Positions 1 to 48,746 of a stretch of 48,746 bases of DNA are shown in pieces. Origin of the DNA: a bacterium (lineage in GTDB: Bacteria > Hydrothermota > UBA3073 > JACQXS01 > JAQTXJ01). Below the pieces are notes generated by a model. That model did no database searches and was not told the DNA's origin. It saw only the letters and a list, made by a program, of their open reading frames with translations. The stretch is from assembly GCA_028688815.1 (NCBI GenBank), contig JAQTXJ010000007.1, positions 1 through 48,746 on the forward strand. Direction: 5' to 3'. Numbering within the stretch: position 1 is the stretch's first letter; each line of letters opens with the position of its first letter. The translations under genes and the position numbers were made by a program.

Positions 1-877
1 TTACAATTGCTATCATACCTATTCCCATATTAAATACTTTAAACATCTCTTTGGTATCTACTTTGCCTTCCTTTTGTAAAAACTTAAATATAGGCGGAAT
101 TTCCCATTGAGAAGCATCTACCCGGACTCCTATCCCCTTAGGAAGAATTCGTGGAATATTTCCTTCAAAACCTCCGCCGGTTATATGAACCAACCCTTTG
201 ATTTTATCTAAAAACGGGAATAACAAATTCTGGTAAGGTTTATGAATTTTTAACAATTCTTCTCCCAAAGTACAACCAAATTCCCGTATTCTGGTATTCA
301 ATGACAATTTTTTCTCTTTTATTATTTTGCGAACCAGGGAATAACCGTTTGTATGTAAACCGTTGGATGAGAACCCAACTAGTTTGTCCCCGGGAATTAT
401 TTTTTTGCCATCTATGAATTTTCCTTTTTCAACGATTCCCGTGATAAACCCGGCAAGGTCATATTCTTTGTCGTTGTAAAACCCCGGCATCTCGGCAGTC
501 TCTCCACCGAGTAACGTCATTTTATTCTTTTTACAGGCGGATAACACACCTTTGATTATTTCTTTTTGTATGTCTATGGTTAATTTTCCCGTTCCTATGT
601 AATCCATAAAGTATAAAGGCTTTGCGCCTACGGTCAGGATATCGTCTATGCAATGATTAACAAGGTCTTCGCCTATCGTATTGTGAATACCAAGTTCAAA
701 AGCTATTTTTAGTTTTGTTCCGACGCCGTCTACCGAACTAACGATTAGTGGCTCCTTATAACCCTTAGGAATGGAAATTGTCCCTGCAAACCCACCTATG
801 GAGGGGTTTAATTTTTTAATATGATTTTTAAAGCTATCTGCGAGATTTATATCTACACCTGCATCTTTGTATTTCAT
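1..877 (-). CDS. purM: Phosphoribosylformylglycinamidine cyclo-ligase PurM (3' end cut by window)
   Basis: PurM closes the imidazole ring of aminoimidazole ribotide in purine synthesis, using ATP. It is not in the ORF track because the frame runs off the left edge. Reading the minus strand from the ATG at 877 gives MKYKDAGVDINLADSF, then the family motifs SVDGVGTKLKIAFE, GGETAEMPGFY and HITGGGFEGNIPR, and the frame is still open at base 1. About 292 residues are visible of a usual 330-350. The start overlaps the stop of the upstream JAMM-protein gene (ATGA, 877-874), so the two are probably translationally coupled. purC lies 26 kb away on the same strand, so purine genes are scattered. The assignment rests on motifs and is secure. 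Confidence 0.95.
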   Translation of the reverse strand, partial: MKYKDAGVDINLADSFKNHIKKLNPSIGGFAGTISIPKGYKEPLIVSSVDGVGTKLKIAFELGIHNTIGEDLVNHCIDDILTVGAKPLYFMDYIGTGKLTIDIQKEIIKGVLSACKKNKMTLLGGETAEMPGFYNDKEYDLAGFITGIVEKGKFIDGKKIIPGDKLVGFSSNGLHTNGYSLVRKIIKEKKLSLNTRIREFGCTLGEELLKIHKPYQNLLFPFLDKIKGLVHITGGGFEGNIPRILPKGIGVRVDASQWEIPPIFKFLQKEGKVDTKEMFKVFNMGIGMIAIV

Positions 878-1422
878 GGTAAAAATAATCCTAATGCACT
901 TGGACAAATGATTTTTACTGGTTTTGAGTTATAATCTGCGGGACAAGTATAAGCCCCGATATCAATTTTATATTCGTTTAATGTTCCTGTTATAAACCCA
1001 TTTTCAGTGATTCTCCATGGTTCCGGCTTGACCTTGTCATTTATAGCCATAATAATGTAAACTCTACCACATTCCATATCGGCAATATCATCACCGGAAG
1101 GAGTCGGTTCACCTCTTAATGTTTTCCACTGGGTGTGGGAATGATAGTCTCCAATGAGGCTGAGAGGAAGACATTTAAGAATTTTGTTCATACGATCGGC
1201 AGCGTTTGATTTGGGCGCTACCCAGGAGTACCCCTTCATTGCAGTTTGATAAGGAATGGCATATTCAACTATGTATTTGTCTATTCCTATGTGACCAAGT
1301 AATAATCCCAAGGCTTCATGATGATAGACTTCAATACAAGAAAGAACCATAGAAAGCAGTGCCCTTTCTTGTATAAGAACACTATTTACAACAGGGTATT
1401 TAGTAGAGTTAGTATCAGGCAT
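874..1422 (-). CDS. JAB/MPN (JAMM motif) metalloprotease-like protein
   Basis: This 182-residue protein has the layout of a JAB/MPN-fold zinc isopeptidase: a Glu in HHEALGLLLG (about residue 36), then GDYHSH (about 91-96) and a later PSGDD that supplies the Ser and Asp of the JAMM signature. The spacing between the HxH and the SxxD is 12 residues, somewhat longer than the usual 7-10, so catalysis is likely but not certain. There is no signal peptide or membrane segment, so it should be cytosolic. It is first in a two-gene unit with purM (4-base overlap). Bacterial JAB proteins act in sulfur-carrier processing, deubiquitination-like cleavage or DNA-linked processes, and nothing here tells which. 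No Shine-Dalgarno is visible in front of the ATG. Confidence 0.75.
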   Translation of the reverse strand: MPDTNSTKYPVVNSVLIQERALLSMVLSCIEVYHHEALGLLLGHIGIDKYIVEYAIPYQTAMKGYSWVAPKSNAADRMNKILKCLPLSLIGDYHSHTQWKTLRGEPTPSGDDIADMECGRVYIIMAINDKVKPEPWRITENGFITGTLNEYKIDIGAYTCPADYNSKPVKIICPSALGLFLP

Positions 1423-1437
1423 AATTAAAGACTAAAG

Positions 1438-1465
1438 TTTATATATTAATTTTAAGAAGTGTCAA
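1438..1465 (-). promoter_or_regulatory. Sigma70-type promoter of the JAMM-purM unit
   Basis: On the minus strand TTGACA (1465-1460) is followed after 16 bases by TATAAA (1443-1438). Transcription would start near 1431, leaving a leader of about nine bases before the ATG at 1422, too short for a normal ribosome binding site. Confidence 0.7.
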
Positions 1466-1509
1466 GAATTATGTAATTTTATCTTTGAGTAACAAAACTT
1501 AAAATTTAT

Positions 1510-1538
1510 TTGACAAGTAGACAAACAAATAATAGTAT
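1510..1538 (+). promoter_or_regulatory. Sigma70-type promoter of the pil operon
   Basis: TTGACA (1510-1515), 17 bases, TAGTAT (1533-1538). The expected start of transcription is near 1545, 16 bases before the pilB ATG, and no Shine-Dalgarno lies between. It diverges from the JAMM-purM promoter about 45 bases away. Confidence 0.75.
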
Positions 1539-1560
1539 ACCTTAATACTTATTCTAACTT

Positions 1561-3258
1561 ATGATAGATAATAAAAAGTTTATTGATATAGCCTTAGCTG
1601 CCAACATAATTACAAAAGAAACCTCAGAAAAAATCAACAAGCAACTTAGAATAGGTGATTCTCTTGAGGATGCCGTTATTAAACAAGGTATATTATCAGA
1701 AATTGAGTTTATTAAGTTTTTGAGCAAACAACTTAAAGTCTCTTTCATAAATCTCGCAGAAGTTGAATTATCTTCTACCGTTGTTCAGCTTATTCCTTAT
1801 GAGTTTGCGCGGAAAGCTATGGTTGTTGTTTTCAAAAAGGTAGGTAGGCTTATTGAAGTGGCAATGACTGACCCCACAGACCTGATACTGATCAATGATA
1901 TTAAATTTACTACCGGTTGTGACATAGAGCCTTATCTTGCAACCAGGAATCAAATTCAACAAGTAATAAATAGACACTACAAAGCAGCTGAATTCGACAA
2001 GTTAATGGAAGATATCCAACAGGAAGAATTACAAGTATTGAAAGAAGATGTTGACGAAGAAGCAATAAACCTTGCTCAGCTTCAGGCAACTATTCAGGAA
2101 ACTCCAGTAGTAAAATATGTTGATTCCCTTATTACAACTGCTATCCGTAAAGGAGTAAGCGATATTCACATAGAACCTTATGAGAAAATATTCAGAGTTA
2201 GGACAAGAGTGGATGGTATTTTATATGAAGAACCGTCTCCCCCATTCAAGTTAAAAAATGCCGTTATTTCACGTATTAAAGTTATGGCAACATTAGACAT
2301 TGCTGAACATAGAGTCCCGCAGGACGGCAGAATAAAAATGCGTCTTCAGGAAAGAGAGGTTGACCTCAGAGTCTCTACGTTACCTACTATTTATGGGGAA
2401 AAAGTAGTTATGAGGGTTCTCGATAAAACAGCTCTATGTGTAGATATGGAAAATCTTGGTTTTGAGAAAGAAGACTTAGAAAAATTTTCCCGTGCCATAA
2501 GTGCGCCATACGGACTTATATTGGTTACGGGGCCAACAGGTTCAGGAAAAACTACTACTCTTTATTCTGCGTTGTCCCGTTTAAATACAACAGATGTTAA
2601 TATAATGACGGCAGAAGACCCGGTAGAATATAACTTTGTAGGCATTAACCAGGTTCAAATGCATGAAAGTATAGGACTTACATTTGCAGCATCTTTAAGA
2701 AGTTTTCTTCGTCAGGACCCCGATATTATAATGGTCGGTGAAATCAGAGACACCGAAACTGCAGAAATAGCTATAAGAGCTGCATTAACAGGCCATTTAG
2801 TGTTATCCACTTTGCATACTAATGATGCCCCTTCTGCTATCTCAAGGTTGGTAGATATGGGTATGGAACCATTTTTAATAACTTCTTCCGTAGTTATAAT
2901 AATAGCTCAAAGACTTATGCGAAAAATATGTACAAAATGTAAAGAACCCGTTGAGATACCCGAGACTACTTATCAGGAAATGGGGATTCCCCCTGAGGAA
3001 TATAAAAACATTATTGCTTATCATGGAAAGGGTTGTCCGGAGTGTAATCAGGGGTATCGCGGGAGAGCAGGTATTTATGAAGTTATGCCTATGACCGGCA
3101 AATTGAAAGACCTGACGCTTGCAAGAAGACCCACAAGCGAACTAAACGAGGCAGCAATAAAAGAAGGAATGCTTTCACTTAGAGAAGAAGCTCTACTAAA
3201 ATTCAAAAAAGGAATAACAACACTTGAAGAAGTTATAAGGGTAACGGCAAGTGTTTAA
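1561..3258 (+). CDS. pilB: Type IV pilus assembly ATPase PilB (GspE family)
   Basis: This is the cytoplasmic hexameric ATPase that drives pilus extension. The 565-residue length fits the family. The N-terminal 150 residues form the GspE_N (MshEN-type) region. The motor domain carries Walker A GPTGSGKTTT (about residue 323), Asp and His boxes, and Walker B DPDIIMVGEIRD (about 385). A four-cysteine zinc site, CTKC and CPEC, follows near 457-495 as in PilB and GspE. The presence of pilT and pilC directly downstream favours PilB over a type II secretion GspE. It is first in the operon. The ATG at 1561 lies close behind a good promoter without an SD. Confidence 0.95.
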   Translation: MIDNKKFIDIALAANIITKETSEKINKQLRIGDSLEDAVIKQGILSEIEFIKFLSKQLKVSFINLAEVELSSTVVQLIPYEFARKAMVVVFKKVGRLIEVAMTDPTDLILINDIKFTTGCDIEPYLATRNQIQQVINRHYKAAEFDKLMEDIQQEELQVLKEDVDEEAINLAQLQATIQETPVVKYVDSLITTAIRKGVSDIHIEPYEKIFRVRTRVDGILYEEPSPPFKLKNAVISRIKVMATLDIAEHRVPQDGRIKMRLQEREVDLRVSTLPTIYGEKVVMRVLDKTALCVDMENLGFEKEDLEKFSRAISAPYGLILVTGPTGSGKTTTLYSALSRLNTTDVNIMTAEDPVEYNFVGINQVQMHESIGLTFAASLRSFLRQDPDIIMVGEIRDTETAEIAIRAALTGHLVLSTLHTNDAPSAISRLVDMGMEPFLITSSVVIIIAQRLMRKICTKCKEPVEIPETTYQEMGIPPEEYKNIIAYHGKGCPECNQGYRGRAGIYEVMPMTGKLKDLTLARRPTSELNEAAIKEGMLSLREEALLKFKKGITTLEEVIRVTASV

Positions 3259-3264
3259 AAGATT

Positions 3265-4329
3265 ATGATTAATGTCTTAGATTTATTAAAAGAAGCGGTA
3301 GAAAAAGGTGCTACGGATTTACATTTAACTGCCGGTATTCCGCCTGCTTTTCGTATAGACCAGAGACTTGTTCCTGCAGACTGCGAATCTTTGCTGCCGG
3401 ATGTGTGTAAAGACCTTATATATTCAATGCTTTCTACTGAGCAGAAAGAATTGCTTGAAAAAAATCTTGAGGTAGATTTTGCGTTTTCTCTTGAAAGTTT
3501 AGCCAGATTTAGAGGAAATGCCTTTTATGAAAGAGGAAATATATGTTGTGCCCTAAGAAGAATATCCATTGAAATCCCTAGCCTTAGAGAATTAGGATTG
3601 CCTTTAACGATAGATGGGTTGGTTCAAAAAAATCGTGGGCTTGTTCTTGTATCAGGACCTACAGGCTCAGGGAAATCCACAACTCTTGCTGCAATGATTG
3701 ACAAAATAAATATGGAAAAACCTTGTCATATCATTACAATAGAAGACCCAATTGAGTATATTCATCGACATAAAACTGCATTAATCCAACAGCGAGAAGT
3801 CGGTCACGACACACTCTCCTTTGCTAATGCATTGAAATATGCTCTCCGACAGGACCCAGATGTCATATTAGTGGGAGAAATGAGAGATTTGGAAACTATA
3901 TCGGCAGCGCTTACGGCTGCCGAAACTGGGCATCTTGTTTTTTCTACTTTACATACAGATTCTGCTACAGAGTCAATCAACAGGATTATAGACGTATTTC
4001 CTCCACACCAGCAACAGCAAGTAAGGTCTCAGATTTCTCTTACTTTGGAAGGAGTATTAGTTCAGAGATTATTACCCCGCGCTTCGGGAAAAGGGTTGGT
4101 TCTGGCACTTGAAATTATGACAACAACTCCTGCTATAAGGGCTATTATAAGGGATAATAGGGTTCATGAAATTTATGGAACGATGCAGACATCTCAGAAA
4201 TTCGGAATGCAGACAATGAATATGTCTCTTTATGCTTTAGTAAAGAGAGGACTTATATCATGGTCAACGGCACTTCTAATTTCTGCTCACCCTGAAGAAT
4301 TACAAAGAATGAAAGATAAAGGGGAATAA
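3265..4329 (+). CDS. pilT: Type IV pilus retraction ATPase PilT
   Basis: PilT depolymerises the pilus and powers twitching. The 354-residue protein has the PilT-specific N-terminus (DLHLTAGIPPAFRID), Walker A GPTGSGKSTT (about residue 130), Walker B DPDVILVGEMRD (about 197), the His box GHLVFSTLHT, and an AIRAIIRD motif (about 289). That last motif corresponds to the AIRNLIRE retraction motif of PilT and is absent from PilB. It starts six bases after pilB and is followed seven bases later by pilC, so the three are surely co-transcribed. Function in retraction is inferred from the family. Confidence 0.95.
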   Translation: MINVLDLLKEAVEKGATDLHLTAGIPPAFRIDQRLVPADCESLLPDVCKDLIYSMLSTEQKELLEKNLEVDFAFSLESLARFRGNAFYERGNICCALRRISIEIPSLRELGLPLTIDGLVQKNRGLVLVSGPTGSGKSTTLAAMIDKINMEKPCHIITIEDPIEYIHRHKTALIQQREVGHDTLSFANALKYALRQDPDVILVGEMRDLETISAALTAAETGHLVFSTLHTDSATESINRIIDVFPPHQQQQVRSQISLTLEGVLVQRLLPRASGKGLVLALEIMTTTPAIRAIIRDNRVHEIYGTMQTSQKFGMQTMNMSLYALVKRGLISWSTALLISAHPEELQRMKDKGE

Positions 4330-4336
4330 AAACATA

Positions 4337-5398
4337 ATGGCATTTAAATTTAAAATACCCAAAAAAGTGGGTTCAAAAAATGTTATGATTTTTACTAGAC
4401 AGTTTGCGGTTATGGTTAAAGCAGGTGTTCCTATTGTCAGATGTCTTGAAATTCTTTCCGAACAGACTCCGAGTAAATTATTCAAGGAAATGATTAAAAC
4501 AATAACTCATGATGTAGAAAGTGGAAGTACTCTATCAGAAGCTATGGGAAAACACAGACCTCCTTTTGATTCCTTATATATATCAATGGTAAAAGCTGGT
4601 GAAGCCGGAGGTGTGCTTGATAAAACTCTTTTAAGAGTTGCCGACCATCTTGAAAAAAATGAATCTTTAAAAGGTAAGATAAAAGGTGCTTGCACTTACC
4701 CGGCAGTTATTTTTATAGTTGCAATCTCTGCAGCAGTTTTTATGTTGACCTGTATAATTCCAACCTTTGCACAATTATTTGCCGGTTCCGGAGCTGAATT
4801 GCCAGCCATAACAAGAGCAGTTATTGGATTATCCAATTTTCTCAAAAAATATTGGATTCTTATAATATTCGTGATTGTCGGTATTATAGTTGCAATTAAT
4901 CTTTATTCAAAAACCAAACAAGGGAAATATAAAATTGATGCTTTTATATTGAATATGTTTTTATTTGGTCCGCTTATTCTTAAAGCGGCCATAGCAAGAT
5001 TCTCAAGAACTTTATCTACACTTACGTCTTCAGGTGTCCCCGTTCTTGCGGGACTTGAAATAACTGCTACTACGGCGGGAAATATGGTCATTGAAAGAGC
5101 AGTTCTTAAAGCGAGACAGAGTATATCAGAAGGTAAAACTATTTATGAACCGCTCAGAGAAAGTAAGATTTTTCCTCCTCTCGTAACTGACCTTATAAGA
5201 GTTGGCGAAGAAAGTGGAAACATTGCCGAAATGTTGGAAAAAGTTGCCGATTTTTACGATGATGAAGTAGATACCGCAGTTGCTACACTTACCTCATTGA
5301 TAGAACCGGTTACGATAATTTTCCTTGGAGGCATAGTAGGCGTACTCCTTTTGGCTATGTATATGCCAATGTTCCAGCTTGCTTCGGTTGTAAAGTGA
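4337..5398 (+). CDS. pilC: Type IV pilus inner-membrane platform protein PilC
   Basis: PilC is the polytopic inner-membrane platform on which the PilB/PilT motors act. The 353-residue sequence contains the two tandem T2SSF domains: the first from about residue 15 (FTRQFAVMVKAGVPIVRCLE), the second from about 215 (RFSRTLSTLTSSGVPVLAGLE). Three hydrophobic segments are visible (about 120-145, 172-192 and 320-345), the last followed by PMFQLASVVK as in the family. It is slightly shorter than the usual 400 residues at the N-terminus. Its TGA overlaps the GTG start of the kinase gene. Confidence 0.93.
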   Translation: MAFKFKIPKKVGSKNVMIFTRQFAVMVKAGVPIVRCLEILSEQTPSKLFKEMIKTITHDVESGSTLSEAMGKHRPPFDSLYISMVKAGEAGGVLDKTLLRVADHLEKNESLKGKIKGACTYPAVIFIVAISAAVFMLTCIIPTFAQLFAGSGAELPAITRAVIGLSNFLKKYWILIIFVIVGIIVAINLYSKTKQGKYKIDAFILNMFLFGPLILKAAIARFSRTLSTLTSSGVPVLAGLEITATTAGNMVIERAVLKARQSISEGKTIYEPLRESKIFPPLVTDLIRVGEESGNIAEMLEKVADFYDDEVDTAVATLTSLIEPVTIIFLGGIVGVLLLAMYMPMFQLASVVK

Positions 5399-6969
5399 AA
5401 ACCTCTTTTACGAATCAATTCAAATGGGTTGTCTTTTTCAGGCTTATTACCGTTTCAGTCATAGGCGGTCTGGCTATTTTTTTCCGTAAAAAAGCCCTTG
5501 ACTTCTCAGTTGGCCCACTCTGGATAATCATTGGGCTTTCTTATTTCCTGACATTCCTTCACTGGATATTCCTTAAAAAAGAAAAAATTGCCCCTTTTAT
5601 ACTTTGGAGCAGTGTAATTATGGACGTTTTCATAGTTACTGCAATGATTCACTACACGGGTGGTATAGAAAGTGGATTTACTTTCTTATATGCTATTCCT
5701 ATTATCGCCGCAAGTATGTTCTTTTTCTTAAAAGGCGGAACTGTCATTGCTACACTTTGTTCTGCTGCTTATGGAGGGTTACTCTTGATGGAATTCAACA
5801 GAGCGCTTAATAGTGTCCTGCTTTCATCTTTTGCACATGACCCCGATGCATTATACCTGGATTTCTATGTCAAAACCATATTCTTTTACCTTTTAGCCGC
5901 TACTTCAGGTTATCTTGGCGAGAGATTCAGACAGAAAAGTGAAGCCCTTGAACAGGTAAAGCTGGATACGGATACAATATTACATAGTATCTACTCGGGA
6001 CTCATAGCAATAGATTATGAGGGAAACTTACTCTATAAAAATAGCAAAATAGATAAAATACTCGGGTTTACTATAAAGAAGAACATAAAAGAAATAACTG
6101 AACTCAAAGACTGGAGTCAGAAAATATTAACAGGTGAAATATCCAGGGGATTTCAGGAAATTACCTTGAATTTCAGAATACTCGGTATAAATATATATCC
6201 CCTGCAAACTACGGGTGGACGTAAAAGAGGAATATTGCTTATTATTCAGGATATTACCGAAACCAAGCTGACGGAAGAATTAGCCACTATTGGTAGATTT
6301 TCGGCAAATCTTGCTCACGAAGTCCGAAACCCCATATCTGCAATATTAGGTCCTTGTGAGTTATTGAAAGAAGATAAACTTAACGAACAGGAAAAACAAA
6401 AATTGGTAACTATCATTTCAGAACAATCCCAGCGACTTAATGATATAGTAACAAACTTCCTTGCTTTTGCAAAACCTATCAATGTAACTTACAAACTATC
6501 TGAAATAGGCAGTTTAATCAAAGAAACAATCCGATTAATAGGTTTTTCCTCTATAGAACTCAAACAGAAAAAAGAAATATGGCTTACCATTGACCCGGAA
6601 CAAATGAAAATCGTATTTTCAAACCTTATTCTTAACGCTATTGACGCAATTAATGCAAATGACAAACCTGCAAAAAAAATTGAAATAGAAGTTCTCTCAA
6701 GCGGAGATGCTTATTCTTTATTCGGGGAACAAAAAGTTGTCTCTGCAAAAGAAACGGTCATAAATTTCAGGGACAATGGAATAGGTCTCCCTGATGACCA
6801 GTTAAAAAGAATCTTTACTCCTTTTTATACGACAAAACCCGCAGGTGTAGGACTTGGGTTGTCAATAGTCTCAAGAATAATAGAAAATCACAAAGGGAAA
6901 ATAGAACTCAAAAGCAAACTAAACGAAGGTACCATTTTCTCTCTTACTCTCCCCCTCCCCTCCGCGTAA
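5395..6969 (+). CDS. PilS-like membrane sensor histidine kinase
   Basis: This 524-residue sensor kinase begins at a GTG overlapping the pilC stop (GTGA). About six N-terminal membrane segments occupy residues 10-180, as in PilS. A PAS-like region follows (about 195-290), then HisKA with the phospho-acceptor His in LAHEVRNPISAI (about 305) and an HATPase domain with N box (NLILNAIDAI), DNGIGLP and FTPFYTTKPAGVGLGLS. In Pseudomonas PilS signals to PilR to control pilin expression. No response regulator is next to it here, so the partner must be elsewhere. Translational coupling to pilC argues for a pilus-related input. Confidence 0.85.
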   Translation: MKTSFTNQFKWVVFFRLITVSVIGGLAIFFRKKALDFSVGPLWIIIGLSYFLTFLHWIFLKKEKIAPFILWSSVIMDVFIVTAMIHYTGGIESGFTFLYAIPIIAASMFFFLKGGTVIATLCSAAYGGLLLMEFNRALNSVLLSSFAHDPDALYLDFYVKTIFFYLLAATSGYLGERFRQKSEALEQVKLDTDTILHSIYSGLIAIDYEGNLLYKNSKIDKILGFTIKKNIKEITELKDWSQKILTGEISRGFQEITLNFRILGINIYPLQTTGGRKRGILLIIQDITETKLTEELATIGRFSANLAHEVRNPISAILGPCELLKEDKLNEQEKQKLVTIISEQSQRLNDIVTNFLAFAKPINVTYKLSEIGSLIKETIRLIGFSSIELKQKKEIWLTIDPEQMKIVFSNLILNAIDAINANDKPAKKIEIEVLSSGDAYSLFGEQKVVSAKETVINFRDNGIGLPDDQLKRIFTPFYTTKPAGVGLGLSIVSRIIENHKGKIELKSKLNEGTIFSLTLPLPSA

Positions 6970-7011
6970 TCTTATTCCCTTCCCTACTTACCTTACTCAA
7001 CTTACTTAACC

Positions 7012-7659
7012 CTACTTAACTTCCTTCCATCCGTATGTCGCCTTAAACTCAGGTGTTGCCTGTATGACAAGAGCATTCATTAACTCCCCATAAGCCTTAT
7101 CCGGGTCTTTTGCGTCAAACCCAAATTCCTTTCCCCCGAATACGCTTACCTCCCCAACCTTACTCACTGCGCTTACCGACTTGCTCCATATAGACGCTCC
7201 CGACGCGCTTTCCACCATTTCACAAGCCAATGTCGCCATTACTTTCGCCGATACGTTTGCAAAACTCCCACCCGTGAAAAGTGATACGTCCGGTTGCACA
7301 TCGGATACGACTAAATTACCTTTTATTATGGTTTTTACGTTGTATTTTTCGCCTATAGCCTTTAACGCTTCCGGACCAAGTTTGTCTTGCCCTACTGCTT
7401 TCAAAACGTCTTTCTCGGTTCCTAACTCTATAATTCTGACCATCCCTTGGTCGCGTCTGATATCTTGCATAAATCTTTTCGTTGTGTACGAACCAAGATT
7501 CCCTTTATTGACGTTCTTGAATTCAATAATTCCAACTATTTCGCATTGCTTTAAGTCAATGGTTGGTGGATACGTTACCCTCTGTCTTTGTGGAAAGGAA
7601 ATGCACGACATCGTCAAAACCATTAAAAAAACCGAACCAATAGTTAATATTTTTTTCAT
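7012..7659 (-). CDS. CsgG/TolB-N-like outer-membrane lipoprotein
   Basis: The ORF-track start (7884) is too early. The ATG at 7659 has a GGGGGAG ribosome site and opens a lipoprotein signal MKKILTIGSVFLMVLTMSC with the lipobox Cys at residue 19, giving 215 residues. The mature part (VGIIEFKN, TKRFMQDIRRDQ, IGEKYNVKTIIKGNLVVSDVQ, ACEMVESASGASIWSKS) has the alpha/beta pattern of the CsgG/FlgO/TolB-N group, which reports on or assembles outer-membrane secretion parts. It faces the pil operon tail to tail with 42 bases between. The exact role is unknown and the family call comes from pattern, not from a search. Confidence 0.6.
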   Translation of the reverse strand: MKKILTIGSVFLMVLTMSCISFPQRQRVTYPPTIDLKQCEIVGIIEFKNVNKGNLGSYTTKRFMQDIRRDQGMVRIIELGTEKDVLKAVGQDKLGPEALKAIGEKYNVKTIIKGNLVVSDVQPDVSLFTGGSFANVSAKVMATLACEMVESASGASIWSKSVSAVSKVGEVSVFGGKEFGFDAKDPDKAYGELMNALVIQATPEFKATYGWKEVK

Positions 7660-7752
7660 CTCTCCCCCTTTATTAAGTGCTAACTTAAACCTATTCTCCT
7701 CCCCTGTCAAGTATTCTGTATAATAATTTTTCCCCCTCCCTTCTCTCCGTTT

Positions 7753-7803
7753 GTCATTCCCGCGAAAGTCCTTAGACCCAGCCTTGGCGGTGGCGGGAAT
7801 CCA
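7753..7803 (+). repeat. GTCATTCCCGCG dispersed repeat, copy 1
   Basis: GTCATTCCCGCG...GGCGGGAATCC is an imperfect inverted repeat of a type widespread between genes in environmental bacteria. Related GTCATTyy copies in this window lie at 18266, 22213, 24683 and 36311, all in the same orientation. Confidence 0.7.
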
Positions 7804-8003
7804 TCTTATCTGTTTTTTTACTCTCCCCTCTTTCTGTTTTCTGTTCACTCCACAATCCTTTCTTTTTATTTCTGTTAATTCCAAAATCTACATTTTCTTC
7901 TTTCAGTTTCTTTTCATTCCCCAATCCAATTCTTCTCTGTTCTTTGTTTTTTCAATTCCAAAATCCAAAATCCGCAATCTAAAATCTCTCCTCCTCTTTT
8001 TTC

Positions 8004-8034
8004 TTGACAACCCCTATAAATAGCAAATTATATT
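8004..8034 (+). promoter_or_regulatory. Probable promoter of the clostripain-like gene
   Basis: TTGACA (8004-8009) with TATATT at 8029-8034 (19-base spacing) and a further TATAAT at 8034-8039. It is AT-rich and plausible, but the spacing is longer than ideal. Confidence 0.45.
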
Positions 8035-8057
8035 ATAATAAAATAAAGCCGAATCCT

Positions 8058-10661
8058 ATGCAAAAAATTCTTTTTGTTTTTATATCATTAATAACTACAA
8101 CTAACCTATTTGCAAATGCTCCCGACACCCTATGGACTTGCACTTACGGCGGCTCAGGCGAAGATTACGGATTCTCCGTCCAGCAAACTTTTGACGGGGG
8201 ATTTGTCATTGCAGGAAGAACTACTTCCTACGGCGCAGGCGATGCAGATATATGGCTGGTAAAAACAAACTCCCTTGGTAATGTAAAATGGACAAAAACC
8301 TTCGGCGGAACTGATTACGAAGTCGCATGGGAAGTTCACCAAACTTCGGATAGCGGGTATATTCTTGTCGGTACCACTTATTCCTACGGAGCAGGTGATG
8401 CAGATATATGGTTGGTAAAAACTGATACCGCAGGTAATACAAGCTGGAGCAGAACTTTTGGAGATGTCAGTTTCGACTTAGGTTATTCCGTTCAACAAAC
8501 CACGGACGGCGGATATATTCTTGTCGGATTAACCGATAACTCCGGTAAACCCGATATATGGCTCATAAAAACGGACGCGAGCGGTATCGCTCAATGGGAT
8601 ACTACCTATGGTGATTTTAATTATGATGAAGAAGCTTTTTCCGTTCAACAAACTGCTGACGGCGGGTACATTATTACCGGGGTAGTTTACGTTGGAGGTT
8701 TTGCTCAGGCGTTACTCCTGAAAATGGATTCCAACGGTAACAAAGAATGGGACAAACTTCTCGGCGGTATACAAGACGAATTCGGATATTCCGCCCAACA
8801 AACAAAAGATGGCGGGGATATCCTTGCCGGGAGTACTTCCTCCACCGGCGCGGGAGGAACTGATGCATGGCTGGTAAAAACGGATGCAAGCGGAAATATA
8901 TCCTGGAGTAAAACTTTTGGCGGAGCCAACTGGGACGGGAGTAATGGAGTCCAGCAGACTTATGACGGCGGGTACATTCTTGCCGGCAGAACCGCTTCTT
9001 TTGGAGCAGGTAATTATGATGCGTGGATGGTAAAAACCGATACTCTCGGTAATATGCAGTGGAAAAAAACTTTTGGCGGAATCAATTTCGATTATGCATG
9101 GTCTGTCCGACAGACATCCGATAGTTTATACGTAATTGTAGGCGGAACACAGTCTTCGGGTGCAGGTGGAACCGATGTCAGACTTATCAAAATGGGACGC
9201 CATAAATGGACGATTATGGTGTTTATTAACGGGGATAATGATTTGGAAGAATATGCGATAGATGATGTAAACGAAATGGAAGCTGGTATGGACAGCACTT
9301 CCGATTATAATATAGTAATAGAATTTGATAGATGCCCGGGTTGGGATAGCTCTAATGGTAACTGGACCGACACAAGAAGATATTGCATTACGCCTGATTC
9401 TATGTTGGATGATACTATTCAGTCTACTCTTGTTGAAGATTTGGGTGAGTTAAATATGGGCAACCCTGCAACTGCCATTGATTTTGCAAAATGGGGAATT
9501 AAAAACTATCCCGCAGACAGGTATATGTTTGTAATATGGGATCACGGGGATGGTTGGTATAAAAAGAAAGATAATACGGAGGTAATTAAAGGTATAAGTT
9601 TTGACAACACTAATGCCGATTTTATAGGAGTAGCTAATAATGAATATGGCGAAATTGCGGACAGTATAAGCAATTTATTGGGCAGGAAACTGGATGTCCT
9701 TGCTAATGATGCTTGCTTAATGGGAATGCAGGAAGTTGCATATGAAGTAAAGAATTCTGTGGATTATTTTATAGGCTCGGAGTATATAATTTCAGGGTAT
9801 GGATTCCCCTATAATACAATATGCGATTCACTGAATAAAAATAAAAATCTTACACCGGCGCAGTTGTCTCAGGTAATAGTGGAAAAATATAAGGATTTCT
9901 ACCAGGGGGCAAAAGCTAGCACTATTTCCGCGCTTGCGCTGGATAATAGGTTTAATCACCTCTCTTATTGTATTGACGAATTTGCAAAAAAACTTATGAC
10001 TACCGGCGGAAGATGGTATGCGGACATAATTGATATACGCCAAAACACTCTGGAATTTAAGGAAAATCCTCCTGACTTAAACTCAAGCGACTCCTGTCAT
10101 ATGGACTTGTTGGATTTTTCATCACGCATAAAAAGCGATTTAAATCTCCCCGGTTACCTAAGAGACTGGGCAGATTCCGTAAGACTTGCAATAAATGCCG
10201 TAGTTATAAAAGAAGCGCATACAAACACCGCATCCATAAACTTTGATAGCGCTCACGGCTTGGCAATATATTATCCCGTTAACTGGAATAATATAAATAA
10301 TAACTATCTAATGCTGAATTTTACGGGACAATTCGAAAACTGGTATAGGTTTATAGACGGGGATATGATTGCTTCCGAAGATAGTACGAAAATACCTCTG
10401 GTTTTTAGTCTGTTACCGCCTCTCCCCAACCCTTTTACAAAAAATACCGTTATAAAATACACAATTCCCGAAAAAAGAAAAGTATCTTTGAACTTATACG
10501 ACCTTACTGGCAGACTGGTAAAACCCTTAACAAATGAAGAACAAAAACCTGGTCTCTATACTGTTGTCCTAAACTCGCATACCCTGTCTTCCGGTATCTA
10601 TTTTGTAAAATTACAGGCAGGAACTTATGCTTCAACCCAAAAACTTATATTAACGAGGTAA
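8058..10661 (+). CDS. Secreted seven-repeat protein with clostripain (C11) peptidase domain and C-terminal sorting domain
   Basis: The start is taken at 8058, where MQKILFVFISLITTTNLFA forms a signal peptide; the ORF-track start (8004) lies in the -35 box. The 867-residue protein begins with seven repeats of about 52 residues (FGG...D...SVQQTxDGGYILAGxT...DxWLVKTDxxG), consistent with a seven-bladed beta-propeller. From about residue 385 comes a C11 clostripain-type domain, with His in VIWDHGDGW (about 493) and Cys in NDACLMGMQE (about 551) as the expected dyad. The last 80 residues (PNPFTKNTVIKY, YDLTGRLV, SGIYFVKLQ) form a sorting/anchoring domain like those of type IX secretion substrates. 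It probably cleaves proteins outside the cell after basic residues, as the family does. The next gene follows after two bases. Confidence 0.85.
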   Translation: MQKILFVFISLITTTNLFANAPDTLWTCTYGGSGEDYGFSVQQTFDGGFVIAGRTTSYGAGDADIWLVKTNSLGNVKWTKTFGGTDYEVAWEVHQTSDSGYILVGTTYSYGAGDADIWLVKTDTAGNTSWSRTFGDVSFDLGYSVQQTTDGGYILVGLTDNSGKPDIWLIKTDASGIAQWDTTYGDFNYDEEAFSVQQTADGGYIITGVVYVGGFAQALLLKMDSNGNKEWDKLLGGIQDEFGYSAQQTKDGGDILAGSTSSTGAGGTDAWLVKTDASGNISWSKTFGGANWDGSNGVQQTYDGGYILAGRTASFGAGNYDAWMVKTDTLGNMQWKKTFGGINFDYAWSVRQTSDSLYVIVGGTQSSGAGGTDVRLIKMGRHKWTIMVFINGDNDLEEYAIDDVNEMEAGMDSTSDYNIVIEFDRCPGWDSSNGNWTDTRRYCITPDSMLDDTIQSTLVEDLGELNMGNPATAIDFAKWGIKNYPADRYMFVIWDHGDGWYKKKDNTEVIKGISFDNTNADFIGVANNEYGEIADSISNLLGRKLDVLANDACLMGMQEVAYEVKNSVDYFIGSEYIISGYGFPYNTICDSLNKNKNLTPAQLSQVIVEKYKDFYQGAKASTISALALDNRFNHLSYCIDEFAKKLMTTGGRWYADIIDIRQNTLEFKENPPDLNSSDSCHMDLLDFSSRIKSDLNLPGYLRDWADSVRLAINAVVIKEAHTNTASINFDSAHGLAIYYPVNWNNINNNYLMLNFTGQFENWYRFIDGDMIASEDSTKIPLVFSLLPPLPNPFTKNTVIKYTIPEKRKVSLNLYDLTGRLVKPLTNEEQKPGLYTVVLNSHTLSSGIYFVKLQAGTYASTQKLILTR

Positions 10662-10663
10662 AA

Positions 10664-11527
10664 ATGTCATCCATATCAATTATATACTTTTCCGGCACGG
10701 GAAATACCGAATTTGTTACTAACCTTTTATCCCAAAACTTAAACAAAACATATAATGTTGATGTTTTCAAAGTGGAAGAAATTCTCAAACAAAAAGTAAA
10801 ATACGAACCCGATAAATACGACATTATCGGAATCGGATACCCCATTTACGGATTCAACGCCCCCTTGATTATATACGATTTCGCTAATTCTTTAAACACA
10901 TCCGGTAAAAAGAAGGTCTTTCTATTTTCTACCTGCGCAGGACCCACATACTTAAATGACGTCGCCTCCTATGGGTTGAAACAAAAATTAACCCGAAAAG
11001 GATATAACGTATTTTATGAAAAACAGTTCTATATGCCGCCGAATATTTTCATTAAGTATGAAGACGAAGCGAATAAACAGCTTTGTAATGCTGTTCTCCC
11101 AAAAACACAGAAAATGGCAGAAGACATTAAATTAAATAAAGAAAACGTAAGAAAAGACGGATTTATTCCAAAATTGTTTGGATGGTTGTTTCTTTTTGAA
11201 AAATGGGGATGGTGGGCACTTGGAAAAGATTTCAGAACCTTAAAATCCTGTAACCTTTGCCAGAAATGTGTCCAATCGTGTCCTCGCAGTAACATATACA
11301 TAAAGAACAATCATATTAAGTTCAAATTGAGTTGTATTGCTTGTTTTAGGTGTGTGTATGGTTGCCCGAATAAAGCAATTGCCGGCAGATTATATAATTT
11401 TGCTATCTTAAAAGATGGGTATGATATACGAAAAATAACAGAAAACAACCAGCTTAAAGGGAATTATATTACCGGCGAAACCAAAGGCTATTATAAATCC
11501 CTCATCAAATACCTTTCTGAAGACTAA
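10664..11527 (+). CDS. EFR1-type flavodoxin/4Fe-4S ferredoxin fusion
   Basis: This 287-residue cytosolic protein joins an N-terminal flavodoxin-like FMN domain (YFSGTGNTEFV, phosphate loop at residues 7-17; GIGYPIYGFNAP) to two 4Fe-4S ferredoxin motifs. These are CNLCQKCVQSCP (about residue 194) and CIACFRCVYGCP (about 222), with all eight cysteines present. Such proteins carry single electrons between cofactors, but the partner is not known. A GAGG site lies in front of the ATG, two bases after the clostripain-like gene, so the two are co-transcribed even though their cellular locations differ. Confidence 0.88.
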   Translation: MSSISIIYFSGTGNTEFVTNLLSQNLNKTYNVDVFKVEEILKQKVKYEPDKYDIIGIGYPIYGFNAPLIIYDFANSLNTSGKKKVFLFSTCAGPTYLNDVASYGLKQKLTRKGYNVFYEKQFYMPPNIFIKYEDEANKQLCNAVLPKTQKMAEDIKLNKENVRKDGFIPKLFGWLFLFEKWGWWALGKDFRTLKSCNLCQKCVQSCPRSNIYIKNNHIKFKLSCIACFRCVYGCPNKAIAGRLYNFAILKDGYDIRKITENNQLKGNYITGETKGYYKSLIKYLSED

Positions 11528-11534
11528 TTTCTCT

Positions 11535-11627
11535 TCTACCCAGCTTTCCTGTCCGCCTTTGGAGGAAGCTGAGGGTTTTTTGGGCTTTAGCCCTAAATGA
11601 AAAAAAGTGGGTTCGCTCCTACCATCT
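11535..11627 (+). repeat. Post-stop hairpin repeat, copy 1 (pair of 24466)
   Basis: Eight bases after the stop codon lies a segment beginning TCTACCCAGCTTTCC, with a matching GGAGGAAGCTG arm, then a second small hairpin GGGCTttAGCCC. Nearly the same block lies after the stop of the gene at 24448. The position suggests a terminator or 3' end processing role. Confidence 0.75.
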
Positions 11628-11775
11628 TATCCTCCGGCCTATTTCCCTTTCTCTCTATTTTTTTGATCCTCTCGAAACTATCTACAATCTCTAAACCATC
11701 TAAACTTTTTCCCCTTGACTTTTCCCATTCCCACTCTAATGATATGACATATTGCAGATTAATAAGAAAAGAAAA

Positions 11776-12561
11776 ATGAAAAATCGAATATTTAAAATTT
11801 TAGAAAAAGCAACTCCGGGCAATTTACCTGCTAAAATATTTAATATTTTTATTATAACTTTGATTATTTTAAATGTACTCGCTGTTATTCTGGGAACAGT
11901 AAAAAGTTTTTCACAGTATACAGTTGTTTTTAGAATTTTTGAGATATTTTCTGTAATAATATTTACCGTTGAGTATATCTTACGTTTATGGAGTTGTACA
12001 ACAGATGACAGATTTAAAGGGGCAGTTACAGGAAGGATTAAGTTTGCAGTTACTCCTCTATCTCTTATAGATTTAATGGCTATTTTACCATTCTACTTGC
12101 CGATGATTATTCCCATAGATTTAAGGTTCATTAGGATAGTTCGTCTATTACGTTTATTTCGTATATTTAAACTAGGACGTTATTCTGACTCTTTAAAAAC
12201 TTTTAGTAATGTTCTTAAAAGAAAAAAAGAAGAATTATTTATGAGTATTTTTATAATATTGATATTGTTAATAGTTGCTTCTAGTCTAATGTATTTTGTT
12301 GAATGCGATGCTCAACCTAAGATTTTTTCAAGCATACCAGCCGCAATGTGGTGGGGAGTAACGACATTAACTACAGTTGGCTATGGAGATATTTATCCTA
12401 TTACTCATATAGGTAAATTTATAGGAGCAATAATAGCACTTTTAGGTATTGGAATGTTCGCATTGCCGACAGGAATAATCGGTTCTGGTTTTATTGAAGA
12501 AGTTCACAAAAAACGAGAGGAAACAAGAAAATGTCCCCATTGTGGTAAAGATATTGATTAG
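11776..12561 (+). CDS. Voltage-gated potassium channel (Kv type, six membrane segments)
   Basis: This 261-residue ion channel is best started at the ATG at 11776 (MKNRIF); the track start is a TTG that lies almost on the expected transcription start. Six membrane segments can be read. S4 (RFIRIVRLLRLFRIFKLGR, about residues 114-132) carries regularly spaced arginines, so voltage sensing is likely. The selectivity filter is TTVGYGD (about residue 198). The short cytoplasmic tail ends in CPHCGKDID, one CxxC pair that could bind metal only as a multimer. It stands alone between two repeat-rich spacers. A TTGACT with a weak -10 precedes it, and no SD is evident. Confidence 0.9.
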   Translation: MKNRIFKILEKATPGNLPAKIFNIFIITLIILNVLAVILGTVKSFSQYTVVFRIFEIFSVIIFTVEYILRLWSCTTDDRFKGAVTGRIKFAVTPLSLIDLMAILPFYLPMIIPIDLRFIRIVRLLRLFRIFKLGRYSDSLKTFSNVLKRKKEELFMSIFIILILLIVASSLMYFVECDAQPKIFSSIPAAMWWGVTTLTTVGYGDIYPITHIGKFIGAIIALLGIGMFALPTGIIGSGFIEEVHKKREETRKCPHCGKDID

Positions 12562-12599
12562 CCATAAATGATTTCATTTTTCCCTCTCAAAATATTGCC

Positions 12600-12628
12600 T
12601 TGACAAATAAAAGTCATTAACTTACTTT
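12600..12628 (+). promoter_or_regulatory. Promoter of the DUF4041/GIY-YIG gene
   Basis: TTGACA (12600-12605), 17 bases, TACTTT (12623-12628). The leader would be about 47 bases. An AGGAG at 12658 lies about 20 bases from the ATG, too far for a standard ribosome site. Confidence 0.55.
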
Positions 12629-12681
12629 AATTAATAACTGTCTGTATAAGCTAACATAGGAGCAATTAAAACAACATAACA

Positions 12682-14106
12682 ATGATTATAGCGGTAATAA
12701 TATTTGTAGTCGCCATAGCGGGTATTTTAACTTTCTTGCTAATTAAGAAAGGACAATCTCTAAAACAAGTCGAGACTGACCTTGACAACTTTAAAAATAA
12801 ATACAAGGATATTATTGATATTGACGGGGTAGTAGCGGAAAAGACTAATGAACTAAAAAATATTAATCAGAACATTAACAATCAAACCGCAGACTTTAGC
12901 CGACAAAAAGAGCAATTAAATCAAGACTTTCAAAATAAACGTAACATTTACGAAAATCTTCTGAATGAAATTTCAATTCTCGAGGAAAATTTAGAGGACA
13001 TCTCTTATGGATTATACAAACCACACTTCGATTATAAGACATCGGAAGAATTTAAGCAATCCCTTGAACAAATAAGGGAAAAGCAAAAGCAGATAATCAA
13101 AGATGAACAAGCAACACATTGTCCTGTTGAATGGACTGTTGAAAATAGCAGGGTAAAAGGAAAGAAAATGATAAAAGAGAGTTCAAAGCTAATGTTAAGA
13201 GCCTTTAATGGGGAATGTGATGCGGCAACTTCTAAAGTCAGCTGGAATAACATTTCCAATATGGAAGCAAGAATTCAAAAAGCCTATGAAGCATTAAACA
13301 AATTAGGTTCTACAAATCAAATTTCAATAACAGATAACTACCTTAAATTAAAATTGGAAGAGCTTTATTTAGAATTTGAATTAGAAGAAAAAATATACCA
13401 AGAAAAGGAAGAGCAAAGAAAAATTCGCGAACAAATGCGTGAAGAAGAAAAAGCTATAAAAGAAATAGAAAAAGCACGAAAAGACGCTGAAGTCGAAGAA
13501 GAAAATTATCAAAAAGCGTTGGAGAAGGCAAAGGCTGAAATCGAAAAAGCCAAAGGGCAAGAGGTTGATAAACTTACCGAGAAGATAAAACAACTTGAAA
13601 TAAATCTTAAAAAGGCACAGGAATTAAAAAGTCGGGCTATTTCACAAGCACAACTTACAAAATCTGGACACATTTACATTATTTCTAACATTGGTTCATT
13701 TGGTGACGAAGTATACAAAATTGGAATGACCAGACGACTTGAACCTATGGACAGAATTAACGAATTAGGGGATGCTTCTGTTCCATTTGATTTTGATGTT
13801 CATGGACTAATTTACTCTGAAAATGCTCCAGAGGTAGAAAACACTTTGCATAAACGTTTAGATAATAAACGACTAAACCTTGTTAATATGAGAGCAGAGT
13901 TTTTTAAGACATCCATAGATGAAATCGAACAAATAGTAAAAGAAATGAACCTAACGGTTCAGCTAACAAAACTTGCAGAAGCACGTGAATACCGAGAAAC
14001 AATTTCAATCAGAGAAGCAAAGAAACAACAAATAGATGGACAGATAGAACATAATAAAACACCGATTGAAGAAAAACTTGAAAAGTTTCCAACATCACTT
14101 GATTGA
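12682..14106 (+). CDS. Membrane-anchored DUF4041 protein with T5orf172 (GIY-YIG-like) domain
   Basis: The 474-residue protein starts with one membrane segment (residues 1-22), followed by a coiled coil (about 28-105). A DUF4041-like region comes next (about 110-225, with CPVEWTVENSRVKGKKMIKES), then a highly charged Glu/Lys coiled coil (about 230-325) and a T5orf172 domain (about 330-420: GHIYIISN, YKIGMTRR, then VENTLHKRL). T5orf172 belongs to the GIY-YIG nuclease superfamily, and the GIY-like residues, the Arg and the Glu are present. Relatives are common on phages and in accessory islands, but the function is not established. The frame is closed upstream by a stop at 12667, so the ATG is firm. 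Confidence 0.75.
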   Translation: MIIAVIIFVVAIAGILTFLLIKKGQSLKQVETDLDNFKNKYKDIIDIDGVVAEKTNELKNINQNINNQTADFSRQKEQLNQDFQNKRNIYENLLNEISILEENLEDISYGLYKPHFDYKTSEEFKQSLEQIREKQKQIIKDEQATHCPVEWTVENSRVKGKKMIKESSKLMLRAFNGECDAATSKVSWNNISNMEARIQKAYEALNKLGSTNQISITDNYLKLKLEELYLEFELEEKIYQEKEEQRKIREQMREEEKAIKEIEKARKDAEVEEENYQKALEKAKAEIEKAKGQEVDKLTEKIKQLEINLKKAQELKSRAISQAQLTKSGHIYIISNIGSFGDEVYKIGMTRRLEPMDRINELGDASVPFDFDVHGLIYSENAPEVENTLHKRLDNKRLNLVNMRAEFFKTSIDEIEQIVKEMNLTVQLTKLAEAREYRETISIREAKKQQIDGQIEHNKTPIEEKLEKFPTSLD

Positions 14107-14251
14107 CAAAATATTGTATTTCCCTGTCCTGTTTATCTGCGAATATCTGCGTCCAAGAATTTTTTGTCTTCTAATCTTTTCTTAGCGTCTTTGCGACTTA
14201 GCGTGAGAAATTATCTGTTTTTTATTGTTTTTAATCTCTTAAATTCTTAGC

Positions 14252-14373
14252 AAGCCCTTTCCAGCTACGCTGGATTACTTACAATCCCTTATGCTAATTA
14301 GGGAAAAGATTGTTGAGCATTGGCGAAATCCCGTCTAGGCTGGATTGTCCGGAATTTTTTGCCGGAGGGATTT
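14252..14373 (+). repeat. Composite hairpin repeat, long nested form
   Basis: AAGCCCTT, then the hairpin TCCAGCtacGCTGGA, then AATCCCTTATGCTAATTAGGG, then about 40 bases not found in the other copies, then GTCCGGAATTTTTTGCCGG and AGGGATTT. Apart from that extra block it matches the interior of the copy at 23521 almost base for base. Confidence 0.8.
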
Positions 14374-14376
14374 CTT

Positions 14377-14447
14377 AGAAACTCTTAGGCGTTAGCCTTA
14401 GAGTTTTTTATCCCGTAGCGAAGCGTTGGATATCCCGCAAAGCGGGG
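14377..14447 (+). repeat. Composite hairpin repeat (AGAAACTCT arm)
   Basis: The variable stem AGAAACTCT...AGAGTTTTT (one G-T wobble) encloses a small AGGC-GCCT hairpin. It is followed by TTATCC and a divergent tail ending CCCGCaaaGCGGG. Confidence 0.65.
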
Positions 14448-14565
14448 CTTTCAATCCCTGTTAAAATGAATCTGTTTTTGTTGTATCTTTATCCGTGTGC
14501 ATCCGTGTCTTTTATCCGTGGCTAATATCTATATTCTGTTCTCTGGTCTTATCGTTCCCTTATTT

Positions 14566-15552
14566 TCAACTTTTCTTCTTAATAGTTATTATCTTTATAT
14601 CCCCGTTACTATTTTGTATTTTCAATTCCTTATCGGGCTTTCCTATAACAGCGCTTATTTCTTTCCCGTTATCGCTTTTCGTTACGTTTTTTAAATCAGT
14701 CTTAATGTCCCCTCTGGAAGTATAAGCGCTAATCCTTAAATCCTTTGTATCGCGTATATCTGTTTCTATGTCGCCATTGGATAATCTTATTTCCCCACCC
14801 TGTAGGTTATTTAATACAACTTTTATATCACCGTTTGTTCCGGAAAAATTAATTAAACTGCTGTCAATATCTCCAACTATGTCTCCGTTTGTATTGGATA
14901 AGGAAATCTTGCCTCGTATATGTGTAAAACCTATATCACCGTTTGTACTTGAAAAATCTGCATCGTTATCTTCAACTTTTGCGCGAATATCTCCATTTGT
15001 AGTTGCAATATTAAGGTTAGAGGTTAAGTTCGCATTTACTTCGCCCGATGTAGAGCTTATTGAAACATTTTTTAGACCTTTTGGAACCATAATAGTAAAT
15101 TCTGTTTCAAAGTAAAAATCATCTTTCCCTAATTCAAAAGTTTTTGCTAATTCTCCCTGAGGCAAGACTTTAATATCCAAAGCGCTATCGTTTTTTTCAT
15201 AACTTATAACTTGAGGATAATTGTTTATTTCTATTTTCTTTTTTGAATTTGTTCGTAACACTTCTTTAATTCTTATATTAATTTCTTTATCTGTGCTCTC
15301 TTTTATTGTAATATTTCCGTTACAATTTTGAATAGTAAATTCGAAACTTCCCGGGACTTCTACCTTGAAAGATTGTTGTTTTGGTAAATAAGAATAGTTA
15401 TTGTGAAATTCAAATTCCTTTAAAAGCGTAAAACCTTTCAAATTTTTATTCTTAATATTTATATTTACGATTTCGCACTGCTCTCTTGCTCCCATAAGCA
15501 CAAGTAACGAAATTCCTATCAAACTAAAACTACAAATACTATGTCTATCCAT
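14566..15552 (-). CDS. Exported DUF4097 beta-strand repeat protein
   Basis: The 328-residue protein has an N-terminal signal (ICSFSLIGISLLVLMGAREQC) and a GGAGGGGAG ribosome site. From about residue 165 the sequence is a right-handed beta-helix-like run of NGDI repeats (TTNGDIRAKV, STNGDIGF, NTNGDIVGD, GTNGDIKVV, SNGDIETDI, NSNGDIKII) typical of DUF4097 putative adhesins. In Firmicutes, DUF4097 proteins such as LiaX sense envelope damage. Here it is the last gene of a run with an exported small protein and a GntR-controlled ABC transporter, which fits an envelope role. That role is inferred. Confidence 0.8.
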   Translation of the reverse strand: MDRHSICSFSLIGISLLVLMGAREQCEIVNINIKNKNLKGFTLLKEFEFHNNYSYLPKQQSFKVEVPGSFEFTIQNCNGNITIKESTDKEINIRIKEVLRTNSKKKIEINNYPQVISYEKNDSALDIKVLPQGELAKTFELGKDDFYFETEFTIMVPKGLKNVSISSTSGEVNANLTSNLNIATTNGDIRAKVEDNDADFSSTNGDIGFTHIRGKISLSNTNGDIVGDIDSSLINFSGTNGDIKVVLNNLQGGEIRLSNGDIETDIRDTKDLRISAYTSRGDIKTDLKNVTKSDNGKEISAVIGKPDKELKIQNSNGDIKIITIKKKS

Positions 15553-15670
15553 CTCCCCTCCTCCCTATATTTCAACTCTTATTTTTTCTGTTTTTCTTAT
15601 AATCCTGTTAATCCTGTCTTATTCCTCTGCGATCTCTGCGTTTTTTTGTTCTGTGGTAATCTTCTATACT

Positions 15671-16066
15671 TTATCTTCTACCACCTCTTATCCCACCGCA
15701 AAGTAATCCGCTCACTCCAATCATAAACCCAAAATCATACCCGCGTCCGGTGTTGTTAACTTCGTATATCGTAACATTAGAATTAAACAAACTGATAATA
15801 TACGTTACAATAATGATTATCCCATGCCATAACCCTGCCCAAAAACCTGCAGGTTTTGCCCCTGGTAATTTGTATTTTGAGTTTGGGCCTGCTACTGAAA
15901 GTTTATTCGCCATTTTTTCCTCCGTTGCTTTTACGCTGCCCTGCGTTTTTGTCACATAACTTGAATCCTGAGCTTGAGTATTCAATTCACAATACCCTCT
16001 GCTCCCCATAAGCGAAACCAACAAAACTCCCGCCAAAACAAACCCCAAAATCCTCTCTTTTCCCAT
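15671..16066 (-). CDS. Small exported membrane protein of unknown function
   Basis: I do not recognise this 131-residue protein. It has a strong GGGGGGAG site before the ATG and a signal sequence MGKERILGFVLAGVLLVSLMGSRGYC. That signal resembles the next gene's (LMGxRxxCE at the same place). One membrane segment follows (about residues 77-95, GIIIIVTYIISLF), and the tail is glycine-rich (GLLCGGIRGGRR). The middle is polar (QDSSYVTKTQGSVKATEEK). It sits between the ABC permease and the DUF4097 gene on the same strand. A role beside the DUF4097 protein is a guess from context. Confidence 0.65.
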   Translation of the reverse strand: MGKERILGFVLAGVLLVSLMGSRGYCELNTQAQDSSYVTKTQGSVKATEEKMANKLSVAGPNSKYKLPGAKPAGFWAGLWHGIIIIVTYIISLFNSNVTIYEVNNTGRGYDFGFMIGVSGLLCGGIRGGRR

Positions 16067-16156
16067 CTCCCCCCCTCTCTCCTGATTCTAAAATCTTTTA
16101 CAATTAATTACTAATAGTTACTACTAATTACTATAAGTTACTATTTTTTATCCGAA

Positions 16157-16921
16157 CTACCCCTCTTCACCCTTCTCAAGCAATAAACAATCCCCTATAA
16201 AGATTAAAACCGCAAACAAAAACCATGTTGCTAACCCGGGTAAAAAGTTCTCCGAAGTAGCAGTTTTTATCGTTAATAAATCTGGCGGCATAGGGACTCC
16301 TTGGAAAACTTGTCCCGACATCGATGTCGTAAACGTCGCTTCGGGTAAAAAACTAAATATCTTCCACCCTAATGGAAGAAGATAGTTAAAAAATCCAATA
16401 AACAAAACTATTGCAACAAAAGAAGCAATAAGTTTTCGAAACCTCATAAAACAATTTGAAGTTATTCGCGGGAACACTTCTATGAACATACTCGGAATCC
16501 CAACGAATAAATAAATTAACCATATTTTTACAACACCTGTTGATTTAATCCATACAGATTCTCCCCACTGCCCCTTTGCAATAAGGTAAACCGTAAAAAA
16601 TGCAATAAAAGAAAAAACAATAAAAACAATGCTGTGCACGGCAAACTTTGCCAGAAGAATATGCCATCCCCGAACAGGAAGAGAAAATAAAAATTGCGAA
16701 GTATGAAGCTTCCACTCGTTCACAAGAGAATGACTTGCGCTGAATATAACCGCAAAAAATATTACAACGATAAAAATCATACTCAAAGCAAAACATTGCC
16801 ATAAATAATGCTTGTAGAGCGACAAGAATAAGAGTTCCAGAATTACAAACCCCGGAAAAATATACATAAACCACGCCTTCTCTTGCTTTAACTCCTTTAG
16901 GAATAGAGATTTGAATTTCAT
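16157..16921 (-). CDS. ABC-2 type transporter permease
   Basis: The 254-residue protein has about six membrane segments (near residues 15-35, 42-64, 98-122, 137-150, 175-195 and 225-245). It carries the usual ABC-2 opening with a charged N-terminus (MKFKSLFLKELKQEKAWF). Its ATG overlaps the ATPase stop by four bases, and an AGGAGG site lies inside the ATPase end. It forms the membrane half of a GntR-controlled exporter like the Bacillus YtrBCD system. The substrate is not readable from sequence. Confidence 0.82.
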   Translation of the reverse strand: MKFKSLFLKELKQEKAWFMYIFPGFVILELLFLSLYKHYLWQCFALSMIFIVVIFFAVIFSASHSLVNEWKLHTSQFLFSLPVRGWHILLAKFAVHSIVFIVFSFIAFFTVYLIAKGQWGESVWIKSTGVVKIWLIYLFVGIPSMFIEVFPRITSNCFMRFRKLIASFVAIVLFIGFFNYLLPLGWKIFSFLPEATFTTSMSGQVFQGVPMPPDLLTIKTATSENFLPGLATWFLFAVLIFIGDCLLLEKGEEG

Positions 16922-17616
16922 TTGAATACCTCCTTGTAAATATCAGTTATGTTCTTGGAGTACTTTTCCCTTAAATCATCTGCCTTCCCCTGAAGATTAA
17001 TCTGCCCTTTTTCTATAAAAACTATCTCGTCAAAAAGAGGCTCGGCTTCGTCTATTATATGCGTAGCTAAAACAATGCTCTGTTCTTTGTAATGATATGT
17101 CTTGAGTAATGCATCCTGTACTTTTGCTCGTGAAACAAGGTCTATTCCGGAAAACGGATCATCCAACAAAACAAGCTCCGGTTTGCGGCAAAGCGCAAGC
17201 ATTACCCGCACCCTTGTTCTCATACCGTAAGAAAATGTCCCTATTTTTTTGTCCTGCTCAATTGCTAAAAGCTGAAGAAGCTCCGACTCTTTTCCCTTTT
17301 CCCAGTCCCTGTAAAAATTGGAAGTGAAATCAAGAATCTCGCGAACCGTCATCCACGGATAAAGAACGTCTAACTCCGAAACATAAGCAATCTTTTCCCG
17401 AATCATAGGATTTGGAACCCCATCAAGAACCGTTATCTCGCCTTTTTGAGGTTTTATAAAACCCATAATAAGCTTCATCAGGGTAGTTTTCCCGCTTCCG
17501 TTAGGTCCCAGAAGCCCGACAATTTTTCCGCGGTCAAGCGAAAGACTAAAATCCTTGAGCGCGTCAACTCCGGGATACTTCTTGGTAACGTTTTTTAAGT
17601 CCAATACTAATCCCAT
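16918..17616 (-). CDS. ABC transporter ATP-binding protein (YtrB-like)
   Basis: This 232-residue ATPase has Walker A GPNGSGKTT (about residue 37), Walker B LVLLDDPFSG (about 147-156) and a switch His in VLATHIIDEAE. The signature motif is FSYGMRTRV rather than LSGGQ, as seen in ABC-2 exporters. An AGGAGGG site precedes the ATG. Upstream on the same strand, 141 bases away, is the GntR-family regulator, and the permease overlaps the end. The arrangement regulator-ATPase-permease is that of YtrA-type operons answering envelope stress. Confidence 0.9.
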   Translation of the reverse strand: MGLVLDLKNVTKKYPGVDALKDFSLSLDRGKIVGLLGPNGSGKTTLMKLIMGFIKPQKGEITVLDGVPNPMIREKIAYVSELDVLYPWMTVREILDFTSNFYRDWEKGKESELLQLLAIEQDKKIGTFSYGMRTRVRVMLALCRKPELVLLDDPFSGIDLVSRAKVQDALLKTYHYKEQSIVLATHIIDEAEPLFDEIVFIEKGQINLQGKADDLREKYSKNITDIYKEVFK

Positions 17617-17757
17617 TATTCCCTCCTTACTTTAAACTTGTTAAAACTGCCCTCTTCTGTATTTTCTTTTTGTTATTATATTAATCCTTTTCATCTGCTG
17701 CGCTAATCCCTGCCTGCCAGCAGGCAGGTGCGTCCAAAAATTTTTCTCTGTGCCCTT

Positions 17758-18129
17758 TTATTCATTTTCTTTTACAATCTTGTTTAACAACTTTGTCATC
17801 ACGTTCACAGAAATACCGATTTCTTTGATTTCTTTTCCAAACCTTTCCGCATATTGCGCGGCAAGTTTCTCTTTTTCTTCTTCTATTTTCTTTGCGTCTT
17901 CAGTCACAAAAGTTCCCATACCGCGCTTCGATACAAGCATCCCCTCCCTTTCCAATTCGGCATAAGCCCTCGCAACCGTATTCGGATTTACCCCAATCTT
18001 TATTGCCATATCCCTCACAGACATAACCTGCTCCCCCGTTTTCCAATCTCCCCTCACTATAGCCCTCTTTATCCTGTCCATTATCTGCAGGTATATCGCC
18101 CCGCTGCTTATATCAATCTTTATTTCCAT
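17758..18129 (-). CDS. GntR-family regulator, YtrA subfamily
   Basis: The 123-residue protein has an N-terminal winged helix (IMDRIKRAIVRGDWKTGEQ, then SVRDMAIKIGVNPNTVARAY, the recognition helix) and only a short C-terminal helix tail. That is the hallmark of YtrA-type GntR proteins. It starts 11 bases downstream of a perfect 13-base-arm palindrome that is almost certainly its own operator, so it probably represses itself and the following ABC genes. In studied relatives (YtrA, CbpA) the repression is lifted by cell-wall-active compounds. Confidence 0.9.
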   Translation of the reverse strand: MEIKIDISSGAIYLQIMDRIKRAIVRGDWKTGEQVMSVRDMAIKIGVNPNTVARAYAELEREGMLVSKRGMGTFVTEDAKKIEEEKEKLAAQYAERFGKEIKEIGISVNVMTKLLNKIVKENE

Positions 18130-18139
18130 TATATTATTT

Positions 18140-18169
18140 AATAGTGTATTAGCACACTAATACACTATT
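18140..18169. promoter_or_regulatory. Perfect palindromic operator for the GntR regulator
   Basis: AATAGTGTATTAG, four bases (CACA), then CTAATACACTATT: two perfect 13-base arms. It lies between the TTGACA at 18181-18176 and the regulator ATG at 18129, overlapping the presumed -10, so a bound dimer would block transcription. Confidence 0.85.
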
Positions 18170-18265
18170 CTTATTTGTCAAGAAAAAATGTTATTTTCCC
18201 GCTTTCTGTTTGTGTTTCTGGGGTTATGGTTTGTGATTTATGGAGGTGTTTTTTAGTAGCGTTTT

Positions 18266-18312
18266 GTCATTTCCGCGAAAGTCGTAGATCCCGCTGTGGC
18301 GGTGTGGGAATC
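18266..18312 (+). repeat. GTCATTTCCGCG dispersed repeat, copy 2
   Basis: GTCATTTCCGCGAAAGTCGTAG...GTGTGGGAATCT is a degraded copy of the 7753 element in the same orientation. Confidence 0.65.
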
Positions 18313-18594
18313 TATTGCTTAAATGTCTTTCTTCTGCTGCCCATGCCGACTTTTTTGTCTAATCCTGTAAATCCTGTCTAATTTCTGTCATCTGTTTATT
18401 TTTTAACCCTATAATTTCCCGTTCTTTGTATACTCTGTGTTCTCAGTGGTTTTTATTTGTTTTCTGTGATAATCCGTGACAATATTATCTGTTTTCTTGT
18501 CTCTTGAAATCTCTTTAGATCCCTGTTGAAATTTAATGTTTTCTGTGTAATCTTGTGGTTTAATGTTTTTTTTCTCTGCGGTGAATCCTTCTGT

Positions 18595-19287
18595 TTATAG
18601 ATTAAACTTGTTGTATAGCTCTTTTATATCTTTTGTATTTCCGGTTATTTCAAGTATTCTGCCTTTATTTAGCAACATAATTCTATCGCAGAGGTCTATA
18701 ATCATTTGCAAGTCATGGCTTGCAATTATTTTAGTCCCTTCAACTTTAGAAATCAACTCAATAAACCGATTTTTTGCCCACGGGTCAAGCTCACTTGTTG
18801 GCTCATCCAGTAATAAGATTTTGGGAGACATTGATAATACGGTGGCTAATGCAGTTCTTTTCTTCTCGCCAAAACTTAAATGATGGGTAATCCTATCTTC
18901 AAATCCTGATAATCCAACATCAAGAAGAGCTTTTTTTACGCAGGAATAGACTTTCTCTTTTGAAAATCCAAGGTTTATAGGCCCAAAAGCAACATCTTCA
19001 TATACTGTCGGCATAAACAACTGGTCATCCGGATTTTGAAAAACAAAGCCCAAATCCTTTCTTATACTTTGTACATTGCTTTTTGTAAGTTCCGTATTAC
19101 AAATTTTTATTTCCCCTTCAAAAGGGATTATACCGCATAACGCAAGAAATAATGTTGTTTTCCCTGCGCCATTTGGACCGATTATTCCAAGTGTTTCGTT
19201 CTCTTCTACGACGAAATCTATCCCGTTGATTGCTTTCAATCCGTTTGGATAAAGATAACTTACATTGTGACATTCAATAGCTTTCAT
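18595..19287 (-). CDS. cbiO: Nickel/cobalt ECF transporter ATPase CbiO/NikO
   Basis: This ATPase energises the ECF-type metal importer. The ATG at 19287 overlaps the cbiQ stop (ATGA), so MKAIECHNVSYLYPNG is the true start (230 residues) rather than the track start at 19317. Walker A GPNGAGKTT is at about residue 37, the Q-loop in FQNPDDQLF, the signature LSFGEKKRTAL at about 134, and Walker B ILLLDEPTSELD at about 154. FQNPDDQLF is typical of ECF ATPases. It is the last gene of the NikR-controlled operon. Confidence 0.92.
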   Translation of the reverse strand: MKAIECHNVSYLYPNGLKAINGIDFVVEENETLGIIGPNGAGKTTLFLALCGIIPFEGEIKICNTELTKSNVQSIRKDLGFVFQNPDDQLFMPTVYEDVAFGPINLGFSKEKVYSCVKKALLDVGLSGFEDRITHHLSFGEKKRTALATVLSMSPKILLLDEPTSELDPWAKNRFIELISKVEGTKIIASHDLQMIIDLCDRIMLLNKGRILEITGNTKDIKELYNKFNL

Positions 19288-20093
19288 TTTATTATCAACC
19301 TTATAATGACCATGCAAACTAAAGATAAAGACAGAAATAAAATATCATATCCATTGATTTTTAATCTGTCCAGTGTTTTTGTGTCCCCGGTAAAACCTCT
19401 TAAACACATAGAAGTATAAATTTGTTCCCCCTGGTTATACGATTTAATAAAAAGCATAGCAATAATATTCCCGAATACTCTTGCCTGTGATAAAAAAATG
19501 CTTTTCTTTTTGCCTTTAAAAGACCTTAATTTCCTTGCCCTATCAATAAGAATAACCTTTTCCTGTATAATAAAAAGATAACGATACATCAAAGAAAGAA
19601 TCATTATAAAAATAAAAGGAATACGTAACTTTTTCAGCCCTTCCAATAAACTGTTGAATTGTGTAGTTGCCGATAGGATAATTAATGCTAACGCAGACAA
19701 AAATGCCTTAATAAATATATTCCAAAAAATGACAAGACCCTCATATGTTACGGTTACTTTAAATAACCGGAAATTGTAAGAACCGGCTATTTCCCCATTT
19801 TTCAAAAAAGGAATAAATATCCCTATTAATAAAACAAACGGAATAATTACTAAAGACCTTTTTAGAATATATAATAGCGGGATGCCTGATGTTATCGCTA
19901 TTATAAGGATAAATATAAAGTAAAAAAGAAATTTTATGAAATAAGAGGGCGGAGTGAATACTACAAAAAAAATAAAGAATAAAGAAAATAAAAATTTTAT
20001 CCTTGAGTCTAACCTGTAAATAATGCTATTTAAACTAACCTTACCTGCCTGTTTATTAGGCAGGTAGGTAAAGTTATCTAAATAATTTGTCAT
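19284..20093 (-). CDS. cbiQ: Nickel/cobalt ECF transporter transmembrane subunit CbiQ
   Basis: CbiQ is the T component linking CbiO to the metal-binding CbiM. The 269-residue protein has the conserved start YRLDSRIKFLFSL (about residue 27), several membrane segments, and the coupling motif ARKLRSFKGKKK plus RALFxxxL-type segments near residues 180-230. Unusually, residues about 9-19 (TYLPNKQAGKV) are encoded by a perfect inverted repeat (20042-20066). They precede the conserved region and look like an in-frame repeat insertion. The gene lies three bases after the PDGLE gene. Confidence 0.9.
   Translation of the reverse strand: MTNYLDNFTYLPNKQAGKVSLNSIIYRLDSRIKFLFSLFFIFFVVFTPPSYFIKFLFYFIFILIIAITSGIPLLYILKRSLVIIPFVLLIGIFIPFLKNGEIAGSYNFRLFKVTVTYEGLVIFWNIFIKAFLSALALIILSATTQFNSLLEGLKKLRIPFIFIMILSLMYRYLFIIQEKVILIDRARKLRSFKGKKKSIFLSQARVFGNIIAMLFIKSYNQGEQIYTSMCLRGFTGDTKTLDRLKINGYDILFLSLSLVCMVIIRLIIK
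20042..20066. repeat. Palindrome inside the cbiQ reading frame
   Basis: TACCTGCCT-GTTTATT-AGGCAGGTA has perfect nine-base arms and a seven-base loop. Related CCTGCCTG...CAGGCAGG (17711) and ACCTG...CAGGT (22393) palindromes lie between genes. Here it contributes codons near the N-terminus of CbiQ without breaking the frame. Confidence 0.8.
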
Positions 20094-20096
20094 AAT

Positions 20097-20387
20097 TTAT
20101 TGCTCTTTCTTTTTAGAAACCAATGCTGTTACTCCAAAAGCTAACCCAAAAACAAGCAAAGTCCCGAGTATTCCTGCAACGGAAGTAGATATCTTTTCCT
20201 GTTTTATCCCCGGAATTAAGTAATCAGGTAACGGACTTTTGATAACATTATGTCCTTCACCTTTTTCAATGAATTCTTTATTTATTGCCACTCTTTCCAA
20301 TCCATCTGGGGATGAAGATGCAAAAGGAGAAATAAAAAGCGCAAGGAAACACGAAACTATTAATCCGGTGAAAATTATCTTTTTCAT
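20097..20387 (-). CDS. PDGLE-domain protein (CbiN-like accessory subunit)
   Basis: The 96-residue protein starts at the ATG at 20387, eight bases behind an AGGAGG site; the track start at 20411 lies in the end of cbiM. It has a signal/membrane segment (residues 3-24), the family signature SSPDGLERVAI (about 25-35) and a second membrane segment (GILGTLLVFGLAFGVTALV, about 72-90). PDGLE proteins replace CbiN in many nickel/cobalt ECF importers and stabilise the M subunit. It lies between cbiM and cbiQ as expected. Confidence 0.88.
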   Translation of the reverse strand: MKKIIFTGLIVSCFLALFISPFASSSPDGLERVAINKEFIEKGEGHNVIKSPLPDYLIPGIKQEKISTSVAGILGTLLVFGLAFGVTALVSKKKEQ

Positions 20388-20397
20388 AGAGTCCTCC

Positions 20398-21024
20398 TTA
20401 TATTTTATCAAGCTCCAGTAAATCCGGTCTTACTTTTAATAAGAAGCTGAAAACAAAAAATGTGATTAGCCCTTCTCCGATACCGATAAAGATATGGACA
20501 ATAGTCATCGCCGGCAATGCAATGTTTAATGGCACAATCCCGGAAATGCCTAACTCAAGGGAACAGGATATTGCTGCCGCCACTGTTGATACCAAACCGG
20601 CAATAAATACCCTGCTCAATAAGTTTTTCTTACTTTTACCGAAAGCAATATACAGGTAATAACCTATAAAAGGACATACGATAGCCATATTAAGCACATT
20701 CGCCCCTAATGCAGTCAGTCCTCCATCCTGGAAAATTAAACACTGCACAACAAGAACTACAGTCAATACAATTGTCCCCCCTAAGGGACCTAATAATATG
20801 CCGGCTAAAGCTCCCCCTACAAAATGCCCTGATGTTCCTCCTGCAACCGGAAAATTAAGCATCTGCGCCGCAAAGATAAAAGCAGCTAATACTCCGTATA
20901 AAGGGATATGTTTGTCTCCTATTTTCTTCTTCGCTTTTGCAAATGCCAATACTAAAACCGTTCCGGAAACTGCCGCAGCCATTATGGCAGTCTTTGCATC
21001 TAAAAATCCGTCAGGTATATGCAT
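20398..21024 (-). CDS. cbiM: Nickel/cobalt ECF transporter substrate-binding subunit CbiM/NikM
   Basis: CbiM binds the metal ion in the membrane. The 208-residue protein opens with the family's MHIPDGFLDAKTA, in which Met1 and His2 form part of the metal site, so the ATG at 21024 is certain. Further conserved features are GGTSGHFVGGALAG (about residues 61-74), FQDGGLTALGANVLNMA (about 94-110) and about six membrane helices. Nickel rather than cobalt is the likely metal, because the operon is preceded by a NikR box and by nikR itself. Confidence 0.93.
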   Translation of the reverse strand: MHIPDGFLDAKTAIMAAAVSGTVLVLAFAKAKKKIGDKHIPLYGVLAAFIFAAQMLNFPVAGGTSGHFVGGALAGILLGPLGGTIVLTVVLVVQCLIFQDGGLTALGANVLNMAIVCPFIGYYLYIAFGKSKKNLLSRVFIAGLVSTVAAAISCSLELGISGIVPLNIALPAMTIVHIFIGIGEGLITFFVFSFLLKVRPDLLELDKI

Positions 21025-21032
21025 TTTACCTC

Positions 21033-21665
21033 CTAAAATTCATAATGTAAACCTATCGTTAATAACTTATTTTTTATATTGTATCCCGTATCCAATGCTA
21101 TACAATCTTTTATATGTATCCTGCCTCCCAATAAAATACCTTCTTCGTTCAATATTTCTCCCACAATATCAACTTTTTTAACCGGAAATTCAAATGCGCC
21201 GGAATAACTTATTTCGCCTTTTTCTCCTGAATCTCCCGCGTATTCATAACCTAAATTAAAATGCAAACCTATTAAACCCAGTCCCTTTGAAAAAATACCA
21301 TTAAGAACATAATCGGATGTCCCAAGCTCATTCGTAAAACTAAATGATACCATATCTTTCACCAGCATAAACTTCATACCAATTCCCGAAGGACAAAATA
21401 TATCTTCTTCTAAAGGCTTTACCTGCAATGGCAAAGAAATACCGATGTCCATCCTGTCTGTTATCCCGTGTTTAAAACTTATATTACTGACTTGCTCATC
21501 GGAAGTTATGTCATATCCTAACTCTAACTCGTATTTTCCTTTTTCAACCACACCTGCATCATCCGTGCAAAGCGGCATCGCCCCAAAAGCAACAGCAATA
21601 AAAACATAATTCGACAAAAACAAACAGAGACTCCAGCCTAAAACCCTACTGCTCCACTTCCTCAT
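21033..21665 (-). CDS. Outer-membrane beta-barrel candidate in the nickel operon
   Basis: The 210-residue protein has a signal sequence (residues 1-30, ending AVAFGAMP). It then shows alternating short beta strands (YELELGYDIT, RMDIGISLPLQV, LIGLHFNLGYEYAGD, LLTIGLHYEF) and a terminal Phe, the pattern of a small outer-membrane barrel of the 'transporter/phenol-degradation MetA-like' type. It is the first gene after the second NikR box and is followed eight bases later by cbiM. A role in getting nickel across the outer membrane, or in sensing it, is an inference from this place. Confidence 0.65.
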   Translation of the reverse strand: MRKWSSRVLGWSLCLFLSNYVFIAVAFGAMPLCTDDAGVVEKGKYELELGYDITSDEQVSNISFKHGITDRMDIGISLPLQVKPLEEDIFCPSGIGMKFMLVKDMVSFSFTNELGTSDYVLNGIFSKGLGLIGLHFNLGYEYAGDSGEKGEISYSGAFEFPVKKVDIVGEILNEEGILLGGRIHIKDCIALDTGYNIKNKLLTIGLHYEF

Positions 21666-21688
21666 ACTACCCCCATTTTTTAGGTTAA

Positions 21689-21717
21689 GGTATCACAAAA
21701 TTAAAAATAGTAATACC
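21689..21717. promoter_or_regulatory. nikR: NikR box of the outer-membrane protein-cbiM operon
   Basis: GGTATCAC, 13 bases, GTAATACC: one mismatch between the arms. The half-site and the 13-base spacing agree with the box in front of nikR and with the GTGTTAC-N13/14-GTAACAC type reported for NikR in other phyla. It lies 24 bases before the start of the outer-membrane protein gene. Confidence 0.82.
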
Positions 21718-21737
21718 GACAAGTAAAAAAATATTTG

Positions 21738-22154
21738 TCAGGATAGCTCTTTGCCCGTGCTGGTCGTGCTTAATTTTCCGTGTTTCACTCCGCGTATGCT
21801 TATTAATTTATCTGCCATATCTTTTATATCTTTTCCTTTTCCCTTTACGATAATGACTTCCAGACAATTGTGGTTATCAAGGTGTATATGGGTAGATGAG
21901 ATTATAAAACTATGATGATGATGCTGAAAATCCATTAATTTGTCCAGCAGTTCTCTCGTATCGTGGTCATACACGATGGAAATAGTGCCTATAACCTCTT
22001 TGTTGCCTTCCGTCCATTCCTGTTCTATGAAATTAGCCCTGATTAAATCCCTTATTGCCTCCGAACGGGAAGGATAGTTCTTTTTGGAAATAATCTTGTC
22101 AAAAGTCTCTAACAAATCCTCGGGAAGCGATACTGCAAAACGTATAACCTTCAT
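21738..22154 (-). CDS. nikR: Nickel-responsive regulator NikR
   Basis: NikR is a ribbon-helix-helix repressor that binds DNA when loaded with nickel. The 138-residue protein has the RHH domain ([32 protein letters not shown], residues 5-45) and the ACT-like nickel domain. The ligand pattern [10 protein letters not shown] gives the HxH and Cys that correspond to His87, His89 and Cys95 in E. coli, and an upstream HHHH run offers the fourth His. It lies directly before the nickel uptake operon. The operator 22154-22184 touches its start codon, so it is surely autoregulated. Confidence 0.96.
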
Positions 22155-22184
22155 AGTATTACTTTTTTATGATAAGTAATACTA
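22154..22184. promoter_or_regulatory. nikR: NikR box at the nikR start
   Basis: TAGTATTAC, 13 bases, GTAATACTA: perfect nine-base arms. It covers the space between the -35 TTGACA (22192-22187) and the ATG, including the TAAAAA -10 (22169-22164). Confidence 0.9.
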
Positions 22185-22192
22185 CTTGTCAA
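22164..22192 (-). promoter_or_regulatory. nikR promoter, near-leaderless
   Basis: TTGACA (22192-22187), 17 bases, TAAAAA (22169-22164). The expected start of transcription is about 22157, three bases before the ATG, so the message has almost no leader. Confidence 0.65.
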
Positions 22193-22212
22193 GAAAAAAG
22201 TAATCTCCGTTT

Positions 22213-22239
22213 GTCATTCTGAGCGTAGCGAAGAATCTC
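22213..22239 (+). repeat. GTCATTCTGAGCG dispersed repeat, copy 3
   Basis: GTCATTCTGAGCGTAGCGAAGAATCTC matches a repeat seen between genes in many unrelated bacteria. Same orientation as the other copies in this window. Confidence 0.75.
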
Positions 22240-22347
22240 AACCTCTGTAAGGGTAGGTTGGGGCATTAGTCCAACTTGCCATGTTCTGTTGGGAATTCTC
22301 TTTTAATCCCTGTTAACTTTTTCTGTTATTCGTGTTTATTCGCGTTT

Positions 22348-22409
22348 AGTTGGACTTTAGTTCTGCGTTAGCGGAAATTTAGTCCAACTTATACCTGTTT
22401 TAAACAGGT
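22348..22409 (+). repeat. Composite hairpin repeat (AGTTGGACT arm, variant tail)
   Basis: AGTTGGACT...AGTCCAACT has perfect nine-base arms, followed by TAT and the tail hairpin ACCTG-ttttaaa-CAGGT in place of the usual CCAGC-nnn-GCTGG. Confidence 0.8.
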
Positions 22410-22580
22410 GCCATTCGCGGATAAATATTTCTGTTTTTGTTCTTTCCTTCCTTATTTGCTTGCCTTACTCAACCACTTACCTTACTTAACTAACTTAACT
22501 TTTTTATTAAAAGTTTGAATCTTTTTACATATTTCTGCATCTATTGCTATGAATTCCCTAAAAAAAAGGAGGTAATATAT

Positions 22581-23354
22581 ATGTTTGTTGAAAAAAGTTT
22601 GCCGTGGGGAGAAATAAGAGGAAAGCTTTCATTGAGCCCCGAGCAGGCGGAGGAAATGCTCGGATATAAAATGAAACCGGGTGCAAAAGGCGTTGTTTTT
22701 CAAGTAAGAAACGGAAGACAGGTAGTCCTGAGTCTGATGCCGAATAAACCTAAATTTATGAAGGTTAGTAAAAAAATGAAAGCTATACGAACGAAAGTCG
22801 GGACGTTGGGAACTATGGTCGGTGAACATAAAAAAACTCTTGTTATGCCTATATGGCATAAGGAAGCTCGAAAAAATAAATACTTTAGCGGCGCGCAGTT
22901 TTTTACTTCCGTTAACTTACGGCGACTCGGATACTACCCCATTGACTGGATGAAATTACGCATAAGTACGGGAGATATTAAAAAACCTGAGTTCGGCGTA
23001 GAATACTGCCCGGGACGAAATATCGTCGTCCTTAACTTCTCTGAAAATACAGCCAAAAGATTAAAATCGGAAACACTGGAACCTAAAGTGGCGATTTTTT
23101 ATACAAATCATCTTAAACTTTATCACCCTATGGAACGTTATAACTGCGTCGGAGCGTCTTATATAAAACTTCCCGTTAAACTAAAAGGACACTGGGAAAA
23201 GAAAATCCCGATTGTTCTGATGTATCTAAAACAAGGTAATAGATATTCCGAATCCTCAAGCAGGGAACTTAAAAGATGTAAAAATTATGACGGTATTTGT
23301 AATGTGCCATCCATTAATAAAAATTGCTGCCCTTATTTTAAGGGCGAGGAGTAA
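22581..23354 (+). CDS. Unknown protein with GEIRGKL N-terminus, first of a pair
   Basis: I do not recognise this 257-residue protein. The ATG at 22581 follows an AAGGAGGT site, so the track start (22515) is wrong. The N-terminus (LPWGEIRGKL, then GVVFQVRNGRQVV) is related to that of the next gene (SPFGEIRGKLGG, then RGKKIVRIY). The family loosely recalls DUF6266-type proteins of Bacteroidota, with a conserved opening and variable remainder. The C-terminus has a cysteine cluster (CKNYDGICNVPSINKNCC). There is no signal peptide or membrane segment. A GAGGAG near the stop would serve the next start. Confidence 0.7.
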   Translation: MFVEKSLPWGEIRGKLSLSPEQAEEMLGYKMKPGAKGVVFQVRNGRQVVLSLMPNKPKFMKVSKKMKAIRTKVGTLGTMVGEHKKTLVMPIWHKEARKNKYFSGAQFFTSVNLRRLGYYPIDWMKLRISTGDIKKPEFGVEYCPGRNIVVLNFSENTAKRLKSETLEPKVAIFYTNHLKLYHPMERYNCVGASYIKLPVKLKGHWEKKIPIVLMYLKQGNRYSESSSRELKRCKNYDGICNVPSINKNCCPYFKGEE

Positions 23355-23357
23355 ATA

Positions 23358-23390
23358 ATGGCTATATATATAAATTCGCCGTTTGGGTAG
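23358..23390 (+). pseudogene. Truncated start of the second pair gene, copy A
   Basis: ATG at 23358, four bases after the preceding stop with a GAGGAG site, reads MAIYINSPFG and then hits TAG. The ten codons are identical to the start of the intact gene at 23672. A hairpin repeat begins right after codon 10. Confidence 0.9.
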
Positions 23391-23436
23391 GAAGCCCTTG
23401 AGTCCGCTTCAAGCGGACGATTAGGGATTGCTATCC
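23387..23436 (+). repeat. Composite hairpin repeat inserted in start copy A (short form)
   Basis: AAGCCCTT, then GTCCGCTTcAAGCGGAC (perfect hairpin), then TTAGGGATT and GCTATCC. This is the shortest member of the family seen here. Confidence 0.8.
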
Positions 23437-23491
23437 GTGTTGAATGCGTAAACTATTAATTTGTCTGTTGAAACAGGTAAAAGGAGGTGTT

Positions 23492-23524
23492 ATGGCTATA
23501 TATATAAATTCGCCGTTTGGGTAG
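23492..23524 (+). pseudogene. Truncated start of the second pair gene, copy B
   Basis: ATG at 23492 behind AGGAGG again reads MAIYINSPFG and TAG. It is the same fragment as copy A but with the leader used by the intact gene. Confidence 0.9.
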
Positions 23525-23616
23525 GAAGCCCTTTCCAGCTACGCTGGATTACTTACAATCCCTTATGCTAATTAGGGATTGTTGTCCGGAATTTTTTACC
23601 GGAGGGATTGCTATCC
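23521..23616 (+). repeat. Composite hairpin repeat inserted in start copy B (long form)
   Basis: AAGCCCTT, TCCAGCtacGCTGGA, AATCCCTTATGCTAATTAGGGATT, TCCGGAATTTTTTACCGGA, GGGATT, GCTATCC. The interior is shared with 14252 and 36536, while the outer parts equal copy A. Confidence 0.85.
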
Positions 23617-23671
23617 GTGTTGAATGCGTAAACTATTAATTTGTCTGTTGAAACAGGTAAAAGGAGGTGTT

Positions 23672-24448
23672 ATGGCTATATATATAAATTCGCCGTTTGG
23701 AGAGATTAGAGGTAAACTTGGTGGAGTCGTCGGCACAAGATTGCGAGGTAAAAAAATCGTAAGAATTTATAGAAAACCTAAGAAAGATCCCGGCAGTATA
23801 GCCTTACTTAAAGAACTGAAAAAAGGTAAAATATCCGCTAAAGAAATGAATATCAAAATAGTAAACGTTCGGTTTTTGTTTAAGTTCTTTTCAGGTATGT
23901 CTAAACAGAAATATTCTTCTATTATAGTTCCCGTATGGTCCAACATAGCAAAAGTCTACCAGAACACTCCTTCAAATATGATACATAAATTTAATGTCCC
24001 TGTTTTGTTTAATTCTATACCTGATAAAAATAAACTTTGCGATGAAACAAATATTTTTGATGTGTCGAAAATTGCTTTTACACCGGAAACTTATACACCC
24101 CCCTTTTCCATATCTTCAAACTATAATCCGGAAACCGGGGAAATAAAAGTAAGCTGGCAGGTTACCAAATGGTTTTATGATGCCAAACCTGAAGATAAAG
24201 TCTTTTGCATAGCGGTGTATTTTAAACCAAAATCTCTTTTACTATGGGAACCCAAGAAAGACCCCTGGAATATTTTCAAAATATGGGGAACTGCATTAGT
24301 TCCTGTCGCGCAGTGGAAAGATGAACAAGCTTCTTTGCCAATAGACCCGAATCTTAAACCCGAATACCTGACTACTTTTTTCTTCTTTCAATACTCGAAT
24401 AAACGATATTCAACAACCTATTCCGCCAAACAGGAAGCATTTGCCTAA
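23672..24448 (+). CDS. Unknown protein with GEIRGKL N-terminus, second of a pair (intact copy)
   Basis: This 258-residue protein starts at 23672 (MAIYINSPFGEIRGKLGG) behind AAAAGGAGG; the track start at 23624 lies in the duplicated leader. It is a distant paralogue of the preceding gene, with a basic N-terminal region (TRLRGKKIVRIYRKPKK). The C-terminal half appears beta-rich, possibly fibronectin-like (YNPETGEIKVSWQVTKW). No signal peptide, membrane segment or catalytic motif is visible. Two truncated copies of its own start precede it, each interrupted after codon 10 by a hairpin repeat, so only this third copy can give a full protein. Confidence 0.75.
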   Translation: MAIYINSPFGEIRGKLGGVVGTRLRGKKIVRIYRKPKKDPGSIALLKELKKGKISAKEMNIKIVNVRFLFKFFSGMSKQKYSSIIVPVWSNIAKVYQNTPSNMIHKFNVPVLFNSIPDKNKLCDETNIFDVSKIAFTPETYTPPFSISSNYNPETGEIKVSWQVTKWFYDAKPEDKVFCIAVYFKPKSLLLWEPKKDPWNIFKIWGTALVPVAQWKDEQASLPIDPNLKPEYLTTFFFFQYSNKRYSTTYSAKQEAFA

Positions 24449-24465
24449 ATGGGTATAATTTTCTT

Positions 24466-24574
24466 TTCTACCCAGCTTTCCTGTCCGCCATTCTGTTTGG
24501 AGGAAGCTGAGGGTTCTTGGGCTTCAGCCCAAAATGAAATAAACGGGTAGATAGGAGCATCTGCTCCTACTACC
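24466..24574 (+). repeat. Post-stop hairpin repeat, copy 2 (pair of 11535)
   Basis: TCTACCCAGCTTTCCTGTCCGCC...GGAGGAAGCTGAGGG, GGGCTtcAGCCC, and a terminal TAGGAGCatctGCTCCTA hairpin. Outer TCTACCC and GGGTAGA pair. It begins 18 bases after a stop codon, as copy 1 does. Confidence 0.78.
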
Positions 24575-24682
24575 TCTTTCCTGTTTATCTGTCGTATATG
24601 TCCTATATGACTTATTCCCTTCTGTCATTGGGTAGAGGGCGAGCCCTCGCTCTCATATCTTTCTATTTTTGCCTGCCTTTTT

Positions 24683-24711
24683 GTCATTCTGAGGCGAAGA
24701 CGAAGAATCTC
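24683..24711 (+). repeat. GTCATTCTGAGG dispersed repeat, copy 4
   Basis: GTCATTCTGAGGCGAAGACGAAGAATCTC, same family and orientation as 22213. Confidence 0.7.
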
Positions 24712-24757
24712 TTTGTTCCTGTTCTTCTTTCTTCTTTCTTCCTCACTCAACTTATAG

Positions 24758-24833
24758 AAAGCCCTTGCCTGCCCGCCGATTTTCTTGGAGGGAAGCTTTA
24801 GCGATTAGGGATTCGTATCCAGCTTAGCTGGGC
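24758..24833 (+). repeat. Composite hairpin repeat overlapping the gltX stop
   Basis: AAAGCCCTT...TTAGGGATT with one G-T wobble, then CGTATCCAGCttaGCTGGGC. The TTA in the loop of the tail hairpin is the gltX stop codon on the other strand. Confidence 0.8.
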
Positions 24834-26308
24834 TTTATCCACTCCATCGTTTTCTCAATCCTCTGCATAACTCTTTCCTTCCCCAGCACTTCAACCAAAT
24901 GAAACAAACTTGGCCCTACCGTCTTCCCTGTCAATGCAAGCCTCAACGGATGAATTAATAACCCTGCTCCTATTCCAAGCTCACCAGCTATAGCCCTTAT
25001 AACCGCCTCTATATTTTCAACACTGAATTCCGTTAATTCGGATAACCTTGTCTTTAACAACTCCAACCTCTGCTTCCCTTCCTGTGTAAGATATTTCCCC
25101 GCTCCTTTTTCATCGTACTCCGTCGGCTCAACAAAGAAATAACTTTCCATATCCAATAATGTCTTCATTCTCGGCTTCAATAACGCAATCACTTTTTTAT
25201 TGTATTCATCATCTTCACTTAATAATGTACTACTAAAATCTTGACTTGCAGGAGAATTTATATGATTATTAAATCGTAATTCTGATTCTCCTGAATATAG
25301 TATTCTGGTCGGAAGTTTACTAAAATTCTTTATTCTTTCAAGCAATTCATCATCACTCAACCTATTAATATGTTCCCCGTTCATCCATTCCAGTTTCTGG
25401 TAGTCAAAGATTGATCCCGTTACACCCAGTTTATCCAGTGAAAACTCTGATATAAGTTCTTCCATACTTAAAACTTCCCTATCCCCTCCCGGCGACCATC
25501 CGAGCAAGGCAAGGAAATTAACGAGCGTTTCAGGCAAAATCCCTTTATCTCTATATTCCAAAACAGAAACTGCTCCATGTCGTTTTGAAAGTTTGGAACG
25601 GTCTGCCCCAAGAATCATTGGCACATGAATAAACACAGGCGGTTCCCACCCGAATGCTTTATATATTATAATCTGTTTGAACGTATTTGAAATATGGTCT
25701 TCTCCCCTTAAAATATGGGTAATCCCCATTTCGTGGTCATCCACAACACAGGCAAAATTATAAGAAGGCGTTCCGTCAGATTTCATTAAAACGAAATCTT
25801 CTATGTCGTGTAAGTCTTTCGTAAGTTCGCCGTGCAGCTTATCCATAAAACTTACTTTCCCGTCCGACTCAGTAAAAAACCTCACGGCAGCAGGTCTCAT
25901 TATCCATTTTTGTCTTTCATCCGAAGGTAAACTAAGACAGGGGCGGTTACATTTCCACGACTTCTTCTCTGCAAGAGCAGCCTGTTTACGTGGTTTTAAA
26001 TCTTCTTCGGTACAGTAACAGAAATCACAGAGTTTGGTTTTTATCAACGCTTCCGCATTCTTTTTATAGTTTTCCAATCTGTCGCATTGCAATATAGGAC
26101 CTTCGTCCCAGTTTAAGCCCATCCACTTCAAACTGTCTATTATGGATTGAGTCATTTCCTGCGAAGAACGTTTAATATCGGTATCTTCGATTCTAAGTAC
26201 AAACTTTCCTTTCTGGTTTCGTGCAAGCAACCAGTTAAAAATTGCAGTTCTTGCCGTTCCCACGTGTAAGTATCCTGTCGGTGACGGCGCTATTCTAACT
26301 TTTATCAT
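24824..26308 (-). CDS. gltX: Glutamyl-tRNA synthetase
   Basis: GltX charges tRNA-Glu. The start is placed at the ATG at 26308 (MIKVRIAPSPTGYLHVG, with a GGGGGA site), not at 26332, giving 494 residues. The class I signatures are PTGYLHVGTARTAIFNW (HIGH equivalent, residues 9-25) and SKLSKRHGA (KMSKS equivalent, about 235). A CxC...CxxxC zinc region (CYCTEEDLK, then WKCNRPC) lies near 98-125. The anticodon-binding C-terminal domain is complete. The last codons (KPS-stop) are formed by the tail of a composite hairpin repeat. Confidence 0.96.
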   Translation of the reverse strand: MIKVRIAPSPTGYLHVGTARTAIFNWLLARNQKGKFVLRIEDTDIKRSSQEMTQSIIDSLKWMGLNWDEGPILQCDRLENYKKNAEALIKTKLCDFCYCTEEDLKPRKQAALAEKKSWKCNRPCLSLPSDERQKWIMRPAAVRFFTESDGKVSFMDKLHGELTKDLHDIEDFVLMKSDGTPSYNFACVVDDHEMGITHILRGEDHISNTFKQIIIYKAFGWEPPVFIHVPMILGADRSKLSKRHGAVSVLEYRDKGILPETLVNFLALLGWSPGGDREVLSMEELISEFSLDKLGVTGSIFDYQKLEWMNGEHINRLSDDELLERIKNFSKLPTRILYSGESELRFNNHINSPASQDFSSTLLSEDDEYNKKVIALLKPRMKTLLDMESYFFVEPTEYDEKGAGKYLTQEGKQRLELLKTRLSELTEFSVENIEAVIRAIAGELGIGAGLLIHPLRLALTGKTVGPSLFHLVEVLGKERVMQRIEKTMEWIKPS

Positions 26309-26362
26309 TTTTTTCCCCCAATACCAACTCAATTAGTTAAGTAAGTTGAGTGGTTAAGTAAG

Positions 26363-26755
26363 TTAAGTGGTTTCCAGAGTCTTTTTTCTTCTTAAAAAAC
26401 TTATATACCCGTTTAGTATTTTGATGTTTTTGAAAATTTTAATTCTAAAATTATTAAACTTTTCTTCTGAAATGTATTCTTCGTCTAATGCAACAGTCGA
26501 GTGGTCAAGTAGTTCATATAATGATCCTCTTGCTTGACGGCAAAATTGAATGTTCTCTTGAAAATGATACCTGCCATATCCTTCTGCAATATTTGCAGTT
26601 ACAGACCTTGAAGCTCTTATAATTTGGTCGCCTAATTTAAGTCTCTCACCGACAGGTAAAGTCTTTACAAACTTTGAAAATTCTTTCCTTAATTCTCTGC
26701 TCTTTTTCCAAACCTCTAATGTCTCAAAAGTTGATTTTGTCTCTTCCATTTCCAT
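26363..26755 (-). CDS. Four-helix bundle protein (23S rRNA intervening-sequence family)
   Basis: This 130-residue protein belongs to the family first seen inside 23S rRNA intervening sequences: LEVWKKSRELRKEFSKF, DQIIRASRSVTANIAEGYGR, FCRQARGSLYELLDH. All four helices are present. Here it lies between gltX and purC, not in an rRNA gene, which is the common situation in environmental genomes. The family's function is unknown; small relatives form pentamers. No SD is evident. It is flanked on both sides by CTTACTTAAC-type word repeats (26332-26372 and 26760-26805). Confidence 0.88.
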   Translation of the reverse strand: MEMEETKSTFETLEVWKKSRELRKEFSKFVKTLPVGERLKLGDQIIRASRSVTANIAEGYGRYHFQENIQFCRQARGSLYELLDHSTVALDEEYISEEKFNNFRIKIFKNIKILNGYISFLRRKKTLETT

Positions 26756-26815
26756 TACTCCCCCCTACTCACCTCACTCACCTCACTTACCTCACTTACC
26801 TATCTTTTCCCTTTT

Positions 26816-27733
26816 CTAACTTACAAAATACTTCCCCTTCTCATAAAGAGGTTTTTCTTTTTCCCCTGTCGTTATCAACCGTACTGCATCCATATATTTC
26901 TCTCTTGTTTTTTTCACTATTTCATCCGGCAATTCAGGGACCGGAGGTTGTTTATTCCATTTTATGCTTAAAAGATAATCCCTTACAAACTGTTTATCAA
27001 AACTCTTTTGAGATTCTCCTTCAACGTAATCCGAAACCGACCAGAACCTTGATGAATCCGGCGTGAAAACCTCATCTATTAAAATTATCTGGTTATTCAG
27101 TATCCCGAACTCAAACTTCGTATCTGCTATTATTATTCCTTTTTTTCGTGCATATTCAGCCGCAAACGTATATAACGCTATGCTTTTTCTCCTTAATGAA
27201 TCTGCGACTTCATCTCCTACAAGTTTTCTGCATTGTTCAAAATTTATCGGCATATCATGCCCTTCTGTTGCCTTTGTTGTCGGTGTAAATATTGCTGCCA
27301 GCAGTTTTGACGACTCTACCAGCCCTTTTGGCAACTGGATTCCACATACCGTCCCGCTTTTCTGGTATTCCTCCCACCCACTCCCTGCAAGCCATCCTCT
27401 TACTACACATTCTACGGGAATAACGGAAGTCTTTTTCACAAGCATTGCCCGTCCCTCTAAAATGGACTTATATTCTCTTAAATTAGACGGGAATTCATCC
27501 ACATCCGTTGAGATTAAATGATTTGGAATAATATCTTTGGTCAGTCCAAACCAAAACTTTGATAATTCTGTAAGGACTTTTCCTTTGTCGGGGATTCCCG
27601 TTGGAAGTATAAAATCAAAAGCCGAAATTCTGTCTGTAGCTACGATAAGCAATTCTGAACCTAAATCATATATGTCTCTGACTTTCCCGCGAGAAATTAA
27701 AGGAATGCCTTTCAAATTTGTTTCTAATACCAT
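26816..27733 (-). CDS. purC: SAICAR synthase PurC (long form)
   Basis: PurC joins aspartate to CAIR in purine synthesis. The ATG at 27733 behind GGGGGGA is the start (305 residues), not 27817. Motifs present: GKVRDIYDLG (residues 14-23), ATDRISAFDFILPTGIPDKG, VVRGWLAGSGWEEY, TPTTKATEGHD, ADTKFEFG and DEVFTPDSSRFW. At about 305 residues with a C-terminal extension it resembles the yeast Ade1-type rather than the short E. coli-type enzyme (237). It follows cdsA on the same strand after 147 bases. Confidence 0.95.
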   Translation of the reverse strand: MVLETNLKGIPLISRGKVRDIYDLGSELLIVATDRISAFDFILPTGIPDKGKVLTELSKFWFGLTKDIIPNHLISTDVDEFPSNLREYKSILEGRAMLVKKTSVIPVECVVRGWLAGSGWEEYQKSGTVCGIQLPKGLVESSKLLAAIFTPTTKATEGHDMPINFEQCRKLVGDEVADSLRRKSIALYTFAAEYARKKGIIIADTKFEFGILNNQIILIDEVFTPDSSRFWSVSDYVEGESQKSFDKQFVRDYLLSIKWNKQPPVPELPDEIVKKTREKYMDAVRLITTGEKEKPLYEKGKYFVS

Positions 27734-27880
27734 TTCCCCCCCTATATTATTTCTGATATTTATATAATGCCCAACATCTATCTTGTATAACCTAAATGTT
27801 GAATATAAAATCTGCAACTAAAAAATAAAAATTGTTTTTTGAATTTTAGACTTTGAGTTTTGTGCTTTAGGTCCTTAAAC

Positions 27881-28786
27881 TTATCTTCCTACAACAAATA
27901 ACGTCAAATAATAGTAAACAAGAGGGGCTACAAATAAAACCGAATCAAACCTATCCAGAAATCCACCGTGTCCGGGAATGGTTGAAGATGCATCTTTTAT
28001 CCTGACATCTCTTTTTAATAATGATTCCACTAAATCTCCCATTGGAGAAAAAAAAGCGCTAAGTATTCCAAGTATTAAACAATCCAGAACATTTAACCAC
28101 GGAGCAAGAAATGCTCTTAACACAAACATAACAATTATCCCCATAATCCCGCCGGATATACAACCTTCCCATGATTTTCCCGGAGATACACGTTTTAAAA
28201 TTTTGTGTTTGCCAAACCGATTTCCTACAAAATATGCAGTGATATCATTTGACCAGGCAAGTACAAACGGCATAAGCGTATATACTGCGCCTAAACTGTA
28301 AGCATCTGCGAATATGCTTCCTCTCGGATTAAACATATAAAACTTAAGATTATGTATATTCTGGAAAGCTTCATGATGATATAATAATACCGGTATTTGT
28401 CTTAATAATATTAAATGGCTGAAAAGCCACCCTACATACAAAACTCCGAACATTGTTCCCGAAATATGGTATATTGCGCGGTCCATATTTCTTCTGTATA
28501 ATTCGGAAATACAAACAAACATTAAAAGCGCAGTAAGAGTTAAAACAGTATAAATATGGGATGCATAAAAAGCTGCCCAACCAAGCGTTAACGCTGCAAG
28601 TACGCCTATAAAAACAAAAGGTTTTAACCCGCGTTTTTCTAATATCTTGTAAAACTCATACGCTCCTAAACCAATGCCTAATTCAATAAACAACAAATAA
28701 TATATACCGCCTGTGTAGGCAACAAATATTAGGACAGGAATAAATAAAACCGAGGTTATTACCCTATAAAAAAGTTCACTCTTCAC
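27881..28786 (-). CDS. cdsA: Phosphatidate cytidylyltransferase
   Basis: CdsA makes CDP-diacylglycerol from phosphatidic acid and CTP in the inner membrane. The 301-residue protein starts with GTG (MKSELFYRV) and has about eight membrane segments. It carries the CTP_transf_1 signature near its end (SPGKSWEGCISGG, then SPMGDLVESLLKRDVRIKDAS, IPGHGGFLDRFDS). It is on the same strand as uppS but separated by 338 bases of repeats, so co-transcription with uppS is uncertain. Confidence 0.94.
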   Translation of the reverse strand: MKSELFYRVITSVLFIPVLIFVAYTGGIYYLLFIELGIGLGAYEFYKILEKRGLKPFVFIGVLAALTLGWAAFYASHIYTVLTLTALLMFVCISELYRRNMDRAIYHISGTMFGVLYVGWLFSHLILLRQIPVLLYHHEAFQNIHNLKFYMFNPRGSIFADAYSLGAVYTLMPFVLAWSNDITAYFVGNRFGKHKILKRVSPGKSWEGCISGGIMGIIVMFVLRAFLAPWLNVLDCLILGILSAFFSPMGDLVESLLKRDVRIKDASSTIPGHGGFLDRFDSVLFVAPLVYYYLTLFVVGR

Positions 28787-29124
28787 TTGCCTTGAATTTA
28801 GTTAACAAACTTATTATATCTTAACTCTTTCCATATTTGAAGTTCTGTAATAATTCTCTGTGCTCTCTGCTTTTTCTCTCTTTTTCTGTTATTTTTTAAC
28901 CTTCTATTCTCTTTTTTTAGTTGGAGTTTGTTTTATCAAAAACATTACTCCAACTTATCCAGCTCAGCTGGGCTCTGTGGTCTCTTTAGACAGGTATTAT
29001 TTCCCGTATTCTGCTTTAATCATTAGCATCTCACGGATCCAAATTGTATTCTCCTCTCTGCGTTCTCTGCGTCTCTGCGGTGAAAATTTTTGTTGTCTGT
29101 TTCTCATTCTGAAATCCGAATTTT
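28787..29124. other. Repeat-filled spacer between uppS and cdsA
   Basis: It holds word-like DNA (CTGTGCTCTCTGC; CTCTGCGTTCTCTGCGTC at about 29055) and one composite hairpin (28919-28973). No gene; the ORF at 28860 is read through repeats. Confidence 0.7.
28919..28973 (+). repeat. Composite hairpin repeat (AGTTGGAGT arm)
   Basis: AGTTGGAGT...ACTCCAACT (perfect nine-base arms, 19-base loop) followed directly by TATCCAGCtcaGCTGGGC. A type example of the family. Confidence 0.88.
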
Positions 29125-29841
29125 CTACCTTCTGCCAAATCTCCGGTTCCTTTGCTGGTACCATTTTAGAGCCTCGATAAGAGCGGGAGTTCTAAAATCA
29201 GGCCATAAAATAGGCGTAGTATATATCTCGGTGTACGCAAGCTGGTAAAGGAAAAAATTAGAAACCCGTTGTTCGCCGGATGTCCTTATTAAAAGGTCGG
29301 GATCCGGTAATTTGGGCGCATAAAGATAATTACGGAAACTGTTTTCAGTTATACGCTTTGTAGGTCCCGTAATCTTATGAATGGCATCTATTATCTCTGC
29401 TCGCCCGCTATATGATAATGCAAGCGTTAGTTGTAAGCCGGTATTATGACTTGTGGATGTTAGCGCTTTATCCATTCTCTGTTTTATGGAAGGCGGAAAT
29501 TTGCTCAATCTCCCAATAAATTGAACTGCTACATTGTTTCTATTTAGTTCGGGGAGTTCCTTTTCTAAATGTTTCTCGAGAAGAGTTAATATCGCTTTTA
29601 TTTCTGCAGGAGGCCTTTGCCAGTTTTCTTCGGAAAATGTATAAAGGGTAAGGAATTTTATTCCTAAAGATCCACAAGATTCAACCATTTCTCTGACGGA
29701 AGCAATACCTTGTGTATGCCCGTCAACTATAGGCTTTTTTCGCTGTGTTGCCCATCTTCCATTGCCATCCATAATAACTGCAACGTGAATAGGAAGATTA
29801 TTCTTTATTAAACCATGCTCTTCTATGTTTATATTTTTCAT
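29125..29841 (-). CDS. uppS: Isoprenyl (undecaprenyl diphosphate) synthase UppS
   Basis: UppS builds the C55 lipid carrier for cell-wall synthesis. The 238-residue cytosolic enzyme shows HVAVIMDGNGRWATQR with the catalytic Asp (about residue 25), FLTLYTFSEENWQRP (about 67-81), and the C-terminal DPDLLIRTSGEQRVSNFFLYQLAYTE. An AGGAT site precedes the ATG, 38 bases after frr. The last residues are basic (QQRNRRFGRR). Confidence 0.96.
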   Translation of the reverse strand: MKNINIEEHGLIKNNLPIHVAVIMDGNGRWATQRKKPIVDGHTQGIASVREMVESCGSLGIKFLTLYTFSEENWQRPPAEIKAILTLLEKHLEKELPELNRNNVAVQFIGRLSKFPPSIKQRMDKALTSTSHNTGLQLTLALSYSGRAEIIDAIHKITGPTKRITENSFRNYLYAPKLPDPDLLIRTSGEQRVSNFFLYQLAYTEIYTTPILWPDFRTPALIEALKWYQQRNRRFGRR

Positions 29842-29879
29842 AGTTCTATCCTTTTTCTCCTGCGCCTTTCTTTATTTGA

Positions 29880-30434
29880 TTATCCTTCTATTATTTCTTT
29901 TTCTTTTTTGGAAAGTAACTCATCTATAATTTTTATCTGTTCTTCCATAATACGTTGAATTTCTTTCTCTCCCCTATGTCCATCATCTTCAGGAAGGTCC
30001 TTAATGGCTTTTATTTTTATAACCTCATCTCTTCGTATGTTTCTTAAAGCAACCCTTGAATCTTCTGCAAATTTCTTTACAAGTTTTATCAAACCCTGTT
30101 TTCTTTCTTCCGTTAATGAAGGAATAGGAAGCTTTACCGCCGCTCCATCATTGGAAGGCGTTAATCCTATACCGGATTTTAATATTGATTTCTCAATTTC
30201 AGAAATAAGATTGCGGTCCCAGGGTTTTATTACTATTAGTTTTGGGTCAGGACAAGCTATTGAAGCTACTTGTTTTATTGGTAAAGAAGTCCCGTAAGAA
30301 TCTACTTTTAAACCTTCTACTAACGCAGTAGAAGCGCGCCCTGTCCTCGTAGTTCCAAGCTGGTGTTTGAAAAGCTCTATACTATGAGCCATTTTCTCCT
30401 TCATATTTTTATATATTTCATCCAAAGGTCCCAT
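29880..30434 (-). CDS. frr: Ribosome recycling factor
   Basis: Frr releases ribosomes after termination together with EF-G. It has the standard 184-184 residue length and the motifs ELFKHQLGTTRTGRAS (residues 18-33), SYGTSLPIKQVASI, IKPWDRNLI, NSGIGLTPSNDG-like KSGIGLTPSNDG and VALRNIRRDE. The ATG has a GGGGGGAG site. It lies 10 bases after serS and 38 before uppS. Frr next to uppS and cdsA is a widespread order; serS in front is less usual. Confidence 0.97.
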   Translation of the reverse strand: MGPLDEIYKNMKEKMAHSIELFKHQLGTTRTGRASTALVEGLKVDSYGTSLPIKQVASIACPDPKLIVIKPWDRNLISEIEKSILKSGIGLTPSNDGAAVKLPIPSLTEERKQGLIKLVKKFAEDSRVALRNIRRDEVIKIKAIKDLPEDDGHRGEKEIQRIMEEQIKIIDELLSKKEKEIIEG

Positions 30435-30444
30435 TTTCTCCCCC

Positions 30445-31725
30445 CTAAGTTTCCTGATTTTTCTTTTTAGAATCTATTATATCTATTCCACCCATATATG
30501 GTCTGAGAACTTCCGGAATTATTATTCCTCCATCCGCAGTCTGGTATTGTTCTATTAACGTAATAAACAACCTCGGCGTTGCTACACCGGACCCATTCAA
30601 TATATGAACGGTTTTCATTTCTCCTTTGTCCCGGAACCTTATTTTTGCGCGTCTTGCCTGGAATCCTTCGCAATTACTGCACGAAGAAACTTCAAGCCAC
30701 TCTTTGCTCGCAGGTGCCCATAACTCTATGTCATAAGTCTTTGCAGATGCAAAACTCATATCGTTTACAGGTAACAAAATTACCCTGTATGTTAGTCCTA
30801 ATAACTTTAATACTTCCTCCGCCTCTTTAAGCAATATTTCCAACTCCTGATAAGAAGAATCAGGATGGACAAATTTTATAAGTTCAACTTTGTTAAACTG
30901 GTGTAATCGCCTTAATCCTTTTGTCATTTTACCGTAAGAACCGGCTTCTCTTCTGAAACACGCAGTATACCCGACATATTTAATTGGGAAATCTTTTGCG
31001 TCCAATACTTCTTCCTGGAACAAATTTATTACCGGTACTTCAGCCGTAGGATTAAGAAATAAATTATCTTTTCCTATAAAATACATATCTTCTTCAAGTT
31101 TTGGTAACTGTCCCGTATGGAACATTGATTTCGGGTTAACCAGATAAGACGGTAAAATCTCGGTATACCCCTGTTTAATATGCAAATCTAACATGAAATT
31201 AATAAGCGCCCGTTCAAGTCTTGCTCCTAATCCTTTGTAACATGGGAAATTTGAACCTACTACTTTGGTGCTTCGCTTGAAATCAACCATATCAAGCGAT
31301 TCACATAACTCGTCTGATGTTTTTGGTGTAAACTCAAACGCAAGAGGATTCCCGTGTTCTTTTATCGTTGTTACGGTTTTAAGAGGAACCGATGCATCCG
31401 GAATATTTGGCATCCAGCTTATTAACGTATAAAGTTCGGTTTCTATTTCTGTAATTTCTACTGTCAATTGGGATTCGGATTCGGATAACTGACGGGATTG
31501 TTTTATCAAATCCTCTGCCTTGTCACCCTGTCCGGACTTTTTAAGCTCTGCTACTTTGAGGGAAATTTGTTTTTGCTCCGCCCTGATGGCATCTCTTCTT
31601 TTTACGAGGTCCCGTCTCTTTAAATCAAGAAGCGTAAACTTATCAACATCAACGGATTCGCCCTTGAGTTCTGCTGACCTTTTTATAAGCTCAAAATTAT
31701 TCCTTATAAACTCAAAATCAAACAT
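30445..31725 (-). CDS. serS: Seryl-tRNA synthetase
   Basis: SerS charges tRNA-Ser. The true start is the ATG at 31725 (MFDFEFIRNNFELIKRS), giving 426 residues. The track start at 31761 is a TTG that belongs to the -35 box. The N-terminal coiled-coil arm spans about residues 30-105. Class II motif 2 is in ACFRREAGSYGKMTKGLRR (about 255-275), and motif 3 in NGSGVATPRLFITLIEQYQ (about 380-398). The expected transcription start coincides with the ATG, so the mRNA is probably leaderless. frr and uppS follow in the same unit. Confidence 0.95.
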   Translation of the reverse strand: MFDFEFIRNNFELIKRSAELKGESVDVDKFTLLDLKRRDLVKRRDAIRAEQKQISLKVAELKKSGQGDKAEDLIKQSRQLSESESQLTVEITEIETELYTLISWMPNIPDASVPLKTVTTIKEHGNPLAFEFTPKTSDELCESLDMVDFKRSTKVVGSNFPCYKGLGARLERALINFMLDLHIKQGYTEILPSYLVNPKSMFHTGQLPKLEEDMYFIGKDNLFLNPTAEVPVINLFQEEVLDAKDFPIKYVGYTACFRREAGSYGKMTKGLRRLHQFNKVELIKFVHPDSSYQELEILLKEAEEVLKLLGLTYRVILLPVNDMSFASAKTYDIELWAPASKEWLEVSSCSNCEGFQARRAKIRFRDKGEMKTVHILNGSGVATPRLFITLIEQYQTADGGIIIPEVLRPYMGGIDIIDSKKKNQET

Positions 31726-31732
31726 ATTGTCT

Positions 31733-31761
31733 ATATTATATATGCAATAGCTTATTGTCAA
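31733..31761 (-). promoter_or_regulatory. serS promoter, predicted leaderless
   Basis: TTGACA (31761-31756), 17 bases, TAATAT (31738-31733). The expected +1 is about 31726-31725, on the A of the serS ATG. Confidence 0.8.
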
Positions 31762-31961
31762 GCTTAAAAAATCTTCCCTCTATAATCAAAATATTTCCTT
31801 TTTTCGTTCTTTCTTCCCTTCTTTTTATCCGCGTTTATTTGCGTTGGATTGTTTTTATATTCTCTGTGTTATCTCGGAGTATTATTTCGGTGTCCATTAT
31901 GGTTATGTTCTCTACTCTCTGCGAACTTTGCGTCTTTTTGTTTTGTGCTAATCTCTTGCTT

Positions 31962-32681
31962 TTACTTCTTATCGTAAATCGAAGGAAAATAAGACGAGGG
32001 CGCTAAACCTTTCTGGGTTTCTTTATCTAATTGTCCGTAATAAATGTCCATTAAACTTTTGGGCTTATATTCTCCTAGTATCACGCTTATTAATCTTTCT
32101 GTCCGCTCCAAATTTGCTTCAGGCCTATTTAAAATATTAAAGTTTTGGGGTGCAATTATCATAGCAACAATAGACAGGTATTCTCTTTCGGTTAACTGAT
32201 TTATTGGTTTATTATAATAAACATTTGCTGCGTTATCAAAACCAATAACCAGCTTACCATTTACATTTCCTAGATAAACATTATTAATAAATAACCGGAG
32301 CTGGTCGTTTTTTGAAACCAAAGAATTCAATGCAAATACTGCTATTAAAGTCTGTTTGAGTTTGGCGAAACCGGGTTTGAAATGACTAAAATAGTATATT
32401 TTTACAAGTCCCTGGGTAATCGTTGTTATTCCTGCCCCGGGAGTTTTCAAATCCATACCGTTATGTTTGTAAAAATTAGGGTCTTCAATTGTTAATAACG
32501 CATCTATCTGCCATTGATTTAAGTCGCTTAGTTTCAAAGTCATATTATCCGAATTTAATGCTTTTTTTATTATCTTAGGTGTGTCAATTCGGGCTTTTAT
32601 TACTACGATTGTACAATAACTCAAAATTAGTGCTACAATTAATATTATTACCAAAAAAGTAGTTTTTAAAAATCTTTTCAT
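31962..32681 (-). CDS. Monofunctional GT51-like transglycosylase
   Basis: The 239-residue protein has one N-terminal membrane anchor (residues 7-30) and a GT51 peptidoglycan glycosyltransferase fold. It shows motif I IEDPNFYKHNGMD with the catalytic Glu (about residue 67), TTITQGLVK, and FINNVYLGN. It should polymerise lipid II at the outer face of the inner membrane. In motif III, where RKxxE is usual, the sequence reads KLKQTLIA, so the second acidic residue appears to be Gln; activity may be altered. No transpeptidase domain is present. It ends in an AT-rich repeat spacer before serS. Confidence 0.8.
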   Translation of the reverse strand: MKRFLKTTFLVIILIVALILSYCTIVVIKARIDTPKIIKKALNSDNMTLKLSDLNQWQIDALLTIEDPNFYKHNGMDLKTPGAGITTITQGLVKIYYFSHFKPGFAKLKQTLIAVFALNSLVSKNDQLRLFINNVYLGNVNGKLVIGFDNAANVYYNKPINQLTEREYLSIVAMIIAPQNFNILNRPEANLERTERLISVILGEYKPKSLMDIYYGQLDKETQKGLAPSSYFPSIYDKK

Positions 32682-32715
32682 TTCTTTAATATTTAATTTT
32701 TGATTTTTAATTTTT

Positions 32716-33159
32716 CTACCGTATTCCCTTCACCCTATCCCCTACTTTCACATTATGTCTTCTAAACCACCCCTGGTTTACTTCTATGGCATATTTAACG
32801 GGTATTATGGACATATGAAAACTTACAGTATCAAGAGGCGCCATATCTTCTATCTGGACTATTTTTTTGTTTTCTGTAATAAAAGCAATAGATAAAGGGA
32901 TATACGTGTTTTTCATCCAGAAAGAGTGATAATCTGGTTCCTTAAAAACAAAAAGCATTCCCTTGTTTTCCTGCATTTTTTTGCGATACATAAGTCCACG
33001 TGCCATTGTAGCAGGTGTATTTACTATTTCTACCTGTAACCCGGAATTTCCTACCTTTATTTTATGCAATTGAGTGTTTTTGAAACCAAATCCCCAGAAA
33101 AGTCCGGCAACTACTATAACCAAACCCGCCATTTTTAATTTTTTAGAATCCATACTCAT
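32716..33159 (-). CDS. DUF192 family exported protein
   Basis: This 147-residue protein has an N-terminal membrane segment (residues 9-25) and a complete DUF192 domain: VEIVNTPATMARGLMYRKKM, GMLFVFKEPDYHSFWMKNTYIPLSIAFI, and IPVKYAIEVNQGWF. DUF192 proteins are small beta-barrel proteins, often with an exported N-terminus, whose function is not settled. Two ATGs (MSM) are possible starts, with a difference of two residues. It lies 34 bases before the transglycosylase gene on the same strand. Confidence 0.88.
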   Translation of the reverse strand: MSMDSKKLKMAGLVIVVAGLFWGFGFKNTQLHKIKVGNSGLQVEIVNTPATMARGLMYRKKMQENKGMLFVFKEPDYHSFWMKNTYIPLSIAFITENKKIVQIEDMAPLDTVSFHMSIIPVKYAIEVNQGWFRRHNVKVGDRVKGIR

Positions 33160-33520
33160 ATTTTGATGGTATATTAATTTGCTATAATGTCAATAAATTA
33201 TCCCCATTCTTCTTTTCCTTTCTCTTCTCTGTGCTCTCCTTTTTCTCTCTGTGCTATCTATAGTTTTTGTTTTATTTTTTTCCTGTTATTTTTAACTTTC
33301 TACTGCTTTTATATCCTGTTAATCCTGTTTAGAAGCTCTTTGCTTGTTTAGAGCTTCTTATCCAGCTCTGCTGGGCTAAATTTTCTTATTCTAATTTTCT
33401 TTTCTCTGTGTACTCTGTGGTTAGATTTTTCTGTTCTCTGCGGTGAAGAATTTTTATCTGTTTTTCTGTTACAATTAGTTACAATCTATCTCTACTTGTT
33501 ACCATTTATTACTATCCCCA
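33160..33520. other. Repeat-filled spacer
   Basis: Word-like DNA (CTCTGTGCTCTCC, TCCTGTTAATCCTG, GTGTACTCTGTGG, TTCTCTGCGGTGAAG), one composite hairpin (33331-33376) and a run of TTACAATTAGTTACAAT words at 33470-33520. A TTGACA lies at 33193-33188 on the minus strand without a clear -10. Confidence 0.65.
33331..33376 (+). repeat. Composite hairpin repeat (AGAAGCTCT arm)
   Basis: AGAAGCTCT...AGAGCTTCT (perfect nine-base arms, 10-base loop) followed by TATCCAGCtctGCTGGGC. Confidence 0.88.
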
Positions 33521-34660
33521 CTAATACATATCAAACCTGACCAATCTCCCATCCAGCGGACCATTCATCAGCGGCTTTTTCCATCGAGGCTTTAATCCGA
33601 TTTTCGAAATCAATTCCCTGTCCCCAAAATAAATATATGCTTCCGCCCCTTTACATTTCTGCTTTAAGAAATCTCCTAAGTCTTTATACAACTCCGCAAC
33701 TTCATCCTTTTCGCCTGTACGAATTCCATAAGGCGGGTTACATACTATGATAAAATTTTCCAGACTTTTAATATTCTTAAAACTCAATATGCTAATCTTT
33801 ATCTTATCGCTGCACGGTAAATTACGAATATTGTTTCTTGTGTATTTTATTGCCTGTCCGGAAATATCACACCCCGAAATCATTCCATCCGGCAGTTCAC
33901 GGGAGTTTGATTTCGCCTCATTTTTTACCCCTTCCCATATATTCTTATCGAAATCCGGCAATAATTCAAATCCAAACCGTTTCCTGAAAATTCCCGCAGG
34001 AACTCTGCAGTAGTTTATCAATGCTTCGCTAATCAGTGTTCCCGACCCGCACATTATATCATAAATAGGTTTTGAACCATCCCATCCCGTAAACTTAATG
34101 ATTGCCGCCGCCAATGTTTCCTGCATAGGGGCTTCAACGGCTTCTTTTCGATATCCCCTGCGATGTAACGACCCGCCTGAGGTGTCAAAGTTTATGGTTG
34201 CCCTGTTATTTTCAATATGCAGGTTCAACCAGACGTCAGGTTTCTCAGTATCAATATTCGGTCTTTTATCAAATTTCTCTCTGAAATAATCTGCAATCGC
34301 ATCTTTCAGACAAAGCGCCGCATAATGGGAATGCCCAATTTTACTGTTGGATACGTTCGCAAATATTGCAAACGTATTATCTACACTTAAAAACTCGCTC
34401 CATTCTATTGTCTTTGCTTTTCTATAAAGATATGGAGTATTATGGCATAAAAAAGATGTCAATGGAGCTAAAACTCTCGTAACAAGTTGGGACATATAAT
34501 TTATCTTATATAAGGTAGCTTTGTCCGCCCCGAAATAAATTCCCCTGTAAGCAGGTACAATGTCTTTTGCGCCAAAATCTGACAGTTCTTTAATAGCCAG
34601 TTCCTCTATTCCTGTGGAGATTTGAGCAAAAAACCTATTTGTTGTCTGGTATTCAAGCAT
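33521..34660 (-). CDS. THUMP-domain class I RNA methyltransferase (RlmL/Trm14 group)
   Basis: The 379-residue enzyme has an N-terminal ferredoxin-like plus THUMP region (about residues 1-160), which binds RNA. A Rossmann methyltransferase domain follows with YDIMCGSGTLISEALIN (SAM loop, about 190-206) and IIVCNPPYGIRTGE (about 305-318, the NPPY motif of N2-guanine methylases). The architecture matches YpsC/RlmL-type 23S rRNA or tRNA m2G methyltransferases, and which site it modifies cannot be read. The upstream DUF1858 gene ends 17 bases before the start, so they are co-transcribed. Confidence 0.9.
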   Translation of the reverse strand: MLEYQTTNRFFAQISTGIEELAIKELSDFGAKDIVPAYRGIYFGADKATLYKINYMSQLVTRVLAPLTSFLCHNTPYLYRKAKTIEWSEFLSVDNTFAIFANVSNSKIGHSHYAALCLKDAIADYFREKFDKRPNIDTEKPDVWLNLHIENNRATINFDTSGGSLHRRGYRKEAVEAPMQETLAAAIIKFTGWDGSKPIYDIMCGSGTLISEALINYCRVPAGIFRKRFGFELLPDFDKNIWEGVKNEAKSNSRELPDGMISGCDISGQAIKYTRNNIRNLPCSDKIKISILSFKNIKSLENFIIVCNPPYGIRTGEKDEVAELYKDLGDFLKQKCKGAEAYIYFGDRELISKIGLKPRWKKPLMNGPLDGRLVRFDMY

Positions 34661-34677
34661 AATTTTGTTGGAAAAAA

Positions 34678-34890
34678 CTAATCCGGAAGTTCTCTCGAGA
34701 TAACACTATTCAAGCTGGTAAGTAATTTATCGAGGTCGATGTTATACTTCTTTGCAATTTCTTCAATCGTTCCCCATAAAGGTTCACCGTCTACCATACA
34801 GGGAATTTTATAATCTATAAATACGTCTACGGTATCAACGGAAATGTCCAGCACTTCCTCAATACTCATATCTTTGGTTATTTCATCCAT
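34678..34890 (-). CDS. DUF1858 domain protein
   Basis: This 70-residue protein is a bare DUF1858 domain: ITKDMSIEEVLDISVDTVDVF, a single Cys in YKIPCMVDGEPLWGTIEEIAKKYNID. DUF1858 proteins are often found near redox or hybrid-cluster genes; here the partner is an RNA methyltransferase gene. The ATG at 34890 is four bases downstream of the expected transcription start, without an SD. The function is unknown. Confidence 0.85.
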   Translation of the reverse strand: MDEITKDMSIEEVLDISVDTVDVFIDYKIPCMVDGEPLWGTIEEIAKKYNIDLDKLLTSLNSVISRELPD

Positions 34891-34900
34891 AAGTTTGCAT

Positions 34901-34928
34901 AAATTAACAAGATAATTTAACTCGTCAA
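34901..34928 (-). promoter_or_regulatory. Promoter of DUF1858-methyltransferase unit, near-leaderless
   Basis: TTGACG (34928-34923), 16 bases, TAATTT (34906-34901). The expected +1 is near 34894, four bases before the ATG. Confidence 0.6.
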
Positions 34929-35150
34929 TCTTTTTTCGTAAGAGTTGTTAATTCTTTTTTTAAATTACCCCGCCCTTTAGAGCGGGGGTATAAAACAATC
35001 TCCTACCTGTGCTAGTCTTTCGGGCTTTAGCGCATAAGTAGTATAATTTTCTGTTATTTGCGTCCATTCGCGGATAAATCTTTTCGTTCTTTGTTCGTTT
35101 TTTGTCCCTAAAATTTTTCTGTTTTTTCTTTAGTCCGTATAAATCCGTTT

Positions 35151-35253
35151 ACAAACTCTTGGGGAACAACCCTTAGAGTTTGTTATCCAGTACGAAGCCC
35201 TTGGAACTTTAGCTCTTAGGGATTCGTATCCAGCCCTCTGGGCTCAGCTGGGG
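35151..35253 (+). repeat. Two chained composite hairpin repeats
   Basis: The first is ACAAACTCT...AGAGTTTGT (perfect) with TATCCAG. The second begins six bases on as GAAGCCCTT...TTAGGGATT with CGTATCCAGC and a GGGCTCAGCTGGGG tail. One element appears to have landed in the tail of the other. Confidence 0.82.
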
Positions 35254-35414
35254 TCTTTTATCCGTGGCTATAATGTATTTCGTTTCTTTATTTTCAATCC
35301 TGTTAATCCCGTCTAAATTTTCTGTATTGTATTCTGTTCTCTTTTTAATCTTATGAAAATCTGTGTAATCTTGTGGTTAATCTTTTTCTTAAGTTGTCTG
35401 TTACAAAATATTCC

Positions 35415-35443
35415 TTGACATTTCACCCTGAAATAATTAAAAC
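35415..35443 (+). promoter_or_regulatory. Promoter of the nucleotidyltransferase gene
   Basis: TTGACA (35415-35420), 17 bases, TAAAAC (35438-35443). The expected +1 is near 35450, downstream of the TTG used as start in the ORF track, so the ATG at 35468 must be the start. Confidence 0.65.
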
Positions 35444-35467
35444 TTGAAAGAATTAACGGCAATAAGA

Positions 35468-36223
35468 ATGAACGAAAGCAGGGAAATTACAGGCGTAGTT
35501 TTGGCAGCAGGACAAAGCACAAGAATGTCCGCCGCAGGTATAAAACAGAGCAAACTTGCTCTTGAACTTGCAGGAAAACCGGTAATAAAATACGTAACCG
35601 ATACGCTAATTAAAAGCGGGATAAAAAGAAATATCATAATTGTCGGATACCAGGCAGATGAAATAAAACAGGTATTGGGAAACGGATTTGAGTTTGTTAT
35701 TCAAAAAGAAAGGTTAGGAACAGGCCACGCCTTGATGCAAGTCAGGGATTACTTAAAAAATTATACCGGTGATTTATTTGTTGTAGTTGGCGATAGTCCT
35801 TTTCTGACGACTGAAGTCATAAATACTCTGGTAAATAAACACCGCTTAAGCGGAGCAGCGGCTACTATACTTACTGCCTGTTATGATAAACCACCTGATT
35901 ATGGTCGTATTATTCGTGATAAAAACGGTAAGCTGGTCAAAGTCGTTGAAGTTAAAGATGCGAGTAAAGATGAATTGGCGATTAAAGAAGTGCACACATC
36001 CCATTATTGTTTCCGTGCAGAGGTGGTTTTGCCATTACTTTCGGAAATCAAAAACAATAATGCAAAAAAAGAATACTATCTAACGGACATCATAGAAATA
36101 CTCCTTAAACATAACCATTTAGTTGAGACAGTTCGTGCAGACGACCCTGTTGTAGGTATGGCAATCAACACAATGGAAGATTTCGTAGAAGCAGAGAAGG
36201 CGATGAAGCGGTTTACTTCATAA
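35468..36223 (+). CDS. GlmU-N-like sugar-phosphate nucleotidyltransferase
   Basis: The 251-residue enzyme starts at the ATG at 35468 (MNESREITGVVLAAG). It has the NTP-transferase signature VVLAAGQSTRM (about residues 9-19), GTGHALMQ (about 88), the metal Asp in VVVGDSPFL (about 112), GRIIRDKNGKL (about 150) and NNAKKEYYLTDIIEIL (about 205), all as in the GlmU uridylyltransferase domain. The left-handed beta-helix acetyltransferase half of GlmU is absent. It probably makes a UDP- (or similar) sugar. With the GHMP kinase gene 547 bases downstream it could turn a free hexose into a nucleotide sugar, which is an inference. Confidence 0.88.
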   Translation: MNESREITGVVLAAGQSTRMSAAGIKQSKLALELAGKPVIKYVTDTLIKSGIKRNIIIVGYQADEIKQVLGNGFEFVIQKERLGTGHALMQVRDYLKNYTGDLFVVVGDSPFLTTEVINTLVNKHRLSGAAATILTACYDKPPDYGRIIRDKNGKLVKVVEVKDASKDELAIKEVHTSHYCFRAEVVLPLLSEIKNNNAKKEYYLTDIIEILLKHNHLVETVRADDPVVGMAINTMEDFVEAEKAMKRFTS

Positions 36224-36310
36224 GTTTAAACACCGCAACATCCACAATAACTAAGAAAATAGTTTTGATGAGATAAACGAAAGCAACTTGCAGGATATCC
36301 AGCTATTTTT

Positions 36311-36345
36311 GTCATTCTGAATCCGCCTGAGGCGTAGAAGAATCT
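36311..36345 (+). repeat. GTCATTCTGA dispersed repeat, copy 5, with nested CCGCCTGAGGCG
   Basis: GTCATTCTGA is interrupted by ATCCGCCTGAGGCG before GTAGAAGAATC. The insert is the same small palindrome seen at 47588 and 48087. Confidence 0.72.
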
Positions 36346-36535
36346 ATTTTTTTCTCCTCAAGGTTAAAATGACACAAACAGTCTTTTTTACAATTTTTTC
36401 TATACTATCTTCTCTGTGCCGTCTTATGTGAAACTTTTTTTTAGTATAGTTTCTATCTCTTTCTGAGATTTGTTAATCCGTTTAACTTTGAATTTTCTTT
36501 TTTTATTTGCGTTTATCTGTGTCCATCTACGGTAG

Positions 36536-36636
36536 AAAGCCCTTGGAGCTTTAGCAATTACTTACAAGCCCTTATGCTAATTAGGGATTGTTGTCCGGAA
36601 TCTTTTACCGGAGGGATTTCTATCCAGCTCCGCGGG
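36536..36636 (+). repeat. Composite hairpin repeat, long form
   Basis: AAAGCCCTT...AGGGATTT outer stem. The interior contains CCCTTATGCTAATTAGGGATTG and TCCGGAATCTTTTACCGG, also present at 14252 and 23521. Tail TATCCAGCtccgcGGGGG. Confidence 0.82.
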
Positions 36637-36770
36637 GGTAAAATTAGTTTCTTTCCCTGTGTTCTCTGTGGTTAATAATTTCAGTAAACTATTTTTAAAA
36701 AGTTTGACAAATAAGACTTATTCTCATAACTGTATTTATTATTACTTAAATAATCAAATTTTAATATTTA

Positions 36771-37868
36771 ATGACTAATTTAGTCGTATCGGCGCCTGCC
36801 AGAATCTGTTTATTCGGCGAACATCAGGATTATTTAGGACTCCCCGTTATCCCTGCAGCAATTGATTTGCGTATTACAACAAAAGGAACGCCCCGAACCG
36901 ATAAAATCTTTAACATTCAACTACCTGACATATCAAGCAAAGAAGAATTCTCTATTTATGGTGAGCATGGTCGAACCATTGACGGAAAAATTCCTTACAT
37001 ATCGGAACGGGATTACCTGCGCAGCGGCGTTAACGTTGTCAGGCGTGAAGGCGCAAAACTTGACCACGGCTACGATTGCGAAATTCGCAGTAAAATTCCC
37101 ATAAATGCCGGCGCTTCAAGCTCATCCGCAATGTGTGTCGCCTGGATAAAGTTTCTTTTATGTGCTTCAGAACATAAATACAAAGACGACCCGGAAAAAA
37201 TTGCATATTTAGCATACCTTTCCGAAGTTGAAGAATTTGGCGAACCCGGTGGTATGATGGACCAGTGCTCATCCGCAATGGGATCTATAATATTCGTTGA
37301 TTTTAAACCCGAATTCAAGATAACAAGACTAACCGCTAAACTGGGGACTTTCGTTTTAGGAGATTCCCTTCAGGCAAAAGATACTACAAAAACTTTATCC
37401 CGCGTTAAAAAAGGCACATTAAGAGCAGTAGATACGATAAGAAAACAAAAACCGGATTTTAATCTTAAAACAATTACTCTTGGCGAAATAAAGTCAATAC
37501 TTACAATTCTTGATAAAGAAGAACAACTTTTAATTGAAGGAGGAATTACTACCCGTGACATTACAAGAGAAGCAAAGAGTCTCTTTTTGTCAGACAAAAT
37601 GACTGATAAAAAAATGGGCGACTTGTTAAATGCTCACCAGGCAGTATTAAGAGATAAAATCTTTGTTTCTACACCCAAATTGGATAAAATGATAGACGCA
37701 TCTATTAAAGCCGGCGCATTAGGTGGAAAATTGACCGGTTCCGGTGAGGGCGGTTGTATGTTTGCGTACGCGCCTTCAAATCCGGAATTAGTGGCAGAGG
37801 CAATAGAAAAAGCAGGTGGAAGATCATATATTATAAATGTAGCTGAAGGAGTTAAAAGTGAAAATTAA
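36771..37868 (+). CDS. Galactokinase-like GHMP kinase
   Basis: The 365-residue kinase has all three GHMP motifs: ICLFGEHQDYLGLPVIPAAID (galactokinase-type substrate signature, residues 12-32), AGASSSSAMCVAWI (ATP loop, about 113-126) and GGKLTGSGEGGCMFAY (about 323-338). It phosphorylates a hexose or hexosamine at C1, as GalK does, but the Gln in GEHQDY and the overall divergence leave the sugar open. Context (Na+ symporter downstream, nucleotidyltransferase upstream) supports sugar salvage. No SD; the start is the first ATG after a TTGACA promoter. Confidence 0.85.
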   Translation: MTNLVVSAPARICLFGEHQDYLGLPVIPAAIDLRITTKGTPRTDKIFNIQLPDISSKEEFSIYGEHGRTIDGKIPYISERDYLRSGVNVVRREGAKLDHGYDCEIRSKIPINAGASSSSAMCVAWIKFLLCASEHKYKDDPEKIAYLAYLSEVEEFGEPGGMMDQCSSAMGSIIFVDFKPEFKITRLTAKLGTFVLGDSLQAKDTTKTLSRVKKGTLRAVDTIRKQKPDFNLKTITLGEIKSILTILDKEEQLLIEGGITTRDITREAKSLFLSDKMTDKKMGDLLNAHQAVLRDKIFVSTPKLDKMIDASIKAGALGGKLTGSGEGGCMFAYAPSNPELVAEAIEKAGGRSYIINVAEGVKSEN

Positions 37869-38159
37869 AAAAAGATTTTCACCGCAGAGACGCAAAGAAC
37901 GCAAAGAACAGAAAATAAAATTAAACCACAGAGAACACTGAGAAAAAAGAGAATTTAGAGTTAACGAAAAAAAGATAACAGATATGGAGAGAAGAAAGAA
38001 AGAGGGCACAGAGAATTCCGCCAGTTTTGCTGGAAATTTAGATTTTGGTTACATTCTCTTTTTGCCCATTGGGCAAATTAGAGAATGTTATCCAGCTTTG
38101 CTGGGCATTTGAACTTTTATTTATTAATAATTGTATAAAACTTAGAAAAGGGAGGAAAA
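37869..38159. other. Spacer with reverse-oriented word DNA and composite hairpin
   Basis: TTCACCGCAGAGACGC and AACCACAGAGAACACTGAG words (37876-37945) are the reverse complement of the TCTCTGCGGTGAA words elsewhere. A composite hairpin follows at 38051-38106, then a GGGAGG site for the symporter gene. Confidence 0.7.
38051..38106 (+). repeat. Composite hairpin repeat (ACATTCTCT arm)
   Basis: ACATTCTCT...AGAGAATGT (perfect nine-base arms) with an inner TTTGCCCattGGGCAAA hairpin, followed by TATCCAGCtttGCTGGGC. It lies 53 bases before the symporter ATG and may be in its leader. Confidence 0.88.
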
Positions 38160-39956
38160 ATGGTACACTTAGCACCTATTGATTGGGTAATTATTATAGC
38201 GTATTTTGCGATTTCGTTGTATGTAGGAGTAATTCATACTCGAATAGCAGGCAAGAGCTTAAAAGATTTCTTCATATCTTCAAACTCTCTTCCTTGGTGG
38301 GCATTGGGAATATCAATGGTCGCAACAACCTTTTCTACGGATACTCCCAATCTTGTTACGGATATAGTCCGGCAAAACGGAGTTTCAGGGAACTGGGTCT
38401 GGTGGGCTTTCTTGCTGACGGGAATGTTAACTGTATTCTTTTATGCAAGATTATGGCGTCGCGCAGGCCTTTTAACCGATATGGAATTTTACGAACTCAG
38501 GTATAGCGGAAAACCTGCATCTTTCTTAAGAGGATTCAGGTCAATATATCTCGGGCTCTTTTTTAATGTTATGATTATGGCTACCGTTACGCTTGCAGCC
38601 ACAAAAATCGGACTGGTGCTTTTTGGATGGAGCAAGGTAACCGTTATATTAGTTTGTTGTTCCATTACTGTTCTTTATTCAATGCTTTCAGGGATGTGGG
38701 GAGTCGTAGTGACTGACGTAATTCAATTTTGTTTGGCTATGACGGGTTCAATAGCGGCGGCTTATTTTGCGCTTCATCGTCCCGAAGTAGGTGGATTATC
38801 CGGAATGATGGCAAAAATTGATATGAGTAAACTTTCTATGTTGCCGGATTTCTCAAACTGGAGTGTTATGTTACCAATATTTATTGTTCCATTGGCAATT
38901 CAATGGTGGTCAACATGGTACCCCGGCGCAGAACCCGGCGGTGGTGGTTATATTGCCCAACGAATGCTGGCATCAAAAGACGAAAAACAATCTTTGTCAG
39001 CCGTATTGTTATTTAATATAGCGCATTATGCTTTGCGCTCCTGGCCATGGATTATAGTTGCCCTTTGCTCAATACTTGTTTTCCCTGATTTAAGAACTGC
39101 ATTAACTCCGGAACAGATATCTATAATGGGAGGCGTTGAAAACATAAGACAGGATTTAGGGTATTCCGTGATGCTTAGATTTTTGCCTGCAGGACTCCTT
39201 GGAATTATGGTTGTTTCACTCGCTGCAGCTTATATGTCAACTATATCCACGCATCTTAACTGGGGAGCGTCTTATCTTGTAAACGATACTTATAAAAGAT
39301 TTATGAAACGTAATGCTTCCGAGAAACATTACGTAATGGTATCCAGATGGGTAACTTTAGGATTGATGGTTATTGCAAGTCTTATGTCGCTTCTCCTGGA
39401 AAACGCTTTGCAGGCATTCCAGATACTTTTAACTATTGGCGCGGGTACGGGTTTAGTTTACATACTACGATGGTTCTGGTGGAGAATAAATGCATGGACC
39501 GAAATTACAGCAATGTTCTCGGCTTTTATTGTTTCTATATATATTAAGTTTATCCATACTAAAGTGCTGGGATTCCCACAAATGCCTGACCATATCGCTC
39601 TTTTGGTTACAATCGTAATTACGACAATTGTCTGGTTAATTGCTACTTTTGCGGTTAAGCCGTCTGATGAAGAGAAGAAAAAATTATTGTCATTTTATAA
39701 GTTCATAAAACCTGCAGGACCCGGCTGGAAAATGATAGCAAAAGAGGCTCCCGAAGTGAAACCCGATATGAATATCGGCAACGCTTTTATTGCATGGATG
39801 CTTGGTTGTGTTATGGTATATAGCGCATTATTCGGAACAGGGTTCATACTCTACAGAAGACCTATCGGAGTTCTTTTTTATGTCGTTACAGTACTCTGCG
39901 CTCTGTTGATAGTTCGTATGCGAAGCGGTTTCGGCTGGTCAAAAGAAGTAAAATAA
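38160..39956 (+). CDS. Sodium:solute symporter (SSS family)
   Basis: The 598-residue inner-membrane transporter has about 14 membrane segments. The SSS opening is IDWVIIIAYFAISLYVGVIHTRIAGKSLKDFFISSNSLPWWALGISMVATTFSTDTP, where the last part holds Na+ site residues. A long conserved core follows (GMWGVVVTDVIQF; AAYMSTISTHLNWGASYLVNDTYKRF). It imports a solute with Na+; position beside a galactokinase-like gene suggests a sugar. A GGGAGG site is seven bases before the ATG. The extension after residue 500 with two more membrane segments is seen in Bacteroidota-type relatives. Confidence 0.93.
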   Translation: MVHLAPIDWVIIIAYFAISLYVGVIHTRIAGKSLKDFFISSNSLPWWALGISMVATTFSTDTPNLVTDIVRQNGVSGNWVWWAFLLTGMLTVFFYARLWRRAGLLTDMEFYELRYSGKPASFLRGFRSIYLGLFFNVMIMATVTLAATKIGLVLFGWSKVTVILVCCSITVLYSMLSGMWGVVVTDVIQFCLAMTGSIAAAYFALHRPEVGGLSGMMAKIDMSKLSMLPDFSNWSVMLPIFIVPLAIQWWSTWYPGAEPGGGGYIAQRMLASKDEKQSLSAVLLFNIAHYALRSWPWIIVALCSILVFPDLRTALTPEQISIMGGVENIRQDLGYSVMLRFLPAGLLGIMVVSLAAAYMSTISTHLNWGASYLVNDTYKRFMKRNASEKHYVMVSRWVTLGLMVIASLMSLLLENALQAFQILLTIGAGTGLVYILRWFWWRINAWTEITAMFSAFIVSIYIKFIHTKVLGFPQMPDHIALLVTIVITTIVWLIATFAVKPSDEEKKKLLSFYKFIKPAGPGWKMIAKEAPEVKPDMNIGNAFIAWMLGCVMVYSALFGTGFILYRRPIGVLFYVVTVLCALLIVRMRSGFGWSKEVK

Positions 39957-40037
39957 CTAATATCTATTATACTGTTATATTGGAATAGGGGTATAGAATG
40001 AGAATATTGTTTTTATATAGAAGCATAAGAGTTATTT

Positions 40038-41078
40038 ATGTATAAAAATAGAATTCCTATTCTTATTGCTGTATTACTTGTCTCTGTTATCAGTTGTTCA
40101 AAACAATCTCCTTTCGGTCCGAACGAGGTAAAGCAGTTAAAAAGTCCTTTGAAGGTACAGATTAAAGAAGAAAAATGTGTACCTATTGACGGGCTTGATA
40201 TTGCAATTTCCGGTTCCTATGCTTATTTATCATGCTGGGATGAATTAGATATAGTGAATATTTCTGACCCGTTAAATCCTTCCATTATCAAACATTTTGA
40301 TATTATCGGGTATATGAATAATATCGCAGTATCGGATTCCTTCGTATATATAACGAATAATGATTCCGGTAGTATCTTAATAATAAGCGTATCAAATCCT
40401 TTTAACCCGCAACAAGTTGGAGAATATAAATTTAATATACCTGTTTGTTTTCAAGACATCGCAGTTGTAGAAACACACCTTTATGTGACATCAGACTCGG
40501 GATTATACGTCATTGATGTCTCAAATCCTGCATCTCCATCTATGGTAGGTGAATATGATGCAGGTAAAGTTCACCCGGAATTTCTTATCAGTAACGGTTA
40601 TCTCTATCTTGAGAAAACCCTGGAAAATACAGCGGAACTTGTTATTTTTGACATTTCTACGCCATCGTCCCTGAAAAAAATAGGGAGCTATGTTATAAAT
40701 GGCGGTTGTATCTGGGGAATAACTCTTTCTTTTCCTTATATATATATGTCAGGATTATATTTTTTAGATAATTCCGATGAGGGAAATACTAAAGGCGGGT
40801 TCTGGGTGATAGATGTTTCAACTCCCTCTAATCCGAAAAAAACCGGGTTTTGTAATTTAAAGGATGAATATACCGATGGACTTGCAGTAACGGGTAATTA
40901 TGCCTGTATTGCTGCTGATGCTGCTTATAAGGTAATAGATATTTCAAATTTATCCCATCTATTAGAAATAGCTACTTGTAAATTAGAATATGGAACATCC
41001 GTAACAATAGTAGGCAATTATGCTTATGTTCTGGCATACGAGGGTTTATATATTATAGATACACGTATAAAATTATGA
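40038..41078 (+). CDS. LVIVD-repeat lipoprotein
   Basis: The 346-residue protein begins with a lipoprotein signal (MYKNRIPILIAVLLVSVISC, Cys at residue 20). It then has about six to seven LVIVD repeats of about 42 residues (LDIVNISDPLNPSIIKHF; ILIISVSNPFNPQQVGEY; LYVIDVSNPASPSMVGEY; FWVIDVSTPSNPKKTGF; YKVIDISNLSHLLEIAT; LYIIDTR), which form a beta-propeller. It is probably anchored in the outer membrane. The next gene overlaps its stop (ATGA). A 15-codon ORF (39998-40045) overlaps its start and might be a leader peptide. Confidence 0.85.
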   Translation: MYKNRIPILIAVLLVSVISCSKQSPFGPNEVKQLKSPLKVQIKEEKCVPIDGLDIAISGSYAYLSCWDELDIVNISDPLNPSIIKHFDIIGYMNNIAVSDSFVYITNNDSGSILIISVSNPFNPQQVGEYKFNIPVCFQDIAVVETHLYVTSDSGLYVIDVSNPASPSMVGEYDAGKVHPEFLISNGYLYLEKTLENTAELVIFDISTPSSLKKIGSYVINGGCIWGITLSFPYIYMSGLYFLDNSDEGNTKGGFWVIDVSTPSNPKKTGFCNLKDEYTDGLAVTGNYACIAADAAYKVIDISNLSHLLEIATCKLEYGTSVTIVGNYAYVLAYEGLYIIDTRIKL

Positions 41079-41569
41079 GTATCCTCTTAATTCAAACATT
41101 TTGTTCTATTGGATTTAACCCGGGAATAGTTCTTTCCCCTTCCTTGAATTTATGGGAAGGATGGGTAGGTCCGGGAATTAACGGAGGACTCATTTTTAAA
41201 ACTGAAATTCCATATGAAATGAGTATAAATTGTGTATTATCGGCAAATATACAAAATGTTTCAAGTAATAACGATAATTTTTCATATAAATCTGCAGGGA
41301 TAAATCTGGGATTAGAAAAATATTTAGGAAATTTTATGATATCCGGAGGAGCTTGTTTTGAAATGCCTTTTCACTGGCAATTGAATAATTATAGCTTGAC
41401 GGGTGTATCTAATTTTTGGGGATATTATGCAGAAGGCTTGTATACAATAAGAAAAAATGAAAAATTTTCTGTCAATATAGGATTATCATATCATAGTTAC
41501 TTCTTGTTAAAAGATTTTATGCAATTTAGAGGAAATGTTGAAATGTTATTCAATAATAGGAGGTCGTAA
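41075..41569 (+). CDS. Small outer-membrane barrel candidate
   Basis: I do not recognise the family of this 164-residue protein. It has a short hydrophobic start (MSILLIQTFCSIGF) and a series of amphipathic strands (GPGINGGLIFKT, SINCVLSANIQNVSS, SAGINLGLEKYLGNFMISGGACFEM, FSVNIGLSYHSYFLL) fitting a small beta-barrel. The end (MLFNNRRS) lacks the usual terminal aromatic residue. It overlaps both neighbours (ATGA with the LVIVD gene, TAATG with the TPR gene), so the three products are made together. Confidence 0.6.
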   Translation: MSILLIQTFCSIGFNPGIVLSPSLNLWEGWVGPGINGGLIFKTEIPYEMSINCVLSANIQNVSSNNDNFSYKSAGINLGLEKYLGNFMISGGACFEMPFHWQLNNYSLTGVSNFWGYYAEGLYTIRKNEKFSVNIGLSYHSYFLLKDFMQFRGNVEMLFNNRRS

Positions 41570-44500
41570 TGAAAAAAGTGATAGGATTTTTAGTGCTGGC
41601 AGTTTCTTTCGGAATTGCCGGAATTGTTAATGCTCTTTCGACTTCGCTCAAGACAGGCGAAAAAGTAAAAGCATACGAAGAAGAAATAACCTTGCCGACA
41701 TATACGGTTTATCCTGAAAACCCTTACCCATTTTTTGACAAGACGGAATATTACCGCAACCATATTTATCCTTACCCTATGCAGGCAGATTTATCACGCG
41801 ACGGCAAGGTAAACCGGGAATATAGATTCATAACTATTGAAAACGAATATCTAAAAGTAACTGTTGCTCCTTTCTTAGGGGGAAAACTTTATAACATCTA
41901 TGATAAAGTCAATAAACGGGAAGTCCTTTATACAAATCATGTCATAAAACCGGCTCTTTACGGAGTACGCGGAGCGTGGTGTTCGGGAGGAATATCTTTT
42001 AACTTCCCATACGCGCATACGGTTACCGCTTTCAGTACCGTTGACAACGTTCTCAAGGAAAATCCTGACGGCAGCGCTTCAATAACAATTAGCAATATCG
42101 AAAGAAGACATAGTATGAAATGGAGCGTTACGCTTACTCTTTATCCCGGCAAATACTATGTAGAGGAATCCGTAACTCTCTGCAATCGTACCGATTCTCC
42201 CCATAGGTATCATTTCTGGTCAATATGCGCGGTTCATGTAAACGAGGACTGTCAGATGATATATCCGGCACAGCGGGTCATTGACCACGAACAGACAGCG
42301 GTTTTCGCCTGGCCTATCGCAGACAGCATTGCAGAACCGTCATTCAAGGGAACGGACATAAGTTTTCATAAAAACTTAACTCACTCCGTTGCTCTTAGCG
42401 CTTATCATCCTACCGATAATTTCTTTTGCTATTATGACCATAGGATTAACAAGGGACTCGCCCATTGCGGAGATAGAAATGTACTTATAGGCACGAAGTT
42501 TTGGGATTTCGGTAATAATATATACGGGAAATATACATCATCCGTGAGATTAACCGATAATGATGGTGAATATAATGAAGTAGACAGCAGCCCGTTTTTA
42601 ACACAATCGGTTTTCAGATTATTAATGCCACAACAGGTTATAAGCTGGAAAGAAAATTGGTTCCCGATAAACGATACAAGAGGATTGGTGACCGCAAATC
42701 CCGAAGGCGCATTAAATATAATCAAAAAAGACAAAACTGCTGAAATACTTATTAACGTAAACGAAATATTAATGGATGGAATTCTCGTAATAAAAGCCGG
42801 AGATAAAGAGATATTAAAGAAATCGGTTACGATAACACCCGGGAAAGTATATTCCGAAGAACTTCCATATTCAAAAGAAGACGGTATGATTTCAGTAAAA
42901 CTAACCTCCGGGGATAAATATTTTATAAACTATGTTGAAAAAGCACCTCTCCCCGATGAAAAGCTTCCAAAACCAGGGCTTTTCCCTGCTGAAGATAAAC
43001 CGGTCAAACAAATGACCGCCGAAGAAGCCTACTTAAAAGGAATGTACTTTATAACTCATGAAAGAAATGAAGATGCGTTAAGTTATTTCAACGGCGCGCT
43101 TGAGAAAGACCCAGGTTATTCGTCAGCGCACAATATGATAGGAATTATGTATTACCAGAGAGGGCAGTGGGATAAAGCGATTCCTCATTTTGAGGCATCC
43201 ATAAACAGGGATGCAGAACAGGGAACACCGCATTATTATTTAGGGCTTATACATAAACGAAAAGTTGAATTTGAGGATGCTACAAGAGAACTTTCAATAG
43301 CGGGAAGGGATATCTCAACATCCTCGTCTGCAAATCGTTATCTCGGGGAAATAGAATTTACCAAAAACAATATTCCAAAAGCAATCCATTATTTTAAAGA
43401 AGCGCTTGTAAGAAATAACAGGTCTACGGAAGTACAGGCTCTCCTTGCTATCGCTTATCGTAAATCGGGTGACACTAAAGGTGCATTGGCGCTTGACAAT
43501 AAGATTCTTGCTGAAGACCCGACAAATCACCTTGCAATTTGGGAAAAATATATCCTTACGGGAGATAATAAAAATCTTGAGGGTTTTAGAAAGATTATCC
43601 GCGGGAATGATTACAATTACATTGAAATTGCAATTAATTATGCAAATTGCGGATTATACGGGGATGCTTGTAAAGTTCTTAAAGATGTAATAGAAGTAAA
43701 TGGCAGTAAACAAGTCTCTCTTACTTCCGAACATTTCGCGGATGAATCGGGAGACAAATTTACAGACACTGAGAAGTTTGTAACCGAAAATGCAGTCTTT
43801 CCGATGGTATATTATTATTTAGGTTACTATTCGAAACTAATCGGCGACAAAGATTATGCCGGTTTTTATAAAAAAGTTTCCGATTCAAAAAACTGGGATT
43901 ATGTTTTTCCGTGGGGACTTGATGCTTTAAACGTGCTTGAAAGCGTTATAAAAGATAATCCTGATGATTATCTTGCGAGAATGGCATTGGGCAATCTTCT
44001 TATGAACTCTTACAGAGAAGATGAAGCCATAGAACAGTGGAAAAAAGCAACCGAAAACGTTGAAAAACTACCTGCCGAAGCAACCTCAAAACGCAATGAA
44101 TTCATTACCATCATTTACAGGAATCTTGGTCATATTTACAGTAAGGCAAAAGGCGATGCAAAATCTGCATTCTTATGGTACGAAAAGGGATTGAAATATA
44201 AACCCGATTATGCCGATTATTACAAGGAATTAGGCGAAGCAGCGGCATCTGCAGGTGAAATAGAAAAAGGTATAAAATATCTTGAACCAATGATAGGAAA
44301 AATCAGGAAATCATCAGTCGTTGCAAGAGGACTTGTTCCTTTATATATACAACAGGGTGATGATGATAGGATTATTAAGTTAATAGAGACAAACCAGTTT
44401 GAAAACTGGGAAGGCGAATATACCGTATATAACTGGTATAAAGATGCTCATTTAAGGAAAGCGGATAAGTTAATAGATAAAAAAGCATTAAGCGATGCGG

Positions 44501-45009
44501 TAAAAGAAATGGAAACAGCGCTTGTTATACCAAAAAATATAGGTGATATGGGTGGTGTTTCCTATGACAAATCGTTCCGTGGGGAAGCAAAGATTTACTG
44601 GAAACTCGGGAATCTCTATAAACAGATGAAGAATGACAGTATGGCGCAATCAACATTTACGAGAGCAATAGACAAAGCTCCGCCCGAGTATTCATTGGAA
44701 GAACGTTATTATTATGCAATGTGCCTTAAAGCGGTGGGCAGGGAAAAAGAAATTAGTAACATACTCGATAAGATAATAGAGTACTCCAATTTAATGTTAA
44801 TCCAGAGACCTGCGGCAGTTTACAACAAAGACGCTACGGCGAGTTATAATTTCTTCATAGGTCTGGCTTATAAAGGCAAAGGTGACAAAGAGAAAGCGAT
44901 AAAGCATTTCAAAATATCCATAAAATCTTATGAAGAAATAGGAGCAACTTCAGACCCGAATTATGCCCAGGCAAAAACTATGTTGGCAGAACTAAAAAAG
45001 TCTATTTAA
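41569..45009 (+). CDS. Exported DUF5107-TPR protein
   Basis: The 1146-residue protein has a signal peptide (residues 1-22) and an AGGAGG site before the ATG. A DUF5107 domain (about 45-360: REYRFITIENEYLKVTVAPFLGGKLYNIYDK, RGAWCSGGISFNFPYAH, HRYHFWSICAV) follows. It resembles the galactose-mutarotase fold. More than ten TPRs then run to the end (AEEAYLKGMYFITHERNEDALSYFNGAL; AHNMIGIMYYQRGQWDKAIPHF; and others). Such proteins occur in sugar-use loci of Bacteroidota and relatives. Codons 22-29 (LSTSLKTG) are read through a GACTTCGCTCAAGAC-type repeat. A terminator follows the stop. Confidence 0.9.
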   Translation: MKKVIGFLVLAVSFGIAGIVNALSTSLKTGEKVKAYEEEITLPTYTVYPENPYPFFDKTEYYRNHIYPYPMQADLSRDGKVNREYRFITIENEYLKVTVAPFLGGKLYNIYDKVNKREVLYTNHVIKPALYGVRGAWCSGGISFNFPYAHTVTAFSTVDNVLKENPDGSASITISNIERRHSMKWSVTLTLYPGKYYVEESVTLCNRTDSPHRYHFWSICAVHVNEDCQMIYPAQRVIDHEQTAVFAWPIADSIAEPSFKGTDISFHKNLTHSVALSAYHPTDNFFCYYDHRINKGLAHCGDRNVLIGTKFWDFGNNIYGKYTSSVRLTDNDGEYNEVDSSPFLTQSVFRLLMPQQVISWKENWFPINDTRGLVTANPEGALNIIKKDKTAEILINVNEILMDGILVIKAGDKEILKKSVTITPGKVYSEELPYSKEDGMISVKLTSGDKYFINYVEKAPLPDEKLPKPGLFPAEDKPVKQMTAEEAYLKGMYFITHERNEDALSYFNGALEKDPGYSSAHNMIGIMYYQRGQWDKAIPHFEASINRDAEQGTPHYYLGLIHKRKVEFEDATRELSIAGRDISTSSSANRYLGEIEFTKNNIPKAIHYFKEALVRNNRSTEVQALLAIAYRKSGDTKGALALDNKILAEDPTNHLAIWEKYILTGDNKNLEGFRKIIRGNDYNYIEIAINYANCGLYGDACKVLKDVIEVNGSKQVSLTSEHFADESGDKFTDTEKFVTENAVFPMVYYYLGYYSKLIGDKDYAGFYKKVSDSKNWDYVFPWGLDALNVLESVIKDNPDDYLARMALGNLLMNSYREDEAIEQWKKATENVEKLPAEATSKRNEFITIIYRNLGHIYSKAKGDAKSAFLWYEKGLKYKPDYADYYKELGEAAASAGEIEKGIKYLEPMIGKIRKSSVVARGLVPLYIQQGDDDRIIKLIETNQFENWEGEYTVYNWYKDAHLRKADKLIDKKALSDAVKEMETALVIPKNIGDMGGVSYDKSFRGEAKIYWKLGNLYKQMKNDSMAQSTFTRAIDKAPPEYSLEERYYYAMCLKAVGREKEISNILDKIIEYSNLMLIQRPAAVYNKDATASYNFFIGLAYKGKGDKEKAIKHFKISIKSYEEIGATSDPNYAQAKTMLAELKKSI

Positions 45010-45017
45010 CAAAAGTT

Positions 45018-45056
45018 AAAAAACCCTCCTTGCGGTAAGCAGGGAGGGTTTTTTAT
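45018..45056. terminator. Bidirectional rho-independent terminator
   Basis: AAAACCCTCCTTGC-GGTAA-GCAGGGAGGGTTTTTT: a 13-base stem (one G-T pair) flanked by A and T runs, so it can end both the DUF5107-TPR message and the convergent fakA-degV message. Confidence 0.92.
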
Positions 45057-45082
45057 AAGAAAATATCCTAATTTATTGAAAT

Positions 45083-45931
45083 TTACCTGTCAAAAGATTG
45101 CGACGGACAGAAAGCAAGCCCCCATGTTCCTGGTCCTGCATGTGTTCCAACGACTCCACCGATTATGCTTGTAATGTTAGTTTTGCATTCAAAATTTTCC
45201 ATTAACATTTTCTCAAGTTCTTTTGTTTTGTCCTCGCACTCTGCATTTATTAAGATAGTATCTATAGAGCTTTTACCTACAATTCCGGATATAAGCTCTT
45301 TGTACTTCGGGAGCACCTTTTTTGAACCACGGATTTTCTCAGCAGGAACAATAATCCCTTCCTTAAAAGAAAGAATGGGAATTATATGTAAAATACTTCC
45401 GAGCAGGCTTTGCGCTTTACCTATCCTGCCACCTTTTTCAAGATGCTTTAAATTCTCAACAGTAAAATATATTATGATTTTATGCTTTAACTGGTTAACA
45501 AGCTGAATTATTTGCTCTTTCTCCCATCCAGCCTTTACCGCTTTTGCAGCATAAAGTACAAGTAACCCCAGTCCTACGGAAACCATCCCGGAATCTATTA
45601 TTGTTATATCTTTTGAGGTTGATTTTTTTGCAAGGTTTGCAGATTCACAGGTCCCGCTTAACTTGCTTGATATGTGAATTGATATTACAGTATCTTCTTG
45701 TATCGCGGTATATCTATCTATAAAATCTTTTGGAGTCGGTTGTGAAGTTGTGGGTAACCCATAAGGCTCAAATTCCCGTAGTTTACGGTAAAACTCTTCT
45801 TTGGAAATATCTATACCTTCTTTATATACTTTATCTCCAAAAGTTATATACAGAGGAATGACTTCTATGTTATACTCCCTGTATAAATCCTTTGATAAAT
45901 CTGCAGTACTGTCTGTTATTATTTTTATCAT
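45083..45931 (-). CDS. DegV family fatty-acid-binding protein (FakB)
   Basis: The 282-residue protein is a DegV/FakB protein, which holds a fatty acid so that FakA can phosphorylate it. Motifs: KIITDSTADLSKDLYREY (residues 3-20), LPTTSQPTPKDF (about 78-89), ISIHISSKLSGTCESA (about 103-118), and a C-terminal GGVVGTHAGPGTWGLAF (about 258-274). It is coupled to fakA by a four-base overlap, as in many operons, so exogenous fatty-acid activation to acyl-phosphate for phospholipid synthesis is likely. Confidence 0.93.
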   Translation of the reverse strand: MIKIITDSTADLSKDLYREYNIEVIPLYITFGDKVYKEGIDISKEEFYRKLREFEPYGLPTTSQPTPKDFIDRYTAIQEDTVISIHISSKLSGTCESANLAKKSTSKDITIIDSGMVSVGLGLLVLYAAKAVKAGWEKEQIIQLVNQLKHKIIIYFTVENLKHLEKGGRIGKAQSLLGSILHIIPILSFKEGIIVPAEKIRGSKKVLPKYKELISGIVGKSSIDTILINAECEDKTKELEKMLMENFECKTNITSIIGGVVGTHAGPGTWGLAFCPSQSFDR

Positions 45932-47520
45932 TCTACCGATATAATGTAATCATAATGTGGTTGCCCACCGTAATAAGTTTCTATGTCAAGTTCCGGGAAT
46001 GCTTTCCCGACATTTGAACGCAGACCTTCAATATCTTCATCCTGTGATTGGTAAAATATAGAGATTATGGTATCGTTATCTGTTATCATTCTTTTCAAGA
46101 GGTTAAGAAGCTCCTGTTCCGGTTTTTTCCCGGTGTTAACAATAGAATCATTGTATATGCCAATGTAATTTCCTTTTTTTATTTCCATGCCGTTAATTTT
46201 AGAGTCCCTGACTGCTTTTGTTATTTCCCCGGACTTCACCCGATTAATCGCCGATTCCATACGTTCTATGTTTTCTTCAACGGAAGCTTCTTGAGAAAAA
46301 GCCATAACTGCCGATATTCCTTCGGGAAGCGTTTTCGTTGATAGAATGTGTATTTTTTTGTTACTGTGCTCACCTGCTTTTTTTGCGGCTGCAATTATAT
46401 TCTTGTTGTTGGGCAAAAGAAAAATCGTACTAGCTTTTGTAGAATCAATAACTGATTTAAGTTCGGCAACAGAAGGATTCATTGTCTGTCCTCCCGATAA
46501 TGTACGGGTATTTAGTTTTTTAAATATCTCCTTGAACCCGTCCCCGGGGACTACGGCAAGAATAGCTTTATCAAGAAGAAATTCCGAATGCTGCGCTTCC
46601 ATATCTTCAATTTTAATTTGTTCTACTTTCCCATAATGTCTAACGGCTTCAATAACTTTATCCGGAGTGTTCGTGTGAATGTGTATTTTCGATATGTCTT
46701 GTTTATTTGTGTTACAGGAGAGCAAATTATTTGAACTTGCGATTATGACTTCGCTGCCAAACGTTTTTAGTTTTTCGTTTAACTCTTCGGTTACTCTTTC
46801 CATTAGCAGGAAATCAAGACAATATTTTTCTTCTATAACTGTCTTTTCAATATGGGGCTTTTCGGATATCCCGGGAGTATAAACTTTCGATAGGTATGTA
46901 TCATCCCCGTCTATCGCTTTCAATACGCCTTCAATCATAAACAGTAATCCCTGCCCGCCTGCATCAACTACATTTGCTTTTTTTAATTCAGGAAGCAAGT
47001 TTTGAGTTTCTATCAAAACTTTTTCTCCTGTTTCCAGTATATGTCTTAAGATTGTAATTATATCTTTGTTTTCGTGTGCCAATTTTACTGCTGATTTTGC
47101 AGTTTCTCTTAACAAAGTTAAAATCGTTCCTTCTGCTGGTTTATCAATAGATGAATAAGCTTTATCAGAAGATATTTTGAGTGATTTTGCCAAATCCATA
47201 GAATCTATGCGTAACTTATCTCCTATGCCTTCTGCGAGTCCCTGGAGTATTTGTGAAAGAATAACTCCTGACGAGCCTCTCGCTCCGAGAAGAGAGTTGT
47301 TTGCTATAGTTTGAGCTATGTGAGGTAAAGACTCGTTAGATGTATTATCCAGGGCTTCGGTAACTTTTTGAAGGGTAAGCGACATATTTGTTCCCGTGTC
47401 ACCATCAGGTATTGGGAATACGTTAAGTGAATTCACAACTTCTTTATTTTGTGTCAACCAATGGGTACCGCTGCATACCGCAAATTTAAGTCGTTTCCCG
47501 TCACAGTAATAAATAGACAT
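45928..47520 (-). CDS. fakA: Fatty acid kinase catalytic subunit FakA (DAK2 domain)
   Basis: FakA phosphorylates FakB-bound fatty acids. The 530-residue protein has the N-terminal DAK2 kinase domain with PIPDGDTGTNMSLTLQKV (about residues 37-54), LLGARGSSGVILSQILQG (about 82-99) and KPAEGTILTLLRETAKSA. DAGGQGLLFMIEGVL follows at about 195, then the middle and C-terminal DegV-like domains. The C-terminus ends YYGGQPHYDYIISVE, typical for the family. The ATG at 47520 coincides with the predicted transcription start (leaderless). degV/fakB overlaps the end. Confidence 0.95.
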   Translation of the reverse strand: MSIYYCDGKRLKFAVCSGTHWLTQNKEVVNSLNVFPIPDGDTGTNMSLTLQKVTEALDNTSNESLPHIAQTIANNSLLGARGSSGVILSQILQGLAEGIGDKLRIDSMDLAKSLKISSDKAYSSIDKPAEGTILTLLRETAKSAVKLAHENKDIITILRHILETGEKVLIETQNLLPELKKANVVDAGGQGLLFMIEGVLKAIDGDDTYLSKVYTPGISEKPHIEKTVIEEKYCLDFLLMERVTEELNEKLKTFGSEVIIASSNNLLSCNTNKQDISKIHIHTNTPDKVIEAVRHYGKVEQIKIEDMEAQHSEFLLDKAILAVVPGDGFKEIFKKLNTRTLSGGQTMNPSVAELKSVIDSTKASTIFLLPNNKNIIAAAKKAGEHSNKKIHILSTKTLPEGISAVMAFSQEASVEENIERMESAINRVKSGEITKAVRDSKINGMEIKKGNYIGIYNDSIVNTGKKPEQELLNLLKRMITDNDTIISIFYQSQDEDIEGLRSNVGKAFPELDIETYYGGQPHYDYIISVE

Positions 47521-47526
47521 TGTTGA

Positions 47527-47555
47527 ATCCTAAAATAATCTAAATGTCTTGTCAA
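47527..47555 (-). promoter_or_regulatory. fakA promoter, predicted leaderless
   Basis: TTGACA (47555-47550), 17 bases, TAGGAT (47532-47527). The expected +1 is 47520, the A of the fakA ATG. Confidence 0.78.
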
Positions 47556-47756
47556 TATTTTACTGGTATAAAATTGGTACTAATAATCCGCCTGAGGTGG
47601 AACTAAGGCAGAGGACGCCCCGCTTCTCATAAGACGGGATCTTCGACACAGAGGGGTAAACTCCGAACGCACATAGAAAAATTAGCTGCCCTATAGCCTT
47701 TGGATGGACAGGTCTGTTTGGTATGTGGTTTTAATTTCTTAAGTGGAATTCTAAGA
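47556..47756 (-). other. Unexplained GC-richer segment between tRNA-Met and fakA
   Basis: About 200 bases downstream of the tRNA on the same strand. The part 47585-47700 is richer in GC than other spacers and has possible structure: a CCCG-t-CTT...AAG-CGGG hairpin (about 47616-47636), and a TTCG/CGAA pairing nearby. I could not match it to 6S, SRP, tmRNA or RNase P RNA. It may be a small RNA, processed from the tRNA transcript, or repeat remains. Confidence 0.3.
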
Positions 47757-47833
47757 TGGTTGCGGGGGTAGGATTTGAACCTACGACCTTCAGGTTATGG
47801 GCCTGACGAGCTGCCAGACTGCTCCACCCCGCG
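47757..47833 (-). tRNA. Initiator tRNA-Met (CAT), CCA encoded
   Basis: A complete 77-base cloverleaf. The acceptor is CGCGGGG/CCCCGC with an unpaired C1-A72, which marks an initiator. It has D arm GGAGCAGTCTGGCAGCTC, anticodon loop CCCATAA, T arm GTAGGTTCAAATCCTAC, discriminator A73 and genomic CCA. The anticodon stem is TCAGG/CCTGA, so one of the usual three initiator G-C pairs is replaced by A-T. Confidence 0.96.
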
Positions 47834-47844
47834 ATATATTATTT

Positions 47845-47873
47845 AACCTAATCTAATCTTCTGCTTTTGTCAA
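47845..47873 (-). promoter_or_regulatory. Promoter of the initiator tRNA
   Basis: TTGACA (47873-47868), 17 bases, TAGGTT (47850-47845), about 12 bases before the tRNA 5' end. Confidence 0.7.
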
Positions 47874-47941
47874 GATGTTAATTATAGAGAGTTCTCTCAT
47901 TCTTTTATTTTTTCCCCTACCTACTGCCTACTATCTACTAT

Positions 47942-48746
47942 CTACTTTATCTCCCCCATCTTTGTTATCTTTATCGGTTTATATCCGGCAACCTTAACAA
48001 AGTAAATCCCGGATTTTAGTGTTTTTCCTATGATATTATCTTTTGGCTCTTCTACTAATTTACCCGTAATATCATATATAGTTATTTCCGCCTGAGGCGG
48101 ATTATTCGTAGATTTGTTCCCCGAATAACTAATAACGGTTTTTTCAACAAACGGATTCGGATACGTTTCTATTTTTGATATTTGATTTTTTATATTTGAT
48201 TTTTCCTCTACTCCTGTTCCCGTAGAATACCACACATCGCTATATGAAGCGCTATTATTAGCTCCACCTATTACCCACATTTTATTATCAAATGACAAAG
48301 CCGTATGCGCGGCTTTTGCTGCCCATCCAACCGTTCCCGTTGCCTGTGTCCAGTTTGCACCATCACTGGAATACCACACGTCATTAAAATAATTTAGAGT
48401 ATCTTCCCCTCCGAATATCCACATTTTATCGTCAAAAACGGTTGCTCCAAAAAAGTCTCTCGGTGCCCATCCTGCTGCAGCGGTTGCTTGATACCAGTTT
48501 GCACCATCCGTAGAATACCATACATCATTGCAATCATTTCCGTCAACGGAAGCAAACCCTCCTATTACCCACATTTTATTGTCAAAAACAAGCGCCGAAT
48601 GAGAAAACCTTTTTGACCATCCTGCAGCAGCAGTTGCCTGTGACCAGTTTGCACCATCCGTGGAATACCAGACATCGTTACAACCTGTTTGGTCAGCGGC
48701 TCCTCCAAGTATCCACATTTTATTGTCAAAAACTACGGATGCGTGC
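47942..48746 (-). CDS. Kelch-repeat secreted protein with C-terminal sorting domain (5' end beyond window)
   Basis: The frame is open through the right edge: upstream of the track's ATG (48718) it continues HASVVFDNK, part of another repeat, so the true start lies outside. At least four Kelch-like repeats of about 57 residues (HSALVFDNKMWVIGG...DVWYSTDGANWxQATAAAGW) are visible. They are followed by a linker and a sorting-type domain (YPNPFVEKTVISY, ITIYDITGKLVEE, LKSGIYFVKVAGYKPIKITK) like that of the clostripain-like protein. It is probably an exported beta-propeller. In the sorting domain the codons for NPPQAE include a TCCGCCTGAGGCGGA palindrome. Confidence 0.85.
   Translation of the reverse strand, partial: HASVVFDNKMWILGGAADQTGCNDVWYSTDGANWSQATAAAGWSKRFSHSALVFDNKMWVIGGFASVDGNDCNDVWYSTDGANWYQATAAAGWAPRDFFGATVFDDKMWIFGGEDTLNYFNDVWYSSDGANWTQATGTVGWAAKAAHTALSFDNKMWVIGGANNSASYSDVWYSTGTGVEEKSNIKNQISKIETYPNPFVEKTVISYSGNKSTNNPPQAEITIYDITGKLVEEPKDNIIGKTLKSGIYFVKVAGYKPIKITKMGEIK
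48087..48101. repeat. TCCGCCTGAGGCGGA palindrome inside the Kelch gene
   Basis: Perfect seven-base arms around one base. The same word, intact or degraded, lies between genes at 36321 and 47588. Here it is in frame in the sorting domain, between conserved segments. Confidence 0.75.

What the first reader, a model, noticed from the sequence alone, without database searches (positions are those of the whole stretch)
14252..14373. Shared interior modules in distant hairpin repeats suggest nested insertion or cassette exchange
The interior CCCTTATGCTAATTAGGG...GTCCGGAAT..TTTACCGG appears at 14252, 23521 and 36536 inside different outer stems, while the tandem units at 23387 and 23521 have the same outside and different interiors. 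The 14252 copy carries about 40 more bases inside the shared interior. This looks like repeats landing in the loops of other repeats, or exchange of loop content between sites.
Basis: partly seen in the sequence, partly recalled or inferred. Interest (0 to 1): 0.6.

Follow-up and report, generated by a model that had tools for sequence, protein, structure and literature searches.

The report
Nested hairpin repeats that swap interiors
This bacterial genus carries more than a hundred short two-hairpin DNA repeats per genome that appear to jump about, land inside each other's loops and swap loop contents; similar behaviour has been described in algal and yeast organelle DNA, but I found no report of it in bacteria.

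Summary
The 14252, 23521 and 36536 copies belong to a genus-restricted family of double-hairpin repeats: about 129 ends of one class in this genome, about 46 of another, background counts in 38 other genomes of the phylum. All follow one grammar: TTA/TA, 5' arm, small variable hairpin ending in TT, 3' arm starting with A, TATCC, second hairpin. Another whole element can sit at exactly one place, between that TT and A, always in the same orientation (12 versus 0), down to three levels. Arms and inner stems covary.

The sister species (JAQUPX01) gives direct tests. One outer element holds an inner element in this genome and is empty in the sister. Whole composites have clean or near-clean empty sites. 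Orthologous elements with the same flanks carry different loops. In this window two tandem units, identical outside, carry different interiors, each shared with distant copies. "One long ancestor plus deletions" is disfavoured, because inner and outer parts also exist alone and the modules reassort. The extra 40 bases at 14252 are not a private insertion; they mark a long form found in both species. The mobilising enzyme is unknown. Closest precedents are Volvox organelle palindromes and yeast mitochondrial GC clusters.

The parts
14247..14447 (+). Composite at the finding: outer class-A element (arms TAGCAAGCCCT 14248-14258 and AGGGATTTCT 14366-14375; outer TATCC and second hairpin CCCGCAAAGCGGG at 14431-14447), interrupted by a following element
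   Evidence: sister species lacks all of it
14259..14276 (+). P2 loop hairpin TTCCAGCTACGCTGGATT, identical to the one at 23533
   Evidence: (D11)
14278..14365 (+). Inner module, long form: P3 (ACAATCCCT...AGGGA..GATTGT), 40-nt stretch about 14305-14344, P4 hairpin TCCGG-aattttttg-CCGG
14375..14430 (+). Second element, TTA-GAAACTCT-loop-AGAGTTTT-TTATCC-hairpin, inserted in the right end of the outer element
   Evidence: window + 14377
23388..23436 (+). Tandem unit 1: class-A element, interior GAGTCCGCTTCAAGCGGACGATT
23522..23616 (+). Tandem unit 2: class-A element with same arms and outside as unit 1, interior = P2 + short inner module (23551-23602)
   Evidence: four-way junction, z -5.2
23437..23521 (+). 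Repeat unit between the elements (leader plus gene head ATGGCTATATATATAAATTCGCCGTTTGG), repeated at 23617-23700; a head alone at 23358-23386
   Evidence: D6, D7
36533..36625 (+). Class-A element with P2 GGAGCTTTAGC and short inner module (36561-36611), followed by second hairpin
24755..24820 (+). Class-A element with enlarged P2 loop
   Evidence: window + 24806
35191..35231 (+). Simple class-A element, directly after a TTA-CAAACTCT element at 35149-35188
28917..28960 (+). TTA-GTTGGAGT...ACTCCAAC-TTATCC element (class D); absent from the syntenic gap of the sister
33329..33363 (+). TTA-GAAGCTCT...AGAGCTTC-TTATCC element
38049..38093 (+). TTA-CATTCTCT...AGAGAATG-TTATCC element

Best explanation
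These are copies of a non-autonomous, mobile, two-hairpin DNA element confined to this genus. Each copy is TTA/TA + 5' arm + T-(small variable hairpin)-TT + 3' arm + (T)TATCC + second hairpin (CC...GG). The unpaired TT before the A of the 3' arm is itself an insertion site for the same kind of element, so copies land there in fixed orientation and build nested composites; the CTTACA...CCGG module is such an inner element that became fixed as a part and now travels with its host. Separately, the interior between two arms can be replaced wholesale by the interior of another copy, probably by short-homology recombination or template switching between arms, which would also keep arms complementary. 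Shown: grammar, covariation, same-orientation nesting, one empty nested site, empty sites of whole composites, loop differences at orthologous and tandem-duplicated elements. Inferred: that spread is by transposition, the route of loop exchange, and the direction of the module event. Unknown: the enzyme.
For: Genus-limited multicopy family; the longer inner pattern occurs in GTDB contigs only in the sister species. Grammar against controls. Covariation: NN positions complementary 67 and 62 of 92 against 32 expected; P2 stem of 4 bp or more in 40 of 73 loops against 3.5 shuffled; composite helices 94.7% paired, 7 pairs with two-sided changes, covariation score 0.218 against 0.096 shuffled. Nesting: 12 same orientation, 0 opposite, 0.33 expected; list with arms, including three-level cases L187 and L083. 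Empty sites: nested site filled in G000 and empty in G001 (k=17); whole composite at G000:C30:6167 against a clean empty site in G001; window composite absent in G001; G001 composite at C7:95313 absent in G000. Loop replacement: window tandem units, C138/C2 and C53/C1 (k=75 and k=18), C13/C4. Module reassortment: table of 24 composites.
Against: No transposase could be tied to the family: Y1_Tnp is absent from G000 and the three in G001 sit in other REP families; RVT_1 and the TnpB zinc-ribbon family were not found. No constant target-site duplication. No orthologous pair shows the outer element with and without the CTTACA...CCGG module alone. Only two genomes of the genus are held, both MAGs.
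Confidence: 0.68

Rival explanations
1. One long ancestral composite element, with simple copies produced by repeated precise deletion of the inner module.
For: All inner modules sit at the same place with the same junction CTTACA...CCGG and composites are found in both species.
Against: Un-nested simple copies outnumber composites several-fold and lack deletion scars; inner-type elements occur alone; other element classes nest at the equivalent site and one such site is empty in the sister; outer class and long/short form occur in all four combinations.
Confidence: 0.12
2. Structured RNA or DNA regulatory elements (terminators, processing signals) under selection for fold, spread by ordinary duplication and recombination, with no mobility of their own.
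For: Strong covariation and a four-way-junction fold; all window copies are intergenic.
Against: No Rfam match; copies are scattered without gene context, with clean or near-clean empty sites in the sister, and insert in each other.
Confidence: 0.1
3. Loops and arms change by replication template switching (quasi-palindrome correction), so 'exchange' is local mutation and the similarity of interiors at distant sites is convergence.
For: In the G000 copy of the C138/C2 locus the loop hairpin CCAGCTTTGCTGG equals the adjacent second hairpin (k=75); compensated arm changes between orthologs (k=17, k=18).
Against: Over 73 elements the loop hairpin is never identical to the element's own second hairpin; interiors are shared over 50-69 nt with distant copies, too long for convergence.
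Confidence: 0.1

Closest known systems
Short palindromic repeats of Volvox carteri mitochondrial and plastid DNA (Smith and Lee 2009, PMC2670323)
   Same: Short (about 50 nt) hairpin repeats filling intergenic DNA; the paper states that one repeat is often found inserted within another, giving larger elements at several places; TTTA/TAAA loops.
   Different: Organelle, not bacterial; single hairpins with 3-5 nt loops; found in both orientations; that organelle encodes a reverse transcriptase, none was found here; no orthologous empty nested site was among the passages read.
Yeast mitochondrial GC clusters, GC42 and relatives (PMC4478555)
   Same: Mobile palindromic elements with constrained stems; merged and stand-alone forms at the same homologous site; merger and shuffling of units.
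   Different: Mitochondrial; putative AG target duplication; changes concentrated in loops, stems conserved; here arms vary with compensation and nesting is at a fixed neck site in fixed orientation.
Double-hairpin elements of fungal mtDNA and repetitive hairpin elements of sponge mtDNA (discussed in PMC2800124)
   Same: Two adjacent hairpins, multicopy, intergenic, proposed mobile.
   Different: No nested insertion mentioned in the passages read; stems conserved, loops variable; different sequences and host.
REP/REPIN sequences with RAYT (Y1_Tnp) transposases
   Same: Bacterial, short, intergenic, non-autonomous palindromes; the sister genome encodes three RAYT-like genes.
   Different: Those genes are flanked by other REP families; none in G000; no paired-inverted REPIN layout; recursive nesting is not a REPIN feature as far as I know.
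IS200/IS605-derived non-autonomous elements (PATE-like; from general knowledge)
   Same: Subterminal hairpins, fixed orientation next to a short target such as TTA(C), no long target duplication.
   Different: No detectable Y1_Tnp in G000 or TnpB-type protein in either genome; hairpin abuts the left TTA directly; no autonomous partner found.

Membership tests
REP/REPIN-RAYT | RAYT (Y1_Tnp) gene in the genome | tested here: not met
   none in G000; three in G001
REP/REPIN-RAYT | Element copies directly flank the RAYT gene | tested here: not met
   the three G001 genes are flanked by other palindromes
IS200/IS605-derived MITE | Partner Y1 transposase and/or TnpB in the genome | tested here: not met
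   no Y1_Tnp in G000, RAYT-like only in G001, no PF07282 hit in either
IS200/IS605-derived MITE | Fixed orientation at a short target without target duplication | tested here: inconclusive
   12 same against 0 opposite orientation at TT^A; most sites show 0-1 nt, one shows a 5-nt direct repeat GGTAG
Volvox-type nested palindromic repeats / GC clusters | Repeat inserted inside another copy of the family | tested here: met
   (k=17)
Volvox-type nested palindromic repeats / GC clusters | Merged and stand-alone forms at the same homologous site | tested here: met
   G000:C53 nested, G001:C1 outer only; one locus
Double-hairpin element | Two adjacent hairpins joined by a short linker | tested here: met
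   second hairpin with a stem of at least 2 bp in 68 of 73 simple copies, 5 bp in 34 (no shuffled control)
Known structured RNA (Rfam) | Match to a curated family | tested here: not met
   only a tRNA at 47760-47833
Any mobile element | Observed transposition | not testable with these tools
   uncultured MAGs; only presence/absence between species

The most novel reading that the evidence does not exclude
A bacterial mobile element with a truly recursive design: each copy carries, in the single-stranded neck of its own hairpin, the target for further copies, so elements grow by self-nesting and their interiors are traded like cassettes, through a single-strand DNA mechanism whose enzyme is not one of the families searched.
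Probability: 0.3. Interest if true: 0.72.

Novelty: new variant of a known kind. Interest (0 to 1): 0.52.

Why it matters
It gives a bacterial case, with orthologous empty sites, of palindromic elements nesting in and trading loops with each other, which was described from organelles without a known enzyme. Two sister genomes with dozens of orthologous loci make the open question of how such palindromes spread and stay complementary directly testable. It also warns that covariation alone need not mean a functional RNA: here covarying arms come with mobile repeats.

Tried and rejected
Single long ancestor with deletions: disfavoured. Known RNA family: no Rfam hit. RAYT as mobiliser: absent from G000 and tied to other REPs in G001. 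Reverse transcriptase: none. IS91-type Y2 transposase: no hit, but the control did not ring either, so inconclusive. TnpB-type: none. Horizontal vector: no hit in IMG/VR or plasmids. A general rule that loops are copied from the element's own second hairpin: not supported. A first generic hairpin scan ahead of TATCC was too noisy in coding DNA. Orthologous sites for the 23387/23521 and 36536 copies themselves: not found in the sister.

Full report
**What is there.** The window is contig G000:C26 of a 2.67 Mb, 157-contig MAG. A sister species of the same genus, G001, is held; it is the GenBank MAG JAQUPX01, 'bacterium isolate STD1_36', sample Sandtown_D1. The phylum could not be named with the tools at hand.

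**A large family.** The right end AGGGATTNNTATCC has 129 hits with at most one mismatch in G000 against 10 for the reversed-pattern control, and 40 and 36 exact hits in the two genomes of the genus against 0-2 in each of 38 other genomes of the phylum. A second class ending A[G/C]TC[T/C]AACTTATCC (searched as ANTCNAACTTATCC) has 46 and 44 hits in the genus and 0-3 elsewhere. The inner hairpin CCCTTATGNNAATTAGGG has 11 and 6 exact hits, and a longer version occurs in GTDB contigs only in the sister. IMG/VR and plasmids gave nothing.

**Anatomy.** A strict search for TTA + 8-nt arm ... complementary arm + TTATC[CT] finds 61 cases in the fetched DNA against 0-8 for control leads and tails. The arms vary widely (GTTAGACT, GTTGGAGT, CTTGGACT, CAAACTCT, CAAGCCCT, GAAACTCT and more). 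A looser class, TANNAAGC[C/T]CT ... AG[G/A]GATTNNTATCC, gives 97 copies. Most simple copies then show a second hairpin starting at the CC of TATCC and ending in GG (at least 2 bp in 68 of 73, 5 bp in 34, no shuffled control). The fetched DNA was chosen around hits, so these counts are not genome totals; searches are.

**The fold is kept by paired changes.** The two NN positions are complementary in 67 and 62 of 92 copies against about 32 expected when partners are shuffled; where several left arms were possible the best-pairing one was taken, which inflates this slightly. The loop hairpin P2 has a stem of 4 bp or more in 40 of 73 loops against 3.5 after shuffling, with 52 distinct loop sequences. 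In 12 short composites the three conserved helices are 94.7% paired, with seven pairs changed on both sides; sliding the partners destroys this. The 23521 copy folds as a four-way junction with z = -5.2.

**Nesting.** Every P2 hairpin ends in TT and every 3' arm begins with A. At exactly that TT^A point another whole element can sit. Twelve of 94 class-A/B elements lie there inside an outer TTA-arm...arm-TTAT stem in the same orientation; none lies in the opposite orientation, and 0.33 are expected by chance (examples). The CTTACA...CCGG module occupies the same point in the class-A/B elements: 24 composites were collected. In L187 and L083 there are three levels, outer D, class A/B, module. 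Relatives of the module occur alone, for instance TTACAAGCTCTTATGTTAGTTAGAGCTTGTTATCC at G001:C6:142739.

**Tests in the sister species.** Orthologous DNA is 80-95% identical. (i) G000:C53 carries a class-B element inside an outer element; G001:C1 has the same outer element, with compensated arms, and nothing inside (k=17). (ii) At G000:C30:6167 a whole composite lies in CGTGGTAG...GGTAGGTTTTC; G001 reads CGTGGTAGGTTTTC. (iii) The window's 14252 composite is absent from G001. (iv) The composite at G001:C7:95313 is absent from G000. (v) At C138/C2 the same flanks and right end enclose different loops, GACGATAGCC and CCAGCTTTGCTGG (k=75). (vi) At C13/C4 the loops also differ. (vii) At C53/C1 (k=18) AAC/GTT has become ACC/GGT and the loop differs. 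(viii) C111/C4 shows a conserved element (k=78). These are species differences, so gain and loss cannot be told apart at single sites.

**Interior exchange in the window.** Units 23387 and 23521 share 98 nt at 100% on one side and 42 nt on the other, including an unusual G.G mismatch in the arms, so they are copies of one unit. Their interiors are unrelated. Unit 1 matches a different loop subgroup (L066 in G000, 92% over 50 nt; L095 in G001, 94% over 49 nt). Unit 2 matches 14252 at 98% over 57 nt. One interior was therefore replaced after the duplication, or the duplication joined two elements within their arms.

**The extra 40 bases.** 14252 and 23521 share P2 and the rare AATTTTTT loop, yet one is long and one short. 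The long stretch recurs in other copies of both genomes. Outer class and form occur in all four combinations, and P2 types occur with both forms. That is reassortment, not a private insertion.

**Mechanism.** Copying to many places, fixed orientation, little or no target duplication and hairpins throughout fit a single-strand DNA route such as that of IS200/IS605 or REP systems. No such enzyme could be tied to the family: Y1_Tnp absent from G000 and RAYT-like genes with other palindromes in G001; no RVT_1 or PF07282; PF04986 uninformative. I therefore commit to mobile, self-nesting double-hairpin elements with interior exchange, enzyme unknown.

**Comparison.** Nested palindromes are described from Volvox organelles (PMC2670323), and merger and shuffling of palindromic units from yeast mitochondria (PMC4478555). 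I found no bacterial report in the papers searched, which is a limited test.

Noticed in passing
window 23358-23700; G000:C30 about 395-760 (L074); G001:C5 about 190,600-191,000 (L098): At three loci the head of a gene, with its leader, is repeated and a hairpin element sits right after each head, leaving truncated heads before an intact gene. At the window and G001:C5 loci the genes belong to one divergent family (MAIYINSPFGEIRGKLGGVVGTRLRG...).
   Followed up: partly
G001:C2:340959, C2:182982, C2:227740 (L204-L206): Three RAYT-like Y1_Tnp genes in the sister, each flanked by its own palindrome family; the third lies in the region syntenic with window about 26.4-26.8 kb, and no Y1_Tnp was found in G000.
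   Followed up: partly
window 12682-14106: Gene next to the finding encodes DUF4041 plus a T5orf172/MUG113 domain (GIY-YIG-like).
   Followed up: no
G000:C13:157-342 and G000:C146:2640-2926: Tandem arrays of whole elements, four copies at 51-nt and four at 91-nt period.
   Followed up: partly
intergenic DNA throughout the window (e.g. 15592, 22319, 28854, 33225): Much of the intergenic DNA consists of older degenerate repeats (TCTCTGCGGTGAA, TTATCCGTGGCTAAT, AATCCTGTTAATCCTGTC); several serve as insertion targets of the hairpin elements.
   Followed up: partly
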